Origin: a virus
Direction: 5' to 3' (one strand)
Length of the DNA: 38,459 nucleotides
Virus record (IMG/VR): IMGVR_UViG_3300025115_000030
Location: 1-38,459 of that record
Shown here: in pieces, positions 1 to 38,459 of the stretch
How the letters are laid out: the number at the start of each line of letters is the position of its first letter
How positions within the stretch are numbered: the first letter of the stretch is position 1
Notes under the pieces: generated by a model
What the model was told of the DNA's origin: nothing
Seen by the model: the letters and a program-made list of their open reading frames with translations, nothing else
Database searches by the model: none
Program-made: the position numbers and the translations under genes

Positions 1-207
1 ATCTTGAGTACCTCATGGTCGCTGCTTCGAAGCTGAAGGACGAACGACTGAAGCAATGCATCGCCGAACTGGTTGGCTGGGGCGACGAGGAGCGGGCTGA
101 GCTCGAGACCATGCTGGCCTTGGGCTGTGAAGCCATGCGGCTGTGCAGCCCAAGCAGGATGCGCGAAGCCGCCATGCGGGTCAGTCTGAAGTACTACATG
201 AAGGAGA
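1..207. repeat. Left copy of the 207-bp terminal redundancy
   Basis: Bases 1-207 match 38253-38459 at a constant offset of 38252, apart from an inverted 18-bp stretch at 128-145. The overlap means the window is a circular or terminally redundant phage genome cut open inside a gene. Whether this is a physical terminal repeat or only assembly overlap of a circularly permuted genome cannot be decided from one sequence. Headful packaging, expected from the P22-like virion genes, would favour the second reading. Confidence 0.95.
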
Positions 208-248
208 AGCTCAATGGCGTGCAACCAGAACTGCCGCCAAGGCCGTGA
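1..248 (+). CDS. Hypothetical early protein, 3' part (gene continues from 38132)
   Basis: The reading frame is open from base 3 and ends with TGA at 246-248. The Met codon at 15 is internal: the same frame begins at ATG 38132 at the other end of the window, and joining the two gives a protein of about 122 residues. No family is recognised. The sequence is charged, helical and without membrane segments, and ends in a Pro-rich tail. The part encoded at 120-153 is a hairpin whose loop is inverted in the second copy, giving GCEAMRLCSPS here and GCTAAWLHSPS there. The 3' end overlaps the next gene by 35 nt, as expected for a tight early operon. Confidence 0.75.
   Translation, partial: LEYLMVAASKLKDERLKQCIAELVGWGDEERAELETMLALGCEAMRLCSPSRMREAAMRVSLKYYMKEKLNGVQPELPPRP
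120..153. repeat. Hairpin with 18-bp loop in orientation A
   Basis: TTGGGCTG at 120-127 and CAGCCCAA at 146-153 form a perfect 8-bp inverted repeat around an 18-bp loop (128-145). In the other copy (38372-38405) the arms are identical but the loop is exactly the reverse complement. Both orientations keep the reading frame open. Confidence 0.9.
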
Positions 249-423
249 CTGCAACTGCGCCGGCTGGCACGTGGTGCCTCTGAACGATCTACGTGAGCAT
301 GACCTCAACGGCAGTTGCTGGTGTAAACCGACGCGCGACGAAGAAGGCGTTGAGACGATCTGGGTGCATAACAGCTTAGACGGCCGCGAGGCCTTTGAAC
401 GAGGTGAAAGGAAGCCATCATGA
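214..423 (+). CDS. Small Cys-rich hypothetical protein
   Basis: A 69-residue protein beginning at ATG 214 inside the end of the previous gene and ending in an ATGA overlap with the ligase start at 420. It has two Cys clusters, CNQNC/CNC near the N-terminus and CWC near residue 36, and the phrase HNSLDGREAFE near the C-terminus. I have the impression of similar small proteins upstream of replication genes in other phages but cannot name a family. The Cys pattern may bind a metal. No function is assigned. Its position, coupled to DNA ligase, suggests early expression. Confidence 0.75.
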   Translation: MACNQNCRQGRDCNCAGWHVVPLNDLREHDLNGSCWCKPTRDEEGVETIWVHNSLDGREAFERGERKPS

Positions 424-1289
424 AACCAATGCTTGCGGCCGCGACCGACGGCCACTTCTTGAAGTATCCTATGCTGCTCAGCCCGAAGCTGGACGGCATC
501 CGTTGCTTGATCATCGACGGCGTGGCTATGAGCCGCTCGCTGAAGCCGATCCCCAACAAGCACGTGCAGCAGCTGTTTGGCCGTAAGGAGTACAACGGCC
601 TCGATGGCGAGTTGATCATCGGGGAGCCAGGTGCTGCTGACGTGTTCAACAAGACCACATCTGGCGTCATGTCGATCGAGGGCGAACCTGAGGTCAGCCT
701 CTGGGTGTTCGACGACTTTACTGAGTCAGGTGGCTTCGAGCGGCGTTTGCACACGGCCCACCGCCGGATCAAGAAGGCCAAGCACATCGAGGACGTGCCT
801 CACCATCAGATTGGGGCTGAGAAGCAACTCCTACAGTACGAAGTCGACTACCTTGAGCTTGGTTACGAAGGGGTCATGCTGCGCGATCCTGAGGGTCCTT
901 ACAAGCACGGCAGGTCGACTGCCCGCGAAGGTTGGTTGCTGAAGCTGAAGCGCTTCCACGATGCCGAGGCCAAGATCATCGGTTTCACCGAGCTGCAGAC
1001 CAACACCAACGAGGCCGTGCGCAATGAGCTAGGCCACCTTGAGCGCAGCAGCAAGAAGGCGGGCATGAAAGGTGCACAGGTGCTTGGATCGTTTATCGTC
1101 AAGGACCTGAAAACCGGTGTGGAGTTCGAGATTGGCACCGGGTTCACCCAAGCCGACCGCGCCAAGTTCTGGAACATCGGCGACAACCTCATGGGCCGCC
1201 TTGTGAAGTACAAGAGCCAACCGGTGGGCGTGAAAGAGAAGCCGCGGTTCCCAGTGTTCCTCGGTTTCCGAGACAACCGCGATCTTTGA
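420..1289 (+). CDS. ATP-dependent DNA ligase
   Basis: A 289-residue T7-type ligase that seals nicks during phage replication. The nucleotidyltransferase motifs are visible in order: motif I SPKLDGIR with nucleophile Lys23, LDGELI with Glu64 (motif III), EGVMLRDP near residue 150 (motif IV), and LLKLKRF near 174 (motif V). After that comes an OB-fold-like segment starting AKIIGFTE. The length suits the minimal viral ligases, with no BRCT or N-terminal DNA-binding domain. The start codon overlaps the preceding stop (ATGA). The stop TGA lies inside the TTGAAA that opens promoter P1, so this gene ends its transcription segment. Confidence 0.95.
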   Translation: MKPMLAAATDGHFLKYPMLLSPKLDGIRCLIIDGVAMSRSLKPIPNKHVQQLFGRKEYNGLDGELIIGEPGAADVFNKTTSGVMSIEGEPEVSLWVFDDFTESGGFERRLHTAHRRIKKAKHIEDVPHHQIGAEKQLLQYEVDYLELGYEGVMLRDPEGPYKHGRSTAREGWLLKLKRFHDAEAKIIGFTELQTNTNEAVRNELGHLERSSKKAGMKGAQVLGSFIVKDLKTGVEFEIGTGFTQADRAKFWNIGDNLMGRLVKYKSQPVGVKEKPRFPVFLGFRDNRDL

Positions 1290-1327
1290 AAATAGGTGTT
1301 TACATCGTGGCCGGATCGCGCTATGAT
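1286..1327 (+). promoter_or_regulatory. Promoter P1 (sigma70-like)
   Basis: TTTACA at 1299-1304 and TATGAT at 1322-1327 are separated by 17 bp. The upstream stretch TTGAAAATAGGTGTTTACA (1286-1304) is identical to P2 at 8146-8164. It overlaps the stop codon of the ligase gene. The transcript would begin near 1334, inside the shared leader ACCACGGTCAA, and serves the gene at 1373. Confidence 0.85.
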
Positions 1328-1355
1328 CTAACCACGGTCAAACATCGATCGGAAA

Positions 1356-1367
1356 CTTGCTGAGGAG
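1356..1367 (+). promoter_or_regulatory. P1 leader ribosome-binding site, predicted pairing site of the 33976 RNA
   Basis: CTTGCTGAGGAG lies six to seventeen bases before ATG 1373. Its first ten bases (CTTGCTGAGG, 1356-1365) are an exact reverse complement of 34033-34042 in the loop of the candidate small RNA. They include part of the Shine-Dalgarno sequence. Flanking positions mismatch, so this is the weakest of the three trans pairings. Confidence 0.5.
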
Positions 1368-1372
1368 CTATC

Positions 1373-1771
1373 ATGGCAGAAGCCAAAATCACATACAAAT
1401 TCCCCAAGACCATGGGCGCCTGCGCCGACCGTCTGTATGAGCTGCGTCAGAAGCGGCTGGACATGCAGAAGGAGGTTGACAAGGTGGCAGCTGAGGAATC
1501 AGCGCTCAAGGAGCACATCATCAACACACTGCCCAAGTCAGAAGCATCTGGCGTGGCTGGCAAGCTGGCTCGGGTCACGGTCATCACGAAGGTCGTGCCG
1601 CAGGTCAAGGACTGGGACGCCTTCTACAAGTACGTGAAGAAGACCGGCCAGTTCGACCTCATGCAGCGCCGCATCACCGACGGTGCCATCAAGGAGCGTT
1701 GGGAAGCAGGCAAAGAGATCCCTGGTGTTGAGCACTTCAACGCCATTTCGGTCAGCATCAACAAGGTGTGA
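1373..1771 (+). CDS. Hypothetical protein with N-terminal coiled coil
   Basis: A 132-residue protein and the first gene after promoter P1. Residues 18-50 form a likely coiled coil (DRLYELRQKRLDMQKEVDKV). The rest is a compact alpha/beta region with DWDAFYKYVKKTGQFDLMQRR and a C-terminal stretch rich in Val and Ser. I do not recognise a characterised family. Being immediately upstream of the putative ssDNA-binding protein and polymerase, it probably takes part in replication or recombination. The start is fixed by TGAGGAG at 1361-1367. Its ribosome-binding site is one of the predicted targets of the small RNA at 33976. Confidence 0.8.
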   Translation: MAEAKITYKFPKTMGACADRLYELRQKRLDMQKEVDKVAAEESALKEHIINTLPKSEASGVAGKLARVTVITKVVPQVKDWDAFYKYVKKTGQFDLMQRRITDGAIKERWEAGKEIPGVEHFNAISVSINKV

Positions 1772-1854
1772 CGTCACTCAGTGACCTTGGGGCACGGCCT
1801 GAGGTTGCTGAGCTTTCAAATTCCGTGCAGTCCTAGTTACAAGGAACCATGATC

Positions 1855-2682
1855 ATGGCTACAAAGAAAACCCAAACCACCGCTCTCGTCAAATGGGATG
1901 AGGAACTTGCCAAGCAGGCTGAGATCGCCGCAGGCATGGAAGCTAACACAGGAGGCGGCCAGTTCTTCAGCACGAAGGGCGGCATCCTGAGCTGGCAAGA
2001 CGCTCCGCTGCCGGGCAACCAGATGGCAGTCATCGTGCTCGACTCGATCCTCGAGAATGTCTACTACGAAGGTCGCTACGATCCGGACGTGCCGCAAGGC
2101 CCGATCTGCTTCGCATTCGGCCGTGATGAGAAGACCATGCAGCCCCACCAGATTGTCATCGATGCTGGCAACCAGCAGTGCGGGGCTTCCGGTCAGTGCG
2201 CTGGCTGCGAGATGAACGAGTTCGGTTCGGCTGAGACCGGTCGTGGCAAAGCCTGCCGCAACACGCGTCGCCTGGCAATGATCCCGGCAGGTACGTTCAA
2301 CGCGGCTGGCAAGCTGGAGCTGATCGAGGATAAGGAGCACTACGAGACCACGGCCGTCGGCTTCATGAAGCTGCCTGTCACCTCGGTCAAGGGTTACGCC
2401 AGCTTCGTCAAGCAAGTGGCCGGTGCGCTGCGCCGCCCGCCGTTCGGCATCGTGACCAAGGTCAAGGTCGTGCCGGATCTTAAGAACCAGTTCAAGGTCG
2501 TCTTCGAGCCGATCATGAACGTGCCTGATGAGCTCATGGGTGCTATCATGAAGCGCCACGAGGAAGCCAAGTCGACGATCGACTTCCCGTACCAGCCGAA
2601 CGATGAGGAGAACGCCCCTCAGAAGCGCGGTAGCCGAGCTGCTCAGAAGCCTGTGAGCAAAGCTCGCGGCCGCAAGTACTGA
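1855..2682 (+). CDS. Cys-cluster replication-associated protein, candidate ssDNA-binding protein
   Basis: A 275-residue protein. ATG 1855 is preferred over 1849 because AAGGA at 1841-1845 is then correctly spaced, and the product begins MATKK like several neighbours. The middle carries PHQIVIDAGNQQC, then CGASGQC, CAGC and GRGKAC, a His/Cys arrangement resembling a structural zinc site. The C-terminus is basic (KARGRKY), unlike the acidic tail of T7 gp2.5 or T4 gp32. Its place between a short coiled-coil gene and DNA polymerase, together with the zinc-like cluster, makes an ssDNA-binding role plausible but not proven. Alternatives are an RNA-binding or recombination mediator protein. Confidence 0.65.
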   Translation: MATKKTQTTALVKWDEELAKQAEIAAGMEANTGGGQFFSTKGGILSWQDAPLPGNQMAVIVLDSILENVYYEGRYDPDVPQGPICFAFGRDEKTMQPHQIVIDAGNQQCGASGQCAGCEMNEFGSAETGRGKACRNTRRLAMIPAGTFNAAGKLELIEDKEHYETTAVGFMKLPVTSVKGYASFVKQVAGALRRPPFGIVTKVKVVPDLKNQFKVVFEPIMNVPDELMGAIMKRHEEAKSTIDFPYQPNDEENAPQKRGSRAAQKPVSKARGRKY

Positions 2683-2695
2683 TGTGTGAGTTAAC

Positions 2696-2775
2696 CCCGG
2701 CGGCCTTGACCCGGGCGGGTACGCAGTTGCCACCTCCCCTCCTTGAGCCCGCCCTGCCGCCGGGCTTTTTATTTT
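2696..2775 (+). terminator. Large structured intrinsic terminator
   Basis: Nested stems precede a T-run (2766-2775, one A within it). CCCGGCGGC at 2696-2704 pairs with GCCGCCGGG at 2756-2764, and inside it GGGCGGG at 2713-2719 pairs with CCCGCCC at 2748-2754. A shorter alternative hairpin is AGCCCG/CGGGCT (2746-2751/2761-2766). The 28-nt apical loop contains CCACCTCCCCTCCTTGAG, which resembles the anti-Shine-Dalgarno end of 16S rRNA. It separates the genes at 1855 and 2786. Confidence 0.75.
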
Positions 2776-2785
2776 GGAGCGTCAA

Positions 2786-2998
2786 ATGATTAAGAAACCA
2801 GTGACCAACCCAGCTTTGCAGACTTGGCTGGCGCTGAACGATGCCTTGCGTGATGCCGATGAGGACATCTGCCAGAAGCTCCTCAAGGAGGAACTGAAGG
2901 GTCGCAAGCGCAAGCAGTTCATCAAGCGCATCCATAGTCGCCTGAACAAGGTCCGTGCCGACCGCGAGCGGGCTGAACTCGAGGTCAAGACAGTATGA
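2786..2998 (+). CDS. Small basic helical protein preceding DNA polymerase
   Basis: A 70-residue protein started at ATG 2786 behind GGAG at 2776-2779. An upstream in-frame TTG would run into the terminator. It is strongly helical and charged, with LLKEELKGRKRKQFIKRIHSR in the centre followed by LNKVRADRERAELE. I have the impression of similar short ORFs next to polymerase genes in other phages, but know no assigned function. It ends in an ATGA overlap with the polymerase, so the two are translationally coupled and it may be a polymerase accessory or RNA-binding protein. Confidence 0.8.
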   Translation: MIKKPVTNPALQTWLALNDALRDADEDICQKLLKEELKGRKRKQFIKRIHSRLNKVRADRERAELEVKTV

Positions 2999-4908
2999 AG
3001 CAACCAAAACCAGTGACCATCGACTTCGAGACATTTGGAATCGAGGGCCGGCCTAAGTACCCGCCCATGCCGGTTGGTGTGTCCATCAAGTACCCAGGCA
3101 AGAAGGCCAAGTACTTTGCCTTCGGCCACCCAGTGGGCAACAACTGCTGTTGGTCAGACGCGGCCACTGAGTTGGCCAAGTCCTACAAGCACAAGGACGG
3201 CGTCCTCTTCCAGAACGGCAAGTTCGACGTCGACGTGGCTGAGGTGCACTTCAACCTCGCCATCCCAGATTGGAAACTCATTCACGACACGCTGTTCCTG
3301 CTGTTCCTTGACGACCCGCATCAGATTGAGCTTGGTTTGAAGCCGGCAGCCACTCGATTGCTGGGTTGGGAAGCTGAGGAGCGTGACGCAGTCGGCGACT
3401 GGTTGATCGAGCACCAGCCGGTCCCAGGAGTCAAGATCAGCAAATCACGAAGCTCAGACCACTACTTCGGCCGCTACATCGCCTACGCCCCTGGTGACCT
3501 CGTGGGCGCGTACGCCAACGGCGACGTTGATCGCACCGAGGCGATCTTCAACATGCTGTGGAAGAAGACGGCTGAGCGGGGTATGCTGGTCGCCTACGAT
3601 CGTGAGCGTCAACTCATGCCTATTCTGCTGGAGATGGAGCGGCAGGGTTTGCCCATGGACCTCAAGCGTCTGCGCAGCGACGTGGCCATGTACAACCAGT
3701 GGCGTGACACCATCAACGCCTGGATCGTCAAGACCCTCAAGGCTGACCCAGACATCAACCTCGACTCAGGTGCCCAGCTAGTCGATGCCATGGTGGAGGT
3801 TGGCAAGGCTGATCCTGACCTGCTGCCTAGGACACCGACAGGCAAGTTCCAGACGAACAAAGAGGCACTGCTGCAAGGGGTGACCGACAAGGTGCTGCTG
3901 GCCGTGCTCAAGTACCGCACGCAGCTAAACACCTGCCTGAACACCTTCATGCAGCCTTGGTTGGCCACGGCCGAAGCGTCTGGCGGCCTGATCTTCACGA
4001 CCTGGAACCAGACCAAGACGCCGTCTGGTGACTCTAACGTCGGCACGCGGACCGGGCGTCTGTCGTCGACACCGAACTTCCAAAACATCCCCAAGGAGTT
4101 TCAGCCGATCTTCCATCATGAGGCACCTGAGAAGAAACTGCCCAAGTGCCCGTTCAAGGACTTGCCGCCATTGCCCAAGGTGCGCAGCTATATCACTCCT
4201 TTCGCTGGGCACGTCATGATCGACCGCGACTATTCCCAGCAGGAACCTCGCATCCTGGCCCACTTCGACGGTGGTGCCTTGATGGACAAGTACCTCGAGA
4301 ACCCTTGGATCGACTTCCATGACTACGCCAAGGCCGAGCTTGAGAAGATGGGAAAGTTCTACGACCGCAAGCCGGTGAAGAACACGAACCTCGGTCTGAT
4401 CTACGGCATGGGTGTGGGCAAGCTGGCCGAGCGCAACGGCATGACGGTTGAGGAGTCCAGCGAGTTGAAGAAGGCCATTCTGCAGCTCTACCCTGGTCTC
4501 AAGCAGATGTACCAAGACATGAAGCTCAGAGCCAAGTCCAAGCAGCCGATCCGCACTTGGGGCGGCCGCGAATACTACTGCGAAGAGCCGAAGCTCATCA
4601 ACGGGCGTATTCAGGAATTCGACTACAAGCTGGTCAACGTCCTGATTCAAGGATCCGCTGCTGACTGCACCAAGGAGGCGATTATTCGCTACCATGCAGC
4701 CAAGCACCCGGAGGCAAGGATCATCCTCAACGTGCACGACCAGGTCACAGCCAGCGTGCCGAAGAAGATCCTCAAAGCAGAAATGGAAGTGCTGCGTAAG
4801 TGCATGGAGTCTGTCGAGTTCGACGTCCCTATCCTGAGCGAAGGCGCCATCTCATTAACCAACTGGGATGAACTCCAGGACTACGACAAGAAAGGCAAGG
4901 TGCTGTGA
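2995..4908 (+). CDS. Family A DNA polymerase with 3'-5' exonuclease domain
   Basis: A 637-residue replicative polymerase. The proofreading domain shows Exo I IDFETFG (Asp10, Glu12), Exo II FQNGKFD (Asn74, Asp78) and Exo III YANGD (Tyr173-Asp177). The polymerase domain has motif A DRDYSQQEPR (Asp412, Glu417), motif B RKPVKNTNLGLIYG (Arg458, Lys462, Tyr470) and motif C NVHDQV (Asp582). Motif C has Gln where most PolA enzymes have Glu (HDE). It lacks a 5' nuclease domain, as in T7 gp5. It starts within the stop of the 2786 gene and ends one base into the next start (TGATG). With the ligase, primase-helicase and nucleases it forms the phage replisome. Confidence 0.97.
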   Translation: MKQPKPVTIDFETFGIEGRPKYPPMPVGVSIKYPGKKAKYFAFGHPVGNNCCWSDAATELAKSYKHKDGVLFQNGKFDVDVAEVHFNLAIPDWKLIHDTLFLLFLDDPHQIELGLKPAATRLLGWEAEERDAVGDWLIEHQPVPGVKISKSRSSDHYFGRYIAYAPGDLVGAYANGDVDRTEAIFNMLWKKTAERGMLVAYDRERQLMPILLEMERQGLPMDLKRLRSDVAMYNQWRDTINAWIVKTLKADPDINLDSGAQLVDAMVEVGKADPDLLPRTPTGKFQTNKEALLQGVTDKVLLAVLKYRTQLNTCLNTFMQPWLATAEASGGLIFTTWNQTKTPSGDSNVGTRTGRLSSTPNFQNIPKEFQPIFHHEAPEKKLPKCPFKDLPPLPKVRSYITPFAGHVMIDRDYSQQEPRILAHFDGGALMDKYLENPWIDFHDYAKAELEKMGKFYDRKPVKNTNLGLIYGMGVGKLAERNGMTVEESSELKKAILQLYPGLKQMYQDMKLRAKSKQPIRTWGGREYYCEEPKLINGRIQEFDYKLVNVLIQGSAADCTKEAIIRYHAAKHPEARIILNVHDQVTASVPKKILKAEMEVLRKCMESVEFDVPILSEGAISLTNWDELQDYDKKGKVL

Positions 4909-5645
4909 TGGCGACCAAGAAGACGATTCCGATTAAACAGGTGACGAGCTGGTCCTTCAGCCGCTATAGCACGTACAAGCAATGCCCGTTGAAGCTGAAA
5001 CTCAGCGCCATTGATCGGATCCGCGAACCAGGCAACGAGGCCATGGCACGTGGTGACGCAATTCACAAGCTGGCTGAGAAGTACATCAAGGGCGAGGGTC
5101 GGTCACTGCCACCTGAGCTTAAGTTGTTTGCTGACGAGTTCAAGAAGTTGCGGGCGCAGTACAAGAAGAAGATCAACGGCATGGTGGTCGAAGACAACTG
5201 GTCCTTCACCAAGGACTGGGACGAGACCCAGTGGGACGACTGGATCAACTGCTGGCTTCGCATCAAGCTCGATTGTGCGCACCACCATGACGATGAGACT
5301 CTCATCATCACTGACTGGAAGACAGGCAAGTTCCGCCCTGAGATGAATGAGGAGTACGTCGAGCAGTTGGAACTCTACGCGCTGGCCGCCCTGTTGCTGC
5401 ACGAGCACATCCAGCAGGTCAAGCCGCGTCTGGCCTACTTAGACCTTGGCATCACGTACCCTGAGGTTGGTGCTGAGCTGGTCTTCACGCGGGCCGACAT
5501 CCCTAAGCTCAAGAAGCTCTGGGAGAAGCGGACCAAGGCGATGCTCAACGACAAACAGTTCGCGCCGCGACCGAACGACAAGTGCCGGTGGTGCTTCTAT
5601 CGGTCCAGCAACAAGGCCGCCGGTGGCGGTCAGTGCAAGTACTAA
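4908..5645 (+). CDS. Cas4/RecB-like PD-(D/E)XK exonuclease with predicted Fe-S cluster
   Basis: A 245-residue nuclease of the PDDEXK_1 (RecB/Cas4/AddB) type. The visible residues are Cys26 in YKQCP, His53 in GDAIHKL, Asp122, ITDWKTG (Asp136, Lys138) and QLELYALA (Gln/Tyr motif). Three C-terminal Cys follow in KCRWC and GGGQC. One early Cys plus three late Cys is the 4Fe-4S pattern of Cas4 and AddB. ATG 4908 is used rather than GTG 4905. It probably degrades or resects DNA ends in phage recombination or host DNA breakdown. There is no CRISPR array, so it is not an adaptation gene here. It is directly downstream of the polymerase in the same operon. Confidence 0.88.
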   Translation: MATKKTIPIKQVTSWSFSRYSTYKQCPLKLKLSAIDRIREPGNEAMARGDAIHKLAEKYIKGEGRSLPPELKLFADEFKKLRAQYKKKINGMVVEDNWSFTKDWDETQWDDWINCWLRIKLDCAHHHDDETLIITDWKTGKFRPEMNEEYVEQLELYALAALLLHEHIQQVKPRLAYLDLGITYPEVGAELVFTRADIPKLKKLWEKRTKAMLNDKQFAPRPNDKCRWCFYRSSNKAAGGGQCKY

Positions 5646-5657
5646 GTGAGGTTGGCC

Positions 5658-5723
5658 ATGACTCCTGCCGAATGGATTATCCTGGCCATCCTCTTGTTCA
5701 TCCTCAACAAATGGTGGAAATAA
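5658..5723 (+). CDS. Putative 21-residue membrane peptide
   Basis: A very short ORF, MTPAEWIILAILLFILNKWWK, filling the gap between the nuclease and the exonuclease. GAGG at 5648-5651 lies six bases before the ATG, and the TAA at 5721-5723 is one base before the next ATG. Residues 6-17 are a single hydrophobic helix, followed by the aromatic and basic interface segment NKWWK. No homologue is known to me. Its spacing and ribosome-binding site argue that it is translated, perhaps as a small membrane-perturbing or anchoring peptide. Confidence 0.55.
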   Translation: MTPAEWIILAILLFILNKWWK

Positions 5724-5724
5724 C

Positions 5725-6246
5725 ATGGAACACGTAATGATTGACCTTGAGACCCTGGGCCGCCGCGCCGGGTGCTCAATCCTCTCGATTGGCGCCGTCG
5801 CCTTCGACCCTAGACTTGGTCTTGGTCAAGAGATGTATTGCGTCGTCAACCGCGCCAGCTGCTCGTTGGTTGGTCTGCATGAGGACCCTGACACGCTGGC
5901 TTGGTGGGAGAAGCAGAATGAGTCGGCTAAGACTGTCCTCGGCCATTCGACTGAAGGTGGTTTGGTGCTGACCGACGCGCTTGCCAAGCTCACTGAGTTC
6001 CTCGCCCAGTTCGGCCACAAGAAGGTCAAAGTCTGGGGCAACGGGTCAGACTTCGACAACGCGATCTTGACTGCTTGCTACGCAGCCATTGGCCAAAACA
6101 TCCCTTGGGAGTTCTGGAACAACCGCTGCTACCGCACCCTGAAGTCGCTCAAGCCGCAGGTCAAGTTGGCACGCCAAGGTACCTACCACAACGCGCTTGA
6201 CGACGCCAAGTCGCAGGCTGCCCATGCCGTTCAGCTGATGGTGTGA
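5725..6246 (+). CDS. DEDDh 3'-5' exonuclease (exoribonuclease type)
   Basis: A 173-residue DnaQ-fold enzyme. Motif I is MIDLETLG with Asp7 and Glu9, followed by CSILSIGAVAFDP. A second acidic site lies in NGSDFDNAIL, and HNALDDAKSQA provides the His and Asp of the DEDDh motif III. The whole resembles the short phage 3'-5' exoribonucleases related to Mycobacterium Rv2179c (PF16473). It probably trims RNA or single-stranded DNA ends. It follows the tiny membrane ORF by one base and belongs to the run of nuclease genes between 4.9 and 6.9 kb. Confidence 0.9.
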   Translation: MEHVMIDLETLGRRAGCSILSIGAVAFDPRLGLGQEMYCVVNRASCSLVGLHEDPDTLAWWEKQNESAKTVLGHSTEGGLVLTDALAKLTEFLAQFGHKKVKVWGNGSDFDNAILTACYAAIGQNIPWEFWNNRCYRTLKSLKPQVKLARQGTYHNALDDAKSQAAHAVQLMV

Positions 6247-6250
6247 CGCT

Positions 6251-6439
6251 ATGGACGACATCGACCGCCAACAAGAGCGTGATGAGCAGTGGGACGAGGC
6301 AAGCATCGGCAGGATCCGAGCGCAAGCAGCCAAGATACCTGAGGGCAGGCCAGGCGACTGCGACCTGTGCGGCGAGTGGTCGGCCAGGTTGGTCAACGGC
6401 GTCTGCGCCCCATGCCGTGACAGGTATAAGCTGCCATGA
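6251..6439 (+). CDS. DksA/TraR-like zinc-finger protein
   Basis: A 62-residue protein with an acidic, helical N-terminus and a C-terminal four-Cys finger, GDCDLCGEWSARL then GVCAPCRDRY. The spacing and the PEGRPGDC lead-in resemble TraR/DksA-type fingers of short phage proteins. Full DksA proteins enter the RNA polymerase secondary channel. Whether this short form does so is inference, but a host-polymerase-dependent phage could use it to modulate transcription. It ends in an ATGA overlap with the VRR-NUC gene. Confidence 0.75.
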   Translation: MDDIDRQQERDEQWDEASIGRIRAQAAKIPEGRPGDCDLCGEWSARLVNGVCAPCRDRYKLP

Positions 6440-6915
6440 GAACACTCGAGTCCAAGATCGAGCAGAAGGTCTGCCGTGACGCATTGAAGATGGGGATCAG
6501 AAACCTCAAACTCAACGTCACTGGCCAGACCGGCTGGCCCGACCGAATGTTCCTCATCCCAGGTGGCCGCGCGCTCTTCATCGAGTTCAAGCGGCCAGGT
6601 GGCCAAGTCAGGCCGAAACAAGAATACATCCACCAGGTGCTGCGGCACCTTGGTTACCATGTGGAGATACACGATGACCCAGTACGAGCTCTTCAAGCCA
6701 TCCGCCAAGCCGTGGACACCGCACGCCTACCAAAAGAAGGCGGTCAAGTTCCTGCTGGAACACGCCGCAGGCGCGCTGTTCTTGGACCCAGGACTGGGCA
6801 AGACATCGATCACGCTGGCCACGATCAAGATGCTCAAGCAGAAAAAGGTCCTCGACAAGGTTCTGCTAATCGCCCCACTGCGCGTCTGCTACAGCGTGTG
6901 GCCAAAGGAAGTTGA
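6436..6915 (+). CDS. VRR-NUC domain nuclease with tail overlapping the helicase gene
   Basis: The N-terminal 90 residues form a VRR-NUC (PD-(D/E)XK) domain. It shows TGWPDRMFLIPGGRALFIEFK with Asp36, Glu50 and Lys52, and a following Gln (Gln62) in the QxxY position. The domain looks complete by about residue 93 (HDDPVRALQAIRQAV). The frame nevertheless continues to 6915, giving 159 residues, while the helicase starts in the +1 frame at 6674. About 242 nt therefore encode two proteins. The tail is basic and low in hydrophobics. Such nucleases are common beside SNF2-like helicases in phages and probably work together on branched DNA. Confidence 0.85.
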   Translation: MRTLESKIEQKVCRDALKMGIRNLKLNVTGQTGWPDRMFLIPGGRALFIEFKRPGGQVRPKQEYIHQVLRHLGYHVEIHDDPVRALQAIRQAVDTARLPKEGGQVPAGTRRRRAVLGPRTGQDIDHAGHDQDAQAEKGPRQGSANRPTARLLQRVAKGS

Positions 6916-8149
6916 CAAGTGGTCTGACTTCAATGACATCAAGGTCGTGGTGCTGCACGGCCCCAACAAGGACGAGTTGCTGAAGGTTGAGGCCGACGTC
7001 TATGTCATCAACCCCGAGGGTCTCGAGTGGCTGCTGCAGGTCAAGAAGACCAAAACGGCAACGGGCAAGACCAAGGTTGACGTCGATCTACGGCGCTGGA
7101 AGGCACTGGGCTTCGACACGCTGGTCGTTGATGAGTTGTCGAAGTTCAAGCACACGAACACGAACCGCTTCAAGGCCATCAAGCTGGTCCTCAACACCTT
7201 CCGCCGCCGCTGGGGTCTGACCGGCTCGCCAGCATCCAATGGGCTGCTTGATCTGTTTGGCCAGTGCTTCATCCTCGACCAGGGCAGGACGCTTGGACCC
7301 TACATCAGCCACTACCGGATGAAGTACTTCGTGCCAAGCCACGACGGTTTCAGCTGGAACATCCGCGAGGGCGCCGAGCAAGAGATCTACGAGCGCCTGA
7401 ACCCGCTCGCCTTGCGCATGGCCGCTGACGACTACCTCGACATGCCTACGCTCATTGAGAACAACATCAGGGTCGATCTGCCTGAGCCGGTCAGGGTTGT
7501 CTATGACCAACTTGAAGATGACCTCATCGCCAAGCTCAACGACAAGGTCGTCGTGGCCAGCAACGCAGCGGCTGCCAGTATGAAGTGCAGACAGGTCGCC
7601 AACGGCGGCATCTACATCGACCCCGAGGTCGAGTCGCTTGTCAAGCTGCCTAAGTCCAAGCGTGAGTGGGTCAACCTGCACACCGAGAAAGTTGATGCCC
7701 TGGCTGACCTCATCGAGGAGCTACAGGGTTCGCCCATCCTCGTGGCCTACGACTTCGAGCATGACCTGGATCGACTCCGCGAGCGACTGGGGCAGGACGT
7801 GCCCTACATCGGCGGCGGCGTGTCGGCCAAGCGTTCAGCTGAGCTGGAGAAGGCGTGGAACGCAGGGCACCTGCCTGTCCTACTTGGCCACCCACAGGCC
7901 ATGGCCCACGGGCTGAACCTGCAAGAGGTCGGCCACCACGTGTGCTGGCACTCGTTGACCTGGGACTTCGAGCTTTACGACCAGTTCATCCGTCGTGTGC
8001 TGAGGCAAGGCAACAAGAGCAAGAAGGTGTTCGTGCACCACATCATGGCCCGCGGTACTGTGGACGAGGTGGTCTTGGCCGCCGTGAAGTCCAAACGCAA
8101 GGGGCAAAATGCTTTGTTCGATGCCCTAAAAAAGTTGAGAAAAAGTTGA
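6674..8149 (+). CDS. SNF2-type DEAD/DEAH-box helicase
   Basis: A 491-residue superfamily 2 ATPase. ATG 6674 (MTQYELFKPS) is chosen because the residues upstream in frame are only the shadow of the VRR-NUC gene. Walker A is DPGLGKTS (Lys43). Motif II is VVDELSKFKH, motif III is GLTGSPASN, and the C-terminal RecA-like half contains SPILVAYDFEHDLDR and QFIRRVLRQGNKSK. It presumably remodels replication or recombination intermediates together with the overlapping VRR-NUC nuclease. The stop TGA lies in the TTGAAA that opens promoter P2, so this is the last gene of its transcription segment. Confidence 0.93.
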   Translation: MTQYELFKPSAKPWTPHAYQKKAVKFLLEHAAGALFLDPGLGKTSITLATIKMLKQKKVLDKVLLIAPLRVCYSVWPKEVDKWSDFNDIKVVVLHGPNKDELLKVEADVYVINPEGLEWLLQVKKTKTATGKTKVDVDLRRWKALGFDTLVVDELSKFKHTNTNRFKAIKLVLNTFRRRWGLTGSPASNGLLDLFGQCFILDQGRTLGPYISHYRMKYFVPSHDGFSWNIREGAEQEIYERLNPLALRMAADDYLDMPTLIENNIRVDLPEPVRVVYDQLEDDLIAKLNDKVVVASNAAAASMKCRQVANGGIYIDPEVESLVKLPKSKREWVNLHTEKVDALADLIEELQGSPILVAYDFEHDLDRLRERLGQDVPYIGGGVSAKRSAELEKAWNAGHLPVLLGHPQAMAHGLNLQEVGHHVCWHSLTWDFELYDQFIRRVLRQGNKSKKVFVHHIMARGTVDEVVLAAVKSKRKGQNALFDALKKLRKS

Positions 8150-8187
8150 AAATAGGTGTTTACAAGCCCACTGCGTTGCACTAGAAT
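8146..8187 (+). promoter_or_regulatory. Promoter P2 (sigma70-like)
   Basis: TTTACA at 8159-8164 and TAGAAT at 8182-8187 have a 17-bp spacer. The 19 bases 8146-8164 are identical to P1, and the region just after the -10 box, CTAATCACGGTCAA, differs from P1 at one position. It overlaps the helicase stop codon and serves the operon starting at 8242. Confidence 0.87.
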
Positions 8188-8220
8188 CTAATCACGGTCA
8201 ACGCAATGGTGCTTGACTGA

Positions 8221-8237
8221 AACCTTGCTGAGGGGAT
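8221..8237 (+). promoter_or_regulatory. P2 leader ribosome-binding site, 17-nt perfect match to the 33976 RNA
   Basis: AACCTTGCTGAGGGGAT covers the Shine-Dalgarno sequence of the gene at 8242 and is the exact reverse complement of 34029-34045. Seventeen contiguous base pairs would sequester the ribosome-binding site, ending four bases before the ATG. Confidence 0.65.
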
Positions 8238-8241
8238 TACC

Positions 8242-8631
8242 ATGACCACCAAGACCTACGCTTCACGCGATTCTGCCACCTCTGCCCTGCGCAAGCTCGG
8301 CATCCAAGCCCGCGATTACGACCTCTTCATCACGAAGGTCGACGGCAAGTTCGAGTGCAAACTTGGCGCTGCCGCTGAGCACCTCGAGTCGCTCAAGAAC
8401 CCGAAGCCCAAGACCATCATCGCAGCTGCTGTCAAAGCTGCCAAGACCGAGAAGCCCAAGCGCGCTGGCATCAGCCAACTGGCCCGTGACCTGATCTTGG
8501 CTGGCCGCACCAACCAAGAGGTGTGGGCAGTCCTCAAAGACAGCTTCAACCTCGACGACTCCAAGAAGCACTACCCGACGTGGTACCGCTGCGAGATGAA
8601 GCGCAAAGGCCTGCTGCCTAAGGAGGCTTGA
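8242..8631 (+). CDS. Hypothetical protein with a C-terminal domain shared with the 9033 product
   Basis: A 129-residue basic protein and the first gene of the P2 operon. The N-terminal part begins TYASRDSATSALRKLGIQARDYD. A Lys/Ala-rich linker (residues 54-75) leads to a C-terminal helical domain (about 76-127) containing LARDLILAGRTNQEVWAVL and then HYPTWYRCEMKRKGLLP. The same layout recurs in the 9033 gene (FQDLIMQGKLTDDQIF and YTKWYRNHLKKQG), so the two are paralogous over this domain. A helix-turn-helix-like DNA-binding role is possible but not shown. Its ribosome-binding site is the best target of the small RNA at 33976. Confidence 0.75.
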   Translation: MTTKTYASRDSATSALRKLGIQARDYDLFITKVDGKFECKLGAAAEHLESLKNPKPKTIIAAAVKAAKTEKPKRAGISQLARDLILAGRTNQEVWAVLKDSFNLDDSKKHYPTWYRCEMKRKGLLPKEA

Positions 8632-8633
8632 TC

Positions 8634-8816
8634 ATGCTGAAGCGCTATCAAGTCATCGGCCTACTGGCTGTCCTCGTAGTCGCCATGGGCCTGGTTGGCA
8701 CCGATGACTACGAAGAAGCCAAGCGCCAAGAGCAGCACTACTGCGACATGGTCCAGCTCTGGAAGCAGACCAATGGCGAGCAGGGTTGGCCAGCGTTCAA
8801 CGGCGAGTGCAAGTGA
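8634..8816 (+). CDS. Small inner-membrane protein
   Basis: A 60-residue protein from ATG 8634, seven bases after AGGAGG at 8621-8626. One N-terminal transmembrane helix spans roughly residues 7-22 (VIGLLAVLVVAMGLVG). It is followed by an acidic helical domain ending WKQTNGEQGWPAFNGEC, with two Cys. I have the impression of similar short proteins with the GWPxFNG tail in other phage early regions, function unknown. Membrane topology would put the C-terminal domain in the periplasm if the N-terminus is inside. It overlaps the next gene by one base. Confidence 0.8.
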   Translation: MLKRYQVIGLLAVLVVAMGLVGTDDYEEAKRQEQHYCDMVQLWKQTNGEQGWPAFNGECK

Positions 8817-9043
8817 TGGACACCATCGAGATTCGCGACGAGAGCACACACGACGAGCAGCGGTTTCAGCTGTACATCGATGGCGGCCCTCGCGCCTTGG
8901 TGACCAAGAAGCATGGAACCGTGCAATTTCACTGGCAGGTCTATGGCCCGCAATACTGGCCGGACGCCAAGGTCTTGATGCAAGGCCTGCTGGAATTATC
9001 TGTCACAGCTGACAAACTATCTGGAGAGAAGAATGGCAAGTAA
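8816..9043 (+). CDS. Hypothetical protein
   Basis: A 75-residue soluble protein from ATG 8816 (TGATG overlap with the previous stop). It looks like a small beta-rich fold: EQRFQLYIDGGPRALV, TVQFHWQVYGPQ, then a helical C-terminus with LLELSVTADKL. No family is recognised. It overlaps the beginning of the 9033 gene by 11 bases, consistent with translational coupling in the P2 operon. Confidence 0.7.
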   Translation: MDTIEIRDESTHDEQRFQLYIDGGPRALVTKKHGTVQFHWQVYGPQYWPDAKVLMQGLLELSVTADKLSGEKNGK

Positions 9044-9686
9044 GAAACCAACACCGGTCATCATCCCATGCTACGACCGCCAGCGCCGCACCTGCATTCA
9101 GGTTGAGCGGACTGGCACCCACGTGAAGTACATCCCGCTCGATGTCAACGAGGGCCTGCAGGTCCTGACGGCGACGGCAAACGAGTTCGATCAGCGGTAT
9201 GAGCCGATGGTCAACTACCCCGCGGAGAAGGCGTGTCAGTTGTTCCTCAACTACAGCCAGACCATCGGGGCAACCAAGGAGGCCTTGGGTTACCTGGGCC
9301 AGATCGTTAACGTGTCTAAACAGGAGGCCGATATGGCAACCACCAAGAAGACTGCGGCGACCGAGAAGGCTGCCGCCACCAAGACCGCTGCGAAGAAGGC
9401 AGCTCCCGCAAAACCTGCCACTAAGCCGGCTCCGGTCAAACCGGCCCCAGCCAAAGCAGCTAAGCCTGCTGCGAAACCGGCGGCCAAGACTGGCGAGAAG
9501 AAGATGTCTGCAGCCCAGATGTTCCAAGACCTGATCATGCAAGGCAAGCTGACTGACGACCAGATCTTCGAGAAGGTCCAAGCCCAGTTCGGTCTGGATG
9601 AGAAGAAGCGCGGTTACACGAAATGGTATCGCAACCACCTGAAGAAGCAGGGCGCCAACCCGCCTGAGGCCAAGGTCAGTAAGTAA
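9033..9686 (+). CDS. Hypothetical DNA-binding-like protein with Ala/Lys/Pro-rich linker
   Basis: A 217-residue protein in three parts. Residues 1-100 form a globular domain of unknown family (VIIPCYDRQRRTCIQVERTG...). Residues 100-155 are an Ala/Lys/Pro repeat resembling the tail of histone H1 or bacterial H1-like proteins (KPAPVKPAPAKAAKPAAKP). The last 60 residues repeat the C-terminal domain of the 8242 product. The basic repeat suggests nonspecific nucleic-acid binding, such as coating phage or host DNA. It is in the P2 operon, overlapping the 8816 gene, and ends before a short hairpin at 9693. Confidence 0.7.
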   Translation: MASKKPTPVIIPCYDRQRRTCIQVERTGTHVKYIPLDVNEGLQVLTATANEFDQRYEPMVNYPAEKACQLFLNYSQTIGATKEALGYLGQIVNVSKQEADMATTKKTAATEKAAATKTAAKKAAPAKPATKPAPVKPAPAKAAKPAAKPAAKTGEKKMSAAQMFQDLIMQGKLTDDQIFEKVQAQFGLDEKKRGYTKWYRNHLKKQGANPPEAKVSK

Positions 9687-9692
9687 CACCGT

Positions 9693-9707
9693 GGGCCATG
9701 GTGGCCC
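9693..9707 (+). other. Intergenic hairpin
   Basis: GGGCCA (9693-9698) and TGGCCC (9702-9707) form a 6-bp GC-rich hairpin with a 3-nt loop, between the 9033 and 9741 genes. No T-run follows, so it is more likely an mRNA-stabilising or processing element than a terminator. Confidence 0.45.
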
Positions 9708-9740
9708 AATCCATAACCAGCAACCAATAGGAGCGCCATC

Positions 9741-10553
9741 ATGGCCAAATCCAAAGAAGTTTCCCGCGACACCCGTGACTATGACACCACTCAGCTGCAC
9801 GAAGCAGGCCATGGCCGCACCCTCCACCGCGACTACTCCGCCCACTTCTGGCGCTGGAGCTTTGCCCGCCGCTTCGTCTCGGCTAAGGACAACGTTCTCG
9901 AGGTCGGCTGCGGCGAAGACAAGCCGCTGAGCAAGATCCTGACTGGCGGAGCTGCTGCCCACGTTGGCCACTACACCGGCGTGGACCTGAACAAGCTCAA
10001 GCCGTCCAACAGCCAGCGTCTGGAGTTCCATGGCGAGTTCAACTTCGTCGAGCGTTACAAGGAGCTGCTGAAGAAGCGCCCCGAGGGCTGGGATGTCGTG
10101 GTCAACTACGAGGTCATTGAGCACATGAAGGTCGAGCACGGCACCAACCTGCTCAAGGCCATGTTTGCCTGCACCAAACCGGGTGGCGTGTTGCTGCTCT
10201 CGACCCCGGTCTACGACGGCAAGCGCCATGCGGCCAACCACATCCACGAGTACACGGTGCCTGAGCTGCAGAGCTACATCGAGAAGGCCGGCTACGTGGT
10301 TGAGCGTCGCTTCGGCACGTTCATGGACATCAAGCACATCGGCAAGGTCGATCCTACCGGCTGTAGCAAGGCGGCTGTGCTCGAGGTCCGCAAAGCTCTG
10401 GAGCAGTACTTCGACAACGACGCCATCAGCAACATCTTCGGCCCGCTGCACGAGGACCATGCCCGCAACAACCTCTGGGTCTGCCGCAAAGCCGCTGACG
10501 GCAAGCCGGTCAAGCCCGCCCGCAAGACCACCACGAAAGGAGCGCCGTTCTGA
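9741..10553 (+). CDS. SAM-dependent class I methyltransferase
   Basis: A 270-residue Rossmann methyltransferase. Motif I is NVLEVGCGED near residue 55, followed by the acidic position in YTGVDLNKL. Motif IV-like DVVVNYEVIEHM precedes KPGGVLLLSTPVYD. The C-terminal helical part ends KPARKTTTKGAPF. The fold resembles small-molecule type (Methyltransf_11/23) enzymes, with no DPPY or PC motif of classical DNA adenine or cytosine methyltransferases. Its substrate is unknown. Its position directly before nucleotide-metabolism genes suggests a modified nucleotide or base, but protein or small-molecule methylation is possible. It overlaps the next start by one base. Confidence 0.85.
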   Translation: MAKSKEVSRDTRDYDTTQLHEAGHGRTLHRDYSAHFWRWSFARRFVSAKDNVLEVGCGEDKPLSKILTGGAAAHVGHYTGVDLNKLKPSNSQRLEFHGEFNFVERYKELLKKRPEGWDVVVNYEVIEHMKVEHGTNLLKAMFACTKPGGVLLLSTPVYDGKRHAANHIHEYTVPELQSYIEKAGYVVERRFGTFMDIKHIGKVDPTGCSKAAVLEVRKALEQYFDNDAISNIFGPLHEDHARNNLWVCRKAADGKPVKPARKTTTKGAPF

Positions 10554-10951
10554 TGATTGGCAATGTCGCTGAGTTCCACGAAAAGTTCGGCCTCCCCATG
10601 GGGGCTGTTGATCAACTCATGAACGACCCGGCAGCTCAGGAGTTCCGGGTCAAGTTCTTGCAAGAGGAGCTGGACGAGCTCAAGGAAGCCCTCGCCGAGG
10701 GCAACCGCGTGAAGGCGTTCGATGCTCTGCTGGATCTGGCCTACGTGGCCTACGGCACGGCGCTGTTCGCTGGCATCGATGCAGCTCAGTGGCACGCTGG
10801 CATGCACGCCGTCCACTCGTGCAACATGGCCAAGGTCCGCGTGGCCAAGGCTGAGGACAGCAAGCGGGGCAGCGCCTTCGACGTCAAGAAGCCTGCTGGT
10901 TGGGTTGGCCCCGAGGCGCGTCTGGAGGAGATTCTGTCATGGACCAAGTGA
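10553..10951 (+). CDS. MazG-like nucleotide pyrophosphohydrolase
   Basis: A 132-residue all-alpha NTP pyrophosphohydrolase. It begins with VAEFHEKFGLP and carries the metal-binding EELDELKEAL near residues 42-52, then the second metal helix DALLDLAYVAYG near 62-73. This is the layout of MazG/HisE/phage pyrophosphatase families that convert dNTPs to dNMPs or lower ppGpp. In this cluster it could remove an unwanted canonical dNTP from the pool, such as dCTP, if the phage uses a modified base; that is inference. It is coupled to both neighbours by overlaps. Confidence 0.85.
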   Translation: MIGNVAEFHEKFGLPMGAVDQLMNDPAAQEFRVKFLQEELDELKEALAEGNRVKAFDALLDLAYVAYGTALFAGIDAAQWHAGMHAVHSCNMAKVRVAKAEDSKRGSAFDVKKPAGWVGPEARLEEILSWTK

Positions 10952-11850
10952 GCTGCAAGCTGACGATCTTCGAGGGCCCGGACGGTGGTGGCAAATCGAC
11001 TGCCGCCCAGTCCTACGCTCAGATGACCGGCGCCAAGTACGTGCACTTCGCCTCGCTGCCCCGCGTCAGCAAGAACCTCGGTCGCATGTATGTCGAGGCC
11101 ATGACGCCGGCGCTGCTTGGCTATCAGGACGTGGTCTTCGATCGTTGCTGGCTGAGCGAGATGCCGTACGGCGTCGCGTTCCGTGAGGGCAAGGATCGCC
11201 TGACGTCGGCCAGCCGGCGGATGCTCGAGCGTCTGGCCATGCGGTGCGGAGCCGTTGTGGTCAAGTGCCAGCCCAGCTGGGAGACCGTCAAGGCCAACTA
11301 CCTCAGCCGCAAGCACATCGAGATGCTGGACAACGAGCACCAGCTCAAGACGGTGTACGACCTATACTCTGAGCAGCCGACGGACCTGCCGTTGGTGGAC
11401 TACGACTACACGAAGGGCGACCTGTTCGAGGTCAGCAAGCTGGCTCTGCTGATCGATGGCCTGCGCATGCGCCAGCATCCGCTTGATCTGGCTTCAGCTG
11501 GCAACTGGGATGCGCGGGTCGTGCTGATCGGCGAGTCGTTTGCTGAGCGCAAGGACAACGATCCCTGGTACCAGTGGCCCTTCGCCTCGTTCAGCAGCGA
11601 GGGCTGTAGCCAGTGGCTGGCCAATCAGTTGGATCTGGTTGAGGTTGGCGAGGACGACATCCTCTGGCTGAACTCCGATCAGGACCTGTCGGTGCTCTAC
11701 GACCTGAACCCTGAGCGCATCATCACGCTCGGCACCGAGGCCTACCAGCAGCTGTACCGGCTGAAGATCAAGGCGGCAAGTGTCCAACACCCGCAGAACT
11801 GGAAGCGATTCAAACACGGCCAGCGGTATCCGCTGCTGGACCTCATCTAA
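10939..11850 (+). CDS. Deoxynucleotide kinase-like P-loop protein fused to a UDG-like C-terminal domain
   Basis: A 303-residue fusion from ATG 10939. The N-terminal half is a thymidylate/deoxynucleoside kinase-like P-loop fold: FEGPDGGGKST (Lys19), VVFDRCWLSEMPYG as the DR...S...YG motif, and a lid-like SRKHIEML. The C-terminal half, from about residue 185, begins ARVVLIGESFAER, continues with a helical SEGCSQWLANQL, then RIITLGTEAYQQL, and ends VQHPQNWKRF. Its GxS, LG and HP motifs are reminiscent of the uracil-DNA glycosylase superfamily, although the catalytic residues are not clear. Such kinase fusions occur in phages with altered bases. The start overlaps the MazG gene by 13 nt. Confidence 0.7.
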   Translation: MDQVSCKLTIFEGPDGGGKSTAAQSYAQMTGAKYVHFASLPRVSKNLGRMYVEAMTPALLGYQDVVFDRCWLSEMPYGVAFREGKDRLTSASRRMLERLAMRCGAVVVKCQPSWETVKANYLSRKHIEMLDNEHQLKTVYDLYSEQPTDLPLVDYDYTKGDLFEVSKLALLIDGLRMRQHPLDLASAGNWDARVVLIGESFAERKDNDPWYQWPFASFSSEGCSQWLANQLDLVEVGEDDILWLNSDQDLSVLYDLNPERIITLGTEAYQQLYRLKIKAASVQHPQNWKRFKHGQRYPLLDLI

Positions 11851-11860
11851 GGAGCACGGC

Positions 11861-12643
11861 ATGGACTTTTCACGAGTATGGCTCAATGCCATCAACGACA
11901 TCTTGGCCAACGGGGATCTGGTATCGCCCAGGGGCAAGTTGACCAAGGAGATTCCTCAGCGTACCATTGAGGTCGACATGCGGAAACCGGTGCTCCGCGT
12001 GCCTGATCGCAGCCTGAGCTACAAGTTCATGGTGGCCGAGGCGTTCTGGATCCTGTCTGGTGACGACCGGGTCGAGACCATCGCCCCATACAACAGCCGC
12101 ATCGCCGCCTTCTCAGACGACGGTGAACGGTTTTTCGGTGCCTACGGCCCCAAGATCGTGGCGCAACTGCCGTACATCATCGAGAAACTGCAGGCCGATG
12201 AGGACAGTCGGCAAGCTGGCCTGACCATCTGGCGTGAGTGCCCGCCTAACACCAAGGACGTGCCATGCACGGTGGCGGTGTTCTTTAATATCCGCAGCGG
12301 CAAGCTCAATGCCCACGTGTTCATGCGGTCAAGCGACGTCTGGCTGGGCGTGCCGTACGACGTCTTCAACTTCAGCATGCTTAGCCACCTAGTCTGCGGC
12401 CTGCTGAACGAGCACCGGCTGACTGCCGACGCTGTGTCACCCGGTCGGTTGTTCTTGACGGCGGCCAGCAGCCACCTGTACGAGACCAACTGGGACGACG
12501 CGAAGATGTGCCTTGGTAGCACGGTGCTTGATCAAATCGAGACGCCAAAACTGCTCTGGAACGACCCGCAGTTCCTCATGTCCGAGCTCAAGGATCTGCG
12601 TGACAGCCGGCCTGGCGACGCGCGTCGCTGGTGGGAGGTGTAA
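11861..12643 (+). CDS. ThyA-family enzyme, predicted dCMP hydroxymethylase or methylase type
   Basis: A 260-residue thymidylate synthase fold started at ATG 11861 after AAGGAG. Visible are Glu60 in EAFWILSG, the catalytic Cys136 in DVPCT (the usual Cys-His is Cys-Thr here), RSSD at 156-159 and a SHLYETNWDD tyrosine motif. At the substrate-specificity position, GVPYDVF has Asp167 where dUMP-specific ThyA has Asn (E. coli Asn177, GLPFN). Asp at this site is the hallmark of dCMP hydroxymethylases such as T4 gp42. Since the window also encodes ThyX, this enzyme probably makes a modified dCMP rather than dTMP. Confidence 0.8.
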   Translation: MDFSRVWLNAINDILANGDLVSPRGKLTKEIPQRTIEVDMRKPVLRVPDRSLSYKFMVAEAFWILSGDDRVETIAPYNSRIAAFSDDGERFFGAYGPKIVAQLPYIIEKLQADEDSRQAGLTIWRECPPNTKDVPCTVAVFFNIRSGKLNAHVFMRSSDVWLGVPYDVFNFSMLSHLVCGLLNEHRLTADAVSPGRLFLTAASSHLYETNWDDAKMCLGSTVLDQIETPKLLWNDPQFLMSELKDLRDSRPGDARRWWEV

Positions 12644-12644
12644 C

Positions 12645-13112
12645 ATGAGACCCAGCCGCGATGAGTGGGCCTTGAAGCTGGCTTTGCTGACGGCCCAACG
12701 GGCCACGTGCTGCCGACGCCAGGTAGGTTGCGTGATGCTGAACTCACGAGGCCACGTGTTGGCCACTGGGTACAACGGCGTCGCGGCTGGACTGCCACAC
12801 TGCAACCAGCATGACCCATACCACCCGCTTGGTTTCCCGCATATTTGCGAGGGGGCTAGGTCGCCAAGCGGCACGAACCTCGATGGCTGTCAAGCGATCC
12901 ACGCGGAGCAGAACGCGCTGCTGCAGTGCCGTGACATCTACCAGATTCACACGGTCTACGTGACAGCCAGCCCCTGCGTGACCTGCTGCAAGCTGCTGCT
13001 CAATACCAGCTGCGAGCGCATCGTCTATGTGGAGGAGTACCCACACTCGGCGGCCAGAGACTTGTGGACTGGTGCTGGCAGGTCCTGGGAGCAGATTCTT
13101 GTGGAGATTTGA
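12645..13112 (+). CDS. dCMP deaminase
   Basis: A 155-residue zinc deaminase beginning at ATG 12645 behind GGGAGG. The catalytic motif is IHAEQNAL (His86, Glu88) and the zinc Cys pair is SPCVTCC (Cys111, Cys114). A CCRRQVGC segment and the insertion LPHCNQHDPYHP supply extra Cys/His resembling the second zinc site of T2/T4-type dCMP deaminases. It converts dCMP to dUMP, feeding ThyX. T4 likewise carries both a dCMP deaminase and a dCMP hydroxymethylase. It is the last rightward gene before the convergent terminator. Confidence 0.92.
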   Translation: MRPSRDEWALKLALLTAQRATCCRRQVGCVMLNSRGHVLATGYNGVAAGLPHCNQHDPYHPLGFPHICEGARSPSGTNLDGCQAIHAEQNALLQCRDIYQIHTVYVTASPCVTCCKLLLNTSCERIVYVEEYPHSAARDLWTGAGRSWEQILVEI

Positions 13113-13140
13113 CCCTCAGGAATGACCCGAGGGATACAGA

Positions 13141-13175
13141 AAAGGCCTAGAGCTTAGTTGCCCTAGGCCTTTCTA
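13141..13175. terminator. Bidirectional intrinsic terminator between convergent blocks
   Basis: AAAGGCCTAG (13141-13150) and CTAGGCCTTT (13163-13172) form a perfect 10-bp stem with a 12-nt loop. T-rich tracts follow on both strands (TTTCTATTT rightward, CCTTTTCTG leftward). It lies between the dCMP deaminase and the holin-like gene and stops both operons. Confidence 0.92.
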
Positions 13176-13202
13176 TTTCGCCATGGCCTGCATGGCTTCC
13201 TG

Positions 13203-13592
13203 TCATTTCCTCATGGCCGAGGCGATGCTGGGAGCTACCTTCTCGACCGAGCGGCCAATCACGTAGCCGCCGAGGCCAAACTCCACAATGCTCCAGAGCT
13301 TCAGGTACTCGGCTTCGGACAGGTTGGGGGCCGCCCAGCCAAACCACCTGGCCACGATGAGTCCACAAAAGACGAGCATGACCAGTGGCCGCCAGTTGGC
13401 CGCCAACCAGTGAGTGCTGGCCGCCTCGGTCTGGATGATCTTGGCCGCAGCTGATTCAATCTCGCTCTGGTGGGCCAACAGCTGACGCATGGCCTCAGCT
13501 TCTGCCTTGGCCTTCTCGGTCGGGTCAGGGAACAGACTGCCGACGATCTGGCCCACGATGGGGGCCAGCGCCGGGATGAGTGCTTGGATCAT
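13203..13592 (-). CDS. Holin-like three-segment membrane protein (GTA holin type)
   Basis: A 129-residue protein started at the ATG ending at 13592, behind GGAGGAAGTACCC on the minus strand. It resembles the 3TM holins (PF11351). The N-terminal helix is IQALIPALAPIVGQIVGSLF, then a charged helix TEKAKAEAEAMRQLL, then ASTHWLAANWRPLVMLVFCGLIVARWFGW, then a last hydrophobic segment LWSIVEFGLGGYVIG. Holins pore the inner membrane to release endolysin. It is the last gene of the lysis cassette and overlaps the endolysin stop by four bases. Confidence 0.85.
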   Translation of the reverse strand: MIQALIPALAPIVGQIVGSLFPDPTEKAKAEAEAMRQLLAHQSEIESAAAKIIQTEAASTHWLAANWRPLVMLVFCGLIVARWFGWAAPNLSEAEYLKLWSIVEFGLGGYVIGRSVEKVAPSIASAMRK

Positions 13593-13969
13593 GGGTACTT
13601 CCTCCGATCCAGTTCGAAGTGTGGGCCGTCTTTGAAGGTGCGCCAATCGCCACCCCAGACGATGGCGACGTTCAACTCCTTGGCCGCTTCCTTCATGGCT
13701 GCTGCGATCTTGTGATACAGGGGCCAGGACCAGTCCACCTGGTTGTCCACCCAAGCCCCAAGATCAACCGCGTGGCCGGTGATGTGGCGCGAGTTGAGCG
13801 TCTGGCTTGCACCGGACTCCTTCAGCGTCTTCTGGCGTGCAGGATCGCGCAAGCCTTCCAGCACGGTGAAGTCTACGGTCGTGATCTCGATGGCTCGCTC
13901 GACCACCTTGACCAGATCAGGATGCACGCCCTTCAGGCGACTCTGGGAGCGTGGGCCGAGCTTGTACAT
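13589..13969 (-). CDS. Endolysin, M15-type L-alanyl-D-glutamate peptidase
   Basis: A 126-residue peptidoglycan peptidase. The zinc motif SRHITGHAVDL gives His62 and Asp69, and GPHFEL gives His117 with Glu119 nearby, as in VanY/phage T5 endolysin-like enzymes. There is no signal peptide, so export depends on the adjacent holin. ATG at 13969 is used instead of an upstream GTG, because the TGATG overlap with the preceding gene fits coupling. The length matches single-domain M15 endolysins. Confidence 0.93.
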   Translation of the reverse strand: MYKLGPRSQSRLKGVHPDLVKVVERAIEITTVDFTVLEGLRDPARQKTLKESGASQTLNSRHITGHAVDLGAWVDNQVDWSWPLYHKIAAAMKEAAKELNVAIVWGGDWRTFKDGPHFELDRRKYP

Positions 13970-14220
13970 CACTTGTCCACCTTCTTGTCGAGCTTGTCTT
14001 CGATCTTGTCCAGCTTGGCAAATAGCGCCTCGATCGTGTGCGTGAAGTCGTCTCGTCGAAGGTAGTCCCCGGCCACCAGCACCTCGATGCTGCCGACCCT
14101 CTCGGTAAGCACCTTGTCAGCTGACTGCAAGTCCTGCACCGCTTGCCACACGGCGTTGAGCATGAAGCCGATGAGAGCGCCGAAGCCTGCCAGCAACCAG
14201 TTGATGATGGCCTGGTCCAT
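13969..14220 (-). CDS. Membrane-anchored coiled-coil protein of the lysis cassette
   Basis: An 83-residue protein with an N-terminal transmembrane helix (IINWLLAGFGALIGFMLNAVW, residues 5-25). It is followed by a long charged helix containing VLTERVGSIEVLVAG and ending in the heptad-like ALFAKLDKIEDKLDKKVDK. The layout resembles XhlA-type or spanin-like accessory proteins, and its place next to endolysin and holin supports a role in lysis. Lack of a lipobox partner means spanin is not established. Confidence 0.75.
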   Translation of the reverse strand: MDQAIINWLLAGFGALIGFMLNAVWQAVQDLQSADKVLTERVGSIEVLVAGDYLRRDDFTHTIEALFAKLDKIEDKLDKKVDK

Positions 14221-14223
14221 AGA

Positions 14224-14577
14224 TCACAGGCCTTCGCCAGGAGTGACATAGACCGTGGTCGCCGCAGAAGCCAGACCGCTGAAGAAGGTGTCCATGTTGA
14301 AGCGGATGATCTCCACGGCACCAGGCACCAGAGCGATGGCATCCGAAGGAACGCCAGCCACAGGAGCAACAGCAGCGGCCTGAGCCAGCGCAGCAGTCGG
14401 GCCAGTGCCCAAGAACACGGTGTTCGTGCCTGCGTTCACAAAGCGGTATTGGCCTGTCGCCTGAGCGTTGAACTTCTCATAGACAGGAGCCTGCACGCCA
14501 GCAGGCGCGATGGCTGCAGCCGCCACGACGACGGTCTTGCCTTGTGGGTTAAATGCGATTTGGGAATTGGTAGCCAT
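14224..14577 (-). CDS. Small predicted virion-associated beta protein
   Basis: A 117-residue protein, Ala/Val/Thr-rich with few charges. It contains KTVVVAAAAIAP, QYRFVNAGTNTVFLGTGPTA and a C-terminal TTVYVTPGEG. The composition resembles small structural or decoration proteins. A similar low-charge protein is encoded at 22164, without clear alignment by eye. It lies between the S74 fibre and the lysis genes. No function is assigned beyond likely late structural expression. Confidence 0.65.
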   Translation of the reverse strand: MATNSQIAFNPQGKTVVVAAAAIAPAGVQAPVYEKFNAQATGQYRFVNAGTNTVFLGTGPTAALAQAAAVAPVAGVPSDAIALVPGAVEIIRFNMDTFFSGLASAATTVYVTPGEGL

Positions 14578-14589
14578 GCTTGATTCTCC

Positions 14590-15603
14590 TTAAATTGAAG
14601 CAATGATGAAGGCCAGGAGCTCTTCGTATCTGATGCCGAGTCTTGTGACCTTGATTGCTCCATCAGGAACATCGCCAGATGTCATGATTTCACCATCTTC
14701 GTCCAGCACGTACTCGCCGTTTTTTTCAAACCATGTGTCAGAGCAGAACATTGCGTACTGAGCAGCGTTTAAGCCTTCAGCCTCAAAAGCGGCTTGAACG
14801 TCCTGGGCAACAACACCCCAATGGATTCGAGCCGCATCACCCTTTTCAGCAATAGCGTCGTTGAACTTGAACTTTTTGAGACCAGCCTTAATGCGCTGCG
14901 CAACACGTTTTTCTGCATCATCAATAGAGCCAAGCACCGTTTTTGTGGATGCGTCAGATGTATTGATGGTTCCAGTTGCTGCATAAATTACAGACCAGCG
15001 AAGAGGGCCAGTCCCGCAGCTGTATGCGTTGTCGGCGCTTGGACGAAAGTTGCCGCTGGTGTCAAAACGAGCAACATCGGTGGCTGTAACCGCACCGGAG
15101 GTTATCGCAACACCAAAAGCCAACTGGCTGACACCTGAACTGCCTGAGCCAATGCCTTTCACAAAAGACTGGCTGATGCCGCTAAAGTTGTTTGAAACCT
15201 CGAAAAGCTGCACGCACTCACCTGCCGCAGCCGATGATGTAGCCATCCGCTGCGTTGTAGATGTCGCACCTTCAACATAGTCCAGACCGTATGCTGGTGA
15301 CGCTTTGTTGAGTCCAAGCCTGCCGCCAATATTTGCTTGACCTGATACGTTAAGAGTAACTCCGTTCAGGTCTGCACCACCCTCCACGCGCTGCCAGACA
15401 GATCCGTTGAAAGTCGCCCAGTCGCCAACACCCCAGTTGCTGAGGCCGTCCAGTAAAGTCGAACCGGCCACGCTGACAACGTAGTAGTCACCCTTGGTGC
15501 CAACACCAGACGCCAACGCAGGGCTATTGGTGCTGGCGTTCCATGTTCCTTTGTAGTTCAACGCTCCGATGGCGTTGGCGATTGAAGAAACTGTTTTCAG
15601 CAT
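14590..15603 (-). CDS. Tail fibre or spike with C-terminal S74 intramolecular chaperone
   Basis: A 337-residue protein from the ATG ending at 15603 behind AAGGAG. The N-terminal part has a carbohydrate-binding or phage-fibre-like segment (YKGTWNASTNSPALASGVGTKG). The middle is Gly/Ser-rich. The C-terminus is a peptidase S74 domain with the self-cleavage signature TINTSDASTK, dyad Ser216 and Lys221. That domain drives trimer folding and is then released. This gene and the next two are lower in GC than the rest by eye, as usual for exchangeable receptor-binding modules. Confidence 0.9.
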   Translation of the reverse strand: MLKTVSSIANAIGALNYKGTWNASTNSPALASGVGTKGDYYVVSVAGSTLLDGLSNWGVGDWATFNGSVWQRVEGGADLNGVTLNVSGQANIGGRLGLNKASPAYGLDYVEGATSTTQRMATSSAAAGECVQLFEVSNNFSGISQSFVKGIGSGSSGVSQLAFGVAITSGAVTATDVARFDTSGNFRPSADNAYSCGTGPLRWSVIYAATGTINTSDASTKTVLGSIDDAEKRVAQRIKAGLKKFKFNDAIAEKGDAARIHWGVVAQDVQAAFEAEGLNAAQYAMFCSDTWFEKNGEYVLDEDGEIMTSGDVPDGAIKVTRLGIRYEELLAFIIASI

Positions 15604-15613
15604 CTCATGCTCC

Positions 15614-15946
15614 TTATTTTGTTGACCAAGGCAGCGTTGTGCCGGATTTGATGCAAGAACTGTTTTTCTGAGCATTCAGTTGCGCCATCACAGTGTCTTG
15701 TGCCTTCTGTTTTTCTTCGCTCGACAAGCTGTCGATGACCCATTGAATCACATGCTCACGAGATAGTTTCTCGTACTCTATGAACTGATCAAGATCATCT
15801 GTGTTGGTTTTGATGACGCCTTGATGAGATGCAGAAAATGCGCCATCTTCTGCGATCAGCATCCAGACGACAGAATAGACAACATCATTCTTGCCATTGT
15901 GCTCAGGAATAACATTGAGCTGCCTGATTTCCCACTTGAGTTCCAT
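15614..15946 (-). CDS. Hypothetical tail-region protein (DUF7936-like)
   Basis: A 110-residue protein beginning MELKWEIRQLNVIPEHNG and containing VVYSVVWMLIAEDG with a helical C-terminus, SREHVIQWVIDSL. I have the impression of similar short proteins beside tail-fibre genes of other phages, and a conserved domain of unknown function (possibly DUF7936) seems to cover them. It may be a fibre attachment or assembly factor. It sits between the tailspike and S74 fibre genes in the same orientation, with ten-base gaps. Confidence 0.7.
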   Translation of the reverse strand: MELKWEIRQLNVIPEHNGKNDVVYSVVWMLIAEDGAFSASHQGVIKTNTDDLDQFIEYEKLSREHVIQWVIDSLSSEEKQKAQDTVMAQLNAQKNSSCIKSGTTLPWSTK

Positions 15947-15956
15947 AATTTTCTCC

Positions 15957-17612
15957 TTATTGCAGCGTGACCTGAATGGTCAAAACGCATGGATTGTTGT
16001 TCGGAATTGTTGCGTATATCGCATTACTTGCTCCAAGTGCTCCACAAGGATACGCAGTTCCAGTAAGAACTGGATCGCCGATAGTCGCAACGATTGAAGC
16101 AATCGCAAACCCAGCAGGGGCAGTAACTGTAAATCCGACGTTGTGCTGCAACGCACTTCCTGGAGTAAATCCATAAACCAGCGTGTAAGTTCCAGACTGT
16201 AGGTTTGTGACAGCTTGCGTCGTCAAGGCCAATGCGCCTACAGTTCCAAATGTTTGCGCGACAGTTGGAATTGCCGGGAAATTGTCCTTTGATATGCTAA
16301 GTGGAGCAGAGATCGACTTGGAGTATGTGTACGCGCCACCTTCGTTTGCCAAAAACAAATTTCCGAGACAAGTGTTGATGTCAAATGCGCCACTATATCC
16401 GCTGAAATAATTGGCTGTTATAACGTTTCCATTGGAATCAAGACTGCCGATAGTTGAAGCCTGAAATTGCAACGGGCTTATTGCTTGACTTTCAAACCAG
16501 TTGTCAGAGATGCGGCCACGAGCACCTAAGATAACGCCATAGTTGCCAGTGGATTCAACCAAGTTGCGGTCAATGGTGTACTCGCTGCAGCAGGACATAT
16601 CAAAGGCAGCAACCATGTTGCTGTTGGCGTATATCCAGCACTTGCTGATATAGACAAGGTTCGGGTTTGTGAAAACACCACCACCGCCATCATCAGTCTT
16701 GACGACGTAATTTGGTCCCACGTTACCGGCCACGATCAAGTTCTCGATGTGGACTGCGTATGTGAATCTGTTCGGTCCACCAATCACGCGAATGAAGATG
16801 CCGCACGATCCGCTGCCGTTGGATATGAATCGCAGGTTTCTGAACGTGACTTCTGAGAAGCTCTCGCAATCGATGGCGATGTGGTTCAGGTTGCTGGCAG
16901 AGCCAAGAGGATGTGCTTTGACTGCAAAGTCACTGAACACAGAGCCTGTGTTTCTGTACAGTCCAACAAAAGGCAGAGTGCGAATGACTGGGCTTGTAGG
17001 GCTGTTCATCAGCAGAATGGTCGCCGATGTTCCTGCACCGATCATTTGAATCGTTATCGGCTCGTGCGGGATGTCAACGCTGTCGAGCAGGTAAGTGCCT
17101 GCAGGCATGTAGACCGTGCCACCATTGGCCAGCGAGTTCACTGCATTCTGAAACGCTGCCGTGTCGTTGGTGATGCCATCACCTACAGCACCGAAGTCTT
17201 TGACGCTGACGGTTTCGCGCAGTTTGGCTTGTACGGTGGTGGCGACTGCTCCGGAGCCTGCGGGGTCGTAGATGACTTGGCTGGCGTTGATGTTGCTGAT
17301 CACGGCATCGCTGTATCGCTCAGTCGCAGCCGGTGCGCTGTAGACCACGCTGCCGGTCTTGTTCTGCACCTGAATGCTGTAGTCGCTGTTGACGTACAGC
17401 CTGGCAGGTGTGCCGCTGTTGGCAGGGTAGCCAGCCAGCGTGCGGATTGGCTGAGGCGCAAGGATGGTTAGTGCAGCGTCAAAGTAAACGTTGATCGGGT
17501 TGGTCTGCGGGTCAAGGTTGGCGGTGCCAATCCAGATGTAACCGTTCTCCAATGGCAAGCCATCCGTCTCTTGAAATGTTGGATACGGCGGCTGAATGCT
17601 GAGTGCGGACAT
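15957..17612 (-). CDS. Tailspike with P22-type head-binding domain and pectate-lyase beta helix
   Basis: A 551-residue tailspike. Residues 1-105 match the P22 tailspike head-binding domain (SIQPPYPTFQETDGLPLENG, IWIGTANLDPQTNPINVYFD, NSDYSIQV). SVKDFGAVGDGITNDTAAF then opens a right-handed parallel beta helix of pectate-lyase type, with the usual run of short beta rungs to about residue 420 and a C-terminal beta domain. It presumably binds and cleaves host polysaccharide. The start at 17612 follows AAAGGAG. A second in-frame ATG at 17699 with its own ribosome-binding site would add a hydrophobic 29-residue leader. Confidence 0.9.
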   Translation of the reverse strand: MSALSIQPPYPTFQETDGLPLENGYIWIGTANLDPQTNPINVYFDAALTILAPQPIRTLAGYPANSGTPARLYVNSDYSIQVQNKTGSVVYSAPAATERYSDAVISNINASQVIYDPAGSGAVATTVQAKLRETVSVKDFGAVGDGITNDTAAFQNAVNSLANGGTVYMPAGTYLLDSVDIPHEPITIQMIGAGTSATILLMNSPTSPVIRTLPFVGLYRNTGSVFSDFAVKAHPLGSASNLNHIAIDCESFSEVTFRNLRFISNGSGSCGIFIRVIGGPNRFTYAVHIENLIVAGNVGPNYVVKTDDGGGGVFTNPNLVYISKCWIYANSNMVAAFDMSCCSEYTIDRNLVESTGNYGVILGARGRISDNWFESQAISPLQFQASTIGSLDSNGNVITANYFSGYSGAFDINTCLGNLFLANEGGAYTYSKSISAPLSISKDNFPAIPTVAQTFGTVGALALTTQAVTNLQSGTYTLVYGFTPGSALQHNVGFTVTAPAGFAIASIVATIGDPVLTGTAYPCGALGASNAIYATIPNNNPCVLTIQVTLQ

Positions 17613-17699
17613 TACTGGTTCTCCTTTGATTGGTTCAGGCTGGAAGAATGATCGAAGCCACGCAAGCAGCCATGCGATCCATTTGCGAATCGTGTGCAT
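17613..17699 (-). other. In-frame 29-codon hydrophobic extension upstream of the tailspike
   Basis: The tailspike frame stays open upstream to an ATG ending at 17699, itself preceded by GAGG eight bases away. The extra residues include HTIRKWIAWLLAWLRSFF, an amphipathic or membrane-seeking helix. Either the tailspike has two translation starts, or this is a leader peptide that happens to read through. Confidence 0.45.
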
Positions 17700-17709
17700 C
17701 GAGTCATCC

Positions 17710-19638
17710 TCATTCTCCTAGTGCCCGCTTGACGCGGGCCCGAGTTTTTGCGTCCTTGATGCCTTTGGTCATCAAGCGGAAACTAGTCATGACAGGTGCA
17801 GGCACGCCTGACGTACCTGAGATGGCCACGTCCATCAGGCCGGCAAGCACGCTGGCTGTGTTGCTTGTGTTCACTGTGCCAGGCGGCACAGTCAGCACAT
17901 CCTTGGCCACGTCGTTGATGGTGCGCAACTGTTCGGCGCCCTTCTTACCAAAGACGAAGTCGAGTTTGCCGTTCTTGTCGAGGTTGGTGATGACACGGTC
18001 AAGCTGAGTTGGCGACACGATACGGTTCCCGAACTGATCAGGTGCCACGTTGCGCAGGGCCTCTTCCTTGATGTACTGGAGCGTCCCGCCTTGTAACTCC
18101 TTCCAAGCCTGCATGCCCTTAGGACCCTCGGTCTGGAGCAACCGACGGATCTGGCGGACGGTGTCAAGCGAGGTTCCAGGGTCGATGATCGATCGGTTGA
18201 GCACCTCCTCCAACGCGATGGCGCGGTCAGTGGTGCCACGCTTGAAACCAAGTAGGTTCTTCACCAAACCGATGTTCTCGTAGTCGGCCGCGTAGCGAGC
18301 GCGGGCCGCGCGGGCCTGCTGGTACAGGTTGCCGCCGAGCCCCTCGGTCTGGGTGTCGATCAACTGCTTGAGCTCACTAGCGACCCGCACGTCGTTGGGG
18401 TCATTGCTCTTGACGAAGCGGTTGATCGCCTTGCGCAGAGCCTCGGCCTGGCCAAGACTGACCTCGCCGATCTGCAAGGTGCCATCGGCTAGCGAACCAG
18501 CTCCAATACCCTGCACCTTGAGCTCCTCAGCGAAGGTGCCCATGATGGGGGCCGACGAGCGGCCGGCGCGGTTTTGGTTCAGGTAGTCGGCGATCGGCGA
18601 CAGGTTGGCTGGACTGGCCAGCTCACCGGCCTTCTCGGCCTCCTTGTAGAGGACGCGGATACGGGCCTTGTCGCGAGCCGCGCGGCTGCGAAGCGCCTCG
18701 TTGACCGCCATACCAGTCGCACGGCGGAACTCAGACTCACCGACCTGGGCACCAGTCATGTCGATGAAGGCGTCGAGGTTTTGGCGCAGTTGCTGGTTCT
18801 GCTGGGCAAAGCGTTCGCGCAACGGTTCACCAACCTCAGGCAGCTTGGCGGTCTCGCGCTCGAAGCGGACGTCCTCGAACTGGCGTGTCTTCTGGCCCTC
18901 AGTCAACTTGATAGGGACAGGCAGCTCCTGGGCCTTCATAGCCCGTTGGGTTGCCATGTCAACGCCTGCTGCGCCTGCTGAACCTGGGGTACCAGGGGTT
19001 GCGCGAGGAGGTACTTCCAGACCTACTGCCTGCTTCGCCTTGCTGGCGGCGGTCTGGGCCGTCTCCTTGACCGCTTGCACGACGGGTGCGGCCGCTTGGC
19101 GGGCTGCAGTTGTGGCTTGGCGGGCAGTCGTAGCCACGGCAGGCTGTGCGGTGCGGATGCCAGACATGACAGCACCAGGTGGACCGACGACGGGGATGAC
19201 TGGCGGGATGGTCTCAGCCAAGAACTGGCCAGTCTCACGCGCCATTTCCTGACCAGCCTCGGTCCGAGGCGCGTAGGTCAGTGCCTGGGCACCTTTCATG
19301 GCCTCCTGCTCAACCAGTTTGGCAGCTTCTGGCGTACCAAACTTGCCAGACAGGATCTGCTCAGCCAGGCCCTTGAGGGTGCCACCGATCATACCGACAG
19401 TGCCGCCAGTTGCCCCGGTTGCCAAGGTCAGCGCGGTCTCGCCGGCACCGACGATCTTTTCGCCGACGGTGGGTTCGACGTACTGAGGCATCGTCTCAGC
19501 CACAGTGGTGTCTGGGATCTGGTTAACGACGTCCTGGCGGGCGCGCGAGATGACTGCAGCCAACTTGCGTGCTGCGTCAGTATCTCCGGACCGGTCAGCA
19601 TTGACCAAAGCCCGCTCAAGTTCTTGAAGGGTTGCCAT
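17710..19638 (-). CDS. Large internal virion / DNA ejection protein
   Basis: A 642-residue protein and the last of three consecutive ejection-protein candidates. It begins MATLQELERALVNADRSGDTD, a segment typical of large injected virion proteins. It contains a hydrophobic Gly-rich stretch (ALTLATGATGGTVGMIGGTLKG, roughly 69-90), an Ala/Thr-rich linker and a long helical C-terminal half. In podoviruses such proteins leave the capsid with the DNA and form a trans-envelope conduit. It overlaps the preceding gene by one base. The alternative, a transglycosylase-bearing internal protein, is not supported because no lysozyme motif is evident. Confidence 0.8.
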   Translation of the reverse strand: MATLQELERALVNADRSGDTDAARKLAAVISRARQDVVNQIPDTTVAETMPQYVEPTVGEKIVGAGETALTLATGATGGTVGMIGGTLKGLAEQILSGKFGTPEAAKLVEQEAMKGAQALTYAPRTEAGQEMARETGQFLAETIPPVIPVVGPPGAVMSGIRTAQPAVATTARQATTAARQAAAPVVQAVKETAQTAASKAKQAVGLEVPPRATPGTPGSAGAAGVDMATQRAMKAQELPVPIKLTEGQKTRQFEDVRFERETAKLPEVGEPLRERFAQQNQQLRQNLDAFIDMTGAQVGESEFRRATGMAVNEALRSRAARDKARIRVLYKEAEKAGELASPANLSPIADYLNQNRAGRSSAPIMGTFAEELKVQGIGAGSLADGTLQIGEVSLGQAEALRKAINRFVKSNDPNDVRVASELKQLIDTQTEGLGGNLYQQARAARARYAADYENIGLVKNLLGFKRGTTDRAIALEEVLNRSIIDPGTSLDTVRQIRRLLQTEGPKGMQAWKELQGGTLQYIKEEALRNVAPDQFGNRIVSPTQLDRVITNLDKNGKLDFVFGKKGAEQLRTINDVAKDVLTVPPGTVNTSNTASVLAGLMDVAISGTSGVPAPVMTSFRLMTKGIKDAKTRARVKRALGE

Positions 19639-20948
19639 TAGCGGCCGCCTCCGTATTTCTTGACGAGGTCATCAATCTCAGCAGGGCTCGGTTGGGCAGC
19701 AGGCGTGTCAGGCACGGACAACGTGGCAGGTGCGCCAAACTTGTCCATGGTGTTCTTGCGTGCTTTCTGGGTCAGGCGTTGCACCTCGAGCAGGTTGTTG
19801 ACCAACTGCTGCGGTGACTGACGCAGACTGAGCGACTGCAGTGACGACTGGAGAGTGGCCAAGTCCTTGTCAGACAGGGCGCCTTTCATCTCACCGATGC
19901 GGGACATGGTGATTTGGCTGCCCAGCGTGTTGATCATTTCCTCAAAATCGGCCACGTCCTGACTGAGCGTGGGCATACGCGAGCTAATCGGCCCGGTGGC
20001 CGACGTGACCGTGCCGGTGAAGCCAGTCGGTTTGCCAGCTTTGTCACGTCCAGTGACCGACATGTTGAGCGCTTTCTCGACCGTGTTGAGCAGGTTGTCG
20101 GCTTGGGCGGCCGCCGTGCTGGCCTCAGCTACCTTGCCACGAACCGCTTCATCACGCTTCTGCTCCATCTCTTGGACCTTGAGTTGGAGTTCACGCCTCT
20201 TGAGGTCGTTGCCCTCGCGAGAGATCTGAGCGTTGAGCGCAGCGATGCCAGCGTTCTGCTTGGCGATCTTAATGTCTTCCTGAATCTTGGTGATGTCCCA
20301 ACCCTTCTTTTGGATGTCAAGGGCGGCGTTCGACTCAGCGAACTTAGCGCCCACAGCAGCAGATTGGGCCTTGGCCTGCGACTCAGTCAACTCAGCGCCT
20401 GCCTTCTCAAGGGCCGTGCTGCCGGTGGCGAACTTCGTCCAGCGGTCGGGATCAACAGCCGACAGCACCAAACCAAGTTGACTTTGCACAACCTTGGGGT
20501 CGCCCTCAAGAGCTTGACGCATAGCCTGCATCTTCTGCGTAGGTTGGCCGCTGTTCTCCATGGCCGCGATGCGCTGGTCAAGCAGGTCCTTGGCCACCTG
20601 CACATTGCCGCTGCGGATGGCGTTGAACGCCTGGGAACCAGCCAGGAACTCAGAGTCCTGTTGGTCCTTGTTCAACATCTCCCACGACTGCTTAAACGCC
20701 TCGCGCTGCTGTGGGTACTTGGCCGACAAGGCGGCGAATGCTTGAGGCGTTGGATTGTCGAGAGTGGCCTGCAGGTCCTTGGCGTACTGAACGCGTGCTT
20801 CTTCAACACGTTGAGTCTCAGCGCGTTGCTCACGCATCTGACGAATGCCAGAACCAAGTTTCAGACCTTCGAGAAGACTTTGGCCCAGGTCAATTTGTGG
20901 CATTGCTGCCATGTAGTTGATCGGACCTTGCGGGGGGTTGATTGCCAT
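19638..20948 (-). CDS. DNA ejection protein (P22 gp20/gp16-like role)
   Basis: A 436-residue, almost entirely helical, Gln/Ala-rich protein. It starts MAINPPQGPINYMAAMPQID and has long coiled-coil stretches (RREGNDLKRRELQLKVQEMEQ region near residue 250). Composition, size and place between the gp7-like gene and the 642-residue protein match P22-type DNA transfer proteins. No enzymatic motif is visible. Assignment rests on context and composition more than on a signature. Confidence 0.75.
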   Translation of the reverse strand: MAINPPQGPINYMAAMPQIDLGQSLLEGLKLGSGIRQMREQRAETQRVEEARVQYAKDLQATLDNPTPQAFAALSAKYPQQREAFKQSWEMLNKDQQDSEFLAGSQAFNAIRSGNVQVAKDLLDQRIAAMENSGQPTQKMQAMRQALEGDPKVVQSQLGLVLSAVDPDRWTKFATGSTALEKAGAELTESQAKAQSAAVGAKFAESNAALDIQKKGWDITKIQEDIKIAKQNAGIAALNAQISREGNDLKRRELQLKVQEMEQKRDEAVRGKVAEASTAAAQADNLLNTVEKALNMSVTGRDKAGKPTGFTGTVTSATGPISSRMPTLSQDVADFEEMINTLGSQITMSRIGEMKGALSDKDLATLQSSLQSLSLRQSPQQLVNNLLEVQRLTQKARKNTMDKFGAPATLSVPDTPAAQPSPAEIDDLVKKYGGGR

Positions 20949-20959
20949 GTTCGTTGTCC

Positions 20960-21583
20960 TTAGAAGAAGCCTGCGACCGTGCCACCGATCTTCAGGATGT
21001 CACCGAACGTCTGGCGAGGCACGCTGCCGGCTGCGATGGCGGCACCTGCTTGGGCGGCGCCACCTTGCTGCAGCAGGTTGGCTACGTTAGAACCCGTTTC
21101 CATGCCGGCGGCAGCTTGGCCGGCGGCCGAAGCCTGACCGATCTTGGTCAAACCACCGAGGCGGCCGTACTGCTGTTCGATGAGGGCTGACAGGATCTGC
21201 GGGCGAAACTGGGCAAGTGCTGCTTGCGTGTTGCCACCACGCAGACCACCTGTGGCTGACGCTTGCTGCAACAGCGCGTTCTCGCCTTGTTGGACAAGAC
21301 TGGCGAACTCAGGCGACTGCTCCAGTGCCGAGATGGCTTGCTGCTGAGCTTCAGGTCCTTTGAGACCAACCAAAGCCTGTTGGCCGGCCATGCCGCCTTC
21401 GCCTGCGGCCACGTACGGGGCCATGAGTTCGACCAACTTGTCGAACTGGCGACGCTGCTCCTCGACACCGGCCATCGAGGCCTGGTACTGAAGCTGGCCA
21501 GCCTGTTCGGCTGCTTGCCCAGCTTGTTTTGCGCCGGTGATGCCACCGACGACGTCACCGATGAAGTCTCCGATGAAACTCAT
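20960..21583 (-). CDS. DNA ejection protein, P22 gp7-like
   Basis: A 207-residue protein from the ATG ending at 21583 (an upstream TTG is less likely; GGAG precedes the ATG). The N-terminus SFIGDFIGDVVGGITGAKQA is a Gly-rich amphipathic helix. The rest is rich in Gln, Ala and Gly with ALEQSPEFASLVQQGENALLQQASATG. This is the pattern of P22 gp7-type transfer proteins. The start overlaps the stop of the GNAT-like gene by four bases. Confidence 0.85.
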   Translation of the reverse strand: MSFIGDFIGDVVGGITGAKQAGQAAEQAGQLQYQASMAGVEEQRRQFDKLVELMAPYVAAGEGGMAGQQALVGLKGPEAQQQAISALEQSPEFASLVQQGENALLQQASATGGLRGGNTQAALAQFRPQILSALIEQQYGRLGGLTKIGQASAAGQAAAGMETGSNVANLLQQGGAAQAGAAIAAGSVPRQTFGDILKIGGTVAGFF

Positions 21584-22047
21584 ACTTGGCTCCAATCTTG
21601 ACGCGTCATGCCCAAGATGTAGAGGCCTTTCACGTGGCCACTTTGAACGCAGGCGTCACGGCGAAAGCCCTCGAGTTTCATCCCGAGCTTGAGGCAGTAG
21701 TTTTTTGCTGATTCCAGACCTTCAATGATGTATGCAGTCACGCGCAAGATGGGGCGTGACTCGAAGGCCCAGCGTAGGAACTCGCGGCCAAGCCGACGAG
21801 AATGTGGGACTGCTGATTTCTTCAACAGCGAGTGGAGTTCTAACTCCACAGATGTTTGCTGGATGGCCATAAAGGCGCCGGCAAACTTGCCGTCAACCGT
21901 CGCGGTCAGGTAGGTGACCAGAGGGTGGTGAATGGGCGCAGCCGGGCGGTGGTCGTGACCAACCTTGGTGATGTAGGCATCAGAGTACACCTCTTGCAGG
22001 TGGTTCTCAGTGATACCTTCAGAAACAGCGACAGCCAGCATCCACAT
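21580..22047 (-). CDS. GNAT-fold-like head assembly protein (P22 gp14-like)
   Basis: A 155-residue protein with an acetyltransferase-like layout: AAPIHHPLVTYLTATVDGKFAGAFMAI, a conserved SRRLGREFLRWAF helix, then RVTAYIIEGLESAKNYCLKLGMKLEGFRRD. Proteins of this type (DUF2824, P22 gp14) occupy the same place before the ejection genes. Whether it acetylates anything is unknown. It is the first gene after leftward promoter P7 and has a clear AAGGAG ribosome-binding site. Confidence 0.8.
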   Translation of the reverse strand: MWMLAVAVSEGITENHLQEVYSDAYITKVGHDHRPAAPIHHPLVTYLTATVDGKFAGAFMAIQQTSVELELHSLLKKSAVPHSRRLGREFLRWAFESRPILRVTAYIIEGLESAKNYCLKLGMKLEGFRRDACVQSGHVKGLYILGMTRQDWSQV

Positions 22048-22102
22048 TCTCCTTGTTCAGGGCGGTTGTGAGCTGCTGGCTGCTCGATCGATCGGCTCAG
22101 CT

Positions 22103-22123
22103 GTTGTGAATCTGGTTCACAAC
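22103..22123 (-). promoter_or_regulatory. 21-bp palindromic operator-like site at P7
   Basis: GTTGTGAA (22103-22110) and TTCACAAC (22116-22123) are perfect 8-bp inverted arms around TCTGG. The site begins nine bases after the P7 -10 box, covering the expected transcript start. It matches 33179-33199 at 16 of 21 positions, in the same orientation and distance relative to promoter P6. Confidence 0.7.
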
Positions 22124-22157
22124 TAGGATGGATCCTACTACGAATCCGCCTAGTTGT
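22119..22157. repeat. 9-bp inverted repeat spanning P7
   Basis: ACAACTAGG (22119-22127) and CCTAGTTGT (22149-22157) are exact inverted copies flanking the P7 -10 region. One arm overlaps the operator palindrome, the other overlaps the -35 box. The two foldings of the region exclude each other. Confidence 0.6.
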
Positions 22158-22160
22158 AAA
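22132..22160 (-). promoter_or_regulatory. Late promoter P7 (leftward)
   Basis: On the minus strand TTTACA (22155-22160) and TAGGAT (22132-22137) are separated by exactly 17 bp, in the 116-bp gap between the 22164 and 22047 genes. It would boost the ejection, tailspike and lysis genes. The G-containing -10 box resembles P6 more than the early promoters. Confidence 0.75.
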
Positions 22161-22163
22161 TAC

Positions 22164-22499
22164 TCAGGTGATTTCGCGGCCGCTGGCACGGATTGTGAGC
22201 GACGTGGCAGCGCCAGCTAATGTGGAGATGAAGTCGCCTGGCTCCAGCACCTGGCCCACAAGCTCAGGGAAGGTGTAGGTCTCGTCAGGCGCCACGGTCC
22301 TGGCGTCCACAATGAGGTTGCTGACGCCTGGCGACCCTCCAGACCCCACAAGATTTACGCTCAGCGTTACGTTGTTGGCGCTGGTGTTGGTGGCTGTGAA
22401 CTTGTCGATGATGGTCTTGCAGTTCACAGCCGTGTACTGGGTGGTCTGGGCGTTCTCGGCCTGCTTGGCATCGATGAGGGTTTTGACTGAAACGGACAT
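22164..22499 (-). CDS. Small predicted virion protein
   Basis: A 111-residue protein from the ATG ending at 22499 behind AAGGAG. It opens SVSVKTLIDAKQAENAQTTQY, contains an alternating beta stretch (VNCKTIIDKFTATNTSANNVTLSVNLV) and ends SLTIRASGREIT. It looks like an all-beta head or tail decoration protein. No named family is recognised. It is the last gene before promoter P7. Confidence 0.7.
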   Translation of the reverse strand: MSVSVKTLIDAKQAENAQTTQYTAVNCKTIIDKFTATNTSANNVTLSVNLVGSGGSPGVSNLIVDARTVAPDETYTFPELVGQVLEPGDFISTLAGAATSLTIRASGREIT

Positions 22500-22509
22500 G
22501 ATGTTCTCC

Positions 22510-23802
22510 TTACTGTTGAACTTGAGTGACGTTGAGGATGATTGCGGGAGACGCAGGAGCAAATGCCGTTGCAGCCACGCTGTCGACAGTCACGTTGGTG
22601 CTGTCTGCCGCGAACGCCAACTCGATGTAGTCGTTGGCAGCCAGCGAGAAAAACTCGCTCAGCGCAATCGGGATGTAGCCATTGTTGACGTCCGAAGTCA
22701 CCAGGCGGGCAGAATTGGCCACTGCTGCGCCGTTCTTCTTCCACCACACCCAGATGTTCTTTGCCGACGAACTTCCGCTGGTCAATTGCACGGTCGCGTC
22801 GAAGTTGTACAGGCCGGATTCTGGGACAATGATCCTGGATGCCGGGGCGCCAATGGCCACGCCGTTGCTGATCTGCGTGTTGTCAAACGTCAGCAGGTAT
22901 TCGGTGTTGATCACCGCCGGCGTCTGGTCTGTCGTCTTGGTGAAGATGCCGTAATATTTCTGCTGTTCGATGGTCGGACGCGCAAAAATCACTCCAGCAG
23001 CCGCATCAGACACGATGCATGCAGCGACCGGGATGACGTTGTTCGGCGCCGTCGGTTTGACGTTCGTGAGGCCACCTGCAACGGACGGACTGGCGTAGAG
23101 AATGTCTCCAACGCTGAACGCGCTGGTGTCCAGGTCGCGCACGAAGCCCCAGACTGTTGCATAACCTTTCTCGCCGCTGTCAGGCAGGTCATGGGTCATC
23201 ACGCCGAGGATGTACAGGGACGGACTAGAGCCGTCGGCGAGGTATGGGGCAACAAGAAGCGCGTTAGGTGTTGCACCGGCAAAGCCGACCACCGTGCCGT
23301 TCGGGATCGTGACACCTGTGGTATTTCCGACACGGGCGTACCACTCCAGACCGATCTGCTGAGTCACGTCGTAATCCATTCCGACCTCCGGCGCTTGGTC
23401 GGTTGAGTTCCACGCCAGTCTGCGGATTCGATTGGCGTGCGGTGCTGCATTTAGATCAACGTAATCCGCCACTACCGAGTTGTTGTTCTGCACGACTGGA
23501 GTTGTTGCGAGGTAGGCCAACGCCTGAGCTACGCGTTCGAGTATGTCCAGGGCCTGTACAGCCTTCTGGTCGGCCGCGCCGCTGTTGATCGCAGCGTCTT
23601 GTGCCAACCTGACGATCTGGGCCAGTGCCTCGTTGGCCGCTGCGTCAGCGTTGCCTGCCTGGATGCCGATGCCCTGCGTATCGGTGGCCGGAGATATCTC
23701 GTCGGCGATCTGAAACAGCTTCTCGAATTGCTTGATCTGCTCGTGGTTCTTGAGGAACGTGGCGAGCTGGTCGCGAGTGAGGTTGAGCTTTTGCGTTGCC
23801 AT
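22510..23802 (-). CDS. Tail or neck structural protein with C1q/TNF-like C-terminal domain
   Basis: A 430-residue structural protein. An N-terminal helical region (LTRDQLATFLKNHEQIKQFE...) is followed by a beta-rich domain with NTTGVTIPNGTVVGF and DLPDSGEKGYATVWGFV. The C-terminal 130 residues resemble a C1q/TNF jelly roll (IIVPESGLYNFDATVQL, NIWVWWKKNG, SLAANDYIELAF). Such trimeric domains occur in phage neck or tail-needle-tip proteins. It lies just after the gp10-like gene, where P22 has its tail needle, so a needle or fibre role is plausible. Confidence 0.75.
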   Translation of the reverse strand: MATQKLNLTRDQLATFLKNHEQIKQFEKLFQIADEISPATDTQGIGIQAGNADAAANEALAQIVRLAQDAAINSGAADQKAVQALDILERVAQALAYLATTPVVQNNNSVVADYVDLNAAPHANRIRRLAWNSTDQAPEVGMDYDVTQQIGLEWYARVGNTTGVTIPNGTVVGFAGATPNALLVAPYLADGSSPSLYILGVMTHDLPDSGEKGYATVWGFVRDLDTSAFSVGDILYASPSVAGGLTNVKPTAPNNVIPVAACIVSDAAAGVIFARPTIEQQKYYGIFTKTTDQTPAVINTEYLLTFDNTQISNGVAIGAPASRIIVPESGLYNFDATVQLTSGSSSAKNIWVWWKKNGAAVANSARLVTSDVNNGYIPIALSEFFSLAANDYIELAFAADSTNVTVDSVAATAFAPASPAIILNVTQVQQ

Positions 23803-23804
23803 GA

Positions 23805-25208
23805 TCAGTACGCCAGTGGTTCGACTTGAACTTCAAGCCGCATGAATGCCAAGTGGGCATCACTCGTACCGCGGAACCGCTGGACCCGCCAGTTGCGCAT
23901 AAACCCTTGCTGCAACCAGAGCAGGCGCTTCAGACTGTGGCCGATCTTACCGGCACGAATGGACTGATCTTGACTCCAAGCCAAGCCGTCGAGCGAGTAG
24001 CTAGTGGTGATAATCGGGTCAACGCCGAGCGAGACGCGACCAGTCAAGGCGACAAGTTCAAGTTCGCTGAAGATGGCTCCATTGCCCTCGTTGTACACGA
24101 TCGTCGTGCCAAACTCCCAGCGCACTGGTTGGCCCCAGTGGTTGCCGACGGTGTCGTCAAGGTAGCCGATGTTGCTTGACTGAGGATCGCCTACTAACCA
24201 CTTGTCGTAGGCCCAGACCAGGTTGCGCGCGCGGTACTGGCTGAACCCCACGATCGTCGTTGTCAACGTAAACCAGACCTGCACCTCCATCTCAGCCGAG
24301 GCGGCCGCGTCATAGACCAACGTGCGGTCAGGTAGGTGCACGTACAGATGCTGGTGGTTCTTGTCGTTGCGCGCTTCCAACTTGACGGCGGCTAGCTGGG
24401 CCTCAGTGAACTGCAACAGGATCTCGTCGACCTCTTGCGTGCTGATCTTGTTGGCTGAAGCATTCGAACCCATGTAGATGCCGGGTGCCTCGTTGCGACC
24501 TGAGCCTAGGAACGCGATCATCTCCATGTAGACGCAGCAACCAAAGGTGCCGATGACACCCTTCTGGATCTGAGCACCGTCGATGCGCTGGAACGGGAAG
24601 AAGTCACCGCCGACGTTGTCAAATACTTCGATGGTGTTGCGGTTCAGCGCGTAGACCTCGTTGCGCAACTTGAGCAGGGCAACTACCGGATCTGGGTCGA
24701 CCTCAGACGAGCCATACTTGAGCGGGTTGACCTGCGTCGGGTCATTGAGCTCGGTGACGACTAGGTTGGTCCCGTCAGTCGTCATGAAGTAGCCGTCGAC
24801 CCAGCAGAAGTCGAGCACCACGCCCAGGTCTGGGTCGGTCACCTGTGTGAGCGCGCCGTTCCAGTAGTACAGGCGGCCACCAGAGGCGATGGCCAGGCGG
24901 TCAAAGCTGTAGTCCATCGTCACCAACGTGTTGACTGGGCCACCGACGTCACCAAGTACCGTCACAGCGCCGTTGCTGGCCACTGTTACCAACTTCGTGC
25001 CCATGACGCGGTAACACGTGCCGTTCCAGTTGATGCCGCCACGATCCGCGCCAGGACCAGAACCGTTGGCAACAATGCCATCGCCCGGGCGCAGGTAGCC
25101 GTTGCTGACGCCCTGCTTCTTCGGTGTGGGCACCATGTTGACCGGATACGACGTGCGCAGGTCAGGTCCGTTGTCAGTGTAGATGCCGTTGACGATTGGG
25201 ATTTGCAT
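23805..25208 (-). CDS. Tail hub / packaged DNA stabilisation protein, P22 gp10-like
   Basis: A 467-residue protein matching the P22 gp10 type. It has the N-terminal signature MQIPIVNGIYTDNGPDLRTSYPVN, then RPGDGIVANGSGPGADRGG, then repeated beta-propeller-like blades (LAIASGGRLYYWNG, EVYALNRNTIEVFDNVGG, IAFLGSGRNEAPGIYMG). It seals the portal after packaging and anchors the tailspikes. It is the first of the tail genes after the gp4-like adaptor region. Confidence 0.92.
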   Translation of the reverse strand: MQIPIVNGIYTDNGPDLRTSYPVNMVPTPKKQGVSNGYLRPGDGIVANGSGPGADRGGINWNGTCYRVMGTKLVTVASNGAVTVLGDVGGPVNTLVTMDYSFDRLAIASGGRLYYWNGALTQVTDPDLGVVLDFCWVDGYFMTTDGTNLVVTELNDPTQVNPLKYGSSEVDPDPVVALLKLRNEVYALNRNTIEVFDNVGGDFFPFQRIDGAQIQKGVIGTFGCCVYMEMIAFLGSGRNEAPGIYMGSNASANKISTQEVDEILLQFTEAQLAAVKLEARNDKNHQHLYVHLPDRTLVYDAAASAEMEVQVWFTLTTTIVGFSQYRARNLVWAYDKWLVGDPQSSNIGYLDDTVGNHWGQPVRWEFGTTIVYNEGNGAIFSELELVALTGRVSLGVDPIITTSYSLDGLAWSQDQSIRAGKIGHSLKRLLWLQQGFMRNWRVQRFRGTSDAHLAFMRLEVQVEPLAY

Positions 25209-25213
25209 TCAGG

Positions 25214-25501
25214 TCACCATTTCACTTTGTCTGCCCAGTAGGCAGCACTCATCTTGCCTTTGGCAATGTTCTTGGCATGACGGGCCTTGAAAGATTCTCG
25301 ACGCGCCTTGTCAGACTTCGATTCGCCCTCGCGTTTTGGCGAGCCAGACACGCCTTGCTGACCGAAGCGGATGGTCTTGACTTGATCGCCAGCTTTGGCC
25401 ACGACGACATGCGACTTGGTAGGATGCGAAGGCGTGCGCTTGGGCTTGTTGAAACCCTGCACACCTGCGCGGTCCAGTCGAGGATCTTTCTTGGTGGCCA
25501 T
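25214..25501 (-). CDS. Small basic hypothetical protein
   Basis: A 95-residue Lys/Arg-rich protein from the ATG ending at 25501 (MATKKDPRLDRAG). It has KPKRTPSHPTKSHVVVAKAGDQVKTIRFGQQG followed by ARRESFKARHAKNIAKGKMSAAYWADKVKW. The C-terminal half resembles a short domain I recall from other phage late operons, with RHxxNIAKGKMSAAYWA as its core, function unknown. The high positive charge suggests contact with DNA inside the capsid or neck. Confidence 0.7.
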   Translation of the reverse strand: MATKKDPRLDRAGVQGFNKPKRTPSHPTKSHVVVAKAGDQVKTIRFGQQGVSGSPKREGESKSDKARRESFKARHAKNIAKGKMSAAYWADKVKW

Positions 25502-25503
25502 GA

Positions 25504-25959
25504 TCAGGCAATCCGATACCAAGAATTAGTGTTGGCGTAGTAGCGCACACGGAAGAAGTCCTCGGCCGACAACGTACTGGGCGCGCCAAACGCCGCAGCA
25601 GCCCCGTTCAATGCCAGCGTGAAGGCTGTGATCTGCTGCGTGGTCGTGATGAGCACCTCGGTGCCATCAGGCGTCTGCGTGTTCAGCGGCAGGGTGACTG
25701 TGCCGGTGGCCAGCGTGCCGGCAGGCTGAATGATCAACCACTGCTGCTCGCTGACAGGCGTCTGGATGGCGACGTTGAAACCAGTGCCAGGTGTGGCGAA
25801 CTGGGTCGACAATGTCGGGCTGGCGAATGACTGCTGGAAGAACGCCAGTAGCTGGCTGATCGGCAGGCGGCGCGCGTCGCCGTTGTTCGGCGTAAAGACA
25901 GGGATCTGGTCGCCAGGCGAGACCTGACTGAGGACCGGAAGTTGATTGATTTGAGGCAT
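25504..25959 (-). CDS. Predicted structural protein of the head-tail region
   Basis: A 151-residue protein starting MPQINQLPVLSQVSPGDQIPVF. This N-terminal stretch (VSPGDQIPVFTPNNGDARRLPISQLLAFFQ) is typical of phage fibre or neck proteins. A beta-rich C-terminus (QPAGTLATGTVTLP, QQITAFTLALNG, FFRVRYYANTNSWYRI) follows. It lies between the gp4-like adaptor and gp10-like hub and is likely a connector-associated or small fibre component. Confidence 0.7.
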   Translation of the reverse strand: MPQINQLPVLSQVSPGDQIPVFTPNNGDARRLPISQLLAFFQQSFASPTLSTQFATPGTGFNVAIQTPVSEQQWLIIQPAGTLATGTVTLPLNTQTPDGTEVLITTTQQITAFTLALNGAAAAFGAPSTLSAEDFFRVRYYANTNSWYRIA

Positions 25960-25968
25960 GACAGCTCC

Positions 25969-26451
25969 TTAGTTGAATTGGATCGGACCGTCTTGGCCGG
26001 CAAGCACCGGGTCCACAGGCGGGTTGACAAACGGGTTGTCGTAGTTGTTCCAAGGTTTGTTCCCTGCGCCAACAGGAAGGGTCCCAGGGAACTGCTGTTC
26101 CATCGGCATGGCAGCTCGTGAGAGCAAGACCTCGTAACCAGCCCTGGCGGCCGCTTTGGTCACGTCCTGAGGCTGTCTGCCAAGACCTCCGGCAATCCGC
26201 AGGGCCAAGTTGGTGTAAATGGCCTCGTTGGCTGAGTCGGGGACCAGGGTTTCCTCATCAAGGTTGCTGTCTTGTGGACTCGACGGCAGCGGGTAACCCA
26301 ACCGGATGCCCTTGCCATTCCACAAAGCCATCATAGCGTCGAGTTTGCGCAGGGCGCTGTCAAGTTGCTGAGGCTGCAGGTCGAAGACGTAAGCAGCCAG
26401 CCCGATTTCTTCAAATGCTTGCGTCACGAATTGGCGCTTAGTCCAGCCCAT
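25969..26451 (-). CDS. Head-to-tail adaptor, P22 gp4-like
   Basis: A 160-residue protein with the features of P22 tail accessory factor gp4: MGWTKRQFVTQAFEEIGLAAYVFDLQPQQLDSALRKLDAMMALWNGKGIRLGYPLP and then ANEAIYTNLALRIAG. It binds the portal ring after packaging. The C-terminus is Pro/Asn-rich (NPFVNPPVDP). Its position between coat and gp10-like genes agrees with P22-type order. Confidence 0.9.
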   Translation of the reverse strand: MGWTKRQFVTQAFEEIGLAAYVFDLQPQQLDSALRKLDAMMALWNGKGIRLGYPLPSSPQDSNLDEETLVPDSANEAIYTNLALRIAGGLGRQPQDVTKAAARAGYEVLLSRAAMPMEQQFPGTLPVGAGNKPWNNYDNPFVNPPVDPVLAGQDGPIQFN

Positions 26452-26452
26452 A

Positions 26453-26869
26453 TCAGCTCTCCAGGTGTTTGGTGATCAACTTCAGCAGTTTGGCGTCAGT
26501 TGTCTTGTCAGTAAACGCGATGCCGAGCTCAGTGGCCTTGGCTTCAAGCTCATCGCGGGTCGCAGGTTGGTCGTCCTTGGCCTCTTCCACGGCTTCTTGA
26601 GTCTGCTCGGTGGGTTTGGGCAGCAGTCGGCGGTTCACGCCATCAAGCGGGCGCGACGGTTTAAGGCGGCGTCCAGACTTTTTCGATGGTTTCTTGCTCG
26701 GAGCAACCTCGCCTGCGGCCTCTTTGGCCTCGTCGAAGGTGGCAAACCAACCAGACGCAAGCTTGGCGTCGAGTTCTTCCTGAGTCTTGACCTGGGCGTA
26801 GGCGTAGGTGCCTTGACCTGGCTTCCGGTGTGGACCAGGGCAACGGTAGACGAGTGATGGAAAACTCAT
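26453..26869 (-). CDS. Hypothetical protein with C-terminal HeH/LEM-like domain
   Basis: A 138-residue protein. The N-terminal part (PSLVYRCPGPHRKPGQGTYAYAQVKTQEELDAKLASGWF) resembles a short phage domain found near capsid genes. The middle is a basic Ser/Lys linker (KKPSKKSGRRLKPSRP). The last 35 residues (TRDELEAKATELGIAFTDKTTDAKLL) fit the HeH/LEM helix-extension-helix fold, which often binds nucleic acid. It probably sits at the inner capsid or connector surface. Confidence 0.75.
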   Translation of the reverse strand: MSFPSLVYRCPGPHRKPGQGTYAYAQVKTQEELDAKLASGWFATFDEAKEAAGEVAPSKKPSKKSGRRLKPSRPLDGVNRRLLPKPTEQTQEAVEEAKDDQPATRDELEAKATELGIAFTDKTTDAKLLKLITKHLES

Positions 26870-27039
26870 TTCTTCCCCTTCTTCATCGGAGCCTTGCCTG
26901 GTTTGCCGGCCTTCTTGGCCGCCTCACGTGCAGTGCTCAATGCAATTGCCACGGCTTGCTTTTGAGGCTTGCCGGCCTTCATCTCCTTGCTGATGTTGCT
27001 TGAGATGGATTTCTGCGAGTAACCCTTTTTCAACGGCAT
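26866..27039 (-). CDS. Small basic protein (DUF6496-like)
   Basis: A 57-residue protein started at the ATG ending at 27039 behind AAGGAG. The sequence MPLKKGYSQKSISSNISKEM continues with KPQKQAVAIALSTAREAAKK and ends in a Lys-rich PMKKGKK. This fits a short family near phage capsid genes (DUF6496). The basic tail suggests DNA contact. It overlaps the following gene by four bases. Confidence 0.8.
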   Translation of the reverse strand: MPLKKGYSQKSISSNISKEMKAGKPQKQAVAIALSTAREAAKKAGKPGKAPMKKGKK

Positions 27040-27064
27040 GGTGGTCTCCTTAATGGAGAGGAGA

Positions 27065-27078
27065 GAGGCCGAAGCCTC
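27065..27078 (-). other. UUCG-tetraloop hairpin after the coat gene
   Basis: On the minus strand GAGGC-TTCG-GCCTC follows the coat stop codon at once. The cUUCGg loop is very stable, but no T-run follows. It is best read as an mRNA 3' stabiliser or partial terminator that keeps coat transcript levels above those of downstream genes. Confidence 0.6.
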
Positions 27079-27092
27079 CCATCCTCAGTTGC

Positions 27093-28367
27093 TTACTGGT
27101 TGAACAGCAGGATGCCGCTCATCTCAGGCTGCTTGTTGACCACACCGAACAGCGTGTCGAGACGGTACAGAGTCGTCATGCTGTTGATGTCGTACCACTT
27201 CTGCATGACCAGCTCGATGCCCTGGTCGGTGCTGGCGCGCATCACTGCGGTGCCTGCATCGGTCGGGACGGCGTAGCGGCCGGGCAGGATCTCCAGCGCG
27301 TCACGCTGCCAGAACGGGTTGATGTTCGTGGCGTTGGCGTTGAGCCAGGTGAACGGCGCGGCTGCGGCAGGAGTCACGATGCAGTTCTGGTACTGAGCTT
27401 CGGCGTCCGTGCCACCCTGGTTGCTGATGATACCCGGGGTGATGACCAGATGGGTACCGTCGACAACTTGAACGACGCGGAAGGTCTTCAGTTGGCCAGT
27501 CGACTGCTTGGTGATGTGATGCACAGCCTCGACACCGTCGATCGTGAACGCGTCACCAGCCACGATGCCACCAGTGTTGTCCACGGTGATGGTCTGGAAG
27601 CGGTTGTCCACGTTCTGGGTTTCGCCAGTCAGGGCGGTCGAGGTGGCAGACGGCACCAGGTAGTTGTTGGCTGCGGCTTGAGTGTCAATCAAGGTGGCAC
27701 CACCACCGGCCGCAGCGATGCGGTTGGCGTAGTCCATCTTGTAGGTCTCGAAGCCAGCCACCATGCCGACGTAGTTGCGCTCGTAAGCGCGGTCGGACTT
27801 CTGGTTGCCGAAGCTGCGGGTCACAGCCGCCAGGTTGCCGGCCAGGCCGTTGTAGTCACGGCTAGACAGGGCCAGGAAGCGGTCGAAGTTCACCACGCCT
27901 TGCTCGTTCATGATCGAGTCGGCCAGAGCCACGTCGTCGTAGTCGCCGGCAGCACCGGAGACGTCGACCACCAGGGAACCCTGGGCAGCAGCCACGTTCA
28001 TGATGGCGAGGTTGATGTCGCTGGCCAGCTTCTGCTTGGCAGCATCGCCCAGGCGGTTCTCTTGCAGCGCGTCGCGCAGTTCGAGAGCAGTCATGGTCCA
28101 AGGCACGGTGCGGCTGAACCCGAGGGTGGCCGGAACCGACAGCTGGGTCATGTCCTGGTACGAACCTGCGATCGACACGCCGGGAGTCGAGCTGATCGAC
28201 TGGGCGATGTACGGCATCGGACGCCAGATGACGTTGTTGGTGCGCTCCATCATGGTGGAGTCGGTGTTGTAGATGCTGACGTTGCGCGACAGCACCAGGG
28301 CGTCCTGGAAGCCTTCCAGAAGGTTTTCGAACGCGACGCGTTCTTCTTTGCTAAATGCGTTTGCCAT
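27093..28367 (-). CDS. Major capsid protein, P22 coat type
   Basis: A 424-residue coat protein. The N-terminus MANAFSKEERVAFENLLEGFQDALVLSRNV and the following MMERTNNVIWRPMPYIAQSI and FSRTVPWTMTALELRDALQ match the P22 gp5 type (HK97 fold with inserted domain). The region 210-330 contains the inserted beta domain (VDNTGGIVAGDAFTIDGVEAVH). It assembles on the scaffold encoded just upstream. The ribosome-binding site is GGAGCC, and codon use is strongly GC-biased, as expected for the most expressed gene. Confidence 0.93.
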   Translation of the reverse strand: MANAFSKEERVAFENLLEGFQDALVLSRNVSIYNTDSTMMERTNNVIWRPMPYIAQSISSTPGVSIAGSYQDMTQLSVPATLGFSRTVPWTMTALELRDALQENRLGDAAKQKLASDINLAIMNVAAAQGSLVVDVSGAAGDYDDVALADSIMNEQGVVNFDRFLALSSRDYNGLAGNLAAVTRSFGNQKSDRAYERNYVGMVAGFETYKMDYANRIAAAGGGATLIDTQAAANNYLVPSATSTALTGETQNVDNRFQTITVDNTGGIVAGDAFTIDGVEAVHHITKQSTGQLKTFRVVQVVDGTHLVITPGIISNQGGTDAEAQYQNCIVTPAAAAPFTWLNANATNINPFWQRDALEILPGRYAVPTDAGTAVMRASTDQGIELVMQKWYDINSMTTLYRLDTLFGVVNKQPEMSGILLFNQ

Positions 28368-28387
28368 GTTTGGCTCCTATTTCAAGA

Positions 28388-29308
28388 TCAAGATTTGGTT
28401 GCTTCGCGCTTCTGCCGTTTGTACTGAAGGACCTTGGTGTAGTCTCCGGTCTTCTCGGCGTCGGCACGGAGCCGCTCGAGGGTTGAGTCCACCGCGCCAG
28501 ATTTAGGTCCAGTTCCCTGGAGCGTCTTTTCAGGCGGAGGCGGTGCTTTGCGATTGGTCACTTTCAATTGAGTCTCCAGTTTGCCGACCGCAATAGCGAA
28601 CTTCACGGGGTCGGTGATTGATGCGAGCTCCTTGGCCTTCTTCGGGTTTTTGCCCAGCGCGTAGACCACGAGAGCGGGGTTGTCAGCTCCTTGCACGATG
28701 ATGCCTTGCTGCGTGACGTTGAACTGGTCTTGCATGGCCAACTCGGCGTCATCGAAGTCCTTGACCTTGAGCTCGGCTTTCGCCTTGCCATAGTCATCGA
28801 GCTTCTTCTTCCAAGCTTGCTCAGCTTCCTGTTCTTTCTCACGCGCTTTGCGCTCAGCCTCATCGGCTGCTCGCTTGCGGTCGTACCAGGCGGCCAACTC
28901 CTGCTCGAATTTCTCAGTGTCGTAGTCAAAGTCGTCGAGAGTTGGTTTCTTGCCCAGCGCTGCCGGCTTGGTCTCAGCAGGTGCTTTGGCTCGTTTCAAC
29001 TCGTCTTCAAGTTCTTTGATGCGACGCTGATCTTCGCGGTTCTTCTTGCGCAGTTCTCGTACCCATTCAGGTGCATGAGCTGCTTCGTCTTGAGGCGGCG
29101 ATTCCTCACCAATCGAGACCACAACTTCATCGTCATCAGACTCAGCTGCCTGCCCGTCGACTTGCTGCTCACCTTCGCCAGCGGCTTGCTCGGTCGCCTT
29201 CGCTTCCTCGCCCTCACCAGCTTCGGTGCTCTGCTGCTCGTCATCGAGCGTCGCAACCTCATCGTCCTCGACGATCGGTGGTTCGACCGTTACTGCCTTT
29301 TTTCCCAT
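28388..29308 (-). CDS. Scaffolding protein
   Basis: A 306-residue protein with the order and composition of P22-type scaffolds. It has an acidic, Glu/Asp-rich N-terminal half (DEVATLDDEQQSTEAGEGEE), a long central coiled coil (ERKAREKEQEAEQAWKKKLDDY) and a basic C-terminal end (VLQYKRQKREATKS) expected to bind coat. It lies between portal and coat. The ATG ending at 29308 is the only plausible start; longer in-frame sequence runs into the portal gene. The Shine-Dalgarno sequence is weak. Confidence 0.88.
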   Translation of the reverse strand: MGKKAVTVEPPIVEDDEVATLDDEQQSTEAGEGEEAKATEQAAGEGEQQVDGQAAESDDDEVVVSIGEESPPQDEAAHAPEWVRELRKKNREDQRRIKELEDELKRAKAPAETKPAALGKKPTLDDFDYDTEKFEQELAAWYDRKRAADEAERKAREKEQEAEQAWKKKLDDYGKAKAELKVKDFDDAELAMQDQFNVTQQGIIVQGADNPALVVYALGKNPKKAKELASITDPVKFAIAVGKLETQLKVTNRKAPPPPEKTLQGTGPKSGAVDSTLERLRADAEKTGDYTKVLQYKRQKREATKS

Positions 29309-29339
29309 AGTGGACCCATGTATCAACTCACCCAAAGAA

Positions 29340-29358
29340 GCGGCTGGGTGGGTGCCGC
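29340..29358 (-). other. Hairpin between portal and scaffold genes
   Basis: On the minus strand GCGGC and GCCGC pair across a 9-nt loop, followed by TTCTTT. It lies in the 55-bp gap between portal and scaffold and may attenuate transcription or stabilise the mRNA 3' end. As a terminator it is weak. Confidence 0.45.
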
Positions 29359-29363
29359 ATAAC

Positions 29364-31442
29364 TTATACTTGCGGAGGCGGTTCGACCGCCACCACAGAA
29401 ACTTCTGGACTTGGCTGCGGTGCCACGCCGAATCGGTCAATGACCTCCAGCGCCTGCTTCTGGTCCATGGCGTCGACCTCAGACACGGTCTTGAGGGTCT
29501 TGGCCTTGGTCTCCTCGGCCTTAGCGACCGTGAGCACGGTGTCGGCACGCGAACGTTGGGCGTTGGCCTCAGCCTCCTGGGCCGCAGCCTGCAGGTACAG
29601 AGTCTGGGCGTCAGGTTTGGCGTTCTGAGCTTCCTGAATGAGGGTTTGCTTCTCCTCATCAGTCGGTTCGACGACACCCAGGCGCAGCAGCTTCTTGCGG
29701 AAGTAGTCACGCACCTCGGTGATGCCCTCGCCTTCCATGTTCATCATGGCCATGGCCGACAGCACCTGCAGCGTCTCAGGATCCTGCGTGATCTGCATCA
29801 TGCCGGTCAGGGCGCGGACGGTGGCGGCGCGCTTGCTGGAGCTGGACGGGCCAACCTGCACAGCCACGTCGAACTCAGCCTCAGACAGGTCGTTCTCAAC
29901 TTCGACCTCGCCTTCTTCGCCGATCATGGGCTTGACCAGCTCGACTTGGCTCATCTCGCCCTGCTCGCCGATGCCCTTCATCTTGCGACCTTCCTCGACG
30001 TAGACCTCTTTGGCCATGCTGAGCCAGATTTCACCGCAGTGCTGGACGCCCTTGGCGAAGTTGCTCATGTAGATGAAGGCCTGCATGTCGAGCTTGTTCT
30101 GGATCAGCTCAACTGCCTTGCCCGAGATGTTAGATTCGAGCTTCTCAGCCGCTTGCTGGTTGCCCAACAGGTCTTGCATGTCCTGCTCAGTGATCTGCAG
30201 CAAAGCCGCCATGGCCGGAGGCACGTCAGGCGACTTGGTGTAGGCGGCAGGACCGGCAAGAGTCTGGTTGCCGTTCATGTCAGTGATCGGGTTGATCAGC
30301 AGGTAGGGGTAGTTCTTGATGTTGTCCTCAGACCACATGACTTGGTGGCCCGCGATCTGCTCAGGAGTCAGGATCGGCTTCTGCACCGAGGACAAGGCGC
30401 TGATCTCGCCAAGCTTGGACCGTTGCATGTTGGCCAGGCGTTGAGCATCCTTGGCTAGGCGCACGTGACCCATGCAGCGCTCGACGTTGTCGATGAACCA
30501 GCGCTTGCCATACACCACAACGATGGGGATGTACTTGCCGGCGATGTAGCCGCAGTCCTCGAGCACACGGGCGCCGTTCAGGATGTACTTGCGCACCTTG
30601 CGGCGCTTGACCTGCTTGGTGCGGACCAGCTTGCTGCCAACAGCCTCGAGCTTAGTCAGCAGCTCCGGATCCTTCTCGAAGTCGCCATCGAAGTAGCGCT
30701 CCTCGCCGCCAGCCAAATCTTGCCACACTTGCACAGTTTCACGGGTCTCCTCGACGCGGTAGTACTCGGCCACGAAGACAACGTCAGGTGTGAGCCAGTC
30801 AAACTCCCATTGGTGCACTTCCTTGGGCCAGCTGGCCGGGTCGTCGCCCCACTCCTCGGCGTAAGCATCGCGGGTCATGGCGGTCAGCACGAAGCAGCGC
30901 TTGGCATCGGACTTGTCTTGCCGCTTGGCGTTCAGGTCAAAGAACACCGAGCTGTCGGCGTCGAAGATCGGCTCGATGCGGATGCGCTGGCGCTCGTCTT
31001 CTGGATCCTCGTCGTTCTCGTACTCAGTCCGCAGGCGCCAAGCCCCGATGCCGCCAGCCACGGCCTCCTCAAAGGCGTTGTCATAGGCCTCATCGGCCAC
31101 GCTGTCTTGTTCATCGGCGCGGTACAGGTCGTCGCAGGTGTCGGCCAGCTTGTCGTACTCTGCGCCTTCCTTGCTCACAAAGTCGACGGTGATGCGGTTG
31201 TTGCGGTACTCGTTGATGATGCGAATGACCGACAGGTGAATCTTGTTAACCTCGAACTTCGGCTTGTTCTCGAACTGCTTGGCCAGCGGACCTTCCCACT
31301 GGGCACCAGCGATCGAGTAGAAGCGGCGGTCTTGGAGGCACTGCAACCGTTCGTCGCGCAAGGCGGACTGGATGTTGTCGAACTCCACCATGGCTTCATA
31401 GTGGATTTGCGCGTGGCGCTCGGCTTTTGACATTCGGGCCAT
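29364..31442 (-). CDS. Portal protein, P22 gp1-like
   Basis: A 692-residue portal that forms the dodecameric packaging vertex. The N-terminal part (YEAMVEFDNIQSALRDERLQCLQDRRFYSIAGAQWEG) and VNKIHLSVIRIINEYRNNRITVDF are typical of P22-type portals. The long C-terminal helical barrel region is rich in Ala, Gln and Glu (QAAAQEAEANAQRSRADTVLTVAKAEE). It starts three bases after the TerL stop. Length is close to P22 gp1. Confidence 0.94.
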   Translation of the reverse strand: MARMSKAERHAQIHYEAMVEFDNIQSALRDERLQCLQDRRFYSIAGAQWEGPLAKQFENKPKFEVNKIHLSVIRIINEYRNNRITVDFVSKEGAEYDKLADTCDDLYRADEQDSVADEAYDNAFEEAVAGGIGAWRLRTEYENDEDPEDERQRIRIEPIFDADSSVFFDLNAKRQDKSDAKRCFVLTAMTRDAYAEEWGDDPASWPKEVHQWEFDWLTPDVVFVAEYYRVEETRETVQVWQDLAGGEERYFDGDFEKDPELLTKLEAVGSKLVRTKQVKRRKVRKYILNGARVLEDCGYIAGKYIPIVVVYGKRWFIDNVERCMGHVRLAKDAQRLANMQRSKLGEISALSSVQKPILTPEQIAGHQVMWSEDNIKNYPYLLINPITDMNGNQTLAGPAAYTKSPDVPPAMAALLQITEQDMQDLLGNQQAAEKLESNISGKAVELIQNKLDMQAFIYMSNFAKGVQHCGEIWLSMAKEVYVEEGRKMKGIGEQGEMSQVELVKPMIGEEGEVEVENDLSEAEFDVAVQVGPSSSSKRAATVRALTGMMQITQDPETLQVLSAMAMMNMEGEGITEVRDYFRKKLLRLGVVEPTDEEKQTLIQEAQNAKPDAQTLYLQAAAQEAEANAQRSRADTVLTVAKAEETKAKTLKTVSEVDAMDQKQALEVIDRFGVAPQPSPEVSVVAVEPPPQV

Positions 31443-31445
31443 GGT

Positions 31446-32792
31446 TTAGTTCCTGTTGAAATGGTGGACAGAGGCGACCGGAGTTGCATCGATCTTCTTG
31501 GGTTCCGGACGCACTGGCCATTCGTGGTCGACGCAGTAGCCGATGGCCGTCGTGATGTGCTGATACTCGCCATCCTCCTCAAGGAAGGTAGAACCCTTCT
31601 TGATCTGCACGGTGGCCAAGCCCTTGTGAGCGTAAGGTGCCGTGACCGGGTTCACGAAGAGACTACGCTTCCCAGCCGCGTTGCAAATCTTGGCACGCAC
31701 GGCGTTCTGGCGATCACGAATGGCAGGAGCTGCGTTCTTGACCTTGCGCACCACGGTCCAGTTGTTCGACTTCAGCACACCTTCGATCTCAGTGTAGTCC
31801 GAGGCGTGGCCGTGCTTCTCACCGGCTCGGCCTGCTGGGTCACCATACACGATGACAGTCCGGTTTTTGTGGTTCTTGAACTTCTCCACGAACTCAAGGG
31901 CCGATTGCCGAGCCACTGCGGACTGGAGCACGATCTCGTCGAGGATGTAGAAGTCATCGCCACGACGCACACCGATGCCAGACGACATGGGCGTGTAGTT
32001 GAAGTCGTGGTGCCACATGAGTTGCTCATGGGGCTTGATGGTTTCATTCGTCTCGTTCTCAGGGCCATAGTCCTCGTAGACCTTGCCCGCAGCCGTCTCG
32101 AAGCTGGCTTCGTACTCCTGGCGGAACTGCTTCAACGACATGCGGCGCTTGGCGGCCTCGATGACGTCAGCAGGCAGGATGTCGGCCGACTTCCACGTGT
32201 ACAGCTTCCAGTCAAGATCATTGCTGGTCCTGGCGTACTCGGCCATCTCGTAGTAGTGGTTCAAGCCGTCAGGTACACCGATCAACCAGCACCATGCGCG
32301 ATAGTCAGGCTTGGTCGGGTTGAACGTGTCGAGGGCTGGGCTGATGTTCTCCTCCCAAGCACCTTCGCGTACGTCAGCAATCTCGTCGATGATGCCGCCA
32401 GCCCAGAACACACCTTCCATGCGCTGAGGTTGGTCAAGACCGATAAGGCTGATCGTGCTGCCGTTGGGGAGGCGGATCTGTAGCTCAGACTCGCTCACTG
32501 AGCGGTCGCCCAAGACTGAGGTGAAGCACAGGCGCTTGAGGTCGGCCCAGTAGATCCGCTTGACTTGGTCCCGAGTGGGAGCAGCTACGAAGTAGGGGCC
32601 GGGTTCCCGCATGGCCTCACGAACCACGAAGCGCTTGGCGCGTTCTGTCTTGCCTGACCGGCGACCAGCCGGGACCACCTTGAACCGCACTGGGTCATTG
32701 ACCAAAGAGGTCTGCACCGGGTGCTCAGTCAGCGGGTACCAACGGGCAATGTCCTGCGCGTGAGCTGGGTTGATGGCCTGAAGCTCGCTCAT
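31446..32792 (-). CDS. terL: Terminase large subunit
   Basis: A 448-residue packaging motor. Walker A is PAGRRSGKT (Lys48) and Walker B is GGIIDEIAD (Asp136, Glu137). The RNase H-like nuclease domain has HDFNYTPMS (Asp263), YGDPAGR (Asp318) and a late GYCVDHEWP Asp. It cuts concatemers and drives DNA into the prohead through the portal. The start overlaps the terS stop by four bases. The P22-like virion context suggests headful packaging, though this cannot be read from the sequence alone. Confidence 0.95.
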   Translation of the reverse strand: MSELQAINPAHAQDIARWYPLTEHPVQTSLVNDPVRFKVVPAGRRSGKTERAKRFVVREAMREPGPYFVAAPTRDQVKRIYWADLKRLCFTSVLGDRSVSESELQIRLPNGSTISLIGLDQPQRMEGVFWAGGIIDEIADVREGAWEENISPALDTFNPTKPDYRAWCWLIGVPDGLNHYYEMAEYARTSNDLDWKLYTWKSADILPADVIEAAKRRMSLKQFRQEYEASFETAAGKVYEDYGPENETNETIKPHEQLMWHHDFNYTPMSSGIGVRRGDDFYILDEIVLQSAVARQSALEFVEKFKNHKNRTVIVYGDPAGRAGEKHGHASDYTEIEGVLKSNNWTVVRKVKNAAPAIRDRQNAVRAKICNAAGKRSLFVNPVTAPYAHKGLATVQIKKGSTFLEEDGEYQHITTAIGYCVDHEWPVRPEPKKIDATPVASVHHFNRN

Positions 32793-33157
32793 ACAGGCAG
32801 CTTCTCCGCGATGGATTTCAGGGTCTCAGACACGGCGTCAGTGTTGCCAGTGATCGAGACGTTTTGCACGGCAAGGCGAGGTGCGTAGTACGGGGAGGCG
32901 GCTTTTGCGGCATCGATGCGGGTGGGGAAGTCAGCATATACCTCTTCGGTGATCAGCTCGCGACCTTTCTCGTTGCCCTGCTTGTCGTAGATGATCTTCC
33001 AACGCTTCTGCTCAATGGGCTCGCCGCGTGACACCTTCAACAACCACTCGTGGGGCAGCATCCCGGACTCAGCAGCGACCTTGCGGGCTTCGGCGGTGAC
33101 GGAGTTGGTCCGACCTTTCGGCCGCCCTGCTCCTGGTCGCGCTCCACCAACTGCCAT
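32789..33157 (-). CDS. terS: Terminase small subunit
   Basis: A 122-residue protein from the ATG ending at 33157 behind GGAG. The N-terminus GGARPGAGRPKGRTNSVTAEARK is the usual AT-hook-like start of small terminases, followed by a helical oligomerisation region (HEWLLKVSRGEPIEQKRW) and YYAPRLAVQNVS. It recognises the packaging site and presents DNA to TerL. It is the first gene of the late operon. The in-frame sequence upstream of this ATG holds promoter P6 and the operator, so it is not coding. Confidence 0.88.
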   Translation of the reverse strand: MAVGGARPGAGRPKGRTNSVTAEARKVAAESGMLPHEWLLKVSRGEPIEQKRWKIIYDKQGNEKGRELITEEVYADFPTRIDAAKAASPYYAPRLAVQNVSITGNTDAVSETLKSIAEKLPV

Positions 33158-33178
33158 AGGCCCACTCCACAAAGAAAA

Positions 33179-33199
33179 GTTGTGAATCAAATTCACGAA
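33179..33199 (-). promoter_or_regulatory. 21-bp palindromic operator-like site at P6
   Basis: GTTGTGAATC at 33179-33188 and ATTCACGAA at 33191-33199 form an imperfect palindrome (core GTGAAT-CAA-ATTCAC). It begins eight bases after the P6 -10 box and covers the start of the late transcript. Sixteen of 21 positions match the site at 22103. Confidence 0.7.
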
Positions 33200-33206
33200 T
33201 GGGCGG

Positions 33207-33235
33207 ATCGTAACTTGTTTCCACCGTGGCGTAAA
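33207..33235 (-). promoter_or_regulatory. Late promoter P6 (leftward)
   Basis: On the minus strand TTTACG (33230-33235) and TACGAT (33207-33212) have a 17-bp spacer. It drives terS and the morphogenesis operon. The upstream CACATGTG palindrome (33245-33252) could bind an activator, but no second copy is seen at P7. Confidence 0.75.
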
Positions 33236-33493
33236 CCGCTCTAACACATGTGGAGCCTCTCGTACATAGGTGGGAGGCCCACTACACCGCGGCGGGGCCA
33301 CGGCCTGTGTAGCGAGTTCTGTAGTAGCGTAAGTTGTTAATCTGTAAGGAGTTTTTCAGAAACTACATAAACTACAGTCCTCTTCTCTTTCTATCTTTCT
33401 AAAGTAAAGAAAGAAATAAAGATATATATTTAGAAAGAGAGGAGTAGAGAATAGGGCGCCCCGTAGCTGAGTAGTTCTGTAGCGGTAGTGTAG
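33236..33493. other. Gene-free divergent regulatory region
   Basis: About 260 bases without a credible ORF on either strand. It holds a hairpin with CTACAC (33282-33287) and GTGTAG (33307-33312) arms. A 10-bp direct repeat, AGTTCTGTAG, occurs at 33315-33324 and 33473-33482. An AT-rich core with iteron-like octamers lies between. It separates leftward promoter P6 from rightward promoter P5. The AT-rich core is described separately as a possible replication origin. Confidence 0.7.
33330..33450. other. AT-rich iteron-like region, candidate replication origin
   Basis: This stretch is strikingly AT-rich against a GC-rich genome. TCTTTCTA occurs twice in tandem (33386-33393, 33394-33401) and once inverted (33431-33438). 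TCTCTTTCTA (33384-33393) can pair with TAGAAAGAGA (33431-33440), or CTTTCTAAA (33395-33403) with TTTAGAAAG (33429-33437). A purine-rich run lies in the loop. Position between diverging operons and next to the primase-helicase module fits an origin. A regulatory role is the alternative. Confidence 0.5.
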
Positions 33494-33522
33494 TTTACAG
33501 GTCATTCAATATAGAATATGAT
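33494..33522 (+). promoter_or_regulatory. Promoter P5 (rightward)
   Basis: TTTACA (33494-33499) and TATGAT (33517-33522) with a 17-bp spacer, 24 bases before ATG 33547. A second possible -10, TAGAAT, overlaps it. It is the first rightward promoter of the divergent region, so probably immediate early. Confidence 0.85.
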
Positions 33523-33546
33523 TTGTCACTTTACAGGAGAAAGACC

Positions 33547-33933
33547 ATGGCCCCAGAACTTATCAATTTGCTCCAACACTTGGTGGATGCGCTTCCAAGC
33601 GCCAAGCGCCAAGCGCCACAAGAACTGCTCGAACTGGTCAAATTACAAGTCCCAAAGCCTCGTTGGGACGAGGAGCAGCGGGCCAAACAATCGAAGACCA
33701 TTTCAGAATACTGGTCCAAGCGACGTGTCGAGCAACCATTCCAACTCAAATACCGGGACGGAACCACTCGGCAAATTCAAGGTTGGGAGGCTGTAGCTAA
33801 GCTTGCAGGTGTCAAAGAGTCAACACTCAAGATCAAGTTCTCTAAGGCCGGAGGACTTCGTGCGCAGTTCTTCGATCAAGAATCCATGGAGGTGGTAGAC
33901 ATCATCAAGTTGCCTTACGGGCAGGAGAAATAA
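33547..33933 (+). CDS. Putative early regulator with helix-turn-helix-like segment
   Basis: A 128-residue protein from ATG 33547 behind AGGAGA. The basic middle (EEQRAKQSKTISEYWSKRR) is followed by a segment GWEAVAKLAGVKESTLKIKFSKAGG that reads like a helix-turn-helix. It is the first rightward gene beside the divergent late and early promoters, the usual place of a phage regulator, so it could be the protein that binds the 21-bp operators; this is inference. Three tandem copies of the heptamer CCAAGCG occur in codons 17-23 (33595-33615). No named family is recognised. Confidence 0.7.
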   Translation: MAPELINLLQHLVDALPSAKRQAPQELLELVKLQVPKPRWDEEQRAKQSKTISEYWSKRRVEQPFQLKYRDGTTRQIQGWEAVAKLAGVKESTLKIKFSKAGGLRAQFFDQESMEVVDIIKLPYGQEK

Positions 33934-33940
33934 CCCACCG

Positions 33941-33969
33941 TTTACGTCTGGCAATAATCGAACTAGAAT
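33941..33969 (+). promoter_or_regulatory. Promoter P4 (rightward)
   Basis: TTTACG (33941-33946) and TAGAAT (33964-33969) with a 17-bp spacer, directly after the 33547 gene. The expected start near 33976 coincides with the base of the long RNA stem that begins at 33977. Confidence 0.82.
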
Positions 33970-33975
33970 TTGTCT

Positions 33976-34068
33976 TGGCCGCCCCGGTCGTGACGTCTCC
34001 TTCGGTTGTTAAACCATGGTCCGCGTCGATCCCCTCAGCAAGGTTCATGGTCGGGGTGGCCACCTTTT
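33976..34068 (+). ncRNA. Candidate antisense small RNA with anti-Shine-Dalgarno loop
   Basis: From the start expected for P4, bases 33977-33993 pair without interruption with 34045-34061. This gives 17 pairs, including four G-U wobbles (81/57, 87/51, 88/50, 90/48 in last digits). The stem is followed by ACC-UUUU (34062-34068), similar to an intrinsic terminator. The 51-nt loop has a small CCUU/AAGG helix (33999-34002/34040-34043) and a GGUU-GUUA-AACC hairpin, leaving GAUCCCCUCAGC mainly single-stranded. Bases 34029-34045 are the exact complement of the ribosome-binding site of the gene at 8242; 34028-34040 of the 36282 leader; 34033-34042 of the leader at 1356. It could also act as a cis leader of the primase gene. 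Confidence 0.6.
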
Positions 34069-34086
34069 CATGCGGCTGAGCGCATG
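34069..34086 (+). other. Second hairpin in the primase leader
   Basis: CATGCG (34069-34074) and CGCATG (34081-34086) form a 6-bp stem with loop GCTGAG, directly after the candidate small RNA. Downstream TGCTGAGG at 34095-34102 is complementary to CCTCAGCA at 34033-34040, so a read-through transcript could also refold on itself. Confidence 0.5.
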
Positions 34087-34108
34087 GTAGGCCGATGCTG
34101 AGGCGGCT

Positions 34109-34195
34109 ATGATCGACGAATTGAGGACCGAAACACAATGGCAACCACAAGAAAGAAGACGGCACCAGCCGCCGACCACAAAGCGCTCGCCCTAG
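34109..34195 (+). CDS. Possible 28-codon leader ORF overlapping the primase start
   Basis: ATG 34109 follows TGAGG with good spacing, in a context resembling the P1 and P2 leaders (TGCTGAGGCGGCTATG). It reads MIDELRTETQWQPQERRRHQ and ends at TAG 34193-34195, overlapping the primase gene in another frame. It may be a translated leader peptide that controls the primase, or chance. No homologue is expected. Confidence 0.3.
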   Translation: MIDELRTETQWQPQERRRHQPPTTKRSP

Positions 34196-36237
34196 GCGAA
34201 GCCAAGCTCAAATCAAGCGGGCTCACGCTCGACGACGCCAAGCTGCTTAGTATGCACTGCTTAGGAGCCCAGCAGACGGCGGCTCAGCACCAAGCATTCA
34301 AGCAGCTTTGTAGTCTCCGCATCGATTACCTAGACCCTGACGGCAAACCCCTCAGCGACTGGCCGGGCAGCAAGCCCTTCTACCGCCTCAGGTACCTCGA
34401 GACCGCAACTGACTTCTCATCGATGACTGAGAAGAAGCCAGTCAGGTACGTGCAAGAACCCAACACGGCGCCCGTCGCCTACTACCCAGCCAACCAAGAC
34501 TGGTCTGGTCTGCTTGGCGACACCGACCAACCCTTGATCCTCACTGAGGGCGAACTCAAAGCCGCCAAGGCCTGCAAGGAAGGCTTCCCCACCATCGGGC
34601 TGGGTGGCGTGTACAACTGGCGCAGCCACAAACTCGGCGTCGATTGGCTCCCCAGCCTCGACCTCGTGCGGTGGCTCAAGCGTAACGTTTACATCTGCTT
34701 CGACTCGGACTACAAGACCAACCCCATGGTCTGCGCGGCTTTGCGTGAACTGGCTGAGGAGTTGCATCGGCGCGGGTGCTTCGTGCATCTGGTCTCGCTG
34801 CCGCAGCTACCAGGCCTTGAGAAGGTAGGGCTTGATGACTTCCTCGTCCACGCCGGACCCTCAGCCGTCACGATGTTCCGCGGCTTGCTCACGGAGGCTG
34901 AGCCCCTGGGGCTGACGGCTCCGCTGTGGTCGCTGAACGACAAGTACGTCTACGTGCAAGACCCGGGTCTCATCGTCGATCAAGACACCCGGTTCAAGGC
35001 TTCACCATCTGCCTTCAAGGAGCACCTGCAGGCGCCTCTCAACTACCATGAGCGAAACCTCAAGCAGGATGGCGCGGTCAGCTTTAAGGCGGTCTCGGCA
35101 GCTGCCGCTTGGTTGCGCTGGCCCTTGCGCACGGAGGTCACGAAGCTCACCTACCAGCCTGGGTCTGAGCGCTTCATCACGGAGCCGAGGCCTATGTTCA
35201 ACATCTGGCCGGGCTGGGGTGTCGAACCGGTTGAGGACGACGTCAGTCTGTTCCTGCAGCTTGTCGACCACATCTTCACGAACGCCGAACCTGAGGCCAA
35301 GCAGTGGTTCCTGCGCTGGTGCGCTTACCCCTTGCAGCACCCGGGTGTCAAGTTGTTCAGCTCGGTCGTCATCCACGGCATCCGCCACGGTACAGGTAAG
35401 TCACTGCTGGGCTACACGCTGGCCCGGATCTACGGGAAGAACTTCACCGAGATTAGCCAGATGGATCTGCACGGCGCCTTCAACGAGTGGGCCGAGGGCA
35501 AGCAGTTCGTCATGGGCGACGACGTGACCGGCTCGAACAAGCGGCAGGATGCCGACTTCCTCAAGAAGCTCATCACGCAGCGGGAGCTCCGCGTCAACGG
35601 CAAGTACGTGCCTACCTACACGGTGCCGGACTGCATCAACTACTTCTTCACCGCCAATCACCCGGATTCGTTCTTCTTGGAAGACGACGACCGGCGCTTC
35701 TTCATCCACGAGGTGCAAGTCGGCCCCATGGACGAGGCGTTCTACATGGAGTACGACTTGTGGCTGGACACGGGCGGCTCGGCTGCGGTGTTCGACTACC
35801 TGCTGAACCTGGACCTGGGCGACTTCAACCCGGCAGCCCCGGCCTTCAAGACGGCAGCCAAGGAGCGGATGATCGCCAACGTGCAATCGGACCTAGCCGG
35901 TTGGGTGCGCATGCTCCTGGCGACCCCGGACCACGTGCTGCGGGTCGGGGAGCTGGTCATCGACAAGGACTTGTTCACCAGCAAGGAGCTGCTGCAGTTC
36001 TACGACCCAACTGGGCGGACCGGCACCACAGCCAACGGGCTGGGTCGCGAGCTGGCGCGGGCCGGGGTCAGGCAGGTCTGCAACGGGAAGCCGGTGCGCT
36101 TGGCCGATGGGTCTCAGGGCCGGTTCTACGCGGTGCGGAACGTGGACCACTGGCTCACGGCTGTTGGGCCCCTTGTGATCGAGCACCTGAACAAGTGGGA
36201 CAAGAAGCAAAGCGGGCAAAAAGCCGCAAAATATTGA
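34138..36237 (+). CDS. Primase-helicase (TOPRIM-like domain plus SF3-type helicase)
   Basis: A 699-residue bifunctional replication protein. The N-terminal half carries a TOPRIM-like fold of the DUF3854 type: LILTEGELKAAKA with Glu137, then VYICFDSD with Asp189 and Asp191. The C-terminal half is an AAA/SF3 helicase (DUF5906-like) with Walker A GIRHGTGKSLL (Lys421), Walker B region KQFVMGDDV, and the later TANHPDSFFLEDDDRRFF. It would unwind the fork and prime lagging-strand synthesis for the family A polymerase. No N-terminal zinc finger of T7 gp4 type is visible. The stop lies in the TTGAAA of promoter P3. Confidence 0.9.
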   Translation: MATTRKKTAPAADHKALALGEAKLKSSGLTLDDAKLLSMHCLGAQQTAAQHQAFKQLCSLRIDYLDPDGKPLSDWPGSKPFYRLRYLETATDFSSMTEKKPVRYVQEPNTAPVAYYPANQDWSGLLGDTDQPLILTEGELKAAKACKEGFPTIGLGGVYNWRSHKLGVDWLPSLDLVRWLKRNVYICFDSDYKTNPMVCAALRELAEELHRRGCFVHLVSLPQLPGLEKVGLDDFLVHAGPSAVTMFRGLLTEAEPLGLTAPLWSLNDKYVYVQDPGLIVDQDTRFKASPSAFKEHLQAPLNYHERNLKQDGAVSFKAVSAAAAWLRWPLRTEVTKLTYQPGSERFITEPRPMFNIWPGWGVEPVEDDVSLFLQLVDHIFTNAEPEAKQWFLRWCAYPLQHPGVKLFSSVVIHGIRHGTGKSLLGYTLARIYGKNFTEISQMDLHGAFNEWAEGKQFVMGDDVTGSNKRQDADFLKKLITQRELRVNGKYVPTYTVPDCINYFFTANHPDSFFLEDDDRRFFIHEVQVGPMDEAFYMEYDLWLDTGGSAAVFDYLLNLDLGDFNPAAPAFKTAAKERMIANVQSDLAGWVRMLLATPDHVLRVGELVIDKDLFTSKELLQFYDPTGRTGTTANGLGRELARAGVRQVCNGKPVRLADGSQGRFYAVRNVDHWLTAVGPLVIEHLNKWDKKQSGQKAAKY

Positions 36238-36275
36238 AACCACATGTTTACAGCCGTGCTGGCGCAGATTAGAAT
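36234..36275 (+). promoter_or_regulatory. Promoter P3 (rightward)
   Basis: TTTACA (36247-36252) and TAGAAT (36270-36275) with a 17-bp spacer, beginning in TTGAAA that contains the primase stop codon. Arrangement is the same as P1 and P2. Confidence 0.85.
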
Positions 36276-36281
36276 CGCAAC

Positions 36282-36294
36282 TGCTGAGGGGATC
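36282..36294 (+). promoter_or_regulatory. P3 leader 5' end, 13-nt match to the 33976 RNA
   Basis: TGCTGAGGGGATC is the exact reverse complement of 34028-34040. It lies at the expected 5' end of the P3 transcript, 35 bases before ATG 36330, and not over the GGAG that serves that gene. Pairing here might affect stability or leader folding. Confidence 0.55.
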
Positions 36295-36329
36295 TTCCCA
36301 AGGCTATCATCAACCAATTGGAGTTCATC

Positions 36330-36521
36330 ATGAGCAAATTGCTGCAAGACGAGAAAGTCGCCGCCCTGGTCGAGAAGGAAGTCACCAAGGCCGTGAAGGC
36401 CGAGACCAAGCGTGTCCTGACCGTGATCAAGGAAGCCGAGCTGCCCGAGGACAAGGCCGCTGCGAAGGCTGCGAAGGAAGTCATCAAGGGCATCGTCGCC
36501 GGTATCAAGGAAGCTGCCTAA
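36330..36521 (+). CDS. Small helical Lys/Ala-rich protein
   Basis: A 63-residue protein from ATG 36330 behind TTGGAG. It is one long predicted helix, rich in Lys, Ala, Glu and Val (KVAALVEKEVTKAVKAETKR and AAAKAAKEVIKGIVAGIKEA). It stands alone between promoter P3 and a strong terminator, so it is made as a short, abundant monocistronic message. High expression and the histone-like composition suggest a DNA-associated or host-takeover protein; no family is recognised. Confidence 0.8.
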   Translation: MSKLLQDEKVAALVEKEVTKAVKAETKRVLTVIKEAELPEDKAAAKAAKEVIKGIVAGIKEAA

Positions 36522-36537
36522 GCTTCACAGCCGCAAG

Positions 36538-36573
36538 GGTGCCAGGAGTTCAGTTCCTAGGCACCTTTCTTTT
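36538..36573 (+). terminator. Intrinsic terminator
   Basis: GGTGCCAGGA (36538-36547) pairs with TCCT-A-GGCACC (36555-36565, one bulged A) across a 7-nt loop, followed by TTTCTTTT. It closes the P3 monocistron at 36330. Confidence 0.9.
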
Positions 36574-36600
36574 CACCTCAATGTAAATAAGGAGTTTCTT

Positions 36601-36813
36601 ATGCGCTGCTATCTGGTAACAGGCCCGGGCGCCAAGCGCTACGCGGCCACGAACGCGGATGCTCGCGCCAAGCGTGACGAGCTGGTCGAGCAGCTGGGCT
36701 GCAAGAAGAAGGACGTCGAGATTGAGCAGACCGGCGTGCCGACCGCCAAGGCCGAGCTGCTCGAGTTTATCAACGGCCTGTGCGCTGAGCTCGACGAGGG
36801 CGAAGAGTCATGA
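36601..36813 (+). CDS. Hypothetical small protein
   Basis: A 70-residue protein with a good AAGGAG ribosome-binding site at 36589-36594. It begins MRCYLVTGPGAKRYAATNADA, then has a helical charged middle (RAKRDELVEQLGCKKKDVEIEQ) and an acidic tail ELDEGEES. Two Cys are present but no metal motif. The family is unknown. It overlaps ThyX by four bases and begins the operon that runs across the genome junction. Confidence 0.8.
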   Translation: MRCYLVTGPGAKRYAATNADARAKRDELVEQLGCKKKDVEIEQTGVPTAKAELLEFINGLCAELDEGEES

Positions 36814-37478
36814 GCCAAGTCCGTCTGATCGCTTTCACGCAGCCCATCGAGCTTGATGGCGTTCAGACGGGCGAGGAGCTGGTGGCCTACTGCGCTCGGG
36901 TCTCGAACCCGAGCAACCAAGCCAACCACGAGACGGCCCCTCGTCTGCTGAACTACCTGACTCGCAACCACCACTGGTCGCCGTTCGAGATGGCCCACGC
37001 CGTCATGGAGATCCAGACAACCCGCGACATCGCCCGGCAGATTCTGCGCCACCGCTCGTTCTCGTTCCAAGAGTTCAGCCAGCGGTACGCCGAGGTCACC
37101 GACGATGTGATGCTCCGCGAAGCCCGTCTGCAAGACACCAAGAACCGCCAGAACAGCACTGAGACCGATGATGCTGAGTTGCAACGCCAGTGGTGCACGC
37201 TGCAAAGCCGAACAGCTGAGCTGACCCGCCAGACCTACCAGTGGGCCTTGGAGCAAGGTATCGCGAAGGAGGTGGCCAGGGCGGTCTTGCCTGAGGGCCT
37301 GACCGTCAGCCGGTTGTACATGGCAGGTTCGATCCGCAGTTGGATTCACTACATCCAACTCCGTGCCGGCAACGGTACCCAGAAGGAGCATCGTGAGCTT
37401 GCGGTCATGTGCCGCCTCGCTCTGCTCCATGTCATGCCCTCACTCAAGGAGATTCTCGATGCAACGCAAGACCACTAA
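36810..37478 (+). CDS. thyX: Flavin-dependent thymidylate synthase
   Basis: A 222-residue ThyX, which makes dTMP from dUMP using methylenetetrahydrofolate and FAD. The signature RHRxxSxxxxSxRY is exact as RHRSFSFQEFSQRY (residues 80-93). Also visible are NHHWSPFEMAHAVMEI before it and the C-terminal AGSIRSWIHYIQLRAG. The start overlaps the stop of the 36601 gene. Since the window also holds a ThyA-fold enzyme with an altered specificity residue, ThyX is the likely source of dTMP. Confidence 0.96.
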   Translation: MSQVRLIAFTQPIELDGVQTGEELVAYCARVSNPSNQANHETAPRLLNYLTRNHHWSPFEMAHAVMEIQTTRDIARQILRHRSFSFQEFSQRYAEVTDDVMLREARLQDTKNRQNSTETDDAELQRQWCTLQSRTAELTRQTYQWALEQGIAKEVARAVLPEGLTVSRLYMAGSIRSWIHYIQLRAGNGTQKEHRELAVMCRLALLHVMPSLKEILDATQDH

Positions 37479-37722
37479 GACCGACCCTAAGAAGGACATG
37501 GTCAACCACCCGCCCCACTACGCCGAGACCGACAACGGGGTTGAGTGCATCGACGCCATCCGTGCCGCCCTGGGCCGGGAGCAGTTCATCGGTTTCCTGC
37601 GTGGCCAGGTCATCAAGTACCAGTGGCGCCTGGGCAAGAAGGCTGACTCGGTCGAGGACAACCGCAAGGCCATCTGGTACGCCACCAAACTGGACGAGGT
37701 GCTGAATGAACTGGAGGCGTGA
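37459..37722 (+). CDS. DUF3310 family protein
   Basis: An 87-residue protein from ATG 37459, overlapping the ThyX end by 20 bases, behind AAGGAG. It matches the DUF3310 pattern: VNHPPHY, then ECIDAIRAALG, GFLRGQVIKYQWRLGKK and KAIWYATKLDEVL. Members are common in phages and sometimes called nucleotide kinase-like, but no activity is established. Its overlap with ThyX suggests co-expression in nucleotide metabolism. Confidence 0.9.
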   Translation: MQRKTTKTDPKKDMVNHPPHYAETDNGVECIDAIRAALGREQFIGFLRGQVIKYQWRLGKKADSVEDNRKAIWYATKLDEVLNELEA

Positions 37723-37864
37723 TCGCTACGGCGCCAGCAACTGGCGTGAGTTCATCGTGAGCTGGTCGGTCCTGTTGCTCGGTGGCCCAGTATCTTTGGT
37801 GCTGACCGGCTTGGCCTTCAAACTCATGTGGCTGCTGTTCAAGTTTGGATGGAGTCTGGTATGA
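37706..37864 (+). CDS. 52-residue membrane protein
   Basis: A short ORF from ATG 37706, overlapping the DUF3310 end by 17 bases and the DnaJ-like start by four. After a basic start MNWRRDRYGASNWRE there are two close hydrophobic helices, FIVSWSVLLLGGPVSLVLTG and LAFKLMWLLFKFGWSLV. Overlaps on both sides and dense coding support translation. The function is unknown; it may affect the host membrane early in infection. Confidence 0.65.
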   Translation: MNWRRDRYGASNWREFIVSWSVLLLGGPVSLVLTGLAFKLMWLLFKFGWSLV

Positions 37865-38139
37865 GCAAGGCGTTCGCGACTCTAGGTCTGACTGAGACCG
37901 CGACGCCTGATGAGGTCAAGGCGAAGTGGCGTGAGTTGGTCATGGTCCACCACCCCGACCGCGGCGGCAACGCCTTTGAGTTCAACGAGATCCGTAAGGC
38001 CTACAAGGTCGCTATGGAAGAAGCCAGCGCGCCCAAACCCTGCAGCACCTGTTCAGGCAGCGGCAAGGTCAAGCAGACGCACGGCTTCCATAGCATCGAC
38101 ATGCCTTGCCCAGCCTGCGGAGGTTCAGGCCATGCCTAA
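37861..38139 (+). CDS. Mini DnaJ-like co-chaperone with half zinc finger
   Basis: A 92-residue protein. Residues 1-55 form a J-domain (AFATLGLTETATPDEVKAKWRELVMVHHPDRGG with the HPD tripeptide and FNEIRKAYKVAME). The rest contains exactly two CxxCxGxG repeats, CSTCSGSGK and CPACGGSG, half the usual four of DnaJ. It lacks the G/F region and substrate domain. It may recruit host DnaK to a phage protein, such as the initiator or replisome. It starts in the stop of the 37706 gene and its end overlaps the 38132 gene by eight bases. Confidence 0.9.
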   Translation: MSKAFATLGLTETATPDEVKAKWRELVMVHHPDRGGNAFEFNEIRKAYKVAMEEASAPKPCSTCSGSGKVKQTHGFHSIDMPCPACGGSGHA

Positions 38140-38459
38140 GAAGCAAAAGACCGTGCAGGTTGGCTCGAAGGAGTATCACGACTCACTGATCAAGCACTAC
38201 GCGGTCCGCTGCACCGCGTTGATGCATGGCCGAGGGAACCTCAGTCGCGACGATCTTGAGTACCTCATGGTCGCTGCTTCGAAGCTGAAGGACGAACGAC
38301 TGAAGCAATGCATCGCCGAACTGGTTGGCTGGGGCGACGAGGAGCGGGCTGAGCTCGAGACCATGCTGGCCTTGGGCTGCACAGCCGCATGGCTTCACAG
38401 CCCAAGCAGGATGCGCGAAGCCGCCATGCGGGTCAGTCTGAAGTACTACATGAAGGAGA
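38132..38459 (+). CDS. Hypothetical early protein, 5' part (continues at position 1)
   Basis: Begins at ATG 38132 inside the DnaJ-like gene: MPKKQKTVQVGSKEYHDSLI, then HYAVRCTALMHGRGNLSRDD. It runs off the window in frame and continues as the ORF at 1-248, giving about 122 residues. The sequence is charged and helical, and no family is recognised. In this copy the hairpin loop at 38380-38397 is inverted relative to the left end, changing seven residues in the middle of the protein. Confidence 0.75.
   Translation, partial: MPKKQKTVQVGSKEYHDSLIKHYAVRCTALMHGRGNLSRDDLEYLMVAASKLKDERLKQCIAELVGWGDEERAELETMLALGCTAAWLHSPSRMREAAMRVSLKYYMKE
38253..38459. repeat. Right copy of the 207-bp terminal redundancy
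   Basis: Identical to 1-207 apart from the inverted loop at 38380-38397. See the left copy. Confidence 0.95.
38372..38405. repeat. Hairpin with 18-bp loop in orientation B
   Basis: Arms TTGGGCTG (38372-38379) and CAGCCCAA (38398-38405) are the same as at 120-153. The loop CACAGCCGCATGGCTTCA is the exact reverse complement of the loop at 128-145. Confidence 0.9.

Follow-up and report, generated by a model that had tools for sequence, protein, structure and literature searches.

A structured RNA upstream of a phage primase gene with a loop complementary to replication operon leaders

What is encoded just upstream of the DNA primase gene of an IMG/VR phage contig, and does it act on that gene only or also on other operons of the same phage? 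The window (the whole stretch of DNA that was analysed, 38,459 bases) carries replication genes on the + strand and head and tail genes on the - strand, and a near-identity search of phage records with it returned no match. An earlier note had placed at this locus a discrete antisense small RNA of a lytic phage, about 90 nt long and ending at 34068, which would pair with the ribosome-binding sites of several operons. Directly upstream lies a short reading frame (33523-33933, + strand) with a promoter-like site at 33494-33522 and without a PHROGs/Pfam match. GC skew, inspected for an origin of replication, has no clear extremum at the element. Elsewhere on the + strand both a ThyA-type and a ThyX-type thymidylate synthase are encoded (11780-12643 and 36810-37478), an unusual pairing.

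A conserved element before the primase gene

The element spans positions 33976-34131, and thus extends beyond the end at 34068 assigned to it before, through hairpins HP2 and HP3 to a long-range strand, A', at the primase Shine-Dalgarno (Table 1). It was found upstream of the primase in ~45 related phage contigs, mostly from uncultured phages, and the set used comprised 39 dereplicated copies. Among primase relatives in IMG/VR with upstream DNA, most have the same element before the gene. Two isolates, Stenotrophomonas phage AXL3 (on the minus strand, near 46599-46794 of NC_071036.1) and Pseudoxanthomonas phage PW916 (its record is filed under Mesyanzhinovviridae), carry it too, as does the assembled genome ctUtU524. 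A gapped-pattern scan gave further, more distant copies. Because the search patterns contained CCTCAGCA and GCTGAG(G), the conservation of these letters is partly due to selection by the search, as is the invariance of loop B, constant except for one letter across the 39 copies; the helices are unaffected. In four relatives (L003, L006, L012 and L030) an HNH-endonuclease-like reading frame lies between the intact element and the primase.

A covariance model built from 25 copies recovered most of the held-out ones at E 1e-10 to 1e-16, reached E 4e-6 on ctUtU524 and matched AXL3-type copies weakly (2e-4 to 5e-3), with no significant match in distant Pseudomonas and Vibrio phages that bear weakly similar primases. 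Neither the window nor the elements taken from six further loci matched any Rfam family at the gathering score, and a permissive Rfam scan of the element region produced only a chance-level match outside the element. The openly accessible literature that was searched contained no description of it. By these comparisons, the element is an RNA family absent from Rfam.

As judged from sequence comparison, the structural evidence for a conserved RNA is very strong. Beyond its base, stem P1 is hardly conserved in sequence, and every copy pairs with itself: own against swapped partners gave z=20 (0/20000 permutations) for this stem, z=12.4 for HP2 and z=8.2 for HP3. The long-range helix A:A' over the primase Shine-Dalgarno covaries as well (z=8.9 across 31 copies), and the stem closing loop B reached only z=3.0 in the swapped-partner test. 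RNAalifold on an ordinary MAFFT alignment independently yielded stem P1 and HP2, with 16/17 pairs changed on both sides. Covariation of the stem, proposed earlier as a check, is thus overwhelming. The stem itself, described as 17 bp followed by UUUU, is real but one pair longer, with its four G-U pairs in place, and CC precedes the UUUU at 34065-34068. When folded alone, the first 101 nt form stem P1 (z = -3.0 against shuffles), and in the MFE structure of the whole leader the long-range helix lies over the primase Shine-Dalgarno. The folding energy of the whole leader is not unusual against shuffles (z=-0.16), so that the case is built on covariation and not on energy.

Table 1. Positions of the element's parts, its leader targets and the primase gene in the window
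Feature	Position	Strand	Remarks
Element promoter, TTTACG (33941-33946)-17-TAGAAT (33964-33969)	33941-33969	+	expected start ~33976, base of stem P1
Stem P1, 5' strand	33976-33993	+	18 bp with 34045-34062, 4 G-U; covariation, RNAalifold
Small variable hairpin inside stem P1, GGUU-GUUA-AACC	34004-34015	+	folding alone
Strand A (GGUCC and CGUCGAUC)	34018-34031	+	long-range partner of primase start region 34111-34118 and 34125-34129; covariation, whole-leader MFE
Short stem closing loop B	34028-34032/34042-34046	+	imperfect in the window; z=3
Loop B, CCUCAGCAA	34033-34041	+	complement of leader motif UUGCUGAGG
Stem P1, 3' strand	34045-34062	+	covariation, RNAalifold
CCUUUU after stem P1	34063-34068	+	weak; not conserved as terminator
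Hairpin HP2, loop GCUGAG	34069-34086	+	loop complementary to loop B; covariation, RNAalifold
Hairpin HP3, loop AUGCUGAGG	34090-34108	+	loop complementary to loop B; covariation
Strand A' (GAUCGACG ... GGACC)	34111-34129	+	overlaps primase Shine-Dalgarno GAGGA 34123-34127; covariation, folding
DNA primase gene	34138-36237	+	cis target of the element (predicted)
Leader target P1, CTTGCTGAGG	1356-1365	+	Shine-Dalgarno of gene at 1373 (DUF7307-like)
Leader target P2, AACCTTGCTGAGGGGAT	8221-8237	+	Shine-Dalgarno of gene at 8242; best window duplex after the element itself
Leader target P3, TGCTGAGGGGATC	36282-36294	+	mRNA 5' end, not ribosome-binding site; gene at 36330

The loop and the leaders of other operons

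The complements of the loop reported before in the leaders behind promoters P1, P2 and P3 are exact, over 10, 17 and 13 nt, respectively. The 17-nt match is beyond chance, since the longest match of 40 shuffled loops, with both strands considered, was 13 nt. The earlier note speaks of pairing with ribosome-binding sites, which is right for the sites in the P1 and P2 leaders but not for the third, located at about +6 of the P3 transcript, whose gene has its own GGAG. When sites in the window were ranked by duplex with the loop, the P2 and P3 leaders were the two best and the P1 leader fell outside the top eight; in other genomes leaders are over-represented among the top sites, yet not exclusive.

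In counts that pool related genomes, and so do not represent independent events, no 7-mer is more frequent than GCTGAGG in the 110 nt that follow phage promoters: 93/162 of these stretches contain it. It occurs in 2/162 stretches upstream of promoters, and its complement in 1/162. Leaders with the motif number 90 on the strand of the element and 3 on the opposite one, a ratio that is descriptive because many opposite-strand promoter matches may be chance. In three element-bearing phages GCTGAGG is the commonest Shine-Dalgarno of the GAGG type (26/183), whereas in three distantly related phages without the element it accounts for 3/155 and is not the commonest. Promoter-defined leaders were adopted because a test of all ATG-preceded NNNGAGG sites in the window alone was noisy (GCT 2/37, not significant). 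A second conserved feature was observed in P1- and P2-type leaders (1329-1365 and 8171-8237 in the window), namely a 5'-terminal hairpin, CACGGUCAA...GACCG, just before UUGCUGAGG. Leaders with the same hairpin occur in genomes G003, G004, G009 and others, and in G004 its stem is altered on both sides (CGAACAA/UUGUUCG).

How much of the match is kept can be seen in G002, a genome with a primase 98% identical, in which the P2 and P3 leaders are the same and the flanks of the loop differ, leaving an 11-nt match. Selection on the full 17 nt is therefore not borne out. Change of the loop against fixed leaders, named by the earlier note as an outcome that would speak against its proposal, occurs in the flanks but not in the core. 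Comparison of these genomes points to a conserved loop-leader match of about 9-11 nt, the 17 nt being lineage-specific.

Inside the element, the loop of HP3 contains UGCUGAGG, which is also complementary to loop B, and the two kinds of partner can be told apart at one position. Loop position +2 is A in 38/39 copies; position -2 is T in 38/59 leaders and in 3/39 HP3 hairpins (p=8e-9). As the AA of the loop complements the UU of the leaders but not the cis hairpin HP3, loop B fits the trans leaders better and looks tuned to trans targets. Pairing of each loop with its own leaders is longer than with swapped ones (p ~0.002, a modest effect from a statistic that ignores phylogeny), and covariation of the loop flanks is weak. 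In ctUtU524 the loop reads CCUCAGCAG and 3/4 leaders CUGCUGAGG; these letters would fit a compensatory change, but P3-type leaders elsewhere carry that C too.

This bears on the foremost alternative, which we consider unlikely: a purely cis-acting leader, pseudoknotted or two-state, that regulates the primase only, GCUGAGG elsewhere being a preferred ribosome-binding sequence. The match of loop AA to leader UU and not to HP3 argues against such a leader, as does the motif itself, which extends 5' of the Shine-Dalgarno core and does not coincide with the ribosome-binding site in P3-type leaders. On the other side stand the strongly covarying helix over the primase Shine-Dalgarno, which is also the predicted whole-leader fold, and the result that no conserved intrinsic terminator able to release a small RNA was found after stem P1 in the 39 dereplicated copies; moreover, part of the loop-leader match is expected because GAGG is itself a Shine-Dalgarno and the trans core is short.

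The transcript and its proposed regulation

A TTTACn/TAnnnT promoter lies 5-8 nt before stem P1 in 29/39 dereplicated copies, and the RNA should therefore start at the base of this stem; promoter P4, placed ahead of the RNA by the earlier note, was confirmed in the window. At the other end the U-tract after stem P1 is poor and variable, with a longest T run of 1 to 6, usually 2-4, mostly after a spacer of 2-3 nt. This poor U-tract, together with conservation into the primase start, leads us to interpret the element as the primase 5' leader; at a minimum it probably serves the primase mRNA as a leader in cis, and a separate small RNA would be possible only through processing or weak or partial termination after stem P1.

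The proposal of a discrete, intrinsically terminated antisense RNA of ~90 nt ending at 34068 and acting in trans only has thus become improbable: the U-run is short or spaced in most copies and not conserved, and covarying conservation does not stop at stem P1 but includes HP2, HP3 and A' as far as the primase start, even if the window has an 18-bp stem followed by CCUUUU, a few copies carry 5-6 U and the 5' 101 nt fold well alone. What survives of the antisense proposal is that a conserved RNA carries, in a loop, the complement of most replication-strand operon leaders. That GCUGAGG, found in the HP2 and HP3 loops and in single-stranded leaders, is the site of an RNA-binding protein or antitermination factor and merely masked in cis by loop B is very improbable, since this would not predict the match of loop AA to leader UU, and no candidate protein was identified.

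The best explanation, to which we assign a probability of roughly 55%, is that the element is a structured riboregulator forming the 5' leader of the primase mRNA, with control of the primase in cis and an anti-leader loop that acts in trans. From the helices and from the loop complements in the leaders, both established by comparison, we infer the two kinds of control. Stem P1, at the start of the transcript, would display the anti-leader loop CCUCAGCAA. In cis, the strand beside the loop would pair with the primase start region and hold primase translation down. In trans, the displayed loop would pair with UUGCUGAGG leaders through ~9-11 nt, in most cases at the Shine-Dalgarno; this pairing would lower translation of the targets, and one RNA could in this manner balance early and replication operons.

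The energies with stem P1 forced and with it blocked differ by a median of -0.9 kcal/mol over the 39 copies, and these two folds of similar energy suggest a cis/trans switch in the modelled RNA. Stem P1 and the long-range helix share no bases, however, and could coexist in a pseudoknot, a form beyond the folding programs used. A bolder, rather doubtful version of the riboregulator is a two-state switch, in which one fold would hide both the primase start and the antisense loop, and the other would free the primase and repress the replication-strand operons. Abundant target mRNAs would bind the loop and so switch the primase on. If true, the early messages of the phage would be sensed and kept in balance by a single RNA, with no need of a protein repressor.

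Known leader-complementary RNAs and biological meaning

Leader-antisense RNAs belong mainly to temperate phages and satellites and usually have few targets. Phage P4 is temperate, and its CI RNA, encoded upstream of the primase operon on a transcript that also carries complementary sequences, gives immunity by premature termination. The element resembles P4 CI (and phi-R73) in being a leader-complementary RNA upstream of a primase with complements on the same transcript, and differs in that several operons share the target and in that the cis strand covers the Shine-Dalgarno. Phages P1, P7, N15, P4 and phi-R73 have known RNAs of the leader-complementary kind, and such an RNA has been suggested for PLE (PMC7567579, PMC12197685); the leader complementarity of the P4 CI RNA is stated in PMC7567579. 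The structured c4 RNA prevents translation through loops whose sequences base-pair in the region of a ribosome-binding site (PMC12197685). In this the element is like c4 of phages P1 and P7 and the related system of N15; c4, in contrast, acts on a single gene, ant, in the control of lysogeny, whereas the element faces multiple operons in apparently virulent phages. The PLE inter-inverted-repeat (IIR) transcript is non-coding with antisense similarity to the leaders of several of its own reading frames (PMC7567579); it is a satellite RNA of putative function, likened here by description only to an element from a tailed virulent phage.

The closest known kind is that of the P4 CI and phage P1 c4 RNAs: like them, the element is a structured phage RNA with a loop complementary to leaders and ribosome-binding sites of the phage's own genes. 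No homology to P4 CI emerged: the covariance model had no match in the P4 genome up to E=10, and P4 is without CCTCAGC. Nor did c4 or another Rfam family match at the Rfam gathering score. If our inference holds, the element would act like the known leader-complementary RNAs without being, by the tests made, their homologue.

The carriers of the element, lytic phages in the earlier view, look virulent. AXL3 is reported to be virulent and to have no lysogeny genes, with pseudolysogeny not excluded (PMC7504290), and no integrase or repressor was found among the subset of window ORFs searched. A search of genome contigs with one pattern gave no chromosomal copy, its sole true match being the same element as in sulfidic-cave phage contig L022. 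The element of L217 (DYMC01000001.1), binned as Lentisphaera, is identical to that of L022, and therefore L217 is probably a phage contig and not host chromosome.

Taken as a whole, the sequence evidence suggests that one RNA helps to coordinate the translation of phage replication genes. With the element comes a new RNA family in which compensatory mutations provide a ready test, directly applicable in the isolate AXL3. Should the link between this conserved RNA and a leader motif shared by the replication operons hold true, these apparently virulent phages would possess a phage-wide post-transcriptional regulon.
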